A stretch of DNA of 32,698 nucleotides, taken from Candidatus Aminicenantota bacterium. Lineage in GTDB: Bacteria; Acidobacteriota; Aminicenantia; Aminicenantales; Aminicenantaceae. The DNA is taken from NCBI GenBank assembly GCA_030669305.1, contig DAOVDU010000015.1, positions 1 to 32,698 of the forward strand. Direction: 5' to 3'. The notes below the pieces were generated by a model. The model did not search any database. It worked only from the letters and a program-made list of their open reading frames with translations, and was not told the origin of the DNA. Every line of letters starts with the position of its first letter. The first letter of the stretch is position 1. This document shows, piece after piece, positions 1 to 32,698 of this stretch. A program made the position numbers and the translations under genes.

Positions 1-72
1 TTTTAATTTAAATATTTAACAGATTAACAGACTAACTGTCTAACTGATTAACTGACTAACAGATTAATAGAC
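1..72. repeat. Octamer array (GACTAACA/TAACTGAC type), left end of window
   Basis: A degenerate 8-bp tandem array (units such as TAACAGAT, TAACAGAC, TAACTGTC) follows an AT core resembling the one in the complete copies near 8.3, 10.4, 15.6, 16.9 and 26.1 kb. Only the core and right arm are inside the window; a left arm of inverted octamers is expected just outside. No gene is seen before the tRNA. Confidence 0.8.
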
Positions 73-123
73 GGAATAAACCTCTTTTATGTCTTTTCTT
101 TCTTGCCTTACTTGTGATTGTAA

Positions 124-152
124 TTGACTTGATATTTGAGATTTGCTATAAG
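124..152 (+). promoter_or_regulatory. Sigma-70-type promoter of tRNA-Met
   Basis: TTGACT, a 17-bp spacer and TATAAG. The -10 ends 9 nt before the first base of the tRNA, which gives a very short 5' leader. This is close to consensus and correctly placed; it is inferred from sequence only. Confidence 0.7.
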
Positions 153-161
153 TGAAATTTA

Positions 162-233
162 GGGCCTATAGCTCAGCGGTAGAGCCACCGGCTCATAACC
201 GGCAGGTCCCAGGTTCGAATCCTGGTAGGCCCA
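162..233 (+). tRNA. tRNA-Met (anticodon CAT)
   Basis: The cloverleaf folds by eye. The acceptor stem is GGGCCTA/TAGGCCC with discriminator A at 233. The D stem is GCTC/GAGC, the anticodon loop is CTCATAA with CAT at 194-196, and the T stem is CCAGG/CCTGG around TTCGAAT. The outermost anticodon-stem pair is A187-C203, a mismatch. CCA is not encoded; a T run follows directly. The loop and the lack of the initiator GGG/CCC anticodon stem favour elongator tRNA-Met. A CAT tRNA whose C34 is modified to lysidine (tRNA-Ile2) cannot be excluded from the gene alone. Confidence 0.93.
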
Positions 234-254
234 TTTTTCTCTCGAGGAAAAGAT

Positions 255-968
255 GTGGATATTAATTTTGATAACCTGATTAACCTACAAAAACTGGATG
301 AAGAAATTAAGAACATCTCTCTTAACCTCGAAAAGATTCCTTCCGAGATTGAAGAAATAGACAAAAAAATCGAGGAGAGCGCTCGAATTTTATCCCAAAC
401 CAAAGAAAAATTAAATCACAACCAGAAAAAAAGGCGAGAATTAGAAGCTGAAATTCAAGATTTTAAAGAGAAAACATTAAAATACAAACGCCAGCTCAAT
501 GAAGTAAAAACAAATAAGGAGTATAGTTTCCTTCTTAAAGAAATAGAAGAAGCACAAAAAAAATTCGATGAATTGGAAGAACAGATAATAAGCGAAATGT
601 TATTGGCTGATGACATTGAGGAGGAAATAAAGGTTATCAGTCAAAATACAATCACAACAAAAGAAAAATTCTCACAGAAAAAAGATACCCTTTATAAGAA
701 AAAAGGAGAAACCGAAGAAGAAAAGAAAAAATTATCACAAAAAAAAGACGAACTTACTCTTAAAATTCCTGCTTACCAAATTAACCTTTATAAAAAGATA
801 TTCAGGGGAAAAAATGGGATTGCTCTTTCTCCTGTAAGGGACGAATTCTGCTCGATATGCCACATGCGTATAAGACCACAAATGTTAAATGAGTTGAGAA
901 CAGAAAACAATATTCATCTCTGTGAAAACTGCGGTAGAATCCTCTATTTGCCTAAAAAAAATAACTGA
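255..968 (+). CDS. COG1579-family coiled-coil protein with C-terminal C4 zinc ribbon
   Basis: This 237-residue protein begins with a GTG codon. The start is supported by GAGG at 244-247 about 7 nt upstream, and the overlapping ATG at 253 is in another frame. Residues about 5-175 are Lys/Glu-rich heptads, a long antiparallel coiled coil. The C-terminus carries four cysteines (C199, C202, C223, C226) in a CxxC...CxxC zinc ribbon of the type found in COG1579 (zf-RING_7) proteins. Members of that family are thought to bind nucleic acid; the exact role is unsettled. It is a single gene, convergent with the acyl-CoA synthetase. The TGA stop lies inside the first unit of the downstream 8-bp array, so its last residues are set by the repeat. 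Confidence 0.85.
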   Translation: MDINFDNLINLQKLDEEIKNISLNLEKIPSEIEEIDKKIEESARILSQTKEKLNHNQKKRRELEAEIQDFKEKTLKYKRQLNEVKTNKEYSFLLKEIEEAQKKFDELEEQIISEMLLADDIEEEIKVISQNTITTKEKFSQKKDTLYKKKGETEEEKKKLSQKKDELTLKIPAYQINLYKKIFRGKNGIALSPVRDEFCSICHMRIRPQMLNELRTENNIHLCENCGRILYLPKKNN

Positions 969-1020
969 CTAACTGACTAACTGATTAACAGATTAACTGA
1001 TTAACTGATTAACAGACTAA
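962..1020. repeat. Octamer tandem array between two convergent genes
   Basis: Seven units of an 8-bp repeat in exact register (consensus TAACTGAY, with TAACAGAY variants) plus a partial unit. It fills nearly the whole 60-bp gap between two convergent genes. The plus-strand gene takes its TGA stop from the first unit, and the minus-strand gene stops 8 nt from the other edge. An 8-bp period rotates through all reading frames, so stop codons occur in all six frames within a few units. Confidence 0.95.
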
Positions 1021-1028
1021 GAAGATTT

Positions 1029-2807
1029 TTATTCTATATAAAGAGAATCAATCAAGGCTTTGTATTTTTCCTCGATAATATTCCTTTTAACCTTCATGGT
1101 AGGTGTAATTTCTCCTTTTTCGATCTCAAATTCCCTATCTAAGAGGGCAATTTTCTTAACCGCCTCATAGGAAGAAAGGCCAGGTGTAGCTCGATTTACT
1201 TCAGCTTCCATAAACTTGATGATTTTTTCATTCTTTACTAAATCTTCTAGGTTTTCGTAAGGAATATTGTTGAACTTGGCATATTCCTCTAATTTTTCAA
1301 AATTAGGTACAATAATAGCTGATATAAATTTTCGCTTATCTCCCAGGACCACAGCATTTGAAATATGGGCATTTGTTTTCAGCAAATTTTCAATAAGTTG
1401 AGGCGCAATATTCTTTCCACCAGCAGTAACAATGAGATCTTTTTTCCTGTCCGTGATAACAAGGAAACCATCTTCATCAAGATAACCAATATCCCCTGTG
1501 TGAAACCATCCTCCTTCAAAGACTTCCCTGGTCTCATCTTCTTTCTTGTAATATCTCTTCATTATATTCGGACCTTTGGATAATATTTCTCCGTCCTCAG
1601 CAATTCTTACTTCCACACCAGGAATAATCTTCCCCACTGTTCCAAACCTCAAGTTTTCAAACGTATTAACTGCGATAACCGGAGAAGTCTCGGTTAATCC
1701 ATAGCCTTCTAATACAACCAGGCCTACTGCATAGAAAAATTCTGCGATGTCTTTTGAAAGTGGAGCTCCTCCAGAGACAAAAAACCTGACTCTTCCGCCG
1801 GTCTTTCCAAGAATCTTGGAAAAAACAAGCTTATGAGCTAAATTTTTTTTAAACTGAAGAAACCCCGGTATTGACTTACCTTGAATTTTTTTTCTGCCAT
1901 ACTCTTTTCCAACTTTCGTAGCCCAGAAGAAAATTTTTCTCTTTAAACTCGAACTTGAAAGAACATTATCTATGACTTTAGAGTAGATTTTTTCGAATAC
2001 TCTGGGAACACTGACCATAATGTGAGGCTTTAGTTCAAGCATATTCTCTGCTACAGTATCTAAGCTTTCAGCATAGCCTATTGAGCACCCTCTATAGAGG
2101 TAAGTAAATGTAACCATTCTCTCCAAGACATGGGATAAAGGCAAAAAAGAAAGGACTGTATCTTTATCTGAAAATTCGATTATGGAAGCAGTGGTCTTAA
2201 TATTGCTGACAAAGTTGCTGTGGCTCAGCACGACGCCTTTTGGAATTCCTGTTGTCCCCGAAGTATAGATAATGGAGGCTATATCATCAGGCTTAACCTC
2301 TAAAGCTGTCTTTTCAAACAGCTCTGGATTTTCCTGGTCTATCTTTTTTCCTCTCTTTAAGACCTGATCATAAGTTAAAACTCCTTCAGGCGCTTCTGAT
2401 TCAAATGTGATGTAATGGGTGACCTTAGTCAGCTCATTTTTTATTGTTTCTAATTTCTGCCCAAGCTCTTGGCCAGAGTATATGACAACCTTGGCATCAG
2501 AGTCGTCGATGATATATTTAATTTGATCCGGAACTAAAGATGTATAAATCGGAACGGTGACTCCGCCTAAACACAAAGCAGAAAGATCAACCATGACCCA
2601 CTCGGGCCTGTTTTCGGAGAGCAAGACAAGCTTATCCCCAGGATTATATCCTAAATCTTTCAATCCAAAAGCAAAGTATCTAACTTTACTGGCGAATTCT
2701 TCTGTGGAGATAGGGACATATTGCCCCTCTCTTTTAAAAAGCATTAAATCGTCTTTAGGATAAGATTTGACTGTATTGAGAATAATCTGACTGATTGTTT
2801 CAACCAT
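1029..2807 (-). CDS. Long-chain acyl-CoA synthetase (AMP-forming, FadD/FAA1-like)
   Basis: It activates fatty acids to acyl-CoA with ATP through an acyl-adenylate. The ANL-superfamily signatures are clear: the P-loop-like YTSGTTGIPKG near residue 181, YGLTETSP in the middle, GWFHTGDIG, and the DRKKDLIVTAGGKNIAP hinge and C-domain motif, followed by the C-terminal lid. The length of 592 residues fits COG1022. I set the start at the ATG at 2807, not 2822: an AGGAGG sequence lies between the two ATGs about 5 nt before the second, and nothing like it precedes the first. It sits alone, facing the COG1579 gene. With meaB and the acyl-CoA dehydrogenase elsewhere in the window it suggests fatty-acid use. 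The exact chain-length preference cannot be read. Confidence 0.95.
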   Translation of the reverse strand: MVETISQIILNTVKSYPKDDLMLFKREGQYVPISTEEFASKVRYFAFGLKDLGYNPGDKLVLLSENRPEWVMVDLSALCLGGVTVPIYTSLVPDQIKYIIDDSDAKVVIYSGQELGQKLETIKNELTKVTHYITFESEAPEGVLTYDQVLKRGKKIDQENPELFEKTALEVKPDDIASIIYTSGTTGIPKGVVLSHSNFVSNIKTTASIIEFSDKDTVLSFLPLSHVLERMVTFTYLYRGCSIGYAESLDTVAENMLELKPHIMVSVPRVFEKIYSKVIDNVLSSSSLKRKIFFWATKVGKEYGRKKIQGKSIPGFLQFKKNLAHKLVFSKILGKTGGRVRFFVSGGAPLSKDIAEFFYAVGLVVLEGYGLTETSPVIAVNTFENLRFGTVGKIIPGVEVRIAEDGEILSKGPNIMKRYYKKEDETREVFEGGWFHTGDIGYLDEDGFLVITDRKKDLIVTAGGKNIAPQLIENLLKTNAHISNAVVLGDKRKFISAIIVPNFEKLEEYAKFNNIPYENLEDLVKNEKIIKFMEAEVNRATPGLSSYEAVKKIALLDREFEIEKGEITPTMKVKRNIIEEKYKALIDSLYIE

Positions 2808-2835
2808 AAGATCCTCCTTCATAATTATTAATTCA

Positions 2836-2865
2836 ATATTATTTATAAATATAACATGAAGTCAA
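2836..2865 (-). promoter_or_regulatory. Probable promoter of the acyl-CoA synthetase
   Basis: Read on the minus strand: TTGACT, an 18-bp spacer, TAATAT. It lies about 30 nt upstream of the chosen start codon, leaving room for the AGGAGG ribosome binding site. The -35 is strong and the -10 moderate. Confidence 0.55.
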
Positions 2866-2901
2866 GTTAATCGGTTAGTCTGTTTGTCAGTTAATCAGTT
2901 T
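2866..2901. repeat. Octamer repeat fragment
   Basis: A short run of GTCAGTTA-type octamers (minus-strand equivalent TAACTGAC) just upstream of the acyl-CoA synthetase promoter, in the 260-bp spacer between that gene and gyrA. Confidence 0.7.
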
Positions 2902-2922
2902 GCTTTCACCTTTTCGCGCATA

Positions 2923-2967
2923 TTTATACGGAACAGACGGAATAGATTGAACAGACCGAAAAGACGG
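2923..2967. repeat. 9-bp tandem array (CCGTCTGTT type, inverted)
   Basis: Five 9-bp units in exact register (AACAGACGG, AATAGATTG, AACAGACCG and relatives). The same nonamer family recurs at 8125, 10636, 15437 and 24250. Any ORF here is an accident of the repeat; I do not call a gene. Confidence 0.85.
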
Positions 2968-2970
2968 GAT

Positions 2971-3037
2971 TGTGTCTTGCCTCTTTGTCTTGCCAGCGAA
3001 GCGTTGTCTTGCCTGCCCAATAGGGCATTGTCTTGCC
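2971..3037. repeat. GTCTTGCC-spaced repeat, copy 1
   Basis: Four GTCTTGCC words are separated by a short spacer, an AGCGAAGCG spacer and a TGCCCAATAGGGCA hairpin spacer. The inverted counterpart is at 8160-8213. Degenerate or partial copies are at 15395-15430 and 17731-17799. Confidence 0.85.
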
Positions 3038-3045
3038 AAAAAATA

Positions 3046-3067
3046 ACAGACTAACTGATTAACTGAC
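3046..3067. repeat. Octamer array abutting the gyrA stop codon
   Basis: Three 8-bp units start at the base after the gyrA TGA (read on the minus strand: GTCAGTTA, ATCAGTTA, GTCTGTTA). Confidence 0.85.
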
Positions 3068-5488
3068 TCAACTCTCTCTTGCTTTTGCAATAGAGACAAC
3101 TCTGTCTTTATCCCCAAGGTTAATTATTCGAACTCCCTGGGTTGCTCTCCCCAAGGGCCTGACTTGCTCGATTTTTATCCGAATGACTTTACCAATTTCT
3201 GTAATTAAAAGCAGTTCTTCTTCAGAAATTCCAACTATTCCTATGGCCTGTCCGATTCTAGAATTTACTTTAAGATTAATTACGCCCTTCCCTCCCCTCC
3301 GGCGCCTGGGATAAATATCAATCTCTGTTTTTTTCCCGAATCCCTTTTCGCTTGCAGTAAAAATATATTTCTCTCCTTTTCCGACAACAATCATTCCAAT
3401 AATCTGATCTTTGGGACTCATGGTAATGGCTTTTACGCCTGCGGCCTGGCGGCCCATAGGCCGTACATCACTTTCTTTAAACCGAATAGCCTTCCCTAAT
3501 TTTGTCCCAATAAGAATATCATTTTGGCCATCAGTCAACTTAGCCGCTAATAATTCAGATCCAGGATTGAGGGTGATAGCAATAATACCACCACTACGTA
3601 TGTTCCGAAAATCACTTAACCTTGTTTTTTTTATCCGTCCTTCTGAACTTAACATCACAACATAGAGATCCCTTGAGAAATCCTTTACTGCCACCAAAGA
3701 ACTAACTTTCTCCTCAGGGTTAAACTGAACAAGATTGCTGATGGATTTCCCTCGACTAGAAACCCCCACATCCGGGATATATAAAGCCTTCAACCAGTAG
3801 AGGCGTCCTTTATTAGTAAAAATTAAAAGATAGCTGTGAGTAGAGCAAATAAAAAGATCCTGCACTACATCCTCGGCCTTCATACTGATTCCCCTCTTTC
3901 CTTTGCCTCCACGGCTCTGGAAATGGTAGTAACTCAGCGAAGTCCGTTTGATATAACCAGATGAAGTATAAGTAAGTGCAACGTCTTCCTCTTTGATCAA
4001 ATCTTCAGGCATAAGCTCTGAAACAGTTTCAGCCATGATCTCAGTTTTTCTATCATCTTGATATTCCTCTTTTATTTGTGTAAGTTCATCTACGATAATA
4101 TCCACAATAAGCTTTTCGCTGCTTAGAATTTTCCTTAATTTTGCAATGAGCTTTTTCAGCTCTTTGTACTCTTTTTGAATCTTTTCCCTCTCCAATCGAG
4201 TCAATTTTTGGAGCTGTAAATCCAGAATGGCCTGGGCCTGTACTTTGGTCAAGCTGAAATTTGTAATTAGACCTTTTCGTGCCTGATCAACAGTGCGAGA
4301 TGAACGGATGAGGCTAATGATTTCATCCAAATGATCCAGAGCAATGGTTAATCCTTCAAGAATGTGAGCCCTTAATTCCGCTTTTTTCAATTCGAAACGC
4401 GTGCGGCGCCGCACAACATCCTGGCGGTGGGCAATGAAGTAGCGCATCATGTCAAAGAGGCTCAAAATCTTCGGCTGTTTATCAACTATAGCCAGCATGA
4501 TAATGCCAAAAGAAGTCTGAAGAGAGGTATGTTTATAAAGGTTATTTAAAATAACCTCAGGAAACTCTCCCTTTTTTATCTCAATCACAATCCGCATCCC
4601 TTCTCTGTCAGATTCATCCCGAATATCTGCAATGCCTTCAATTCTTTTGTTATTCACAAGCTCAGCAATATTTTCTAATAGTCTTGACTTGTTCACCTGA
4701 TAAGGAATTTCAGTGATTACAATCCGGTCCCTCTCATTCCCCCTGCCTTTTTCAATCATTGCTCTAGCTCTCAAACGAATGATTCCTTTCCCGGTACTAT
4801 AAGCACTTTTTATCCCATCAAGGCCAAAGATATATCCTCCAGTCGGAAAATCCGGACCAGGAATAAACTTCATGATTTCCTCTAAAGTGGCTTTTGGGGT
4901 TCGAATAAAATAAATAATTCCATCTATAATCTCACTCAGATTATGGGGTGGGATGTTTGTAGCCATGCCCACAGCAATACCTGATCCTCCATTAACAAGC
5001 AGATTTGGAAATTTGGCAGGAAGAACCTCAGGCATTTTAAGACTTTCATCATAATTGGGAATAAAATTAACTGTATCCTTATCTAAATCTGCCAGGAGTT
5101 GCTGGGTAATCTTCTTCATCCTGACTTCGGTATACCGCATGGCGGCAGGCGGATCGCCGTCAATAGAACCAAAATTGCCCTGTCCATCTACTAGCGGATA
5201 TCGAAGGCTAAAATCTTGAGCCATGCGAACAAGGGTATCATAAACAGCCATTTCACCATGAGGATGATATTTTCCGATTACATCTCCCACTATACGTGCA
5301 GATTTTTTATAGGCTCTATTCCATGTATTCCCGGCATCATACATTGCAAAAAGAGTTCTTCGATGGACAGGCTTTAGCCCATCTTTAATATCAGGAATGG
5401 CACGCCCTATGATCACACTCATGGCATAATCCAAATAGGACTGCCTCATTTCTTCCTCGAGACTGACAACAGACAACTTGCTGCTCAT
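3068..5488 (-). CDS. gyrA: DNA gyrase subunit A
   Basis: This is the catalytic A subunit of the A2B2 type IIA topoisomerase that supercoils DNA. At 806 residues it is near the usual length. The breakage-reunion domain contains the active-site tyrosine Y119 in AMRYTEVR (E. coli Y122). The GyrA box, needed for DNA wrapping and distinguishing gyrase from Topo IV, reads QSRGGKG at 524-530 (usual QRRGGKG), followed by a beta-pinwheel C-terminal domain. The quinolone-determining segment reads [10 protein letters not shown], so Met80 sits at the E. coli Ser83 position while the Asp87 equivalent (D84) is kept. It lies downstream of gyrB with an 85-bp spacer containing octamers, probably one operon. 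The stop directly abuts a repeat array. Confidence 0.98.
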
Positions 5489-5542
5489 ATATTCTCCTTT
5501 TTAAGAATAAGTATCCAGAATACAAGATTCAGAAGTCAGAAT

Positions 5543-5570
5543 AACAGACTAACTGACTAACTGACTAACA
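5543..5570. repeat. Octamer array in the gyrB-gyrA spacer
   Basis: Three to four 8-bp units (minus strand TGTTAGTC, AGTTAGTC) start 3 nt after the gyrB TGA and lie inside a presumed gyrBA transcript. The tract therefore does not look like an absolute terminator. Confidence 0.85.
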
Positions 5571-5573
5571 GGA

Positions 5574-8003
<2,430 letters not shown>

Positions 8004-8124
8004 TCATATAACCCGATGGGCATCTTCTTCGTATATAATTATACTTAATCAGGAAAATTTAGTAAAGGAAAATTCCTCTAAAATAAAAGAAAAATTTATA
8101 ATTTTTAGCAGCAAAACAGCCTCA

Positions 8125-8151
8125 TTTAGTCCGTTTAGTCCGTTTGGTTTA
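8125..8151. repeat. 9-bp array (TTTAGTCCG)
   Basis: Two exact TTTAGTCCG units followed by TTTGGTTTA. The sequence continues into a segment (TTTATGAATATAGGCAAGACA) that recurs inverted after the ribbon-helix-helix gene near 16965-16995. Confidence 0.8.
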
Positions 8152-8159
8152 TGAATATA

Positions 8160-8213
8160 GGCAAGACAATGCCCTATTGGGCAGGCAAGACAACGCTTCG
8201 CTGGCAAGACACA
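8160..8213. repeat. GTCTTGCC-spaced repeat, copy 2 (inverted)
   Basis: GGCAAGAC words are separated by a TGCCCTATTGGGCA hairpin and a CGCTTCGCT spacer. It is the reverse complement of the copy at 2971-3037, with the same spacer order. Confidence 0.85.
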
Positions 8214-8235
8214 CAAAGCGAGCAAAAGGGGTGTC

Positions 8236-8263
8236 ATTGCAAAGCGCGAAGCGCTGTGGCAAT
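8236..8263. repeat. Covarying hairpin H1 (ATTGC...GCAAT)
   Basis: Outer stem ATTGC/GCAAT, inner stem AGCGC/GCGCT with loop GAA. It is followed directly by TCTTATAAGTTCAG and the octamer palindrome. It belongs to a seven-member family whose inner stems differ but still pair. Confidence 0.8.
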
Positions 8264-8270
8264 CTTATAA

Positions 8271-8390
8271 GTTCAGTTGGTCAGTTAGTCGGTTAATCAG
8301 TTGGTAAGTTAAATATTTTAATTAAAATAACAGACTAACCGATTAACAGACTAACAGTCTAACCGATTAACAGACTAACAGACTAACCGA
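8271..8390. repeat. Long octamer palindrome, copy 1
   Basis: The left arm is made of TCAGTTAG/TCGGTTAA-type octamers, the centre is TTAAATATTTTAATTAAAATAA (8309-8330), and the right arm is made of GATTAACA/GACTAACC octamers. The arms are inverted copies of one another, so the whole tract can fold into one imperfect hairpin. Confidence 0.9.
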
Positions 8391-8441
8391 AATCAGCTTT
8401 GAGCTTTGAGTTCTTCATTCCTCACTCCTTACTTTAAAACT

Positions 8442-8470
8442 TTGAAAACAGGCTGTTATTTGGCTATAAT
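8442..8470 (+). promoter_or_regulatory. Sigma-70-type promoter of the TGS GTPase
   Basis: TTGAAA, a 17-bp spacer, then a perfect TATAAT. The expected start of transcription is near 8477, just before the AGAGG ribosome binding site at 8481-8485. Confidence 0.75.
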
Positions 8471-8489
8471 TGGGTAACTAGAGGAAAAA

Positions 8490-9479
8490 ATGCCGACAAA
8501 TTTGCCGCCTCAGTATTTCGAGGCTGAAAAAAAATTAAAAGTTGCGAAAACCCCTCAAGAAAAAATGTCCGTTTTAGAAGAGCTTTTATCTATAGTGCCC
8601 AAACATAAAGGCACTGAAAAGCTTCAAGCATTACTCAAAACCAAGATAGCCAAACTAAAATTTCAGGTCCAAAAAAAGCCCACCATAGGAAGACAAAGAC
8701 CTGCTTTCAACATCGAGAAAGCAGGAGCTGGACAAGTTATCCTTATTGGCCCTCCTAATACAGGAAAATCTATGCTAATAAAAGCTCTGACAAATGCCAC
8801 TCCAGAGATAGGAAATTATCCGTTCACAACACGCATTCCCTCCCCTGCCATGATGGAGTATGAAAACATTCAGATTCAACTTGTAGATGCCCCCCCTATA
8901 ACACCTGATTATATGGAATCATGGCACTCTGAATTAATCAAAGGAGCAGATGGAATTTCAATCATTTTGGATTTAACCAGTCCCAATCCAGCCGGAGCTC
9001 TTCAGGTCCTCTTGGAGAAATTAAAAGAAAAGAAAATTGAAATTATTGCTGAAAATAAAGAAATTCCTTCTGATAAACAGCAGTTCATTAAAAAAGCATT
9101 AATTGTGGCAAACAAAATAGATCAGCCGCTAGCAGAAGAGAATCTTATTTCTCTAAAAAAATATGTCGAACCTGAGTACGACCTGATTTCTGTTTCTGCT
9201 TCTCGAGGAGATAATCTTGAAGATTTTAAAAAAAGAATCTTTATCTTTCTCAATGTCCTCCGCGTCTACAGCAAAACACCTGGCAAAAAAGTGGAGTTCA
9301 ATGCCCCTTTTATCTTTAAAAAGGGAAGTTCTCTTATGGACATGGCTAAAACCGTTCACAAGGACTTTTCCCAGAAACTTAAGTACGCCCGAATCTGGGG
9401 AAAAAACAAATACCAAGGGCAGAAAGTCAACAGGGACTATATCCTCCAGGACGAAGATATAATTGAATTACATATTTAG
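8490..9479 (+). CDS. DRG/Obg-like TGS-domain GTPase
   Basis: The 329-residue protein has three parts: an N-terminal helical segment (1-65), a TRAFAC-class G domain (about 80-255) and a C-terminal TGS domain (about 257-329). The P-loop is GPPNTGKS (87-94), G4 is NKID (208-211), and G5 is SAS (236-238). The switch-II position reads DAPP (133-136) in place of DxPG, so the usual Gly is replaced by Pro. Relatives in COG1163 bind ribosomes or RNA; this substrate is not known. The ATG start has AGAGG 5 nt upstream and a clear promoter. The gene stands alone and is convergent with a lipoprotein gene. Its TAG stop is immediately followed by a repeat palindrome. Confidence 0.88.
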   Translation: MPTNLPPQYFEAEKKLKVAKTPQEKMSVLEELLSIVPKHKGTEKLQALLKTKIAKLKFQVQKKPTIGRQRPAFNIEKAGAGQVILIGPPNTGKSMLIKALTNATPEIGNYPFTTRIPSPAMMEYENIQIQLVDAPPITPDYMESWHSELIKGADGISIILDLTSPNPAGALQVLLEKLKEKKIEIIAENKEIPSDKQQFIKKALIVANKIDQPLAEENLISLKKYVEPEYDLISVSASRGDNLEDFKKRIFIFLNVLRVYSKTPGKKVEFNAPFIFKKGSSLMDMAKTVHKDFSQKLKYARIWGKNKYQGQKVNRDYILQDEDIIELHI

Positions 9480-9533
9480 CTGTTCATCAGTTAGTCAGTT
9501 TGTCTGTTAAATATTTTAATTAAAATAACAGAT
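9480..9533. repeat. Octamer palindrome filling a convergent gene gap
   Basis: A compact copy of the octamer/ATTTTAATTAAAAT palindrome exactly occupies the 54 bp between two convergent stop codons. The centre and arms are the same as in the long copies. The position is where a bidirectional terminator would be expected. Confidence 0.85.
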
Positions 9534-9983
9534 TTACTTGAAAAAAAAATATTTAAATTTATAATCTTTATAATTATCGATTGGGATTTCACCAGCTTTA
9601 ACCCAGTTCCCATACGGAGCAAAATCAACATAGCCGTAGAGTCCAAAATCAAGAGTAATGCTGTGACATTCTTCATGAGCGATTGTATTTTTTACAATCT
9701 TCTGAGCAATGGACATTATTTGTTCATTTGATATACTGTTTGGTGCTTCAACACAGAATCTTAACCTATGGATGTTGCTTATATTAATGCTTTCTCTTTC
9801 TTTTATTGTATAGGATATTCCTTGTGACTTATCCGCTAAAGAAAATAAATCGTTCCTCTCAAGACCAGTAGATTCCTCTTTATAACAAGATGCAGTAAAA
9901 AATATAAAAATCAGGGCTAAATAAAAAAGACAAAGGAACAAAAAAAAGAAAATGGGCTTTGAAACGGGAAGAAGGTTTTTCAA
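9534..9983 (-). CDS. Small predicted lipoprotein of unknown function
   Basis: The frame is open to an upstream ATG at 10076, but that N-terminus does not look like a signal peptide. A TTG start at 9983 gives MKNLLPVSKP, a hydrophobic stretch and a TASC lipobox with Cys33, a proper lipoprotein signal, so I prefer it even though no clear ribosome binding site is visible. The mature part is about 117 residues and contains FCVEAPNSISNEQI, an amphipathic helix, and a C-terminal FAPYGNWVKAGEI segment. This resembles small uncharacterised lipoproteins (possibly the DUF4875 group; not certain). The stop directly touches the repeat palindrome shared with the GTPase gene. Confidence 0.6.
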   Translation of the reverse strand: MKNLLPVSKPIFFFLFLCLFYLALIFIFFTASCYKEESTGLERNDLFSLADKSQGISYTIKERESINISNIHRLRFCVEAPNSISNEQIMSIAQKIVKNTIAHEECHSITLDFGLYGYVDFAPYGNWVKAGEIPIDNYKDYKFKYFFFK

Positions 9984-10098
9984 TTTTTTACTCAGCTTGC
10001 TAGCTGCATCCCCCCTCCAGCTTTTGCGACATAGGCCACACCTTTCTTTTACCACTAAAATATAAAAATCATACATAAATTAAAATTTGTCAATAGAA

Positions 10099-10158
10099 TG
10101 TCACACTTTGTCACATTATGTCGCTCTTTGTCACATTATGTCACATCATGTCGCATTA
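10099..10158. repeat. 10-bp tandem array (TGTCACATTA)
   Basis: Six units of 10 bp in exact register, with variants TGTCACACTT, TGTCGCTCTT, TGTCACATCA and TGTCGCATTA. It begins about 22 bp upstream of the longest possible frame of the lipoprotein gene. It is the only decamer array in the window. Confidence 0.9.
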
Positions 10159-10267
10159 CTTTCGAATATAAATATCTATCTTGTTTGCCTCGTCTTTTTA
10201 ATCTATCCGCTCGACTCTGGCAATTATTTCCAAAAATTAGTATTGAGCCTTGAGTTATTGTCGTGTC

Positions 10268-10295
10268 ATTGCGAAGCGCGAAGCACTGTGGCAAT
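10268..10295. repeat. Covarying hairpin H2
   Basis: Outer stem ATTGC/GCAAT; inner AGCGC/GCACT with a single mispair compared with H1. It is followed 14 nt later by a second hairpin of the same family. Confidence 0.75.
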
Positions 10296-10309
10296 CTCAT
10301 CCCCGTGTC

Positions 10310-10339
10310 ATTGCGGGCTTTCGAAGAAAGCGTGGCAAT
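10310..10339. repeat. Covarying hairpin H3
   Basis: Outer stem ATTGC/GCAAT; inner GCTTTC/GAAAGC with loop GAA. TCTCATAAGTTCAG and the octamer palindrome follow, in the same order as at 8.2, 15.5 and 26.1 kb. Confidence 0.8.
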
Positions 10340-10346
10340 CTCATAA

Positions 10347-10434
10347 GTTCAGTTGATCAGTTAGTCGGTTAATCAGTTGGTCAGTTAAATATTTTAATTA
10401 AAATAACAGACTAACCGATTAACAGACTAACCGA
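10347..10434. repeat. Long octamer palindrome, copy 2
   Basis: Same arrangement as at 8271-8390: inverted octamer arms around the TTAAATATTTTAATTAAAATAA core. It sits just downstream of tRNA-Pro and upstream of the lipoprotein gene. Confidence 0.9.
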
Positions 10435-10492
10435 AATCAGTTTTTGGACTTTGAATTTTGAGAGTTGGCGGAATAGTCTGAAAAGACTGAAG

Positions 10493-10570
10493 TGGTCGGG
10501 GCGATGGGATTCGAACCCATGACCCCAGCGTCCCGAACGCTGTGCGCTGACCAGACTGCGCCACGCCCCG
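10493..10570 (-). tRNA. tRNA-Pro (anticodon CGG)
   Basis: Read on the minus strand, the acceptor stem is CGGGGCG/CGCCCCG with discriminator A at 10496 and an encoded CCA at 10495-10493. The D stem is GCGC/GCGC, the anticodon stem is CAGCG/CGCTG around TTCGGGA (anticodon CGG), and the T stem is ATGGG/CCCAT around TTCGAAT. This tRNA has a genomic CCA, while the tRNA-Met at 162 does not. Confidence 0.96.
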
Positions 10571-10584
10571 TTTATGAGCATTTA

Positions 10585-10613
10585 ATTATAGCGGTAAACT
10601 GGAAGTCAGTAAA
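10585..10613 (-). promoter_or_regulatory. Promoter of tRNA-Pro
   Basis: Minus-strand TTTACT, a 17-bp spacer, then a perfect TATAAT ending 14 nt before the tRNA 5' end. Confidence 0.7.
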
Positions 10614-10635
10614 GAGTGATACTTGCGATTTATTA

Positions 10636-10673
10636 ACTGACCAAACTGACTTAACGGTCTAAACGGACTAAAC
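10636..10673. repeat. 9-bp array after the DUF362 gene
   Basis: Four 9-bp units (ACTGACCAA, ACTGACTTA, ACGGTCTAA, ACGGACTAA) in exact register. It begins 3 nt past the TAA of the DUF362 gene and grades from octamer-like (ACTGAC) to nonamer-like (ACGGAC) sequence, linking those two repeat families. Confidence 0.85.
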
Positions 10674-10675
10674 TT

Positions 10676-11746
10676 TTATTCAATTTCGATCAATTCATAA
10701 TCCATGCTTCCCAATCCAATCTTCTCCCCATGCCTTAGCTGAACCGACCAATCCACATCGTTAGCATCTCTTAAGACATCTTTCCCACTCCTCTCGATCA
10801 CTAAATCTATAGAGGCTTTATCTACAGCTACAGGATCCAAGGAACCTATTATCCCAATATCATTTGCAATCATCACTCCTTCTTGGGACATACAGTCGCA
10901 ATCTTTTGTTATTTTGAGCAAGAATGTTATAAAGCCAATTTTTCCTTTAAATTTACTCCAAACGCTGTAGGCATACTCTGTCATTTTCTCCTGAACGCGG
11001 ATATTATCTCCATCCCAACGTAACTTTATGGCTCCGACATTGCAGACTACAAGACACTCGCCACAACCAATGCACTTCTCCTCTAGAATGAAAGCACTAT
11101 CATCTTTTTGAACTATCGCCTCAGCAGGGCAATAATCAAGGCAGATTGAACAGTTTTTACACAACTTGGGATTGATCCAGGGATTAACATTCGAATGCTG
11201 CTCGAGCTTTCCTGCCCTAGATGCACATCCCATCCCAAGATTTTTAATTGCTGAGCCAAAACCAGTGAGAATGTGACCCGTAAAATGGCTCAAGCATACG
11301 AGTATGTCTGAATTAACAAAAGCACTTGCAATTTTGGCTGATTTTATTCGCGGCAGATTAACAGGAATTTCATCCTCATCCCGACCAATAAGGCCATCTG
11401 CTATGAGAATAGGTATCCCTAGCACAGACTGAGTAAAACCATGCGCCATTGCAAGATGAAGATGATCAACGGAATTTGATCTGCTTCCTATGTAAAGAGT
11501 ATTACTATCTGTCATAAAGACACGAGATGTCTTTTTTTTTATTTGGTTTATAAGATTCAAAAGCCAAACGGGTTTGATGTAGCCATCGTTGCCCTTTTCA
11601 CCAAAATGGATCTTTAGAGCCACAAAGTAATCACTCTCAATTTTTCTATCTAACCCAAGTTTAAGGAAGAGCTTTTCTGTCTTTTTTGCCAGGATATTAT
11701 CGTTTTCTTCCTTGGAGGCAGGAATAAAATAAACTTTACTGGACAT
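10676..11746 (-). CDS. DUF362 protein with two [4Fe-4S] clusters
   Basis: This 356-residue cytoplasmic protein is made of a DUF362 domain (about 1-180, with VALKIHFGEKG, FMTDSNTLY and the NSDILVCLSHFTGH segment) and a bacterial ferredoxin domain (about 190-240). The ferredoxin part has two CxxCxxCxxxC motifs: C196, C199, C202, C206 and C225, C228, C231, C235. The DUF362 role is unknown; the clusters imply electron transfer. It lies 17 nt downstream of the aminotransferase gene on the same strand, so the two are almost certainly co-transcribed. No other redox partner is adjacent. A nonamer array begins 3 nt after its stop. Confidence 0.9.
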   Translation of the reverse strand: MSSKVYFIPASKEENDNILAKKTEKLFLKLGLDRKIESDYFVALKIHFGEKGNDGYIKPVWLLNLINQIKKKTSRVFMTDSNTLYIGSRSNSVDHLHLAMAHGFTQSVLGIPILIADGLIGRDEDEIPVNLPRIKSAKIASAFVNSDILVCLSHFTGHILTGFGSAIKNLGMGCASRAGKLEQHSNVNPWINPKLCKNCSICLDYCPAEAIVQKDDSAFILEEKCIGCGECLVVCNVGAIKLRWDGDNIRVQEKMTEYAYSVWSKFKGKIGFITFLLKITKDCDCMSQEGVMIANDIGIIGSLDPVAVDKASIDLVIERSGKDVLRDANDVDWSVQLRHGEKIGLGSMDYELIEIE

Positions 11747-11763
11747 TTCTTTTCAAGACTTTA

Positions 11764-12915
11764 TTAAGCCTGCTCCTCTAAAATGGCTCTAGCAGCAGAA
11801 ATCCCTGATTTAGATTCAAATTTATATCCCAAGGAAGAGAGAGTCTTCTCCAAAGCCTCAAGGGCAAAGTAAATTTGAGCAATGGACAAATTCCCCATGT
11901 GTCCCATCCGGAAAACTTTGCCTGCCGTCTCCCCTAACCCTCCGGTCACAACAACTCCATTTTCATAGAATGTGCTCCGGAATGATTTATCTTCGACTCC
12001 CTCAGGGTAATATACAACTGAAAGAGTATCAGCCAAGAACGGCTCTTGCGTGAAAAAGGAAAATCCAAGTTCTGCTAATGCTGCTCTTATGGCCTTAGCA
12101 GTAAGTGTATGGCGCAGGAAGCGTTTTTCCACGCCCTCTTCAAGGATTATTTTTGTGCCCTCGTTAAAGGATCTTATTTCATTCACACATGGAGTAGAAA
12201 AATATTTTGACGGGTCCTTCATAATAGGCAGCCATTTTAAAAGATCTGAATAGTAGGCAGCAATTGATTTCATGCTTTTTCTTTTTTCCATTGCCTTCTC
12301 CGAGACAACTAAAATCGACAGGCCTGGGGGAACGCCAAAACACTTCTGCGCCGCTGTTAAGATCACATCTATTCCCCAATCGTCCATCCGCTCTTCTATC
12401 CCTCCAGTAGCACAAACTCCATCGACGATGAAGAGTTTGTCGCGAGTCTTTAAAACTTCGGCATAATCTTTGACAGGAGCACTAGCACCTGTAGCCGTAT
12501 CCACATGGGTTGAAACAACAGCCTCATATTTAGTTTTAGAGAGTTTCTCCTCAAGATCCTCTGGGAGTACTGCCTTTCCCCATGGGCTCTGAATAACATC
12601 ACAGCTCAGGTCAAAACTTTGAGCAATCTGAGCCATCCTCTGCCCAAAATATCCTTGAGAAAGGACCAAAAACTTTTCTCCTCTCTCCACCGTGTTGAGA
12701 AGGGCCATTTCCATGGCCAATGTTCCTGCTCCTGCGATAATGAAAGGCTCTCCGCTTTCGCAAAAGACTATTTTCTTTAAATTAGACAACGCCTCCTTTA
12801 ATTCAGCCACAAGCATTGGACTCACATGGGAAACTGTCGGAAGAGCAAGAGTGCTTATAATACGAGGATGAACAGGAGTCGGCCCAGGTATCAATAGCAA
12901 TTTTTCATGTTGCAT
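11764..12915 (-). CDS. Class V aminotransferase (serine-pyruvate / alanine-glyoxylate type)
   Basis: PLP enzyme of the COG0075 group, 383 residues. It begins with the family signature LLIPGPTPVHP and carries the Schiff-base lysine K191 in LTAAQKCFGVPPG, preceded by FIVDGVCATGG. The C-terminal part includes VVVTGGLGETAGKVFRMGHMGN. The family moves amino groups between alanine, serine or related donors and glyoxylate or pyruvate; the specific pair cannot be read from sequence. The ATG start has GGAG 8 nt upstream (AGAGGAGAATAG). AT-rich DNA about 40-60 nt upstream contains TTGATT and TATAGA at 16-bp spacing, a possible promoter. It is the first gene of the operon with the DUF362 protein. Confidence 0.92.
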   Translation of the reverse strand: MQHEKLLLIPGPTPVHPRIISTLALPTVSHVSPMLVAELKEALSNLKKIVFCESGEPFIIAGAGTLAMEMALLNTVERGEKFLVLSQGYFGQRMAQIAQSFDLSCDVIQSPWGKAVLPEDLEEKLSKTKYEAVVSTHVDTATGASAPVKDYAEVLKTRDKLFIVDGVCATGGIEERMDDWGIDVILTAAQKCFGVPPGLSILVVSEKAMEKRKSMKSIAAYYSDLLKWLPIMKDPSKYFSTPCVNEIRSFNEGTKIILEEGVEKRFLRHTLTAKAIRAALAELGFSFFTQEPFLADTLSVVYYPEGVEDKSFRSTFYENGVVVTGGLGETAGKVFRMGHMGNLSIAQIYFALEALEKTLSSLGYKFESKSGISAARAILEEQA

Positions 12916-13142
12916 CTATTCTCCTCTAAATTAATTGTAATAAGAAGATACTAATCTATATCTATAATCTTATATAAATCAAGTCAAATCTCAAACCTTG
13001 TGAATAGTAAGAAGTAAGGGGTGAGGAGTAAGAAACTCAAAGCTCAAAGCTGATTTCGGTTAATCTGTTAATCATCTCTCTGTCTCCCACTCTCCCCCTC
13101 TCACAGTCGTTCCTTTTATAAAGAAAACATGACGGCCTAAAC
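12916..13142. other. 227-bp spacer with short repeats
   Basis: Holds the AT-rich promoter region of the aminotransferase, a CTCAAAG/GCTGATTTCGGTTAATC segment in the orientation opposite to the tail of the octamer palindrome, and a pyrimidine tract made of CTCCCACTC-like units (about 13075-13105). That tract recurs at 32205-32240 and, inverted, at about 16338-16372. No gene seen. Confidence 0.75.
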
Positions 13143-15245
13143 TTATTCAATTATCTTATAATTCACACCTTCATATCTGACTATTATATTTACTGCTACA
13201 GAAAGATATTTCGCGATTCCAGGTTTTTCGGAAAGCAATCGAAAATATTGCTCTGAATTGAATAAAATCTCTTTTACGGCACTTCCTTCTTCATAATCGC
13301 TGTCTGCCCAGAAACCGTTTTTGAGATAAAAAGTCTTATCCTCTTTATATTTTATCATCTGAGACTCAACTCGAACAGCTTGTTCTTCTGCCTTAAATCT
13401 CTGTGTTGCCTTGGCAATTTTCACAGCACCTACACCTGTCACCTTTCCCTCGGCAAAAGCTCGAGTCGCTTCAGGCGCGGCCGCATCATGGGCATGTCTT
13501 TCTTTTTCAGTTACTAGAAACGATGTATAAGGTGTCACAATTCCAAATTTTAGTCCAAGTTTTTTCACCTCATCGACAAGTTCTCTCTTTGAGCCATGAA
13601 AGCGAATCTCTTCGAGAAGATAGCCAATTCTTCTTGCCGCCCAAAGCCGCGGTAGAAAATTATATGATTTCTCTATTCCCAATTTTTGATTTTTGAGAAC
13701 AAAGCTCCGCTCTTTTTTCCCCACTTTCCCTGAAAGAGTAACTGTCACAGGACCTTCGCCTTTATGCCTTCCTATCTGTAATAACTGAGAGCCTTTAAAT
13801 AGATCAGGAAGCATTCTTGGATAAGTATCTTTTACTTTTATGCCCGTAAAATCGATCTCAATATCAGAGAGAAGAGGCGATGATATTTTTTCATAATAAC
13901 TTGAGATTGCAACTTCAAGGTTGTCGTTTTCACTGACATATACAGAAGTCCCGCGGTTTTCAGACGAAATCCTGTCCAGAAGTTCAGTATTGACATCATT
14001 TCCAACACCAAAGACAAATACCCGTGATTTGAGCTTATTGGCACCTATGATATTCTTCAATATTTTTGCTGTGCCAGTTATTCCAACCGTTGGAAGGCCA
14101 TCGGTGAGAAAAAGAATATAACTAGGCCTTTCTCCAACCTCTATCATCTTTAATGCTTGAATAAGTGCATCATTTATATTTGTTCCTCCAGAATCCTCTA
14201 TTTCATCAACGAAAAAGAGAGCTTTTTTTATGTTCTCTGAATTGGCCGGTACTATCTCAGAAGCAAATACATCAACTCCATCATCAAAATCAACAATTGA
14301 AAACTTATCTTTCTCATCTAAATGATTTATAACAAAACGAACAGCCTCTTTAGCCTGCCTTATTTTTCTCCCGCTCATACTCCCGGAGCTGTCAAGAACA
14401 AAAATTAGATTCTTGTTAATGATTTTTTCTTTTCTACTCACATAAGAGGGAGAAGCCAGGAGCATAAAATACCCATCCTCTGGCCCTTCCCAGCTCATGA
14501 AGGAAAGACCTATATCATCTTGGGAAAGAGAATAGTAAAGAATAAAGTCTTTATCTGGTTTAATATTTGCTGCCTCAAAGCTAACACGAGCTTTACCCTT
14601 TTCTTCCTTTCTTATAGACACCTTATGGGATGACGAGTAAATATTTGAAATGGGAACTTTAGAGTTAATCTTTGCCGTTATAGAGACTTCCTTAATAGGA
14701 TGAAAGGAAAATCTTTCTGTATTTAAAGGATAAATGTATCGGACAAGATTTTGCTCTGCTTTTAAAATTTCTGTGTAGGAAAGCTTGATTCTCTTTTCTC
14801 CTCTAGCAGGAATAGGATATACCCTGGCTCGAAACATGTTTCGGCCTATGTATTCGAGAAGCGCAGGGTCTTTAAGCCTCCGCACAATATCTTCATAGAT
14901 TCGGCGGGCTTGGTCTTTGTCAAGGATTTCTCCTTCGATTTTTCTCTCTCCAATATACATCGAGAATTCTGAAATAGCAGCTTTTTCTGGTAGAGGAAAA
15001 ATAAAAATTCCTTCAATATCCCTGTTGTGATTGTTGATAAAAACCTGGTCAATAGAAGTTTTGGCCACTTGATTTATTATGTCGACATTTACCCGGTGGT
15101 ATTTTACAGTTAAGGGCGGAATTTTCTCTCCTGGTTTAGGCTTTGGAATAATGAATCCATCTGCGAAGAGATTTGCTCCGATAAGACAGAAAAGCGTAAA
15201 GAAAATGATTAAAAAAAATGTTTTTAATTGAAAACTGTTTTTCAT
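13143..15245 (-). CDS. Secreted VIT + von Willebrand A domain protein
   Basis: The 700-residue protein has an N-terminal signal peptide with probable cleavage after NLFA (residue 28). A VIT domain (about 40-165) follows, with FIFPLPEKAAISEFSMYIG and the DQARRIYEDIVRR segment. A VWA domain (about 278-455) has a complete MIDAS: DSSGS at 285-289, Thr355 in GGTN, and Asp382 in TDG. The C-terminal region (about 460-700) is beta-rich then helical and has no family I recognise. The layout resembles inter-alpha-trypsin-inhibitor-like proteins of bacteria, which act in the periplasm or on the surface; the ligand is unknown. GAGGAGG lies 7 nt before the ATG, and a TATAAT sits at 15317-15322. It is a single gene. 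Confidence 0.9.
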   Translation of the reverse strand: MKNSFQLKTFFLIIFFTLFCLIGANLFADGFIIPKPKPGEKIPPLTVKYHRVNVDIINQVAKTSIDQVFINNHNRDIEGIFIFPLPEKAAISEFSMYIGERKIEGEILDKDQARRIYEDIVRRLKDPALLEYIGRNMFRARVYPIPARGEKRIKLSYTEILKAEQNLVRYIYPLNTERFSFHPIKEVSITAKINSKVPISNIYSSSHKVSIRKEEKGKARVSFEAANIKPDKDFILYYSLSQDDIGLSFMSWEGPEDGYFMLLASPSYVSRKEKIINKNLIFVLDSSGSMSGRKIRQAKEAVRFVINHLDEKDKFSIVDFDDGVDVFASEIVPANSENIKKALFFVDEIEDSGGTNINDALIQALKMIEVGERPSYILFLTDGLPTVGITGTAKILKNIIGANKLKSRVFVFGVGNDVNTELLDRISSENRGTSVYVSENDNLEVAISSYYEKISSPLLSDIEIDFTGIKVKDTYPRMLPDLFKGSQLLQIGRHKGEGPVTVTLSGKVGKKERSFVLKNQKLGIEKSYNFLPRLWAARRIGYLLEEIRFHGSKRELVDEVKKLGLKFGIVTPYTSFLVTEKERHAHDAAAPEATRAFAEGKVTGVGAVKIAKATQRFKAEEQAVRVESQMIKYKEDKTFYLKNGFWADSDYEEGSAVKEILFNSEQYFRLLSEKPGIAKYLSVAVNIIVRYEGVNYKIIE

Positions 15246-15394
15246 AGCTTGCCTCCTCAGACTTACTGTTATCTTTCCTTCATGAATTTAAACTTTTTTT
15301 TCTCCAAGAAAGTTTCATTATATCTATATACAATTTTCTTTACAGTTTATTCCATACGCCGTTAATTTAAAAGCAAAGTACGTAAGACAACATG

Positions 15395-15430
15395 CATGGC
15401 AAGCCAATGCCCTAATGGGCAGGCAAGACA
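15395..15430. repeat. GTCTTGCC-type repeat, partial copy
   Basis: GGCAAG words flank a TGCCCTAATGGGCA hairpin, in the same orientation as the copy at 8160-8213 but without the CGCTTCGCT spacer. Confidence 0.75.
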
Positions 15431-15436
15431 CAAACT

Positions 15437-15481
15437 CGTCTATTCCGTCTATTCCGTCTGCTCCGTTTTGTCCGTTGTGTC
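15437..15481. repeat. 9-bp tandem array (CGTCTATTC)
   Basis: Five exact-register units: CGTCTATTC twice, then CGTCTGCTC, CGTTTTGTC and CGTTGTGTC. The last unit runs without a gap into the ATTGC of hairpin H4, so the two are parts of one composite. Confidence 0.9.
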
Positions 15482-15511
15482 ATTGCTAGCTTCCGAAGGA
15501 AGCGTGGCAAT
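15482..15511. repeat. Covarying hairpin H4
   Basis: Outer stem ATTGC/GCAAT; inner GCTTCC/GGAAGC with loop GAA. Same flanks as H1, H3 and H6. Confidence 0.8.
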
Positions 15512-15518
15512 CCCATAA

Positions 15519-15613
15519 GTTCAGTTGGTCAGTTAGTCGGTTAATCAGTTGGCCAGTTAAATATTTTAATTAAAATAACAGACTAACCGATTAACAGACT
15601 AACAGACTAACCG
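15519..15613. repeat. Long octamer palindrome, copy 3
   Basis: Inverted octamer arms around the AT core. The GCTTTGAGTTCTTCATTCCTC tail that follows is also found at about 8411-8432, and here it contains the last two codons and stop of the HAD gene. Confidence 0.9.
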
Positions 15614-15631
15614 AAATCAGCTTTGAGTTCT

Positions 15632-16222
15632 TCATTCCTCTGTTTCAAGAATTTGCTTTATCCTTTCTTTAAGATCTATTACGGTTTTGAAGATTTCTGC
15701 CTGAGTCGAAGAAAAATTCTTTTTATCTTCGTTCAGAATAAAAATTTTTGTGATTCCTGCCTCATCTGCAGCCTTAATATCAAAATGGGAATCTCCAACC
15801 ACACAGCATTCCTCTTTTTTCAGGTTCAGTTTTTTCAGGATAAAAAGAAGAGGAGCTCCAGAAGGCTTCCATAGACCTTTTTCTCGAGACAGCACATAAT
15901 CAAATTCCAGATTAAATTTATTTAAAATAAAGGAAACGTTTCTTTGCGAGTTGTTCGTCGCCAGTGCCTTTTTTATTCCCTCTTCTTTTAAAAAATCCAG
16001 AAGTTCCTGCATGCCATCTTTTAAAACAGCTTTTAGGGTTGCTTCATTTTCAAGCTTTTCCAACACTTTCCATTTCTCGGACCTCTCCGGTTCTTCAAGG
16101 CTCTGTATGAAAGTAAGTATAGGCTTTCCCTGAGTCATCAATTCCTCTTTTATTTGCTTCCAGTCATAAGGGACTTCAACCACAGTACCATCCATATCAA
16201 AGACTATACCTTTAAGTTTCAT
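15632..16222 (-). CDS. HAD-superfamily phosphatase (phosphoglycolate phosphatase-like)
   Basis: A 196-residue hydrolase. Motif I is FDMDGTV with nucleophile D9 and acid D11. The motif II region is ALATNN, motif III is the Lys in KPSGAPL, and motif IV is VVGDSHFDIKAA. A helical cap occupies about 20-80. It would dephosphorylate a small phosphometabolite; the substrate cannot be told. I place the start at the ATG at 16222, since AAGGAAG lies 5 nt upstream; an in-frame ATG nine codons earlier has no such site. The last two codons and TGA lie within a sequence (GAGGAATGAAGAACTC on the minus strand) that recurs near 8.4 kb as repeat. Confidence 0.88.
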   Translation of the reverse strand: MKLKGIVFDMDGTVVEVPYDWKQIKEELMTQGKPILTFIQSLEEPERSEKWKVLEKLENEATLKAVLKDGMQELLDFLKEEGIKKALATNNSQRNVSFILNKFNLEFDYVLSREKGLWKPSGAPLLFILKKLNLKKEECCVVGDSHFDIKAADEAGITKIFILNEDKKNFSSTQAEIFKTVIDLKERIKQILETEE

Positions 16223-16414
16223 AAAAACTTCCTTATCGCAATATCGCAATACAATTCATTTTGCTTGACTCTTCCAACTCCAAATAACGGCCTCCCTTGT
16301 TTATTCTACTCTATAGCACACATATTTTCTATTTAAAAGGAGCGACTGGGAGAGGGGGAGATAGGGAGACGAGTAACAGACTAACTGAAATCAGTTTTGA
16401 ATTTATTTTTTCTA

Positions 16415-16443
16415 TTGCTTCTTATTTTTTGTTTTGTTATAAT
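16415..16443 (+). promoter_or_regulatory. Promoter of the small membrane protein
   Basis: TTGCTT, a 17-bp spacer and a perfect TATAAT. The transcript would start near 16450, about 38 nt ahead of the ATG, and includes an AGGGAGGTG ribosome binding site. Confidence 0.7.
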
Positions 16444-16487
16444 TCGCCTCTAAAAATTTTTAATCCTTAATAAAGGGAGGTGTTCCC

Positions 16488-16772
16488 ATGTGGAAAGTTT
16501 TGGCTATCCTAGGAGGATTAGTAGCGATGGCCGGCGGTGTTATTCTAGTCATCTTCGTCTGGCTCCGTGAATTTTATGAGCTTATTTTTGGATGCATTCC
16601 CCCAATCCTATTCTTAGGTGGATTGATAGCGCTCATTGCAGGAATCAGCAGCATCAAGGATGCAGCAAGAACAAAAAAGCTTGAAGAAGAAACAAAGGAA
16701 GAAGAAGCTAAAGAAAAAACAAAGGAAGAAGAAGCTAAAGAAGAAATAAAGGAAGAAGAACCTAAAGAATAA
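16488..16772 (+). CDS. Small two-TM membrane protein with acidic/basic repeat tail
   Basis: This 94-residue protein has two membrane segments (about 5-26 and 32-54). They are followed by a highly charged tail of three 9-residue repeats, T/I-K-E-E-E-A/P-K-E-K/E (from residue 69), encoded by a 27-bp imperfect tandem repeat. The tail should form a helix on the cytoplasmic side if the N-terminus is inside. AGGGAGGTG lies 7 nt before the ATG, a strong ribosome binding site, and a good promoter precedes it, so this is a real expressed gene. No family recognised; function unknown. Confidence 0.78.
   Translation: MWKVLAILGGLVAMAGGVILVIFVWLREFYELIFGCIPPILFLGGLIALIAGISSIKDAARTKKLEEETKEEEAKEKTKEEEAKEEIKEEEPKE
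16692..16769 (+). repeat. 27-bp coding tandem repeat
   Basis: Three in-frame copies of about 27 bp (last slightly short) encode the KEEEAKE tail of the small membrane protein. Copy number may vary by slippage. Confidence 0.8.
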
Positions 16773-16870
16773 TACTTCGCATCTATCTGGTTTTCTGGTT
16801 TATAGAACATTTCTTGTCTGTGCAGCTTTTCTTGCCCATATTTGAAAGAAAGTAACACAATTTTATCAGA

Positions 16871-16936
16871 TAAGTAAGTTAATCAGTTGGTCAGTTAAAT
16901 ATTTTAATTAAAATAACAGACTAACAGACTAACTGA
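16871..16936. repeat. Octamer palindrome, short copy
   Basis: Same core and arms as the long copies but with fewer octamers per arm. It lacks the covarying hairpin on its left. It lies in the convergent gap between the small membrane protein and the ribbon-helix-helix gene. Confidence 0.85.
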
Positions 16937-17007
16937 AATCAGCTTTGAGTTTTATGTTTTGTGTCTTGTTTTGTCTTGCCTATATTCATAAATCAAACAA
17001 ACCAGTA

Positions 17008-17397
17008 TTAGTTTGTTTTTTTATTTACTTCTTCAGAAACGATATATCTCAGCTCATTTTTTATTTTATCAATTTTTTCTAATTTACCGGAAATTTTAGA
17101 GAAAAGAGATTCCTGGCTTTTTATTCCTTCCTGGATGAGAAAAGCGGCGCTCTCTGAACGGCTTTTAAAAAGGCCTGCTTCGACTAACATGCTCAGTTTT
17201 TTGTTGCTATCATCGTTGACCCTGATTGTCAGCACTGTGTTTCTGGAGGCAAGCGCTTTATCAATAACTTTCTTGATTGACTCTGCAGTTTTGGCAGCGA
17301 ACTTTTCTACATGATTACCTAGTTCATCAAGAGTGCTTTTGCGCTTTTTTTCTTTTTTGTCGGAATCAGTGTCCTTTTTTGTTTTTTTGTTTTTCAT
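17008..17397 (-). CDS. Ribbon-helix-helix-like DNA-binding regulator
   Basis: A 129-residue protein with a very basic, Lys-rich N-terminal tail (1-22). A predicted helix comes next (about 24-50), then an RHH-like core: strand VLTIRV (55-60), helix (62-75) and helix starting at SRSESAAFLIQEGI (79-92). A C-terminal coiled-coil-like helix follows. RHH proteins dimerise through the strand, which sits in the DNA major groove, and often repress their own genes. GGAGG lies 8 nt before the ATG. A 27-bp palindrome overlaps the -10 of a promoter with a perfect TTGACA, which fits autorepression. No toxin gene lies on either side. The RHH assignment is by pattern and is not a certain family match. Confidence 0.7.
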   Translation of the reverse strand: MKNKKTKKDTDSDKKEKKRKSTLDELGNHVEKFAAKTAESIKKVIDKALASRNTVLTIRVNDDSNKKLSMLVEAGLFKSRSESAAFLIQEGIKSQESLFSKISGKLEKIDKIKNELRYIVSEEVNKKTN

Positions 17398-17411
17398 AAT
17401 TATCGCCTCCT

Positions 17412-17438
17412 GTAATTCGTAATTTAATTACAAATTAC
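17412..17438. promoter_or_regulatory. Operator-like palindrome upstream of the RHH gene
   Basis: Two 13-bp arms, GTAATTCGTAATT and AATTACAAATTAC, flank a single T, with one mismatch between the arms. Each arm contains two GTAATT-like half-sites, the layout expected for tandem RHH dimers. The -10 element of the RHH promoter lies inside it. Confidence 0.65.
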
Positions 17439-17460
17439 CATATTACAAACATCATGTCAA
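17432..17460 (-). promoter_or_regulatory. Promoter of the RHH gene
   Basis: On the minus strand: a perfect TTGACA (17460-17455), a 17-bp spacer and a weak -10 TAATTT (17437-17432) within the operator palindrome. Confidence 0.55.
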
Positions 17461-17510
17461 GGAAATGATCAAATAATATAATTAGCCGGTTCTCCATTTC
17501 GTTCTTTTTT

Positions 17511-17711
17511 CTCCTCACTCCTTACTTAATCCATAATCCCTAACCCCTAATCCTTAATCCAATAGTCCATTTAAATTGGTTAAATTGGCAATTAGTAAAT
17601 GGTGAATAGTTAATAGCTTTTTTGCCTTAAACCTTAAACTTTAAACCTTCAACCATTATTTCAGCTTACGGCTTACGTCTTACGGCTTACGAAATTAGTT
17701 TTGAACTTTGA
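17511..17711. repeat. Composite repeat block, copy A
   Basis: About 200 bp made of ordered heptamer blocks: CTCACTC-type, CCCTAAT-type, a unique TCCATTTAAATTGG segment, AATGGTGAATAGTTAATAG, CCTTAAA-type, GCTTACG-type, and a GTTTTGAACTTTGAG tail. A 108-bp stretch matches copy B (27910-28114, inverted) base for base. A direct copy C lies at 32251-32419. Confidence 0.93.
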
Positions 17712-17730
17712 GTGCTGAGTTTTATGTTTT

Positions 17731-17799
17731 ATGTCTTGCCTCTTTGTATTGCCAGCGAAACGTTGTTTTACTTGCCTAATAAGGTATTGTCTTGCCTAT
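17731..17799. repeat. GTCTTGCC-spaced repeat, degenerate copy
   Basis: Same order of words and spacers as the copy at 2971-3037, with point changes (GCGAAACGTTG spacer; CCTAATAAGGTA in place of CCCAATAGGGCA). Its last TTGCCT is the likely -35 of the next gene. Confidence 0.8.
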
Positions 17800-17821
17800 C
17801 TTTTTAAAATTATGGTAATAT
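17792..17821 (+). promoter_or_regulatory. Promoter of the exported-protein/kinase operon, -35 from a repeat
   Basis: TTGCCT (inside a GTCTTGCC repeat unit), an 18-bp spacer, TAATAT. The start of transcription would fall at or next to the GTG at 17829, a leaderless or near-leaderless mRNA. Confidence 0.45.
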
Positions 17822-17828
17822 TTTTTAA

Positions 17829-18263
17829 GTGAGTAATATTATCGTTTCAATTTTTACTATGCTTTCTTTCCTTCTCTCTTCGACAACTCTAAATATTGAA
17901 AGGTCATTCCTTCAAAACAACCCAAAAATGCTCTATAATTTATTTTCCTCCGAAAACTACATTGATATTTCACTTCCTGAGCCAATCTCTTTTTCGGACC
18001 AACTTTCAAATCAGCAGGCTTATTTTCTGTTTAAAAGAATATTTTCTTCTTATTCCACATTTGAATTTTATGCCGAGAGACCATCCTCTCTTCCAGAAAA
18101 GGAAAGTTTCATTCTAAAGGCAAGATGGTCTTTCAGGGACAAAAAAAATAAAAACCAGTTCCTGTTTCATATCTTTTTTTACCTTAAGGAAGAGAAGGTA
18201 AAAAAAAATAAAAAAACCCAAATTTCATGGAGAATAACAGAAATCAAGGCAGAAAAAATTTGA
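17829..18263 (+). CDS. Small exported protein, NTF2/DUF4783-like
   Basis: A 144-residue protein with a GTG start; an ATG at 17859 is an alternative. The hydrophobic N-terminus (about 3-20) suggests export. The rest resembles a small cone-shaped NTF2-like fold: SSENYIDISLP, a helix with LSNQQAYFLFKRIFSSY, FEFYAERPSSLPEKESFILKARWSF, and a final SWRITEIKAEKI strand. This matches the general pattern of DUF4783-type exported proteins, though I am not sure of the family. Its stop overlaps the start region of the giant histidine kinase, so the two are probably translated together. It may be a periplasmic partner of the kinase; that is inference from position. Confidence 0.6.
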   Translation: MSNIIVSIFTMLSFLLSSTTLNIERSFLQNNPKMLYNLFSSENYIDISLPEPISFSDQLSNQQAYFLFKRIFSSYSTFEFYAERPSSLPEKESFILKARWSFRDKKNKNQFLFHIFFYLKEEKVKKNKKTQISWRITEIKAEKI

Positions 18264-21200
18264 AAATTTATGCCAAATTAGATAAGAAGAGGATATTTCT
18301 CTATGCCTTTGTTCTAGGAATAGCAATCTCTGCTCTTTTTTTGATTCTTTCCTTTCTCCTGCCCACACTAATTTCCTCAAACTATTACCAAAAAAGCCTA
18401 ACCCAGTTGAGAAACAAAGCCAAAACCATCAAAAATGAATTTACTCACGTTTTAGATAATATCGAGCAAAAAAAACAGCTGCTATTGTCTTCTCCTTTCC
18501 CTGAGAAAAAAGATGGAATCTTTACATTGTTCAAGCAAATTGACCTCAATACTGAAAGAGAAGGGCTTGCCTATTATAAAAGCCAGGAAGACCTCATTCT
18601 CTGGCTTGGTAACATCGTAGATATAAAATCAATCCCCTACAGCAACGAGGATGGAATTCTTTATAAGGAACAAAAATCTTCTCTTCTTGTCCGCTATAAA
18701 GCTTCTGTTTATCTCATCTCTATCCAGAAAGTCAACAGAGACGATTACATTGTTCTTTACAATCTCTTAGCCTTCCTCCCTCAATTTAAAACTCCTTATT
18801 TGAAAGAAATTAGCTTCTTGAAACCAAAACTTCAAAGGAACACCGTTATAGATTATCTAGATTTCCATGAAGATGTATCAGGCTTCGAAAAAATTTTTGC
18901 CAGCTACAAAGACGAATACATCGGGCAGCCAAGGCTTCAGGACAATATTCAAACCATCTTATTTCCCTTGAGGAATGAAAAGAATGAAATCGTCGCCACT
19001 GTTACGCTCAGCTCTCCTTCTCTCTCTTCTAAGATTTCAGTCCAGAAAGAAAACATACTTCTTATTTTATACTTGCTCTTTGGAGCCTCACTTTTATCCG
19101 TTCTGATACACCTCTTAAAATCTCCTTTATTTTTCAAAGAAAGAAAATTTCTGCCAGGATTGCTCGTCCTCTTGACATTAGGAGGTTTAAGGTTGCTTTT
19201 TTTCCCATTAAGCAACTTAGAAAAAATTCAATCCCTCTCCATCTTTTCTCCTGCTTCAGCAAGTTTTTTATCCTTCTGGAATTTTACTAAATCTCCTGCT
19301 GATATTTTTCTAACATCGCTCTTTCTTTTCCTCATCATTGGTTGTTTAGCTGTTTATTCTCGAAATCTTTTTAATAGTGAAAAAAAAGAATCTTCTTTTG
19401 TTTTATCCTTTCTTTTCAGTTCTGTATTTATTTTTATTTCATTGTTACTAATCTTTCTCTTTCAGGAATTCTTGATTCGCCTGGTTTTCCACTCAAGCTT
19501 AAACCTGCTGCGCTTCTCTTTTGAACCTTCATTCATTCTCATCCATCTCAGTATTCTTTTTTTCTTTTCCACTTTTTTCCTTACCAGTCTAACAGGAATA
19601 AGAATTACCTCTCTTTACTCTTCCAAACTTCTCCTTCCCCTTCTAATCTTGCTTCTGGAGTTCGGAGTTTATATTCTTATTTTTAGGGAAAGAAATTCTT
19701 TTATTCTTTTCTTCCTTCAGGCTTCAGTCATCATTCTAATTTTCATATTCGCTTACTTCCCAAAAGTCATGAGAAAAAAGGAAGTCTTATTTTCAGCCTT
19801 TCTCTTAATTATTTTATTTATCTTTTTTTCAGTCCATTACTCCTCCTCTAACCGCAATCGTTCACTTCTTCAGGATTCTCTCCAAAATATCATAAAATCT
19901 CAGGAAAATTGGGGAACATTTTTAATAAATCAATCCTTGCCCGAGATCGACAAAAAGAATGAATCGATTGAATCATTTTTCAACATTTCTGAACCTGCCG
20001 ATTTAGCTCATTCTCTCTGGGAGAGGACTTTAATTGCAAAATTTAATTGGTATTCCAGCTTAGAAATGCTGAGCCCAGAGGGAATAGTACTCTCCCGATT
20101 CTCCCTGAATGTTCCCGAGCTTTACAGGCTTGATGTTGGGCTCCCCCTAAGCCAAGAATGGTCCATATCGCATCAAACCATCCCGTTTATGAAGAAAGAA
20201 AGGGATTTTATAGTCGGGTACAAAGATTGGTTTGAAGAAGAAAATCATCTGGGAAGATTAATAATCTGTCTTTCAGTCGATTATGATATGCTTCCCTTTC
20301 TATACTCAGCTAATCCTTATTTTGAGCTACTCAGGGTTAGTTCCATACCATCTCTTGAGAAACTAGATTTAGGATTTGCAATTTTTGACTCAAGCGGGAA
20401 ATTACTCTTCAACCCAGATAAAATATCATCTGGCATTCCCGCAACGCTTCTCCAGAAAATTCAGACTTCCCAGGATTCCATCTGGTCTTCCTTCACCGAC
20501 AAGAAGAGAAAATTTAAGAGTTTATATTTCAGAAATAAAACAAGAATATACTCATTATTCATTCCTGAGAAAAATTTCCTCAATTATTCCGTAGAATTCT
20601 TAACGCTTTTTTCTCTTTATCTAATTTGCTTTCTTTTTTTCTTTTTTCTTTTCTCTATAGTATTCGGCACAAAAAAATTAAAAAATCCTCTCTGGTCATT
20701 CTCAAATCGCGTTTACATATCTTTTGTTGCAATTGCCCTAGTCCCTCTTTTCTTGTTTACTCTTTCTACTAGAAACTTCTTTGCTCGAATCTTCACCCAA
20801 CAGTTCACGGAAAAAGCTGAGGCTCAAGCCAGTGTTGCTCAGCGAGTTATGGAAGACTTTATCTTTATCCAACAGGAAGAACAGGTCTCTTTGACTCTTC
20901 CCCCTGATGATCTGGTTCTGTGGATAAGCTCGACTATATCGAATGATGTAAATTTATACCAAAATGGGAGTCTTATTTCTTCCAGCCGCCGTGAGTTTTT
21001 TGATTACGGGCTTCTTCCTGAAATAATCAACGGAGAGGTTTTTTATAAAATTCAGTACGAAAACAATCCATTCTATACTCAAACCCAAAAAATCGGAGAC
21101 TATTCTTTCCACACCCTTACCATCCCTTATTCTTTCCAAGATTCCCTTCTCCTCATCTCCCTCCCTTTTCCTTTAGAACAGCAGGAAATATCAAAAGCCA

Positions 21201-22162
21201 CCGAAGATTTGATAGAATTTTTATTCTTTATTTCTGCCTTCTTTATAGCTGTCGTCCTTCTTTTTGCTCGAGGAATAGGGGAAATGATCATCACTCCCGT
21301 AAAAAAACTACTGGTTGGAACTAAAGAAGTAAGCCTTGGCAACCTTGAAATATCCATCCCGTATAAACATAAAGATGAGATGAAAACAATAATCGACGGA
21401 TTCAACACAATGGTCAAGAATCTAAAAAAACACCAGCAGGAACTTGCAGATATGACTAAAAAAGTTGCCTGGGCTGAAATGGCAAGAAAAGTAGCTCACG
21501 AAATAAAAAACCCTCTCACTCCGATACAGCTTTCAGCAGAACATCTGTTAAAGGTCTATAATGATAAGAAAGAAAATTTCGATGAAGCTCTAAAGGAGTC
21601 GGTTTTATACATCATAAACGAAGTCGAAAACCTCAGAAAAATTGCTCACGAATTTTTAGAAATATCAAAGGAAGTCACTCTCCAAAAAGAAGATTTTGAC
21701 TTAAAAGAAACCATTCAAGAAACAATAGAGCCTTATAAAAAAATTCTTTCGGAAAGAATCACTTTTTTAGAAACATATGATGGAGAAGATTTTGTCTTTA
21801 CGGGAGACAAAGCCAAAATAAAAATTGTTTTAAGAAACATTTTTACCAATGCTATCGAATCCGTTCATGGCCAAGGTGAGATAAAAATTAAGGCATCTAG
21901 CAAGAAAACAGGATTAATCCTTGAGATCAAAGACACGGGAATCGGCATCGAAAAAGATGCATTAGATAGAATCTTTGAACCCTACTTTTCGACTAAAGAT
22001 GTGGGGACAGGATTAGGACTGCCAATTGCCAAGAAAATCATAGAAGACCATGGAGGTTCCATAAACGCTTCAAGCAAAAAAAATGAAGGAACCCAAATCC
22101 TTATAAGGCTTCCAAAATCCAGCGACATAAAAAACAATAAAAGCAAGACAAATTTGGTTTAA
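18227..22162 (+). CDS. Giant NtrY-like multi-TM sensor histidine kinase
   Basis: A 1311-residue sensor. About 12 membrane segments are visible: one near 22-50, eight clustered at 275-540, two near 790-855, and one near 997-1022. Large extracytoplasmic loops span about 50-275, 540-790 and 855-995. Then come HAMP (about 1020-1075), HisKA with His1091 in ARKVAHEIKNPLTPIQLSAEHL, and an ATPase domain with N1208 (N box), DTGIG at 1236-1240 and GTGLGL at 1260-1265. The H-box matches NtrY. No response regulator is adjacent. The ATG at 18227 lies inside the previous gene and has no Shine-Dalgarno. A TTG at 18260 that overlaps the TGA stop (TTGA) is an alternative giving 1300 residues. The TAA stop is part of a GGTTTAA heptamer array. 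Confidence 0.9.
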   Translation: MENNRNQGRKNLKIYAKLDKKRIFLYAFVLGIAISALFLILSFLLPTLISSNYYQKSLTQLRNKAKTIKNEFTHVLDNIEQKKQLLLSSPFPEKKDGIFTLFKQIDLNTEREGLAYYKSQEDLILWLGNIVDIKSIPYSNEDGILYKEQKSSLLVRYKASVYLISIQKVNRDDYIVLYNLLAFLPQFKTPYLKEISFLKPKLQRNTVIDYLDFHEDVSGFEKIFASYKDEYIGQPRLQDNIQTILFPLRNEKNEIVATVTLSSPSLSSKISVQKENILLILYLLFGASLLSVLIHLLKSPLFFKERKFLPGLLVLLTLGGLRLLFFPLSNLEKIQSLSIFSPASASFLSFWNFTKSPADIFLTSLFLFLIIGCLAVYSRNLFNSEKKESSFVLSFLFSSVFIFISLLLIFLFQEFLIRLVFHSSLNLLRFSFEPSFILIHLSILFFFSTFFLTSLTGIRITSLYSSKLLLPLLILLLEFGVYILIFRERNSFILFFLQASVIILIFIFAYFPKVMRKKEVLFSAFLLIILFIFFSVHYSSSNRNRSLLQDSLQNIIKSQENWGTFLINQSLPEIDKKNESIESFFNISEPADLAHSLWERTLIAKFNWYSSLEMLSPEGIVLSRFSLNVPELYRLDVGLPLSQEWSISHQTIPFMKKERDFIVGYKDWFEEENHLGRLIICLSVDYDMLPFLYSANPYFELLRVSSIPSLEKLDLGFAIFDSSGKLLFNPDKISSGIPATLLQKIQTSQDSIWSSFTDKKRKFKSLYFRNKTRIYSLFIPEKNFLNYSVEFLTLFSLYLICFLFFFFLFSIVFGTKKLKNPLWSFSNRVYISFVAIALVPLFLFTLSTRNFFARIFTQQFTEKAEAQASVAQRVMEDFIFIQQEEQVSLTLPPDDLVLWISSTISNDVNLYQNGSLISSSRREFFDYGLLPEIINGEVFYKIQYENNPFYTQTQKIGDYSFHTLTIPYSFQDSLLLISLPFPLEQQEISKATEDLIEFLFFISAFFIAVVLLFARGIGEMIITPVKKLLVGTKEVSLGNLEISIPYKHKDEMKTIIDGFNTMVKNLKKHQQELADMTKKVAWAEMARKVAHEIKNPLTPIQLSAEHLLKVYNDKKENFDEALKESVLYIINEVENLRKIAHEFLEISKEVTLQKEDFDLKETIQETIEPYKKILSERITFLETYDGEDFVFTGDKAKIKIVLRNIFTNAIESVHGQGEIKIKASSKKTGLILEIKDTGIGIEKDALDRIFEPYFSTKDVGTGLGLPIAKKIIEDHGGSINASSKKNEGTQILIRLPKSSDIKNNKSKTNLV

Positions 22163-22183
22163 AGTTTAATGTTTAAGGTTTAA
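22156..22183. repeat. Heptamer array (GGTTTAA) containing the kinase stop codon
   Basis: Four 7-bp units (GGTTTAA, AGTTTAA, TGTTTAA, GGTTTAA). The TAA at the end of unit one ends the histidine kinase gene. Confidence 0.9.
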
Positions 22184-22199
22184 TGTTATTTATTCTTTA

Positions 22200-22236
22200 C
22201 CTTAAACCTTAAACCTTAATCCCTAATCCAACAATC
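22200..22236. repeat. Heptamer array (CCTTAAA to CCCTAAT)
   Basis: CCTTAAA twice, CCTTAAT, then CCCTAAT and a degenerate remainder. The same units build the composite repeat blocks; here they appear in a partial, rearranged copy. A nonamer-like segment (about 22285-22320) follows before the beta-barrel gene. Confidence 0.85.
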
Positions 22237-22371
22237 CCTTTTTAAATACTTGGTTAGCAAATGGTAGTCTTCATTCCAAATTTTACTGACTAATTCGACT
22301 AAACTGTCTAAACTGACAAAAGTTAAAAAAATCTGGTATTTTTTCCTGATTTATGGGAAAATGGCCGTCAA

Positions 22372-23298
22372 ATGAATAAAAAAAGAACAATAATTTCCCT
22401 CTTCATCATATCATTTTTAATTGCTTTCCATCCTGCCTTGGCTGAAAAAATAAGCCTGAAATTAAGTTATAATACCAGTTCTATCAGTGGGAGCGACTTG
22501 AACACTTGGCTGGAATCTCTCAATTCTGTCTGGAACGACTGGCAAAAAGCTAAAGGAGGTCAGGTAGAAGGACACTTTGAGCTTTTTAGTTATGGCCCCA
22601 AGTATGAAGTTGAACTACGAATTCCTATCTCCTGGGGAATAGCTCTCAATTTGAGTGGAAATTATTTCAACAGTGCAAAAGAAGGGAATATAGCCTATCA
22701 AAGTGATACAGGAAAGCAAAGTGAAAGTCGCTTTATAAGGAATGAAATCAGCGCTATTCCGTTAAAAATTGGATTGAGTTACTCCTACCCTGTGCCGATC
22801 ATTGAAAATCTTTATGTTTTTGCGAATGCCGGAAGACACATAATCTTCGTTCAATATAAAACCACCGAAGACTGGGAAGCCTTTTTTAAGAGCTTCGGGG
22901 AAGAATTTCATTATTGGTATAAAAAAGATAATACCTTTCGTTCTGAGGCATTAGGATTTTATGCTTCCCTTGGCGTAGAGTATGATCTTATTAAATATAT
23001 TGCTGTTGTAGTCGAAGCGGAAAAAATCTGGTCAAGAGTGGATGGCTTTAAAGGACCTCATTCCTTCAAAGGTGTTCATCCAGGATTTGGGGATCCTAAA
23101 AACGGGTTTATATTTGAGGAATCAGGGAAAGCTTCTCTCTATTTTTATGAAGAAAATCCATATTGGACGGAGAAATATTACCCTGTTCTTTCAGGACACA
23201 AAGAGAGGCCTGACAGTGAAGAATTCAGAAACCTCAGGCAGGGAGAATTTAGCTTCAAAGACTTCTCTTTTAAGATAGGAATAAGATTTAAATTTTAA
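22372..23298 (+). CDS. Outer-membrane beta-barrel protein
   Basis: A 308-residue protein with a clean signal peptide, cleaved after ALA at residue 24. The mature part consists of alternating amphipathic strands (for example YEVELRIPISWGIALNLSGNYF, split by turns) with Gly- and aromatic-rich ends. It closes with FSFKIGIRFKF, whose last residue is Phe, the usual BAM recognition signature. It resembles small 8-12-strand barrels; no specific family or substrate can be named. No strong ribosome binding site precedes the ATG. It converges on meaB with a single base between stop codons, the tightest junction in the window and free of repeats. Confidence 0.8.
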   Translation: MNKKRTIISLFIISFLIAFHPALAEKISLKLSYNTSSISGSDLNTWLESLNSVWNDWQKAKGGQVEGHFELFSYGPKYEVELRIPISWGIALNLSGNYFNSAKEGNIAYQSDTGKQSESRFIRNEISAIPLKIGLSYSYPVPIIENLYVFANAGRHIIFVQYKTTEDWEAFFKSFGEEFHYWYKKDNTFRSEALGFYASLGVEYDLIKYIAVVVEAEKIWSRVDGFKGPHSFKGVHPGFGDPKNGFIFEESGKASLYFYEENPYWTEKYYPVLSGHKERPDSEEFRNLRQGEFSFKDFSFKIGIRFKF

Positions 23299-23299
23299 G

Positions 23300-24238
23300 T
23301 TACGAAGCTTTTTTCAATCTTCTGATGATTTCGTCTGCAACAGTATAGGGATCTATTTCTCTCTTATAAATTCTCTCGATATATCCTTCGAATTCTGAAA
23401 TTTTAACATTTTCCGCAACAGCCTTGTATATCTTTTCGCTTACAATGTCCTTTAACAACCACGATATCATCTTCTTTTTTCTAGAGGCTTTAAACTTTTG
23501 ATCTCTTCTCGAGATGATCTCGTTAATTTCTCCTACAAGAGATTCAGCTCCCTTCCCCTCGGTTGCAATTGTTTTAACCACAGACGGTCTGTCTTTATTT
23601 TTGAGGCCTAAATCGAGCATGGCCTTGAGCTGACGCTCTGTTTTATCAGTCTCTGGGGAATCTGCTTTGTTGATAACAAAAATATCGGCAATCTCCATGA
23701 TGCCTGCCTTGAATGCCTGTATATCATCCCCCACACCGGGTATCAAAACTACAAGAACTATATCCGCTAATTTGACTACCTCTACTTCATCCTGCCCTAC
23801 TCCAACAGTCTCTATAAGAATAAAATCTTTCCCGGCCGCCTCAAGTATGGTAATGGCTTCCCCAGATGTCTTCGCTAATCCTCCTAAATGCCCACGAGTG
23901 GCCATGCTTCGGATAAATATTTCAGGATCTGTGCTGTGGCTCATCATCCTGATTCTATCGCCTAAAATGGCTCCTCCACTGAAAGGGCTGGAAGGATCAA
24001 CAGCCACAATGCCGATTTTTTTTCCCTCTTTTTTGAGCAAACCGATCAATTTATCAGCTAATGTACTTTTGCCCGAACCAGGAGCGCCCGTTATTCCCAC
24101 AATAATTGATCTCCCAGTATAGGGAAAAATCTTTTTCATGACTTCTTGTACTTTACTACTTTCATTTTCTACTAAAGAAATCCCTCTGGCTATGGCTATG
24201 GGATTTCCCTTGATTATTTCTTTTGCTAAATCAAACAT
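23300..24238 (-). CDS. meaB: MeaB/ArgK-type GTPase (methylmalonyl-CoA mutase chaperone)
   Basis: G3E-family GTPase of 312 residues. It loads and protects adenosylcobalamin in methylmalonyl-CoA mutase or related mutases. The P-loop is GAPGSGKST (51-59), followed by VAVDPSSPFSGGAILGDRIRM, the switch region ETVGVGQDEVEV and the NKAD base-recognition motif; the C-terminal helices mediate dimerisation. No mutase gene is in the window, but an acyl-CoA dehydrogenase lies just upstream on the same strand, so a shared propionate or branched-chain catabolic role is plausible. The 226-bp gap between them is filled with repeats, so co-transcription is uncertain. Confidence 0.95.
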   Translation of the reverse strand: MFDLAKEIIKGNPIAIARGISLVENESSKVQEVMKKIFPYTGRSIIVGITGAPGSGKSTLADKLIGLLKKEGKKIGIVAVDPSSPFSGGAILGDRIRMMSHSTDPEIFIRSMATRGHLGGLAKTSGEAITILEAAGKDFILIETVGVGQDEVEVVKLADIVLVVLIPGVGDDIQAFKAGIMEIADIFVINKADSPETDKTERQLKAMLDLGLKNKDRPSVVKTIATEGKGAESLVGEINEIISRRDQKFKASRKKKMISWLLKDIVSEKIYKAVAENVKISEFEGYIERIYKREIDPYTVADEIIRRLKKAS

Positions 24239-24249
24239 AACTATATGAA

Positions 24250-24312
24250 CCGTCTGTTCGGTCTGTTCCGTTTATCTGGTTTGTCTCGTTTATCTGGTCT
24301 ATCTCGTTTATG
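24250..24312. repeat. 9-bp tandem array (CCGTCTGTT/TCGTTTATC)
   Basis: Seven units in exact 9-bp register, drifting from CCGTCTGTT to TCGTTTATG. It is the longest nonamer array in the window and starts about 12 bp upstream of the meaB start codon. Confidence 0.9.
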
Positions 24313-24371
24313 TATATGAGCGAGACAAGCAAGACTGGCAAGACATTAAAATAAGTTTAGTCCGTTGTGTC

Positions 24372-24400
24372 ATTGCGAGCTTCCAAGGAAGCGTGGCAAT
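24372..24400. repeat. Covarying hairpin H5
   Basis: Outer stem ATTGC/GCAAT; inner GCTTCC/GGAAGC with loop AA. Unlike H1, H3, H4 and H6 it is not followed by the octamer palindrome. Confidence 0.8.
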
Positions 24401-24430
24401 CTCATAGTTTTGAGTTTATATCCAGTCTAG

Positions 24431-24462
24431 CTGAGTTACTGGGTTCCTGTGTCACTGAGTTA
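24431..24462. repeat. 8-bp array (TAACTCAG) after acyl-CoA dehydrogenase
   Basis: Four 8-bp units on the minus strand (TAACTCAG, TGACACAG, GAACCCAG, TAACTCAG). The same family ends the acylphosphatase and larB genes. Confidence 0.9.
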
Positions 24463-24464
24463 TT

Positions 24465-25610
24465 TTAGTATTCCGAAAGGACTTTTTGGGCAATGATCCA
24501 GCGTTGAATTTCGGATGTCCCTTCACCAATAGTCGCCAACATCGAATCCCTGTAAAATTTCTCAACGGGATAATCCTTGGTAAATCCATAACCTCCATGA
24601 ATTTGAACTGCTGTTGACGAAACTTTTACAGCCAGCTCGCTCGCAAAAAGTTTTGCCATTGCAGATTCTTTGGGAACAATTTTTCCTTCATCCTCGAGAA
24701 AAGCGGCCCGATACGTTAAAAGCCGGGCTGCCTCTAGCTCTGTAAAGCCGTCAGCAAGCATCCATTGAATTGCTTGAAAATTGGCGATTGGCTGGTTAAA
24801 CTGGACTCTTTCCTTAGCATACTTTAGGCTTGATTCTAAGGACGCTGCAGCAATCCCGAGAGAAAACCCGGCAATACTGACACGCCCACCATCCAAAATG
24901 GTCATTGCTTGCCTGTATCCTTTTCCTTCCTCCCCGATCAGATTTTCAGCGGGAACTTTAACATCTTCAAAAACCAACTCAGATGTATCGGCTGCTCTAA
25001 TTCCAAGTTTATCTTCTTTTTTTCCCGCTCTAAAACCATCCATTCCCTTTTCTAGTATGAATGCTGAAATGCCTTTTCTTTGCTTCTCAGGATCTGTGAC
25101 AGCTATCACCACATGGATTTCAGCCAAAGAACCGTTAGTAATGAAAAGCTTTGATCCATTCAGCACCCAATGATCTCCTTTTTTTTCAGCCCTGGTCTTC
25201 AAAGCGGCTGCATCAGACCCTGCTCCAGCCTCGGTGAGACCCCAGGCACCTAAAGTTTGCCCAGAAGCAAGTCTTGTCAAGTATTTATTTTTTTGCTCTT
25301 CAGTTCCAAACAGATTGATATGATTAGAACAGAGAGAGTTATGGGCAGCAATAACCAAGCCTGCTGAAGCGTCTACCTTAGAAATTTCTTCTAGAATGAT
25401 TACATAATCCACATTAGAATAACCTGCGCCTGAATATTCTGTAGGAATGATAATTCCCAAAAGCCCCATCTTTGCTAACTTTATTGTAAGCTCCTCCGGC
25501 CACTTGCCCTTTTCATCGCTGTCTTTAATCAAAGGCTGGATCTCCTTTTGGGCAAAATGCTTAATGGATTCTTTTAAAATTTCCTGTTCATGAGTTAACA
25601 AAAAGTCCAT
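24465..25610 (-). CDS. Acyl-CoA dehydrogenase
   Basis: FAD flavoenzyme of 381 residues, the usual length. It introduces a trans-2 double bond in an acyl-CoA and passes electrons to electron-transfer flavoprotein. Signatures: the LTEAGAGSDAAALKT flavin-binding region, LFITNG, the GRVSIAGFSLGIAAASLE helix, and IHGGYGFTKDYPVEKFYRD followed by GEGTSEIQ with the catalytic base Glu363. The Glu position is that of short-chain, butyryl-CoA and glutaryl-CoA types, not isovaleryl or long-chain types. GGAG lies 6 nt before the ATG, with a good promoter upstream. No etfAB is nearby. Confidence 0.96.
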   Translation of the reverse strand: MDFLLTHEQEILKESIKHFAQKEIQPLIKDSDEKGKWPEELTIKLAKMGLLGIIIPTEYSGAGYSNVDYVIILEEISKVDASAGLVIAAHNSLCSNHINLFGTEEQKNKYLTRLASGQTLGAWGLTEAGAGSDAAALKTRAEKKGDHWVLNGSKLFITNGSLAEIHVVIAVTDPEKQRKGISAFILEKGMDGFRAGKKEDKLGIRAADTSELVFEDVKVPAENLIGEEGKGYRQAMTILDGGRVSIAGFSLGIAAASLESSLKYAKERVQFNQPIANFQAIQWMLADGFTELEAARLLTYRAAFLEDEGKIVPKESAMAKLFASELAVKVSSTAVQIHGGYGFTKDYPVEKFYRDSMLATIGEGTSEIQRWIIAQKVLSEY

Positions 25611-25636
25611 ATTTTCTCCTAAACTATGAATAAACT

Positions 25637-25664
25637 ATTATAAATCTTCATGTACTCAATTCAA
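25637..25664 (-). promoter_or_regulatory. Promoter of acyl-CoA dehydrogenase
   Basis: Minus-strand TTGAAT, a 16-bp spacer, and a perfect TATAAT about 26 nt upstream of the ATG. Confidence 0.65.
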
Positions 25665-25766
25665 TCTCAATATTACTTTTTAATCTATCAATAATCAAGA
25701 TTTTAAGTAAATATTTCCTTTTTTTGAGCTCCCATGATTATAACCGAATAAAGAGATGCTTTCCAT

Positions 25767-25795
25767 TTGACATGCCCTCTGAAATCGTCTAAATT
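25767..25795 (+). promoter_or_regulatory. Consensus promoter next to the YHS-like gene start
   Basis: A perfect TTGACA, a 17-bp spacer and TAATTT-like TAAATT. Position +1 should fall at 25802-25803, which is the A of the ATG. The mRNA would be leaderless. Confidence 0.6.
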
Positions 25796-25802
25796 TAAAG
25801 GC

Positions 25803-26063
25803 ATGCTGCAAGGATTACTGAAAGTTTTTTTTTATGCCATCCTCGCATACATTATTTTCCAGCTCATCCGTTTCTACCAGACTATAAAAAAAGGGATGAA
25901 ATCCCCTCGTCCTTCAAAAAAACTTTCGGGCATAATGGTTAAAGATGAGATCTGCAATACTTATCTTCCCAAAGAAGATGCTATCAAAGAGATATATCAA
26001 GGAAAAGAGTATTATTTTTGCTCGAAGGAATGCCAACAAAAATTTCTAGAATCAAAAAAATGA
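25803..26063 (+). CDS. Membrane-anchored TRASH/YHS-like metal-binding mini-protein
   Basis: 86 residues from the ATG at 25803. A single membrane helix (about 5-25) leads to a short basic linker and a C-terminal module, MVKDEICNTYLPKEDAIKEI through YYFCSKECQQKFLE. This has the C...YF-CSxxC-xxF pattern of TRASH/YHS domains, which bind metal through cysteines. The frame stays open upstream to a TTG at 25767, but that codon is the TTGACA of a promoter, so I prefer the ATG. It has no good Shine-Dalgarno and is probably leaderless. Stand-alone versions of this domain are thought to help metal handling; here no metal transporter is adjacent. Confidence 0.75.
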   Translation: MLQGLLKVFFYAILAYIIFQLIRFYQTIKKGMKSPRPSKKLSGIMVKDEICNTYLPKEDAIKEIYQGKEYYFCSKECQQKFLESKK

Positions 26064-26084
26064 TTTCAGTTTAGTCCGTTTTGT

Positions 26085-26114
26085 CATGCGAGCTTTCGAA
26101 TAAAGCTCGGCAAT
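26085..26114. repeat. Covarying hairpin H6
   Basis: The outer ATTGC arm is altered to ATGC, but the inner stem is extended to GAGCTTT/AAAGCTC with loop CGAAT, so folding is kept. The octamer palindrome follows. Confidence 0.75.
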
Positions 26115-26119
26115 CTCAT

Positions 26120-26209
26120 AAGTTCAGTTGGTCAGTTAATCAGTTGGTCAGTTAAATATTTTAATTAAAATAACAGACTAACCGATTAACAGACTAACTG
26201 ACTAACTGA
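26120..26209. repeat. Long octamer palindrome, copy 4
   Basis: Same arms and core as the copies at 8271, 10347 and 15519, and same orientation. It lies in the convergent gap between the YHS-like and cupin genes. Confidence 0.9.
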
Positions 26210-26225
26210 AAATCAGTTTTGAATT

Positions 26226-26253
26226 TTATTACTCCTCACTCCTCACTCCTTAC
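26226..26253. repeat. 7-bp array (GTGAGGA) after the cupin gene
   Basis: Four heptamers on the minus strand (GTAAGGA, GTGAGGA, GTGAGGA, GTAATAA) begin 3 nt after the cupin TAA. Confidence 0.85.
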
Positions 26254-26256
26254 TAG

Positions 26257-26580
26257 TTACGGCGCAAGACTCCAAGCATCAATAGTGACTGAATCTTCAA
26301 GGCTTACTTGCTCATGTTCAAAATTTGCCGGTACAATATATGAATCTCCACTTTGAACTATGATTTCTTCTCTTTTATTCCCGCTATCTATAATAATTTT
26401 CTGCTTACCTTCAAGGATTGTAGTCACTTGTTCATAAAAATGCTTGTGGGAAGGAACTTTTGAGCCTTTTTTATATTCAAATCTGGCCATTAAAACATCC
26501 TTACCACAGGCAAGAGTGTGCCGTATGACCCCATTAAAAACTTCCACAACAGGCTGATCTTCCTTGCTTATTTTTAGCAT
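26257..26580 (-). CDS. Small cupin-domain protein
   Basis: A 107-residue single-domain cupin. The metal-site residues are His45 and His47 in PSHKHFYEQ, Glu50 or Gln51, and His89 in VPANFEHEQ; the spacing fits the two conserved cupin motifs. Such mini-cupins can be dioxygenases, isomerases or sensor proteins; the substrate cannot be told. GGAGG lies 6 nt before the ATG. A single gene, followed directly by a heptamer array. Confidence 0.85.
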   Translation of the reverse strand: MLKISKEDQPVVEVFNGVIRHTLACGKDVLMARFEYKKGSKVPSHKHFYEQVTTILEGKQKIIIDSGNKREEIIVQSGDSYIVPANFEHEQVSLEDSVTIDAWSLAP

Positions 26581-26673
26581 TCACAACCTCCTATACAGTC
26601 TATTCCGTCTATTTAGTCATTTAAGATTTCAGTTTTTAGAAAAAATTTTTTCGTAGCCATTTAGCTCGCCCAG

Positions 26674-26721
26674 CTTTTTAACTGAGTAACTGAGTCACTT
26701 CCTTACTGTATTACTGAGTTA
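26674..26721. repeat. 8-bp array (TAACTCAG) supplying the acyP stop
   Basis: Six octamers in exact register on the minus strand: TAACTCAG, TAATACAG, TAAGGAAG, TGACTCAG, TTACTCAG, TTAAAAAG. The first three bases of the array are the stop codon of the acylphosphatase gene. Confidence 0.9.
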
Positions 26722-26994
26722 CCATGTAATCCGGAAATCATCGAATTCTTCCTTGAAATCTTCCCAGTTTATATCGACATTTCCAACCAAAGCTAAAGGA
26801 GGACCTTGCTTTATCTTTCCTATAAGAGATTCAACATCTTTCTTTTCTCCCTCTACTAATGTTTCTACTCGACCATCTGGTAAATTCCTTACCCACCCTG
26901 TTAGCCCCAAATAAGAACCCCACTTTTGGGTGTGATCACGGAAAAATACTCCTTGAACTCGACCCGAGATAAAAATATGTGCCCTCACCCTCAT
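26719..26994 (-). CDS. acyP: Acylphosphatase
   Basis: A 91-residue alpha/beta enzyme that hydrolyses acyl phosphates such as 1,3-bisphosphoglycerate. The signature GRVQGVFFRDHTQ contains the phosphate-binding Arg19, and LTGWVRNLPDGRVE contains catalytic Asn37. The length is normal for the family. The gene is monocistronic, minus strand, divergent from thiD. The TAA stop is the start of an 8-bp repeat array, and the last residues ITW directly precede it. Confidence 0.95.
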   Translation of the reverse strand: MRVRAHIFISGRVQGVFFRDHTQKWGSYLGLTGWVRNLPDGRVETLVEGEKKDVESLIGKIKQGPPLALVGNVDINWEDFKEEFDDFRITW

Positions 26995-27028
26995 GGAACT
27001 CGATACATATTAACACATCAATGATAAG

Positions 27029-27057
27029 ATTGCCACGCTTTCTTCTAAAGCCGCAAT
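27029..27057. repeat. Covarying hairpin H7 (inverted orientation)
   Basis: Outer stem ATTGC/GCAAT; inner GCTTT/AAAGC with loop CTTCT. It lies between acyP and thiD, on the opposite strand to the others, without an octamer palindrome. Confidence 0.75.
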
Positions 27058-27087
27058 GACACTTCGGACTAAACTGACCTAACTTAT

Positions 27088-27116
27088 TTGCCTGTCTTTC
27101 CTGTCTTGCATATAAT
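27088..27116 (+). promoter_or_regulatory. Promoter of thiD, -35 from a GTCTTGCC-like repeat
   Basis: TTGCCT, a 17-bp spacer (itself TCTTGC-rich) and a perfect TATAAT, immediately followed by a second overlapping TATAAT at 27116-27121. A 5' leader of about 8-13 nt is predicted. Confidence 0.6.
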
Positions 27117-27135
27117 ATAATTCAGTGCGATATCA

Positions 27136-27957
27136 ATGAAAAAAGTGCTTCTCTCCATTGCCGGGTACGACCCAACCTCAGGGGCAGGGATAATTCTCGA
27201 TTTAAAAGTATTTCAACATCTAGACTTTGAGGGAATGGCAATCCTAACTTCCGTAACTTCGCAAAACACAATACATGTAAAAAAGTTCCTTTGCGTTCCT
27301 TCTGATTTCCTCTGGGATCAGTATAAATGTCTCTATGAAGATGTCAATTTAGCCGGAATAAAAGTTGGAATGGTCGGCTGTAAAAACAATATTCCTATTA
27401 TCGAAAGAATCTTGTCCGACAATCCAGACATCCCTAAAGTCATAGACCCTGTCTTTAAGTCTAGCTCAGGAATCTGGCTTTTAGAAAAAAAAGCTGTTTC
27501 CATTTACATAAAAAAAATCAGCGGGAAAGCATCTCTCCTTACTCCTAACCTAGAGGAAGCCGCTTTATTATCAGGCAGAAAAGTTGAAAACTTATCTGAT
27601 ATGAAAGAAGCAGCTGAAAGAATCTACAGTCTAACAAGAGTTCCCTGTTTGATTAAAGGAGGACATCTTCCAAACCAAGCATCAGATCTATTGTTTGACG
27701 GGACCATATTTCATCTTTTAAAAAAAGAAAAAATAACAAAAAAAGTCCATGGAACAGGATGTTTTTTCTCATCAAGCCTTCTAGGCTATCTGGCAAAAGG
27801 AAAATCTCTCAAAAAAGCATGTTCTCTTGCAAGCAGACTTACTTTTAACGCAATAAAGAATGCGGTTTCGATCGGTCATGGACAGGCCATCATCACATTC
27901 CCTATTAAAACTCAAAACTCAAAGCGCAAAACTAATTTCGTAAGCCGTAAGCCGTAA
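27136..27957 (+). CDS. thiD: Hydroxymethylpyrimidine (phosphomethylpyrimidine) kinase
   Basis: Ribokinase-fold kinase of 273 residues. It phosphorylates HMP and HMP-P for thiamin pyrimidine synthesis. Signatures: GYDPTSGAG (10-18) at the substrate site, IDPVFKSSSG, LTPNLEEAALLSG, LIKGGH, and the anion-hole motif HGTGCFFSSSLLGYLAKG. No TPP riboswitch is visible in the short leader, and no thiC or thiE is nearby. About the last 17 codons (IKTQNSKRKTNFVSRKP) read through the edge of composite repeat block B, and the TAA stop is inside a GTAAGCC heptamer, so the tail is repeat-derived and probably dispensable. Confidence 0.92.
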   Translation: MKKVLLSIAGYDPTSGAGIILDLKVFQHLDFEGMAILTSVTSQNTIHVKKFLCVPSDFLWDQYKCLYEDVNLAGIKVGMVGCKNNIPIIERILSDNPDIPKVIDPVFKSSSGIWLLEKKAVSIYIKKISGKASLLTPNLEEAALLSGRKVENLSDMKEAAERIYSLTRVPCLIKGGHLPNQASDLLFDGTIFHLLKKEKITKKVHGTGCFFSSSLLGYLAKGKSLKKACSLASRLTFNAIKNAVSIGHGQAIITFPIKTQNSKRKTNFVSRKP

Positions 27958-28114
27958 GCCGTAAGCCGAAATAATGGTTGAAGGTTTAAAGTTTAAGGTT
28001 TAAGGCAAAAAAGCTATTAACTATTCACCATTTACTAATTGCCAATTTAACCAATTTAAATGGACTATTGGATTAGGGATTATGGATTAAGTAAGGAGTG
28101 AGAAGTGAGGAGTA
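27910..28114. repeat. Composite repeat block, copy B (inverted relative to A)
   Basis: Four exact GTAAGCC heptamers (27940-27967) are followed by the GGTTTAA-type, TTCACCATTTAC and GGATTAG-type blocks, then GTAAGGAGTGAG. 108 bp are identical to the reverse complement of copy A. The left edge overlaps the last codons of thiD. Confidence 0.93.
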
Positions 28115-28139
28115 AGAAAACTCAAAGCTCAAAATTCAA

Positions 28140-28205
28140 AACTGATTTTCAGTTAATCTGTTAGACAATTTTAATTAAAATAATTAACGGATAAACAGAC
28201 TAACT
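28140..28205. repeat. Octamer palindrome variant ending the PTS gene
   Basis: Degenerate octamers on both sides of a TTTTAATTAAAATAATTAA core. The TAG stop of the PTS EIIA gene is read from GTTAGTC, one of its units. Confidence 0.8.
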
Positions 28206-28673
28206 AATCTTACCTTCTTCTTCCTCTAAAATCGAATGAATGTCCTGGGGAGATTTTGCTATCTTAATTTTTTCTATAAACTGGGTTTCTTTGACCAGAC
28301 GGCAGATATGGCCAAGTACTTTGAGTTGAAACCCTGGATTATTTTTATTTCCTAGAAGCAGGAAAAAAATGTAAGTAGGCATTTGATCTACAGCCTCGAA
28401 ATCAACCCCCTTTTTTGAAAGAGCCAAGGCAAGAAAAGGTTCCTTCACTTCCTCTGTTAAAGCATGGGGAATAGCAACACCTTTTTCTAATCCCGTGCTC
28501 CCTAAACTTTCTCTTTTTAGAAGTTCATCCAGGATAATCTTTTCATTAGAAATCAAACCGCTCTCTTTTAATTCAAAAACAAACTCTTCAAGAACATGTC
28601 TCTTATCTCCTGGCTTTAAATCGAGGATTATATGATTTTCCTTTAAAAGTCCACAAATATTCATTTCTTGCAT
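28200..28673 (-). CDS. Orphan PTS EIIA type-2 (PtsN/fructose-like) domain protein
   Basis: A 157-residue single-domain protein of the mannitol/fructose EIIA fold. The phosphorylatable His70 lies in KGVAIPHALTEEV, preceded by LLKRESLGSTGLEKG and followed by the DFEAVDQMPTYIFFLLL core strand. Alone, without EIIB/EIIC, HPr or EI nearby, it is more likely a regulatory relay (PtsN-like) than a transporter component. No obvious ribosome binding site is seen before the ATG at 28673; ATG at 28664 (MNICGLL) is an alternative. The stop codon lies within an octamer repeat. Confidence 0.88.
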   Translation of the reverse strand: MQEMNICGLLKENHIILDLKPGDKRHVLEEFVFELKESGLISNEKIILDELLKRESLGSTGLEKGVAIPHALTEEVKEPFLALALSKKGVDFEAVDQMPTYIFFLLLGNKNNPGFQLKVLGHICRLVKETQFIEKIKIAKSPQDIHSILEEEEGKIS

Positions 28674-28702
28674 CTACTTAATAACATTTTTATTTCATAT
28701 CC

Positions 28703-28783
28703 TAGTTTAAGGTTACACGTTTAAGGTTTAAAGTAAAGATCAAATACAAGTTCTTCATCCTTAATCCCTAATCCATAATCCTA
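28703..28783. repeat. Heptamer array (GGATTAG/GGTTTAA) supplying a stop codon
   Basis: Partial composite block: GGTTTAA-like units, then CCTTAAT, CCCTAAT, CCATAAT. On the minus strand the penicillin acylase gene ends with a TAG that is the start of the TAGGATT, ATGGATT, AGGGATT series. Confidence 0.85.
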
Positions 28784-31099
28784 TGATTCTTCCTTGGATA
28801 AAGATTTCAATAATAAAACTCCTGCAGCCTTCGCTTCAATATCTTCAGAGTAAAAGAGCATTGGATGATATCTCCCTTCAAGCCAAAGGGGAATTTGATC
28901 ATCATAAAATTGACTGAGAAAGTGCCCGCTCTGGCCAGAAGTGAGTACACAAATGGAATTTCCAAAATCGGATAAATCAATAATTTGCCGGTAGGAAGCT
29001 CCATGGGTCGTTCTGTAATCTGTAGAAAAGGAAGCCATTACAGTAAAAGCATTTCCTTTTACAGGATAAGTGCCCCGGTTAAAGAAACTGAAAAGAGGCA
29101 TCTGGCCTAAAACATGCTGGAAATGGAGCGTGTGCATCTTGCCCCAATCCCAATCATCCTGGAACCCATAATTCTGTTCGAGCCATTCATAAGCCCTCTC
29201 AAGGCTAGTCTTCGCAATATCCTCCCCAGCATCAATCAAAGTCGTATCTCTTTTATCAAACCATGAAGAAAAAGGGTCAGAAAGAATGCGGAGCAGTCCA
29301 GCCTGTTTTCGTCTAAAAAGCAAATCAAAACTTTTAAAATCTTCACCCAGTTCATCTGAAAAAACTTCCTCATGAAAAAAATTCATAAAAACGCTAAAAA
29401 GCGCAGGCCCTTTTCCTGTAGCCATTTGTAAATCCCAATCCTTGATTATAGCTAAGGCTTTTTTTAAGTCTCCCTCTGCCTCATTAATCCCTTTGAGAAG
29501 CGGGAGAAAAAGTTCTCCTTTTTTGGAAAAAACATCATTCTGAATCTTCTTAAAAGACTCAATATTGTGTTTATCCCTTTGAAGGAGCAATTCTTTTATC
29601 CTATCTGCTCTGAAAGAAACATCCCAGTCAACGCTTACATAATAAGGGAAATCATCAGGAATGATTTTATTGTTAGCGGTTATGATCATCCCTTCTTCAG
29701 GATTGTAAAGGTTGGGTTTCTTTGCCTCATCAAGAAAACCCTGCCAGCTGCCCTTTTCCAGCCAGCCGGGGAAGGGAAAAAGCGCAGCATCTTCTGCTCG
29801 TATAGGGATTTTCCCAGTCAAGCAGTAACCAATATTCCCCTCTTTATCGGCATATACAAAATTCTGCGAAGGTGTATCAAACAACCTCAAAGCCTTAGAA
29901 AAATCCTTCCAGTTTTGTGCTTTATTAAGAAGATAGACAGCTTCAAAAGTTCTGCCTCCTTTATAAATAGTCCATCTCAATGAGAAAAAAGCATCACTCT
30001 CAATAATTAAGGGAGAAATTATTGGTCCATGAGATGTCCAGTTGATTTCCAATCTAACAGGTTTTTTTTCCCCTCTAACCCTGATAATTTCTTCTTTTTT
30101 CAGGAGAGGTTTCCATCTCTTGTTTTCCAGGTACGTATCGTTTTGTGGATTAATTTTTTCTATGTAAAGGTCCTGAACATCAGCAGCAGAATTGGTTATG
30201 CCCCAGGCTATCGATTCATTATGGCCGATAATGACAAGGGGCACCCCGGGAAGGGACACGCCTATGACATTGATTGTGGGGCAGTTCAGATGGACTTCAT
30301 ACCATATGGGAGGAAGGCTGATTTCAAGATGGGGATCGTTGGCTAAAAGGGGTTTCCCTGATTCGGTCCGGCTTCCCGCTATAACCCAATTGTTGCTTCC
30401 TTGAGAAAGAAAAACTCTCATCCATTCAGACAAAGAAGCATTCTCTGTTATAGGTGGAGAGTTCTTGATATCCTCTTCCAATATCTCGAGAGCTTTTTTT
30501 GCACCAAGTCTCTTTACCAGATTTGCCCTTACTACTTCGCTCGGATAATCCATGCAAAGCAGTAAAGCCATTATTTCTTTGATAATGAGAGAATCCATAG
30601 GAGTCCATGGTTCAGGCCTATACCTTAGAATCAAGAACTCCGGAGGCCAGTTGAGTTTTCTAGAATTCATCCAGGCATTTACTCCTATGCTGTAAGAAAG
30701 AAGATTATCTTTCATCTTGGAAGAGAGCTTCTCGAAATCTCTCCAAGCCGCTTCTTTAAGGCCCAAATTTCTCATGAATTTGTCTTTTTCCAGAGTGAGC
30801 TTGCCTAATATTTCAGAAAGCCTCCCAAAACCTGCCCTCCGTAAAAGATCCATCTGCCACATTCTCTCTTTTGCATGAACATAACCGCAGGCAAAAAAGA
30901 GATCTCTTTCGTTTTGAGTAAAAACATGAGGAACTCCCCAGTTGTCTGTGATTATTCTGACATCAGCCGTTAAGCCTTTTAAAGATACTTTTCCCTTAAA
31001 CTTGGGTTTGGAATGAAAGAAATAGCCAAGGGAGAAGAATAAAAAGCCTAAAAGAATAAAAATTATGGATAATGCAGCTGTTTTTAAGAATGTTCTCAT
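28781..31099 (-). CDS. Penicillin acylase family N-terminal-nucleophile hydrolase
   Basis: A 772-residue Ntn hydrolase. It has an N-terminal membrane anchor or uncleaved signal (about 7-28), an alpha-chain region starting near VRIITDNWGVPHV (47-60), a spacer, and the self-cleavage site before Ser235 in SQGSNNWVIAGS; this Ser becomes the N-terminal nucleophile of the beta chain. Other family marks are LLANDPHL, HNESIAWGITNS and the C-terminal GQSGHFLSQFYDDQ with LPLF-like ends. Members hydrolyse amide bonds of penicillins, acyl-homoserine lactones or other N-acyl compounds; the substrate here is unknown. Its ATG overlaps the stop of the upstream substrate-binding protein gene (ATGA), so the two are translationally coupled. 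The stop codon comes from a heptamer array. Confidence 0.93.
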   Translation of the reverse strand: MRTFLKTAALSIIFILLGFLFFSLGYFFHSKPKFKGKVSLKGLTADVRIITDNWGVPHVFTQNERDLFFACGYVHAKERMWQMDLLRRAGFGRLSEILGKLTLEKDKFMRNLGLKEAAWRDFEKLSSKMKDNLLSYSIGVNAWMNSRKLNWPPEFLILRYRPEPWTPMDSLIIKEIMALLLCMDYPSEVVRANLVKRLGAKKALEILEEDIKNSPPITENASLSEWMRVFLSQGSNNWVIAGSRTESGKPLLANDPHLEISLPPIWYEVHLNCPTINVIGVSLPGVPLVIIGHNESIAWGITNSAADVQDLYIEKINPQNDTYLENKRWKPLLKKEEIIRVRGEKKPVRLEINWTSHGPIISPLIIESDAFFSLRWTIYKGGRTFEAVYLLNKAQNWKDFSKALRLFDTPSQNFVYADKEGNIGYCLTGKIPIRAEDAALFPFPGWLEKGSWQGFLDEAKKPNLYNPEEGMIITANNKIIPDDFPYYVSVDWDVSFRADRIKELLLQRDKHNIESFKKIQNDVFSKKGELFLPLLKGINEAEGDLKKALAIIKDWDLQMATGKGPALFSVFMNFFHEEVFSDELGEDFKSFDLLFRRKQAGLLRILSDPFSSWFDKRDTTLIDAGEDIAKTSLERAYEWLEQNYGFQDDWDWGKMHTLHFQHVLGQMPLFSFFNRGTYPVKGNAFTVMASFSTDYRTTHGASYRQIIDLSDFGNSICVLTSGQSGHFLSQFYDDQIPLWLEGRYHPMLFYSEDIEAKAAGVLLLKSLSKEES

Positions 31100-32097
31100 C
31101 TAACGTCAGAACTGCTTGAATTGTTCTCTTCTATATCAAGGATTTCATCCGCTCTTTTTACGATTTCTTCAGAAAACGTAACACCTTGTTTTTCCGCAGC
31201 AATCAAGTTGAGATGAAGCTTTACGTTGTTCATGTACTGAAATGGAATATCAGCAGGATTTTCGCCATTTTTAACCTTGATGGCAATTTGACCTGCCTGA
31301 TAGCCCATGTCAAAAAAATCCCAACCCATGGCTGCACTGGCACCTAAACGAGTATGCTGTGGAAAGCCACCAAACAAAGGAACTGCATTTTCTTCTGCTA
31401 CTTTTCCTACAACTTCAAAGGATGCATTAATTGTATTATCAGAGATCTGGTATATTGCATCAATTTTTTTATTGATTAAAACCTGAGTGGATAGAAGGAC
31501 CTCGCTTGAGTTTGCTATCGGAACTGCAATAATTTCCATTCCCAGCTCGCTGGCACCTTCTCTTGACAGGTCAAGATAATATTCTGAATTTATTTCTGAC
31601 GGCGTCCACAGAGTTCCTATTCTTTTCGCCTCAGGCAGAACTTCTTTAACAAAATTTAAACTCTGTTTAATTGGCCCCCTGGAGGAAACGCCCGAGACAT
31701 TGCTCAGATGGTCTTCAGCAGAGATGCCTGCACCCGCCAGGTAAGGATTTGCAACAGAAGAAAAAATGATTGGAATCTCATGAGAAGCATGCAGGGCTGC
31801 CTGGAGACATGGAGTGGAAAATGCAACTATCATGTCCACTTTTGCTGTGACAAATTCCTGAGCAATTCTCTGGACCTCAGGTATATTTCCCCTAGCGTTT
31901 CTGATGACGAGCCTGATGTTTTTGCCGTCATATAATCCCTCATCCTCCAGCGCTTGAATAAACCCCTTCCGTACAGCATTCATAGTAGGTGCTTCATTGA
32001 CCTGAAAAATCCCCAGTGTGTAAAGATTTTTCTCTTCCTTTTGACAACTCAGGAAAAGGGTTAGTATTGATAACAAAATTAAATAAGCTTTTCTCAT
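31096..32097 (-). CDS. ABC-type substrate-binding lipoprotein (TrpX-like family)
   Basis: A 333-residue protein with a lipoprotein signal and lipobox LFLSC (Cys18). The two-lobed periplasmic-binding fold follows: LGIFQVNEAPTMNAVRKGFIQ, then MIVAFSTPCLQAAL, PIIFSSVANPYLAGAG, RIGTLWTPSEINS and DAIYQISDNTI. This matches the ABC_sub_bind (TrpX/YcjN-like, PF04392) family, which binds aromatic or other small amino-acid-like ligands. There is no permease or ATPase gene next to it. It is instead coupled by a 4-nt overlap to a penicillin acylase gene, which suggests either a donated orphan binding protein or a non-transport sensor role. Weak GGTAGAG ribosome binding site. Confidence 0.88.
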   Translation of the reverse strand: MRKAYLILLSILTLFLSCQKEEKNLYTLGIFQVNEAPTMNAVRKGFIQALEDEGLYDGKNIRLVIRNARGNIPEVQRIAQEFVTAKVDMIVAFSTPCLQAALHASHEIPIIFSSVANPYLAGAGISAEDHLSNVSGVSSRGPIKQSLNFVKEVLPEAKRIGTLWTPSEINSEYYLDLSREGASELGMEIIAVPIANSSEVLLSTQVLINKKIDAIYQISDNTINASFEVVGKVAEENAVPLFGGFPQHTRLGASAAMGWDFFDMGYQAGQIAIKVKNGENPADIPFQYMNNVKLHLNLIAAEKQGVTFSEEIVKRADEILDIEENNSSSSDVR

Positions 32098-32565
32098 TCT
32101 CTACCTTCTCACATCTTCCTAAACATGATAATCAAAAAATTATCTTGTAGCAAATTATTTTTTACGCCAATTTATTCCGTTATGTCCGTTTAGCCCGAAG
32201 TGTCATTGTCTCCCACTCTCCCCATCTCCCAGTCTCCTTGTCCTCTTTTCTCACTCCTCACTCCTCACTTAATCCATAATCCCTAATCCTTAATCCAATT
32301 GTCCATTTAAATTGGTAATTAGTGAATGGTGAATAGTTAATAGCTTTTTTGCCTTAAACCTTAAACTTTAAACCTTCAACCATTATTTCAGCTTACGGCT
32401 CACGGCTTACGTCTTACGAGTGCACTGCCTCCTTGCTGTGAATGGTGATTGGGGAATACTGATATACTGCTGAACTGCCATACTGACGAAGAATAAGGGA
32501 GTGGTGAATGGTAAATGGTTTTTTTTGCTTACGGCTTACGATGTTATTGTTACTGAGTCACTGAA
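32098..32565. other. Gene-free 468-bp spacer of repeats
   Basis: Contains AT-rich leader, a CCGTTTAGCCCG nonamer-like fragment with GTGTCATTG (about 32171-32207), a CTCCCACTCTCCCC tract (32205-32240), composite block copy C (32251-32419), a segment with short GATTGGGG/TACTGA-like words, a second AATGGTAAATGG/GCTTACG mini-block (about 32508-32540) and a TTACTGAG array next to the larB stop. No gene seen. Confidence 0.8.
32251..32419. repeat. Composite repeat block, copy C
   Basis: Same block order and orientation as copy A. It lacks 10 bp around TTAAATTGGC and one CCCTAAC unit, but its stretch from GTGAATAGTTAATAG through GCTTACGG matches copy A over about 70 bp. Confidence 0.9.
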
Positions 32566-32698
32566 TTAAAGATGATTTATCAGGCTTGCTAAGTAGGCAG
32601 CCCCGAAACCGTTGTCAATATTAACAACGCCCACTCCGCCCGGGCAAGAATTGAGCATTGCCAGAAGAGCAGCCAATCCGTTTAAGCTTGCTCCATAG
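32566..32698 (-). CDS. larB: LarB C-terminus (nickel-pincer cofactor synthesis), partial
   Basis: Only the last 44 codons are present; the gene continues past the right edge. The translated segment includes the AIR-carboxylase-like core [30 protein letters not shown] (quoted in part: [20 protein letters not shown]). This is the LarB C-terminal signature. LarB carboxylates and hydrolyses nicotinic acid adenine dinucleotide as the first step of the nickel-pincer nucleotide cofactor used by lactate racemase and relatives. The TAA stop is directly followed by a TTCAGTGA/CTCAGTAA octamer pair. Confidence 0.85.

Follow-up and report, generated by a model that had tools for sequence, protein, structure and literature searches.

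Octamer-armed palindromes of an Aminicenantes genome as probable gene-less relatives of an S23 mobile element bounded by inverted tandem arrays

The palindromes of facing octamers described here are, on balance, probably MITE-like elements without an ORF, derived from a mobile element of the S23 (rRNA-IVS-like) kind whose boundaries are inverted tandem arrays. They are linked to a gene-bearing form by the same repeat unit, the same polarity and the same arm design, with an 18-bp core in place of the gene. We infer their descent from this gene-bearing octamer form rather than read it off directly, because the core is not recognisable as a remainder of the S23 gene that was found on another contig (C28). 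Since the gene-bearing form is not in the window (the whole stretch of 32,698 nucleotides that was analysed), the link to a mobile element is not visible within it. The window is an entire contig (C25) of a 2.06-Mb, 122-contig genome; a TGS-domain GTPase encoded at 8490-9479 shares 60-69% identity with its counterparts in Candidatus Aminicenantes MAGs, which places the host among the uncultured Aminicenantes.

The exact 14-bp core ATTTTAATTAAAAT is present in the window at 8315, 9513, 10391, 15563, 16901, 26158 and 28168, and around all seven cores GTT-type octamers extend leftward and AAC-type octamers rightward (Table 1). A sequence-only reading of this DNA had listed copies at 8271, 9480, 10347, 15519, 16871, 26120 and 28140, and each of these does contain an exact core with facing octamers. 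The inward geometry that it described is also correct: among array pairs within 60 bp of each other in the genome, 51 point inward and 1 outward. So is its claim that the 9480 copy fills a gap between convergent stop codons, since palindrome 2 occupies the 54 bp between a stop codon ending at 9479 and a convergent ORF ending at 9534. No S23 or four-helix-bundle ORF was found in the window copies, which hold only the 18-bp core. Four palindromes have an upstream module in common (8229-8358, 10305-10434, 15477-15606 and 26072-26209) with a GTCATTGCGA...GGCAATCTCAT repeat, which indicates that a longer cassette (~130 bp) was copied.

Table 1. Octamer palindromes and one-sided octamer arrays of the window
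Feature	Position	Strand	Parts and context	RNA fold z
Palindrome 1	8273..8390	+	left arm 8273-8310 (~5 octamers), core 8311-8328, right arm 8329-8390 (~8 octamers)	-7.0
Palindrome 2, compact	9487..9534	+	left arm 9487-9508, core 9509-9526, right arm of one unit	
Palindrome 3	10349..10434	+	left arm 10349-10386, core 10387-10404, right arm 10405-10434	-6.7
Palindrome 4	15521..15616	+	left arm 15521-15558, core 15559-15576, right arm 15577-15616	-8.3
Palindrome 5	16875..16936	+	left arm 16875-16896, core 16897-16914, right arm 16915-16936	-4.6
Palindrome 6	26124..26209	+	left arm 26124-26153, core 26154-26171, right arm 26172-26209	-7.4
Palindrome 7	28149..28207	-	core mirror-oriented (14-bp core 28168-28181); short, left side partly out of phase	-3.0
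Half palindrome	1..75	.	variant core and right arm, truncated by contig end	
One-sided octamer array, no core	954..1020	.	between convergent ORFs	
One-sided octamer array	2871..2903	.	GTT orientation	
One-sided octamer array	5540..5571	.	AAC orientation	

Across the genome the exact core occurs 38 times (0 for a reversed-letter control), and a sequence model gave 147 matches, most of them scoring on both strands, which represent ~75 distinct elements. A pattern written for a variant core had no match. The octamer consensus is ADTCDGTT in the left arm and AACHGAHT in the right arm, both directed inward, and the modal GTT-to-AAC distance is 18 bp. The core is not symmetric, reading either GTT-AAAT-ATTTTAATTAAAAT-AAC (also written GTTAAATATTTTAATTAAAATAAC) or the mirror image of this; every element therefore has an orientation of its own, and orientations are mixed across the genome. 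Arms consist of 1 to 21 units, the lengths of the two arms of one copy are uncorrelated (r = -0.015), and the order of units in the arms shows higher-order periods. The elements have been dispersed as units, as seen in 93 bp at 97% identity between contigs C15 and C67 with differing flanks. They thus combine the inverted terminal repeats, the lack of an ORF and the many dispersed copies (~75) of MITEs, and the arrays are degenerate intergenic tandem repeats of short units, as STRRs are.

The family appears to be private to this species. A 20-bp core was found in none of 40 relatives, the family is lacking in 37 other members of the taxonomic family, the octamer array pattern was found in none of 395 other genomes of the phylum, and the core had no match in a wider collection of genome contigs. 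Matches to the octamer pattern in viral contigs were mostly simple, unrelated arrays; with no S23 relative among viral contigs or phages either, a viral source of the octamers was rejected. Arrays of 7-, 9- and 10-mers are also carried by the intergenic DNA. One 7-mer solo palindrome (22157-22225 of the window; GTTTAAG facing CCTTAAA, core ~15 bp) has the same architecture with another unit, and a mosaic of 7-mer arrays is repeated at 95-96% in both orientations (17541-17724, 27906-28089 and 32307-32419). A 10-mer array of the TGTCACATTA type lies 3' of the TGS GTPase gene both in the window (10098-10158) and in two relatives (L086 7804-7843 and L088 7322-7399); in contrast to the octamers, it appears conserved.

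Some palindrome cores are interrupted. On contig C43 (locus L163, 560-2040) an ISL3-family IS has entered the AT core of one octamer palindrome, with an 8-bp duplication (TTTTAATT), which shows that cores serve as insertion targets. Short elements in other cores (C88:62480, C89:7990, C26:22846; locus L173) have ISL3-like ends, GGCTCATCTCC...GGAGAAGAACC, together with remnants of a four-helix-bundle gene, and 7-8 of 8 bases are duplicated at them. Because pieces of a four-helix-bundle gene were thus present in DNA interrupting palindrome cores, a search for PF05635 (23S_rRNA_IVP, S23) was carried out, and four copies were found in this genome. On contig C28, an intact 123-aa S23 ORF has ~20 inward GTT-octamers on one side and ~9 inward AAC-octamers on the other, all belonging to the octamer family described here; matches of its product include NCBIfam TIGR02436, 'four helix bundle protein', as well as PDB 2gsc, and the two flanks of the ORF align with each other (inverted) over 62 bp. 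Another S23 gene (C102:2131) is flanked by inverted GCAAGGCGY arrays, and internally deleted S23 remnants are present for another S23 element of the genome. Inward octamers on both sides were seen for only two of 234 other genes, a sample biased upward by being drawn from own-genome loci chosen for arrays. One is the ISL3 transposase gene, a case of insertion into a palindrome core, and the other is an NAD-dependent epimerase gene (contig C37, locus L170 62-1360) between ~16 and ~19 inward octamers. The genome also has two RAYT-type (Y1_Tnp) genes (loci L135 and L136), each within its own inverted repeat unrelated to the octamers. Mobilisation of the RAYT/REP kind, in which a RAYT gene is flanked by the same palindrome, was rejected on the basis of these other flanks.

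The hypothesis that S23 genes are bounded by inverted arrays was derived from the four S23 genes of this genome and then tested outside it, in a sample comprising other Aminicenantes, plasmids of cyanobacteria, Riemerella, Gemmatirosa and Azospirillum, and genomes including Flavobacteriia and Dehalococcoidia. At a threshold score of 34 or more, inverted matching flanks were found for 17 of 54 S23 genes, not all of them independent as some insertions are common to related plasmids, and for 1 of 219 ordinary ORFs used as controls (P = 1.7e-12). On plasmids the fraction was 12/22 (P = 1.3e-13); it was 3/14 in other Aminicenantes and 2/18 in other genomes. Roughly two in three of the S23 genes in the test are below the threshold, and one of the 17 positives (L183) is a non-tandem inverted repeat. 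The repeat unit (6-9 bp) is specific to the locus (AGGGAAC, GGGAAAA, AGGTGAC, GGTGTAG, GCAGGAGG, CTAGTTTTT and others), and several of these S23 genes are located within operons, among them CRISPR-Cas operons on plasmids (L202, L209 and L213), in the orders cas6-S23-cas4 and cas10-S23-cmr3.

Pairs of empty and occupied sites were found on cyanobacterial plasmids. Plasmids pNsp_a and pNsp_c of Nostoc ATCC 53789 have an operon, X-Y-Z, in homologous form. On pNsp_a, X and Y are separated by an S23 unit and nothing is inserted at Y-Z; on pNsp_c, X and Y adjoin without an insert, and another S23 unit, with a repeat of its own, separates Y from Z. The insert at the X-Y site reads AATCAGGAGTCAGAAGTCAG...S23...CTGACTTCTGGA with TTCTA on each side, an exact 5-bp duplication. 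A site on Trichormus plasmid C likewise has an exact 5-bp duplication (GTAAT) and an empty counterpart in Nostoc linckia NIES-25. At both sites the tandem arrays are at, or ≤ ~15 bp from, the insertion points. Nostoc C052 pE has a decayed copy, reduced to the left array and a truncated S23 gene, at the same site as the Trichormus unit. Match coverage indicated empty sites for three more S23 loci; at the one of these compared base by base, a Calothrix site, the borders were indistinct. As far as sequence comparison can show it, the empty and occupied plasmid sites demonstrate that array, S23 gene and array were inserted together as one unit. This insertion is firmer than the link between the unit and the window palindromes. 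Target duplications, as would be expected of a MITE, were seen (5 bp) at two S23-bearing Nostocales plasmid sites, which are not window copies. Four stretches of cyanobacterial plasmid, 182 kb in total, contained no gene-less palindromes with tandem arms. In another phylum, a Gemmatirosa plasmid (L219 18080, 28520, 29640, 35750 and 40410) contains gene-less 9-mer palindromes (CCGCAGAGGACGCAGAGGA; GGACAGGATGAACAGGAT).

According to the explanation that we favour, the insertion element would be bounded by inward inverted arrays in which a short unit, here ADTCDGTT / AACHGAHT, is repeated in tandem, and a complete element would enclose a single S23 / 23S-rRNA-IVS / Avd-like four-helix-bundle gene (PF05635). 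Array, gene and array would be inserted as a single unit, mostly into intergenic DNA, and the gene would be lost from copies through internal deletion. Arms would grow and shrink by single units, probably through slippage; the conserved unit sequence would presumably be read by a protein, and the arrays might be recognised by the S23 protein itself or by a transposase acting in trans. Imperfect hairpins in transcripts may make insertions near 3' ends tolerable. Supporting this explanation, gene-bearing and gene-less octamer copies coexist in the genome. Several observations count against this explanation: the core is not recognisable as part of the C28 gene, one gene-bearing octamer copy is known to ~75 solos, the interior of the C28 element, including any deletion product of its gene, matches nothing else in the genome except 27 bp, and inward octamers also flank the two non-S23 genes mentioned above (ISL3 and epimerase). 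Also counting against it, most of the tested S23 genes are below the flank threshold, the cyanobacterial plasmid stretches are without gene-less palindromes, close relatives lack the family and so offer no empty sites for the window copies, and no transposase was found associated with octamer ends, the C28 form containing the S23 gene only.

The sequence-only reading had held that the arms vary in unit number but stay complementary, and that loss of complementarity in other copies would refute it. Unit number does vary over the range given above, but pairing between arms is confined to the invariant frame AAC.GA.T. This was established with a covariation set of 35 two-armed copies providing 154 facing unit pairs. 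After complementing, facing octamers matched over the full unit in 1.9% of cases (6.3 +/- 1.8% with arms permuted between copies), and the variable fourth position of the octamer matched in 30.5% (32.9% in permuted arms). Pairing was seen in 84.0% of alignment cells compared with 85.0 +/- 0.5% in shuffles, and covariation was 0.056 compared with 0.067, all covariation measures being under the shuffled mean. Complementarity is therefore lost at the variable positions. A covarying RNA hairpin was ruled out, there being no compensatory change and no more matching of facing units than expected by chance; it is the unit sequence that is conserved, rather than pairing. The five larger window copies nevertheless fold better than shuffles (z -4.6 to -8.3), because both arms are built of one unit and a mismatch occurs about once per octamer, while palindrome 2, with its single right-hand unit, folds no better than shuffles. 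If anything, perfect facing matches are avoided. Long perfect palindromes are known to be unstable, and the avoidance would fit this instability.

None of the 38 exact-core copies is inside a called gene. Excluding four at contig edges, which are unclassifiable, 34 copies could be assigned to gaps between tandem (16), convergent (12) or divergent (6) genes, where single assignments may be wrong since genes were called by a simple ORF picker. Convergent gaps contain more copies than their proportion of the intergenic bases would predict (P = 0.005) and divergent gaps perhaps fewer (P = 0.08); of the 16 copies in tandem gaps, 13 are closer to the 3' end of the upstream gene (P = 0.01). Random placement relative to gene orientation, the other outcome that the sequence-only reading had said would refute it, was thus not observed, yet the distribution is not that of terminators and looks more like avoidance of promoters. 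The palindromes could be thought of as bidirectional transcription terminators or as hairpins that stabilise mRNA 3' ends, and the folding of the large copies, the convergent excess and the proximity of tandem copies to upstream 3' ends favour this. We nonetheless consider such a function very unlikely. Compensatory change is absent, the sequence lacks the GC-rich stem and neighbouring U tract of an intrinsic terminator, and some copies lie between divergent genes, among them the copy with its core at 8315 that the sequence-only reading had named; moreover, the copy at 9487, at a convergent gap, is the one that folds no better than shuffles. Neither a structural nor a terminator reading of the palindromes is supported.

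That the unit sequence is conserved and pairing is not would also agree with octamers in inverted register being putative arrays of sites for some abundant protein that binds DNA or regulates genes, with a role in chromosome organisation or gene regulation. MetJ binds 8-bp met boxes side by side, and the omega repressor does so on heptads. In Geobacter metallireducens, comparable pairs of octamer arrays have been interpreted as putative IHF/HU sites (PMC2700814). Such a role is improbable in our view: the family is private to the species, arms range from 1 to 21 units, the relation to genes is not fixed, and the S23 genes that have different units in other phyla would be left unexplained. Less easily set aside, but still unlikely, is that the arrays are neutral repeats of the STRR type which grow by slippage, form inverted pairs via template switching and spread by recombination, S23 elements merely inserting beside arrays or acquiring them. 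The independent arm lengths, the higher-order periods in unit order, the frequent one-sided arrays and the 7-, 9- and 10-mer arrays elsewhere in intergenic DNA are what neutral growth would produce; the strict inward polarity (51 to 1), the nearly fixed 18-bp core, the copies with the same units at unrelated sites and the Nostoc empty sites, which lack both array and gene, are not.

Short tandem and palindromic repeat arrays in bacteria have been noted for decades without an accepted origin. Insertion of array and gene together joins two puzzles, the origin of such repeats and the role of the common S23 genes, and makes array-S23-array a testable mobile element. It suggests a possible job for the Avd-like S23 family, nucleic acid binding during mobility, and it cautions against taking the octamer hairpins for a regulatory structure. 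We tentatively extend the proposal, as a serious possibility that falls short of probable, to a widespread and unrecognised class in which an S23 gene lies within inverted 6-9-bp arrays and insertion duplicates 5 bp of the target; it would span Cyanobacteriota, Acidobacteriota (Aminicenantes), Gemmatimonadota, Bacteroidota and Pseudomonadota. Gene-less or decayed copies of this class might make up much of the short tandem repeat content (STRRs, Geobacter 'regulator sites', rRNA IVSs and intron P6b stems). A literature search, which did not extend to subscription papers and is hence no proof of novelty, found nothing linking S23 genes to tandem-array termini or 5-bp duplications.

Several known systems resemble the octamer elements in part. 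Like MITEs and REP/BIME, the palindromes are small, gene-less, intergenic and multicopy; unlike these, they end in tandem arrays and not in one inverted repeat. In Geobacter metallireducens, the class 1-3 'global regulator binding sites' are octamer or heptamer arrays paired on opposite strands (PMC2700814), likewise multicopy and species-specific, but with the unit GTTGCTYN, variable spacing and no constant AT core. In cyanobacteria, P6b of the Nostoc tRNA-Leu intron has stems of facing heptamers with variable unit number, the origin of which was stated as unknown (PMC4476775). STRRs and P6b share short degenerate tandem units and variation in unit number with the octamer elements, and the facing arrays of P6b form a stem; the octamer elements differ in unit length, in their non-cyanobacterial host and in their fixed AT core. 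S23 genes bounded by short tandem arrays are, as shown above, found on cyanobacterial plasmids. PF05635 proteins resemble Avd of diversity-generating retroelements (PMC10053308), and S23 ORFs are contained in 23S rRNA intervening sequences. In the 23S IVS of Coxiella burnetii, which its authors termed selfish and for which transposition was among their hypotheses, the S23 ORF is preceded by three tandem heptamers of variable number, situated in the stem, within terminal inverted repeats (PMC4990558). The octamer elements share with this type the terminal inverted repeats (51 inward pairs, 1 outward) and, in the gene-bearing form, the S23 ORF; they differ in being intergenic and not in a 23S rRNA helix (no rRNA match was found in the window), in their octamer units, in window copies without an ORF and in numbering tens per genome.

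Follow-up and report, generated by a model that had tools for sequence, protein, structure and literature searches.

NtrY kinases follow the domain order HAMP-PAS-HisKA, have few membrane helices and one outside domain, and sit beside ntrX. Ordinary two-helix kinases of the dCache/PDC type carry one such domain between their helices and have neither an eight-helix membrane block nor a partner gene. The membrane kinase CpxA has an outside sensor domain and is accompanied by a small exported accessory protein, CpxP (PMC4160245), and CbrA and KsAmt5 are transporter-kinase fusions, with a membrane block of the SLC5 family in CbrA and of the Amt family in KsAmt5 (PMC8534201).

The locus described here resembles each of these systems in part. 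The window, i.e., the whole stretch of DNA that was analysed, is an entire contig of 32,698 bases (C25) from a genome of 2.06 Mb in 122 contigs, and it encodes a histidine kinase with twelve membrane helices. This protein shares with NtrY the membrane location, the HAMP domain and an H-box of the HEIKNPLTP type, and some of its relatives in this lineage show the order HAMP-PAS-HisKA, but it differs from NtrY by its 12 helices, its three outside domains, the missing PAS domain and the lack of a nearby receiver. A large membrane block ahead of the kinase is also a feature of CbrA and KsAmt5, although the block found here matches neither SLC5 nor Amt by Pfam, and the small, putatively exported protein encoded upstream is reminiscent of the CpxA-CpxP pair; in both cases the resemblance is one of working principle and not of membership. 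The dCache/PDC kinases are resembled in outside loops 1 and 2, which are probably Cache/PDC-like, and in the last 480 residues, which align with kinases of 490-540 aa. Our preferred reading, which we hold with moderate confidence, is a two-gene sensing unit, in which an exported partner and the 12-helix kinase would signal to an unlinked NtrC-type regulator.

Reading frame, domain order and spread of the kinase

The kinase frame at window positions 18227-22162 on the forward strand is open throughout (1311 codons) and the strand opposite to it is full of stops. This frame is not a product of chance, because full-length relatives are present in most of 40 related genomes; kinase-core matches were found in all 41 genomes including the own one, and the full-length relatives share 37 to 68 percent identity. 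The true start of the kinase is most likely the TTG at 18260 and not the ATG at 18227, because in 24 of 32 orthologues the kinase starts at an NTGA that overlaps the stop codon of an upstream frame (open over at least 100 codons) and because several orthologues carry a stop in the same frame no more than eleven codons ahead of the NTGA. The counterpart in the window is the TTGA at 18260-18263 on the forward strand, which comprises the kinase start codon at residue 12 and the partner stop codon and has an AAGG about 10 nt 5' of it. Thus, the kinase of 1311 residues proposed in an earlier note has an intact frame, but the likely coding sequence (18260-22162, forward strand) encodes 1300 aa. The residue numbers used here follow the ATG 18227, which adds 11 residues compared with TTG 18260. 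The overlap at the TTGA suggests that partner and kinase genes may be translationally coupled. At the other end of the gene, the stop codon lies inside a 7-base array (GTTTAAT, 22157-22187), and therefore the last residues of the window copy may come from the repeat.

Three Pfam domains, each above the Pfam cut-off and all within the last 300 residues, were identified in the window protein: HAMP (residues 1021-1067, 21287-21427), HisKA (residues 1083-1148, 21473-21670) with the phospho-acceptor H1091 in HEIKNPLTP, and HATPase_c (residues 1193-1297, 21803-22117), all on the forward strand. Together with the conserved core residues H1091, N1208, D1236-x-G-x-G and GTGLGL this identifies the protein as a membrane sensor histidine kinase of the HAMP-HisKA-HATPase type. 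Save for the isolated matches in orthologues given below, the first 1000 residues match no Pfam family in the window protein, the 32 orthologues or 22 members from across the phylum; furthermore, no NCBIfam match covers the front of the kinase and a sequence search of solved structures returned none for it.

At E 0.001 the kinase-free front (residues 12-1016), used as query profile, was matched in 152 of the 396 genomes of the phylum, including 129 of the 338 good ones; most of these have a single match, and the open frames measure about 1150-1650 aa. In the class set the front was matched in 93 of 119 genomes; families f8 and f11 had no kinase front among the matches listed and f9 had only divergent ones. 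The complete domain order is established for 22 members and inferred elsewhere, because only these were aligned end to end. This alignment includes four of the 20 stretches of one locus set (L080 to L083); from a second set of 20 stretches it leaves out L097 and L100, where the frame was not recovered, and L090, where it runs to the contig edge. The relatives L031 to L033 are 'Candidatus Aminicenantes' genomes, from a lineage that GTDB places in the phylum Acidobacteriota; L033 is partial and contributes to the domain profiles only up to residue 760. Many kinases of 490-540 aa from the same genomes align only from residue ~828 onward. Therefore, the last third is equivalent to a standard two-helix kinase, including an outside loop of its own, to which the first 810 residues have been added as a module. 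Judged from the sequence comparisons, the 12-helix kinase appears to be an old, phylum-wide design that is not unique to the window. The earlier statement that no standard kinase is known with this order has to be weighed against its wide spread in the phylum. On plasmids the whole protein gave only kinase-core matches among the matches listed, and the kinase-free fronts of the window protein and of L084 gave none; the 22 pattern matches of the front in viral contigs did not contain a relative. A description of this kinase architecture or of DUF4783 was not found in the literature searched, which lies mostly outside subscription papers.

The membrane block and the outside loops

The mean hydropathy of the 32 orthologues reveals 12 helices centred at residues 36, 286, 320, 369, 403, 445, 477, 501, 529, 803, 838 and 1004, with the N-terminus inside and outside loops at about 50-275, 545-790 and 855-995. 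From the N-terminus onward, TM1 is followed by outside loop 1, the eight-helix block, outside loop 2, a pair of helices, outside loop 3, TM12, HAMP, HisKA and HATPase. Additional hydrophobic peaks at 345 and, weakly, at 972 were judged not to span the membrane, because twelve helices place HAMP inside (parity). An AlphaFold2 model of residues 12-548, based on four sequences and with a mean pLDDT of 53.7, also folds the block into eight helices at low confidence. The approximately 12 helices, the eight-helix block between two large outside loops and the third outside domain before HAMP (loop 3), which had all been read from the window sequence before, are therefore confirmed by hydropathy and, for the block, by the low-confidence model. 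Across the 22 phylum-wide members, two helices between loops 2 and 3 are present in all and one before HAMP in 21, and there are one to three N-terminal helices and four to nine hydropathy peaks in the block.

The block itself (residues 276-545, 19052-19861, forward strand) is delimited by hydropathy, the AlphaFold2 model and the 22-member set. It contains a polar motif (19190-19303, forward strand) consisting of R322, which lies in the block's second helix, and S356-P357-x-D359, which is located at the helix that follows. Both parts are invariant within the taxonomic order of the host, and among the 22 phylum-wide members R322 is found in 15 (H in two more), P357 in 19 and D359 in 17. The membrane-sensor and transporter families SSS, Amt, MASE1, 7TMR-DISM and 5TM-LYT gave no Pfam match in the window protein, and the same families were absent from the 32 orthologues (E up to 1) and the 22 phylum members (E up to 0.1); one OppC_N match among the 32 orthologues is at chance level (E 0.25). 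Likewise, the score of the block against a dCache profile is at chance (9.1), and the structural matches of the model of residues 12-548 mostly cover residues 52-206 and hardly the block. Hence, the suggestion that the block is transporter-like gains no support from Pfam transporter families.

Outside loop 1 (residues 50-275, 18374-19051) and outside loop 2 (residues 546-790, 19862-20596), both on the forward strand, are probably of the Cache/PDC type. Against the dCache profile, which was built from 14 sequences of related genomes, loop 2 scored 24.1, compared with 18.3 for the best of 40 column shuffles and 14.1 for the reversed profile; the corresponding values for loop 1 are 20.5, 16.5 and 13.0, and the hhalign probability is below 6 percent for both loops. 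The whole-domain alignment also points to a dCache-like loop 2. Pfam dCache_1 was matched in 2 of the 32 orthologues (best E 3e-4). For loop 1 the Cache/PDC likeness extends at least over residues 52-206, and among the Foldseek matches the closest structure to the model (mean pLDDT 54) is the periplasmic domain of LuxQ (Z 8.7, rmsd 2.9, 117 residues); a B. subtilis domain without an assigned function reaches an equal Z, and unmatched models commonly score a Z of 7 to 8. The next matches are the sensors Mlp24, rpHK1S-Z16, KinD, WalK and CusS, and the top structural matches are mostly PDC or PAS outside sensors, the closest being those of kinases and chemoreceptors. Foldseek with the model of the N-terminal half returned no match under E 0.1. 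The conserved positions among the 22 phylum-wide members are W126 (21) and G128 (20) in loop 1 and W598 (22), S610 (22) and F625 (21) in loop 2.

The best conserved outside domain, as seen by hydropathy and conservation, is loop 3 (residues 855-995, 20789-21211, forward strand). Its assignment as a Cache domain was rejected, as it scored 13.4 against the dCache profile with a shuffled mean of 13.2. An internal repeat of the three loops was also rejected, since the pairwise profile comparisons (E 0.007 to 0.26) are too weak. Of the structure models, the one of residues 12-548 gave the match of loop 1 to LuxQ, and the one of residues 540-1080 (loops 2 and 3) failed with a pLDDT of 37.5 and was set aside. 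The idea of several periplasmic sensor domains is retained for loops 1 and 2 on weak scores, but loop 3 lacks a dCache signal.

The gene directly upstream of the kinase

The upstream partner gene is the most informative part of the locus and was overlooked in the earlier note. It is located at 17829-18263 on the forward strand and encodes 144 aa with a hydrophobic, export signal-like N-terminus and a weak likeness to DUF4783. The family alignment comprises 22 proteins from 41 kinase neighbourhoods examined; in some neighbourhoods the partner frame was missed by ORF picking and then found by profile search. As a hydrophobic stretch near the N-terminus is present in all 22 aligned partners, we assume that the partner is an exported protein. 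DUF4783 (PF16022) is matched by 7 of the 22 at E up to 1, with a best value of 4e-4 and a Pfam cut-off of 24.1 bits. No DUF4783 match was found in the own genome at E 0.001, and among 14 control genomes only Bacteroides ihuae has one.

A profile search with the partner found 58 of the 396 phylum genomes, with one match each, and 57 of these 58 have a kinase match, compared with 152 of 396 genomes overall. Listed kinase coordinates make 54 of the partner genomes checkable, and the other four, including G230 without a kinase match, are not. In 52 of the 54 genomes, which are related and do not represent independent events, the partner immediately precedes the kinase and shares its contig and strand, with a gap of -308 to +276 bases (extrapolated); in the remaining two (G240 and G175) the genes are on different contigs. 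To our knowledge, CpxP is not encoded in such a coupled position directly before its kinase. Outside the taxonomic order of the host, most genomes with the kinase yielded no partner (58 versus 152 genomes), and therefore the kinase may work there without a partner or with one too diverged to be found.

The next gene downstream of the kinase (22372-23298) encodes an outer-membrane barrel-like protein with a sub-threshold match to OMP_b-brl, and in several related genomes a relative of this gene likewise follows the kinase. The intergenic regions of the contig contain two families of repeats. A mosaic of short 7-base tandem arrays (TAATCCA, CCTTAAA, GCTTACG and others) occupies 17527-17780, 27906-28070 and 32307-32419, and part of it (17560-17780) is matched 70 times in the own genome, but a search of 10 relatives gave only three matches, from two of them. 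The second family consists of 8-base units (TAACAGAC, TAACTGAT) at 962-1020, 8273-8390, 10349-10434, 15521-15611 and 26124-26206, which often face an inverted array (TCAGTTAG) and are intergenic. These 8-base arrays also occur on contig C90 of the same genome and are absent from the related locus L031.

Candidate regulator and competing explanations

The contig carries no receiver gene. With a receiver profile built from the own genome, a receiver was found in only one of 43 kinase neighbourhoods (L098), several kb away, so that the earlier observation of a kinase without response regulator holds for the window and for 42 of the 43 neighbourhoods. Of the 23 receivers and 13 sigma-54 domains encoded in the own genome, none is on this contig, and eight NtrC-type regulators adjoin a kinase. 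A protein on contig C90 (P0002) with receiver, sigma-54 and HTH_8 domains has a strong receiver and no adjacent kinase; two divergent NtrC-type regulators on C108 and C50 likewise have no kinase neighbour among the matches listed. By elimination, the C90 protein is perhaps the regulator of the kinase and we treat it as a candidate. Its best matches in the 119 class genomes reach at least about 68 percent in most genomes of the host's order and also in f10 and f12, fall to 53-59 percent in the majority of f9 genomes and do not exceed about 52 percent in f8 and f11; this distribution parallels that of the kinase, but the species tree as well. Three incomplete genomes (G005, G023 and G030) carry the regulator at 69-80 percent identity, and no kinase was detected in them; in four others, also incomplete (G007, G456, G462 and G463), the kinase is present and the matches to the regulator are only at paralogue level. 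A kinase core was found in 3 of 19 neighbourhoods of the regulator orthologues (L171, L177 and L184), and 8 of 8 positive controls were found.

The regulator is often divergent from two M16 peptidase genes, a pair that is kept in many relatives. On C90 the regulator gene (L167:6474-7931) adjoins genes for complex I subunits, a TrkA-type potassium channel gene and the two M16 peptidase genes. The sigma-54 promoter pattern has 8 matches in the window compared with 16.6 expected and therefore provides no evidence for sigma-54 promoters there; promoter and terminator scans were at chance level.

How the kinase relates to NtrY depends on which part is considered. It might be the NtrY of this lineage, sensing nitrogen or redox state in a NtrY-NtrX pair and enlarged by additional membrane parts, and the H-box and core order are indeed NtrY-like, as the earlier note stated, with a PAS domain between HAMP and HisKA in 6 of the 22 members. 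The other 16, including the window protein, have no PAS domain, 42 of the 43 neighbourhoods lack an adjacent receiver, and no NtrY model is found among the best 25 of 86 NCBIfam matches of the window protein, and each of these 25 is far below its cut-off. Because it has neither a PAS domain nor an NtrX neighbour, we do not file the protein as NtrY, and we regard this origin as rather improbable. It is slightly easier to imagine, but still unlikely, that the eight-helix block acts in solute binding or transport and that the kinase reads the state of the block by analogy to CbrA or KsAmt5. The conserved arginine and SPxD motif suggest more than an anchor, and transporter-kinase fusions exist (CbrA; KsAmt5, PMC8534201), but apart from the chance-level OppC_N match no Pfam transporter family was found in the window protein, the 32 orthologues or the 22 phylum members. 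An error of assembly or annotation that fused two genes has a negligible probability and is refuted by independent genomes that show this frame uninterrupted, the one-contig assemblies G012 and G024 among them.

The role of the upstream protein could also be a different one, i.e., an output or an envelope-assembly factor instead of a co-sensor, with the kinase alone sensing the state of the membrane. This would fit with the more than half of kinase genomes in which no partner was detected, and no published role for DUF4783-like proteins was found in the literature searched. We consider it a minority option, because the tight and restricted linkage (52 of 54 genomes, one match per genome) is better explained by a joint function and the overlap of start and stop codons suits a matched production of both proteins. 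According to the two-gene sensing unit that we prefer, the first gene would make a small exported protein and the second gene, started on the stop codon of the first, the 12-helix kinase. The partner and the outside domains may monitor the envelope or the surroundings of the cell, and the eight-helix block may add membrane sensing or couple the N-terminal domains to the last outside domain. Loop 3 and TM12 would then pass the signal through HAMP to H1091, and the phosphate would be transferred to an unlinked sigma-54 regulator of the NtrC type, for which the orphan on C90 is the most likely candidate.

More tentatively, and with less confidence than for the window itself, this arrangement may represent a phylum-wide system composed of an exported DUF4783-like co-receptor, a coupled orphan kinase, a new sensor block with the R...SPxD motif and an unlinked orphan NtrC-type regulator, which is often divergent from an M16 pair. 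Large multi-helix kinases of the Bacteroidota presumably have a similar loop 3, membrane motif and length, and if this likeness is true, it would lower the novelty of the kinase design. The eight-helix block with its arginine and SPxD would be a new membrane sensor module if confirmed by a structure, and DUF4783-like proteins would gain a testable job as partner of a kinase. The locus thus adds a large conserved sensor to a mostly uncultured lineage with almost no known signalling input.
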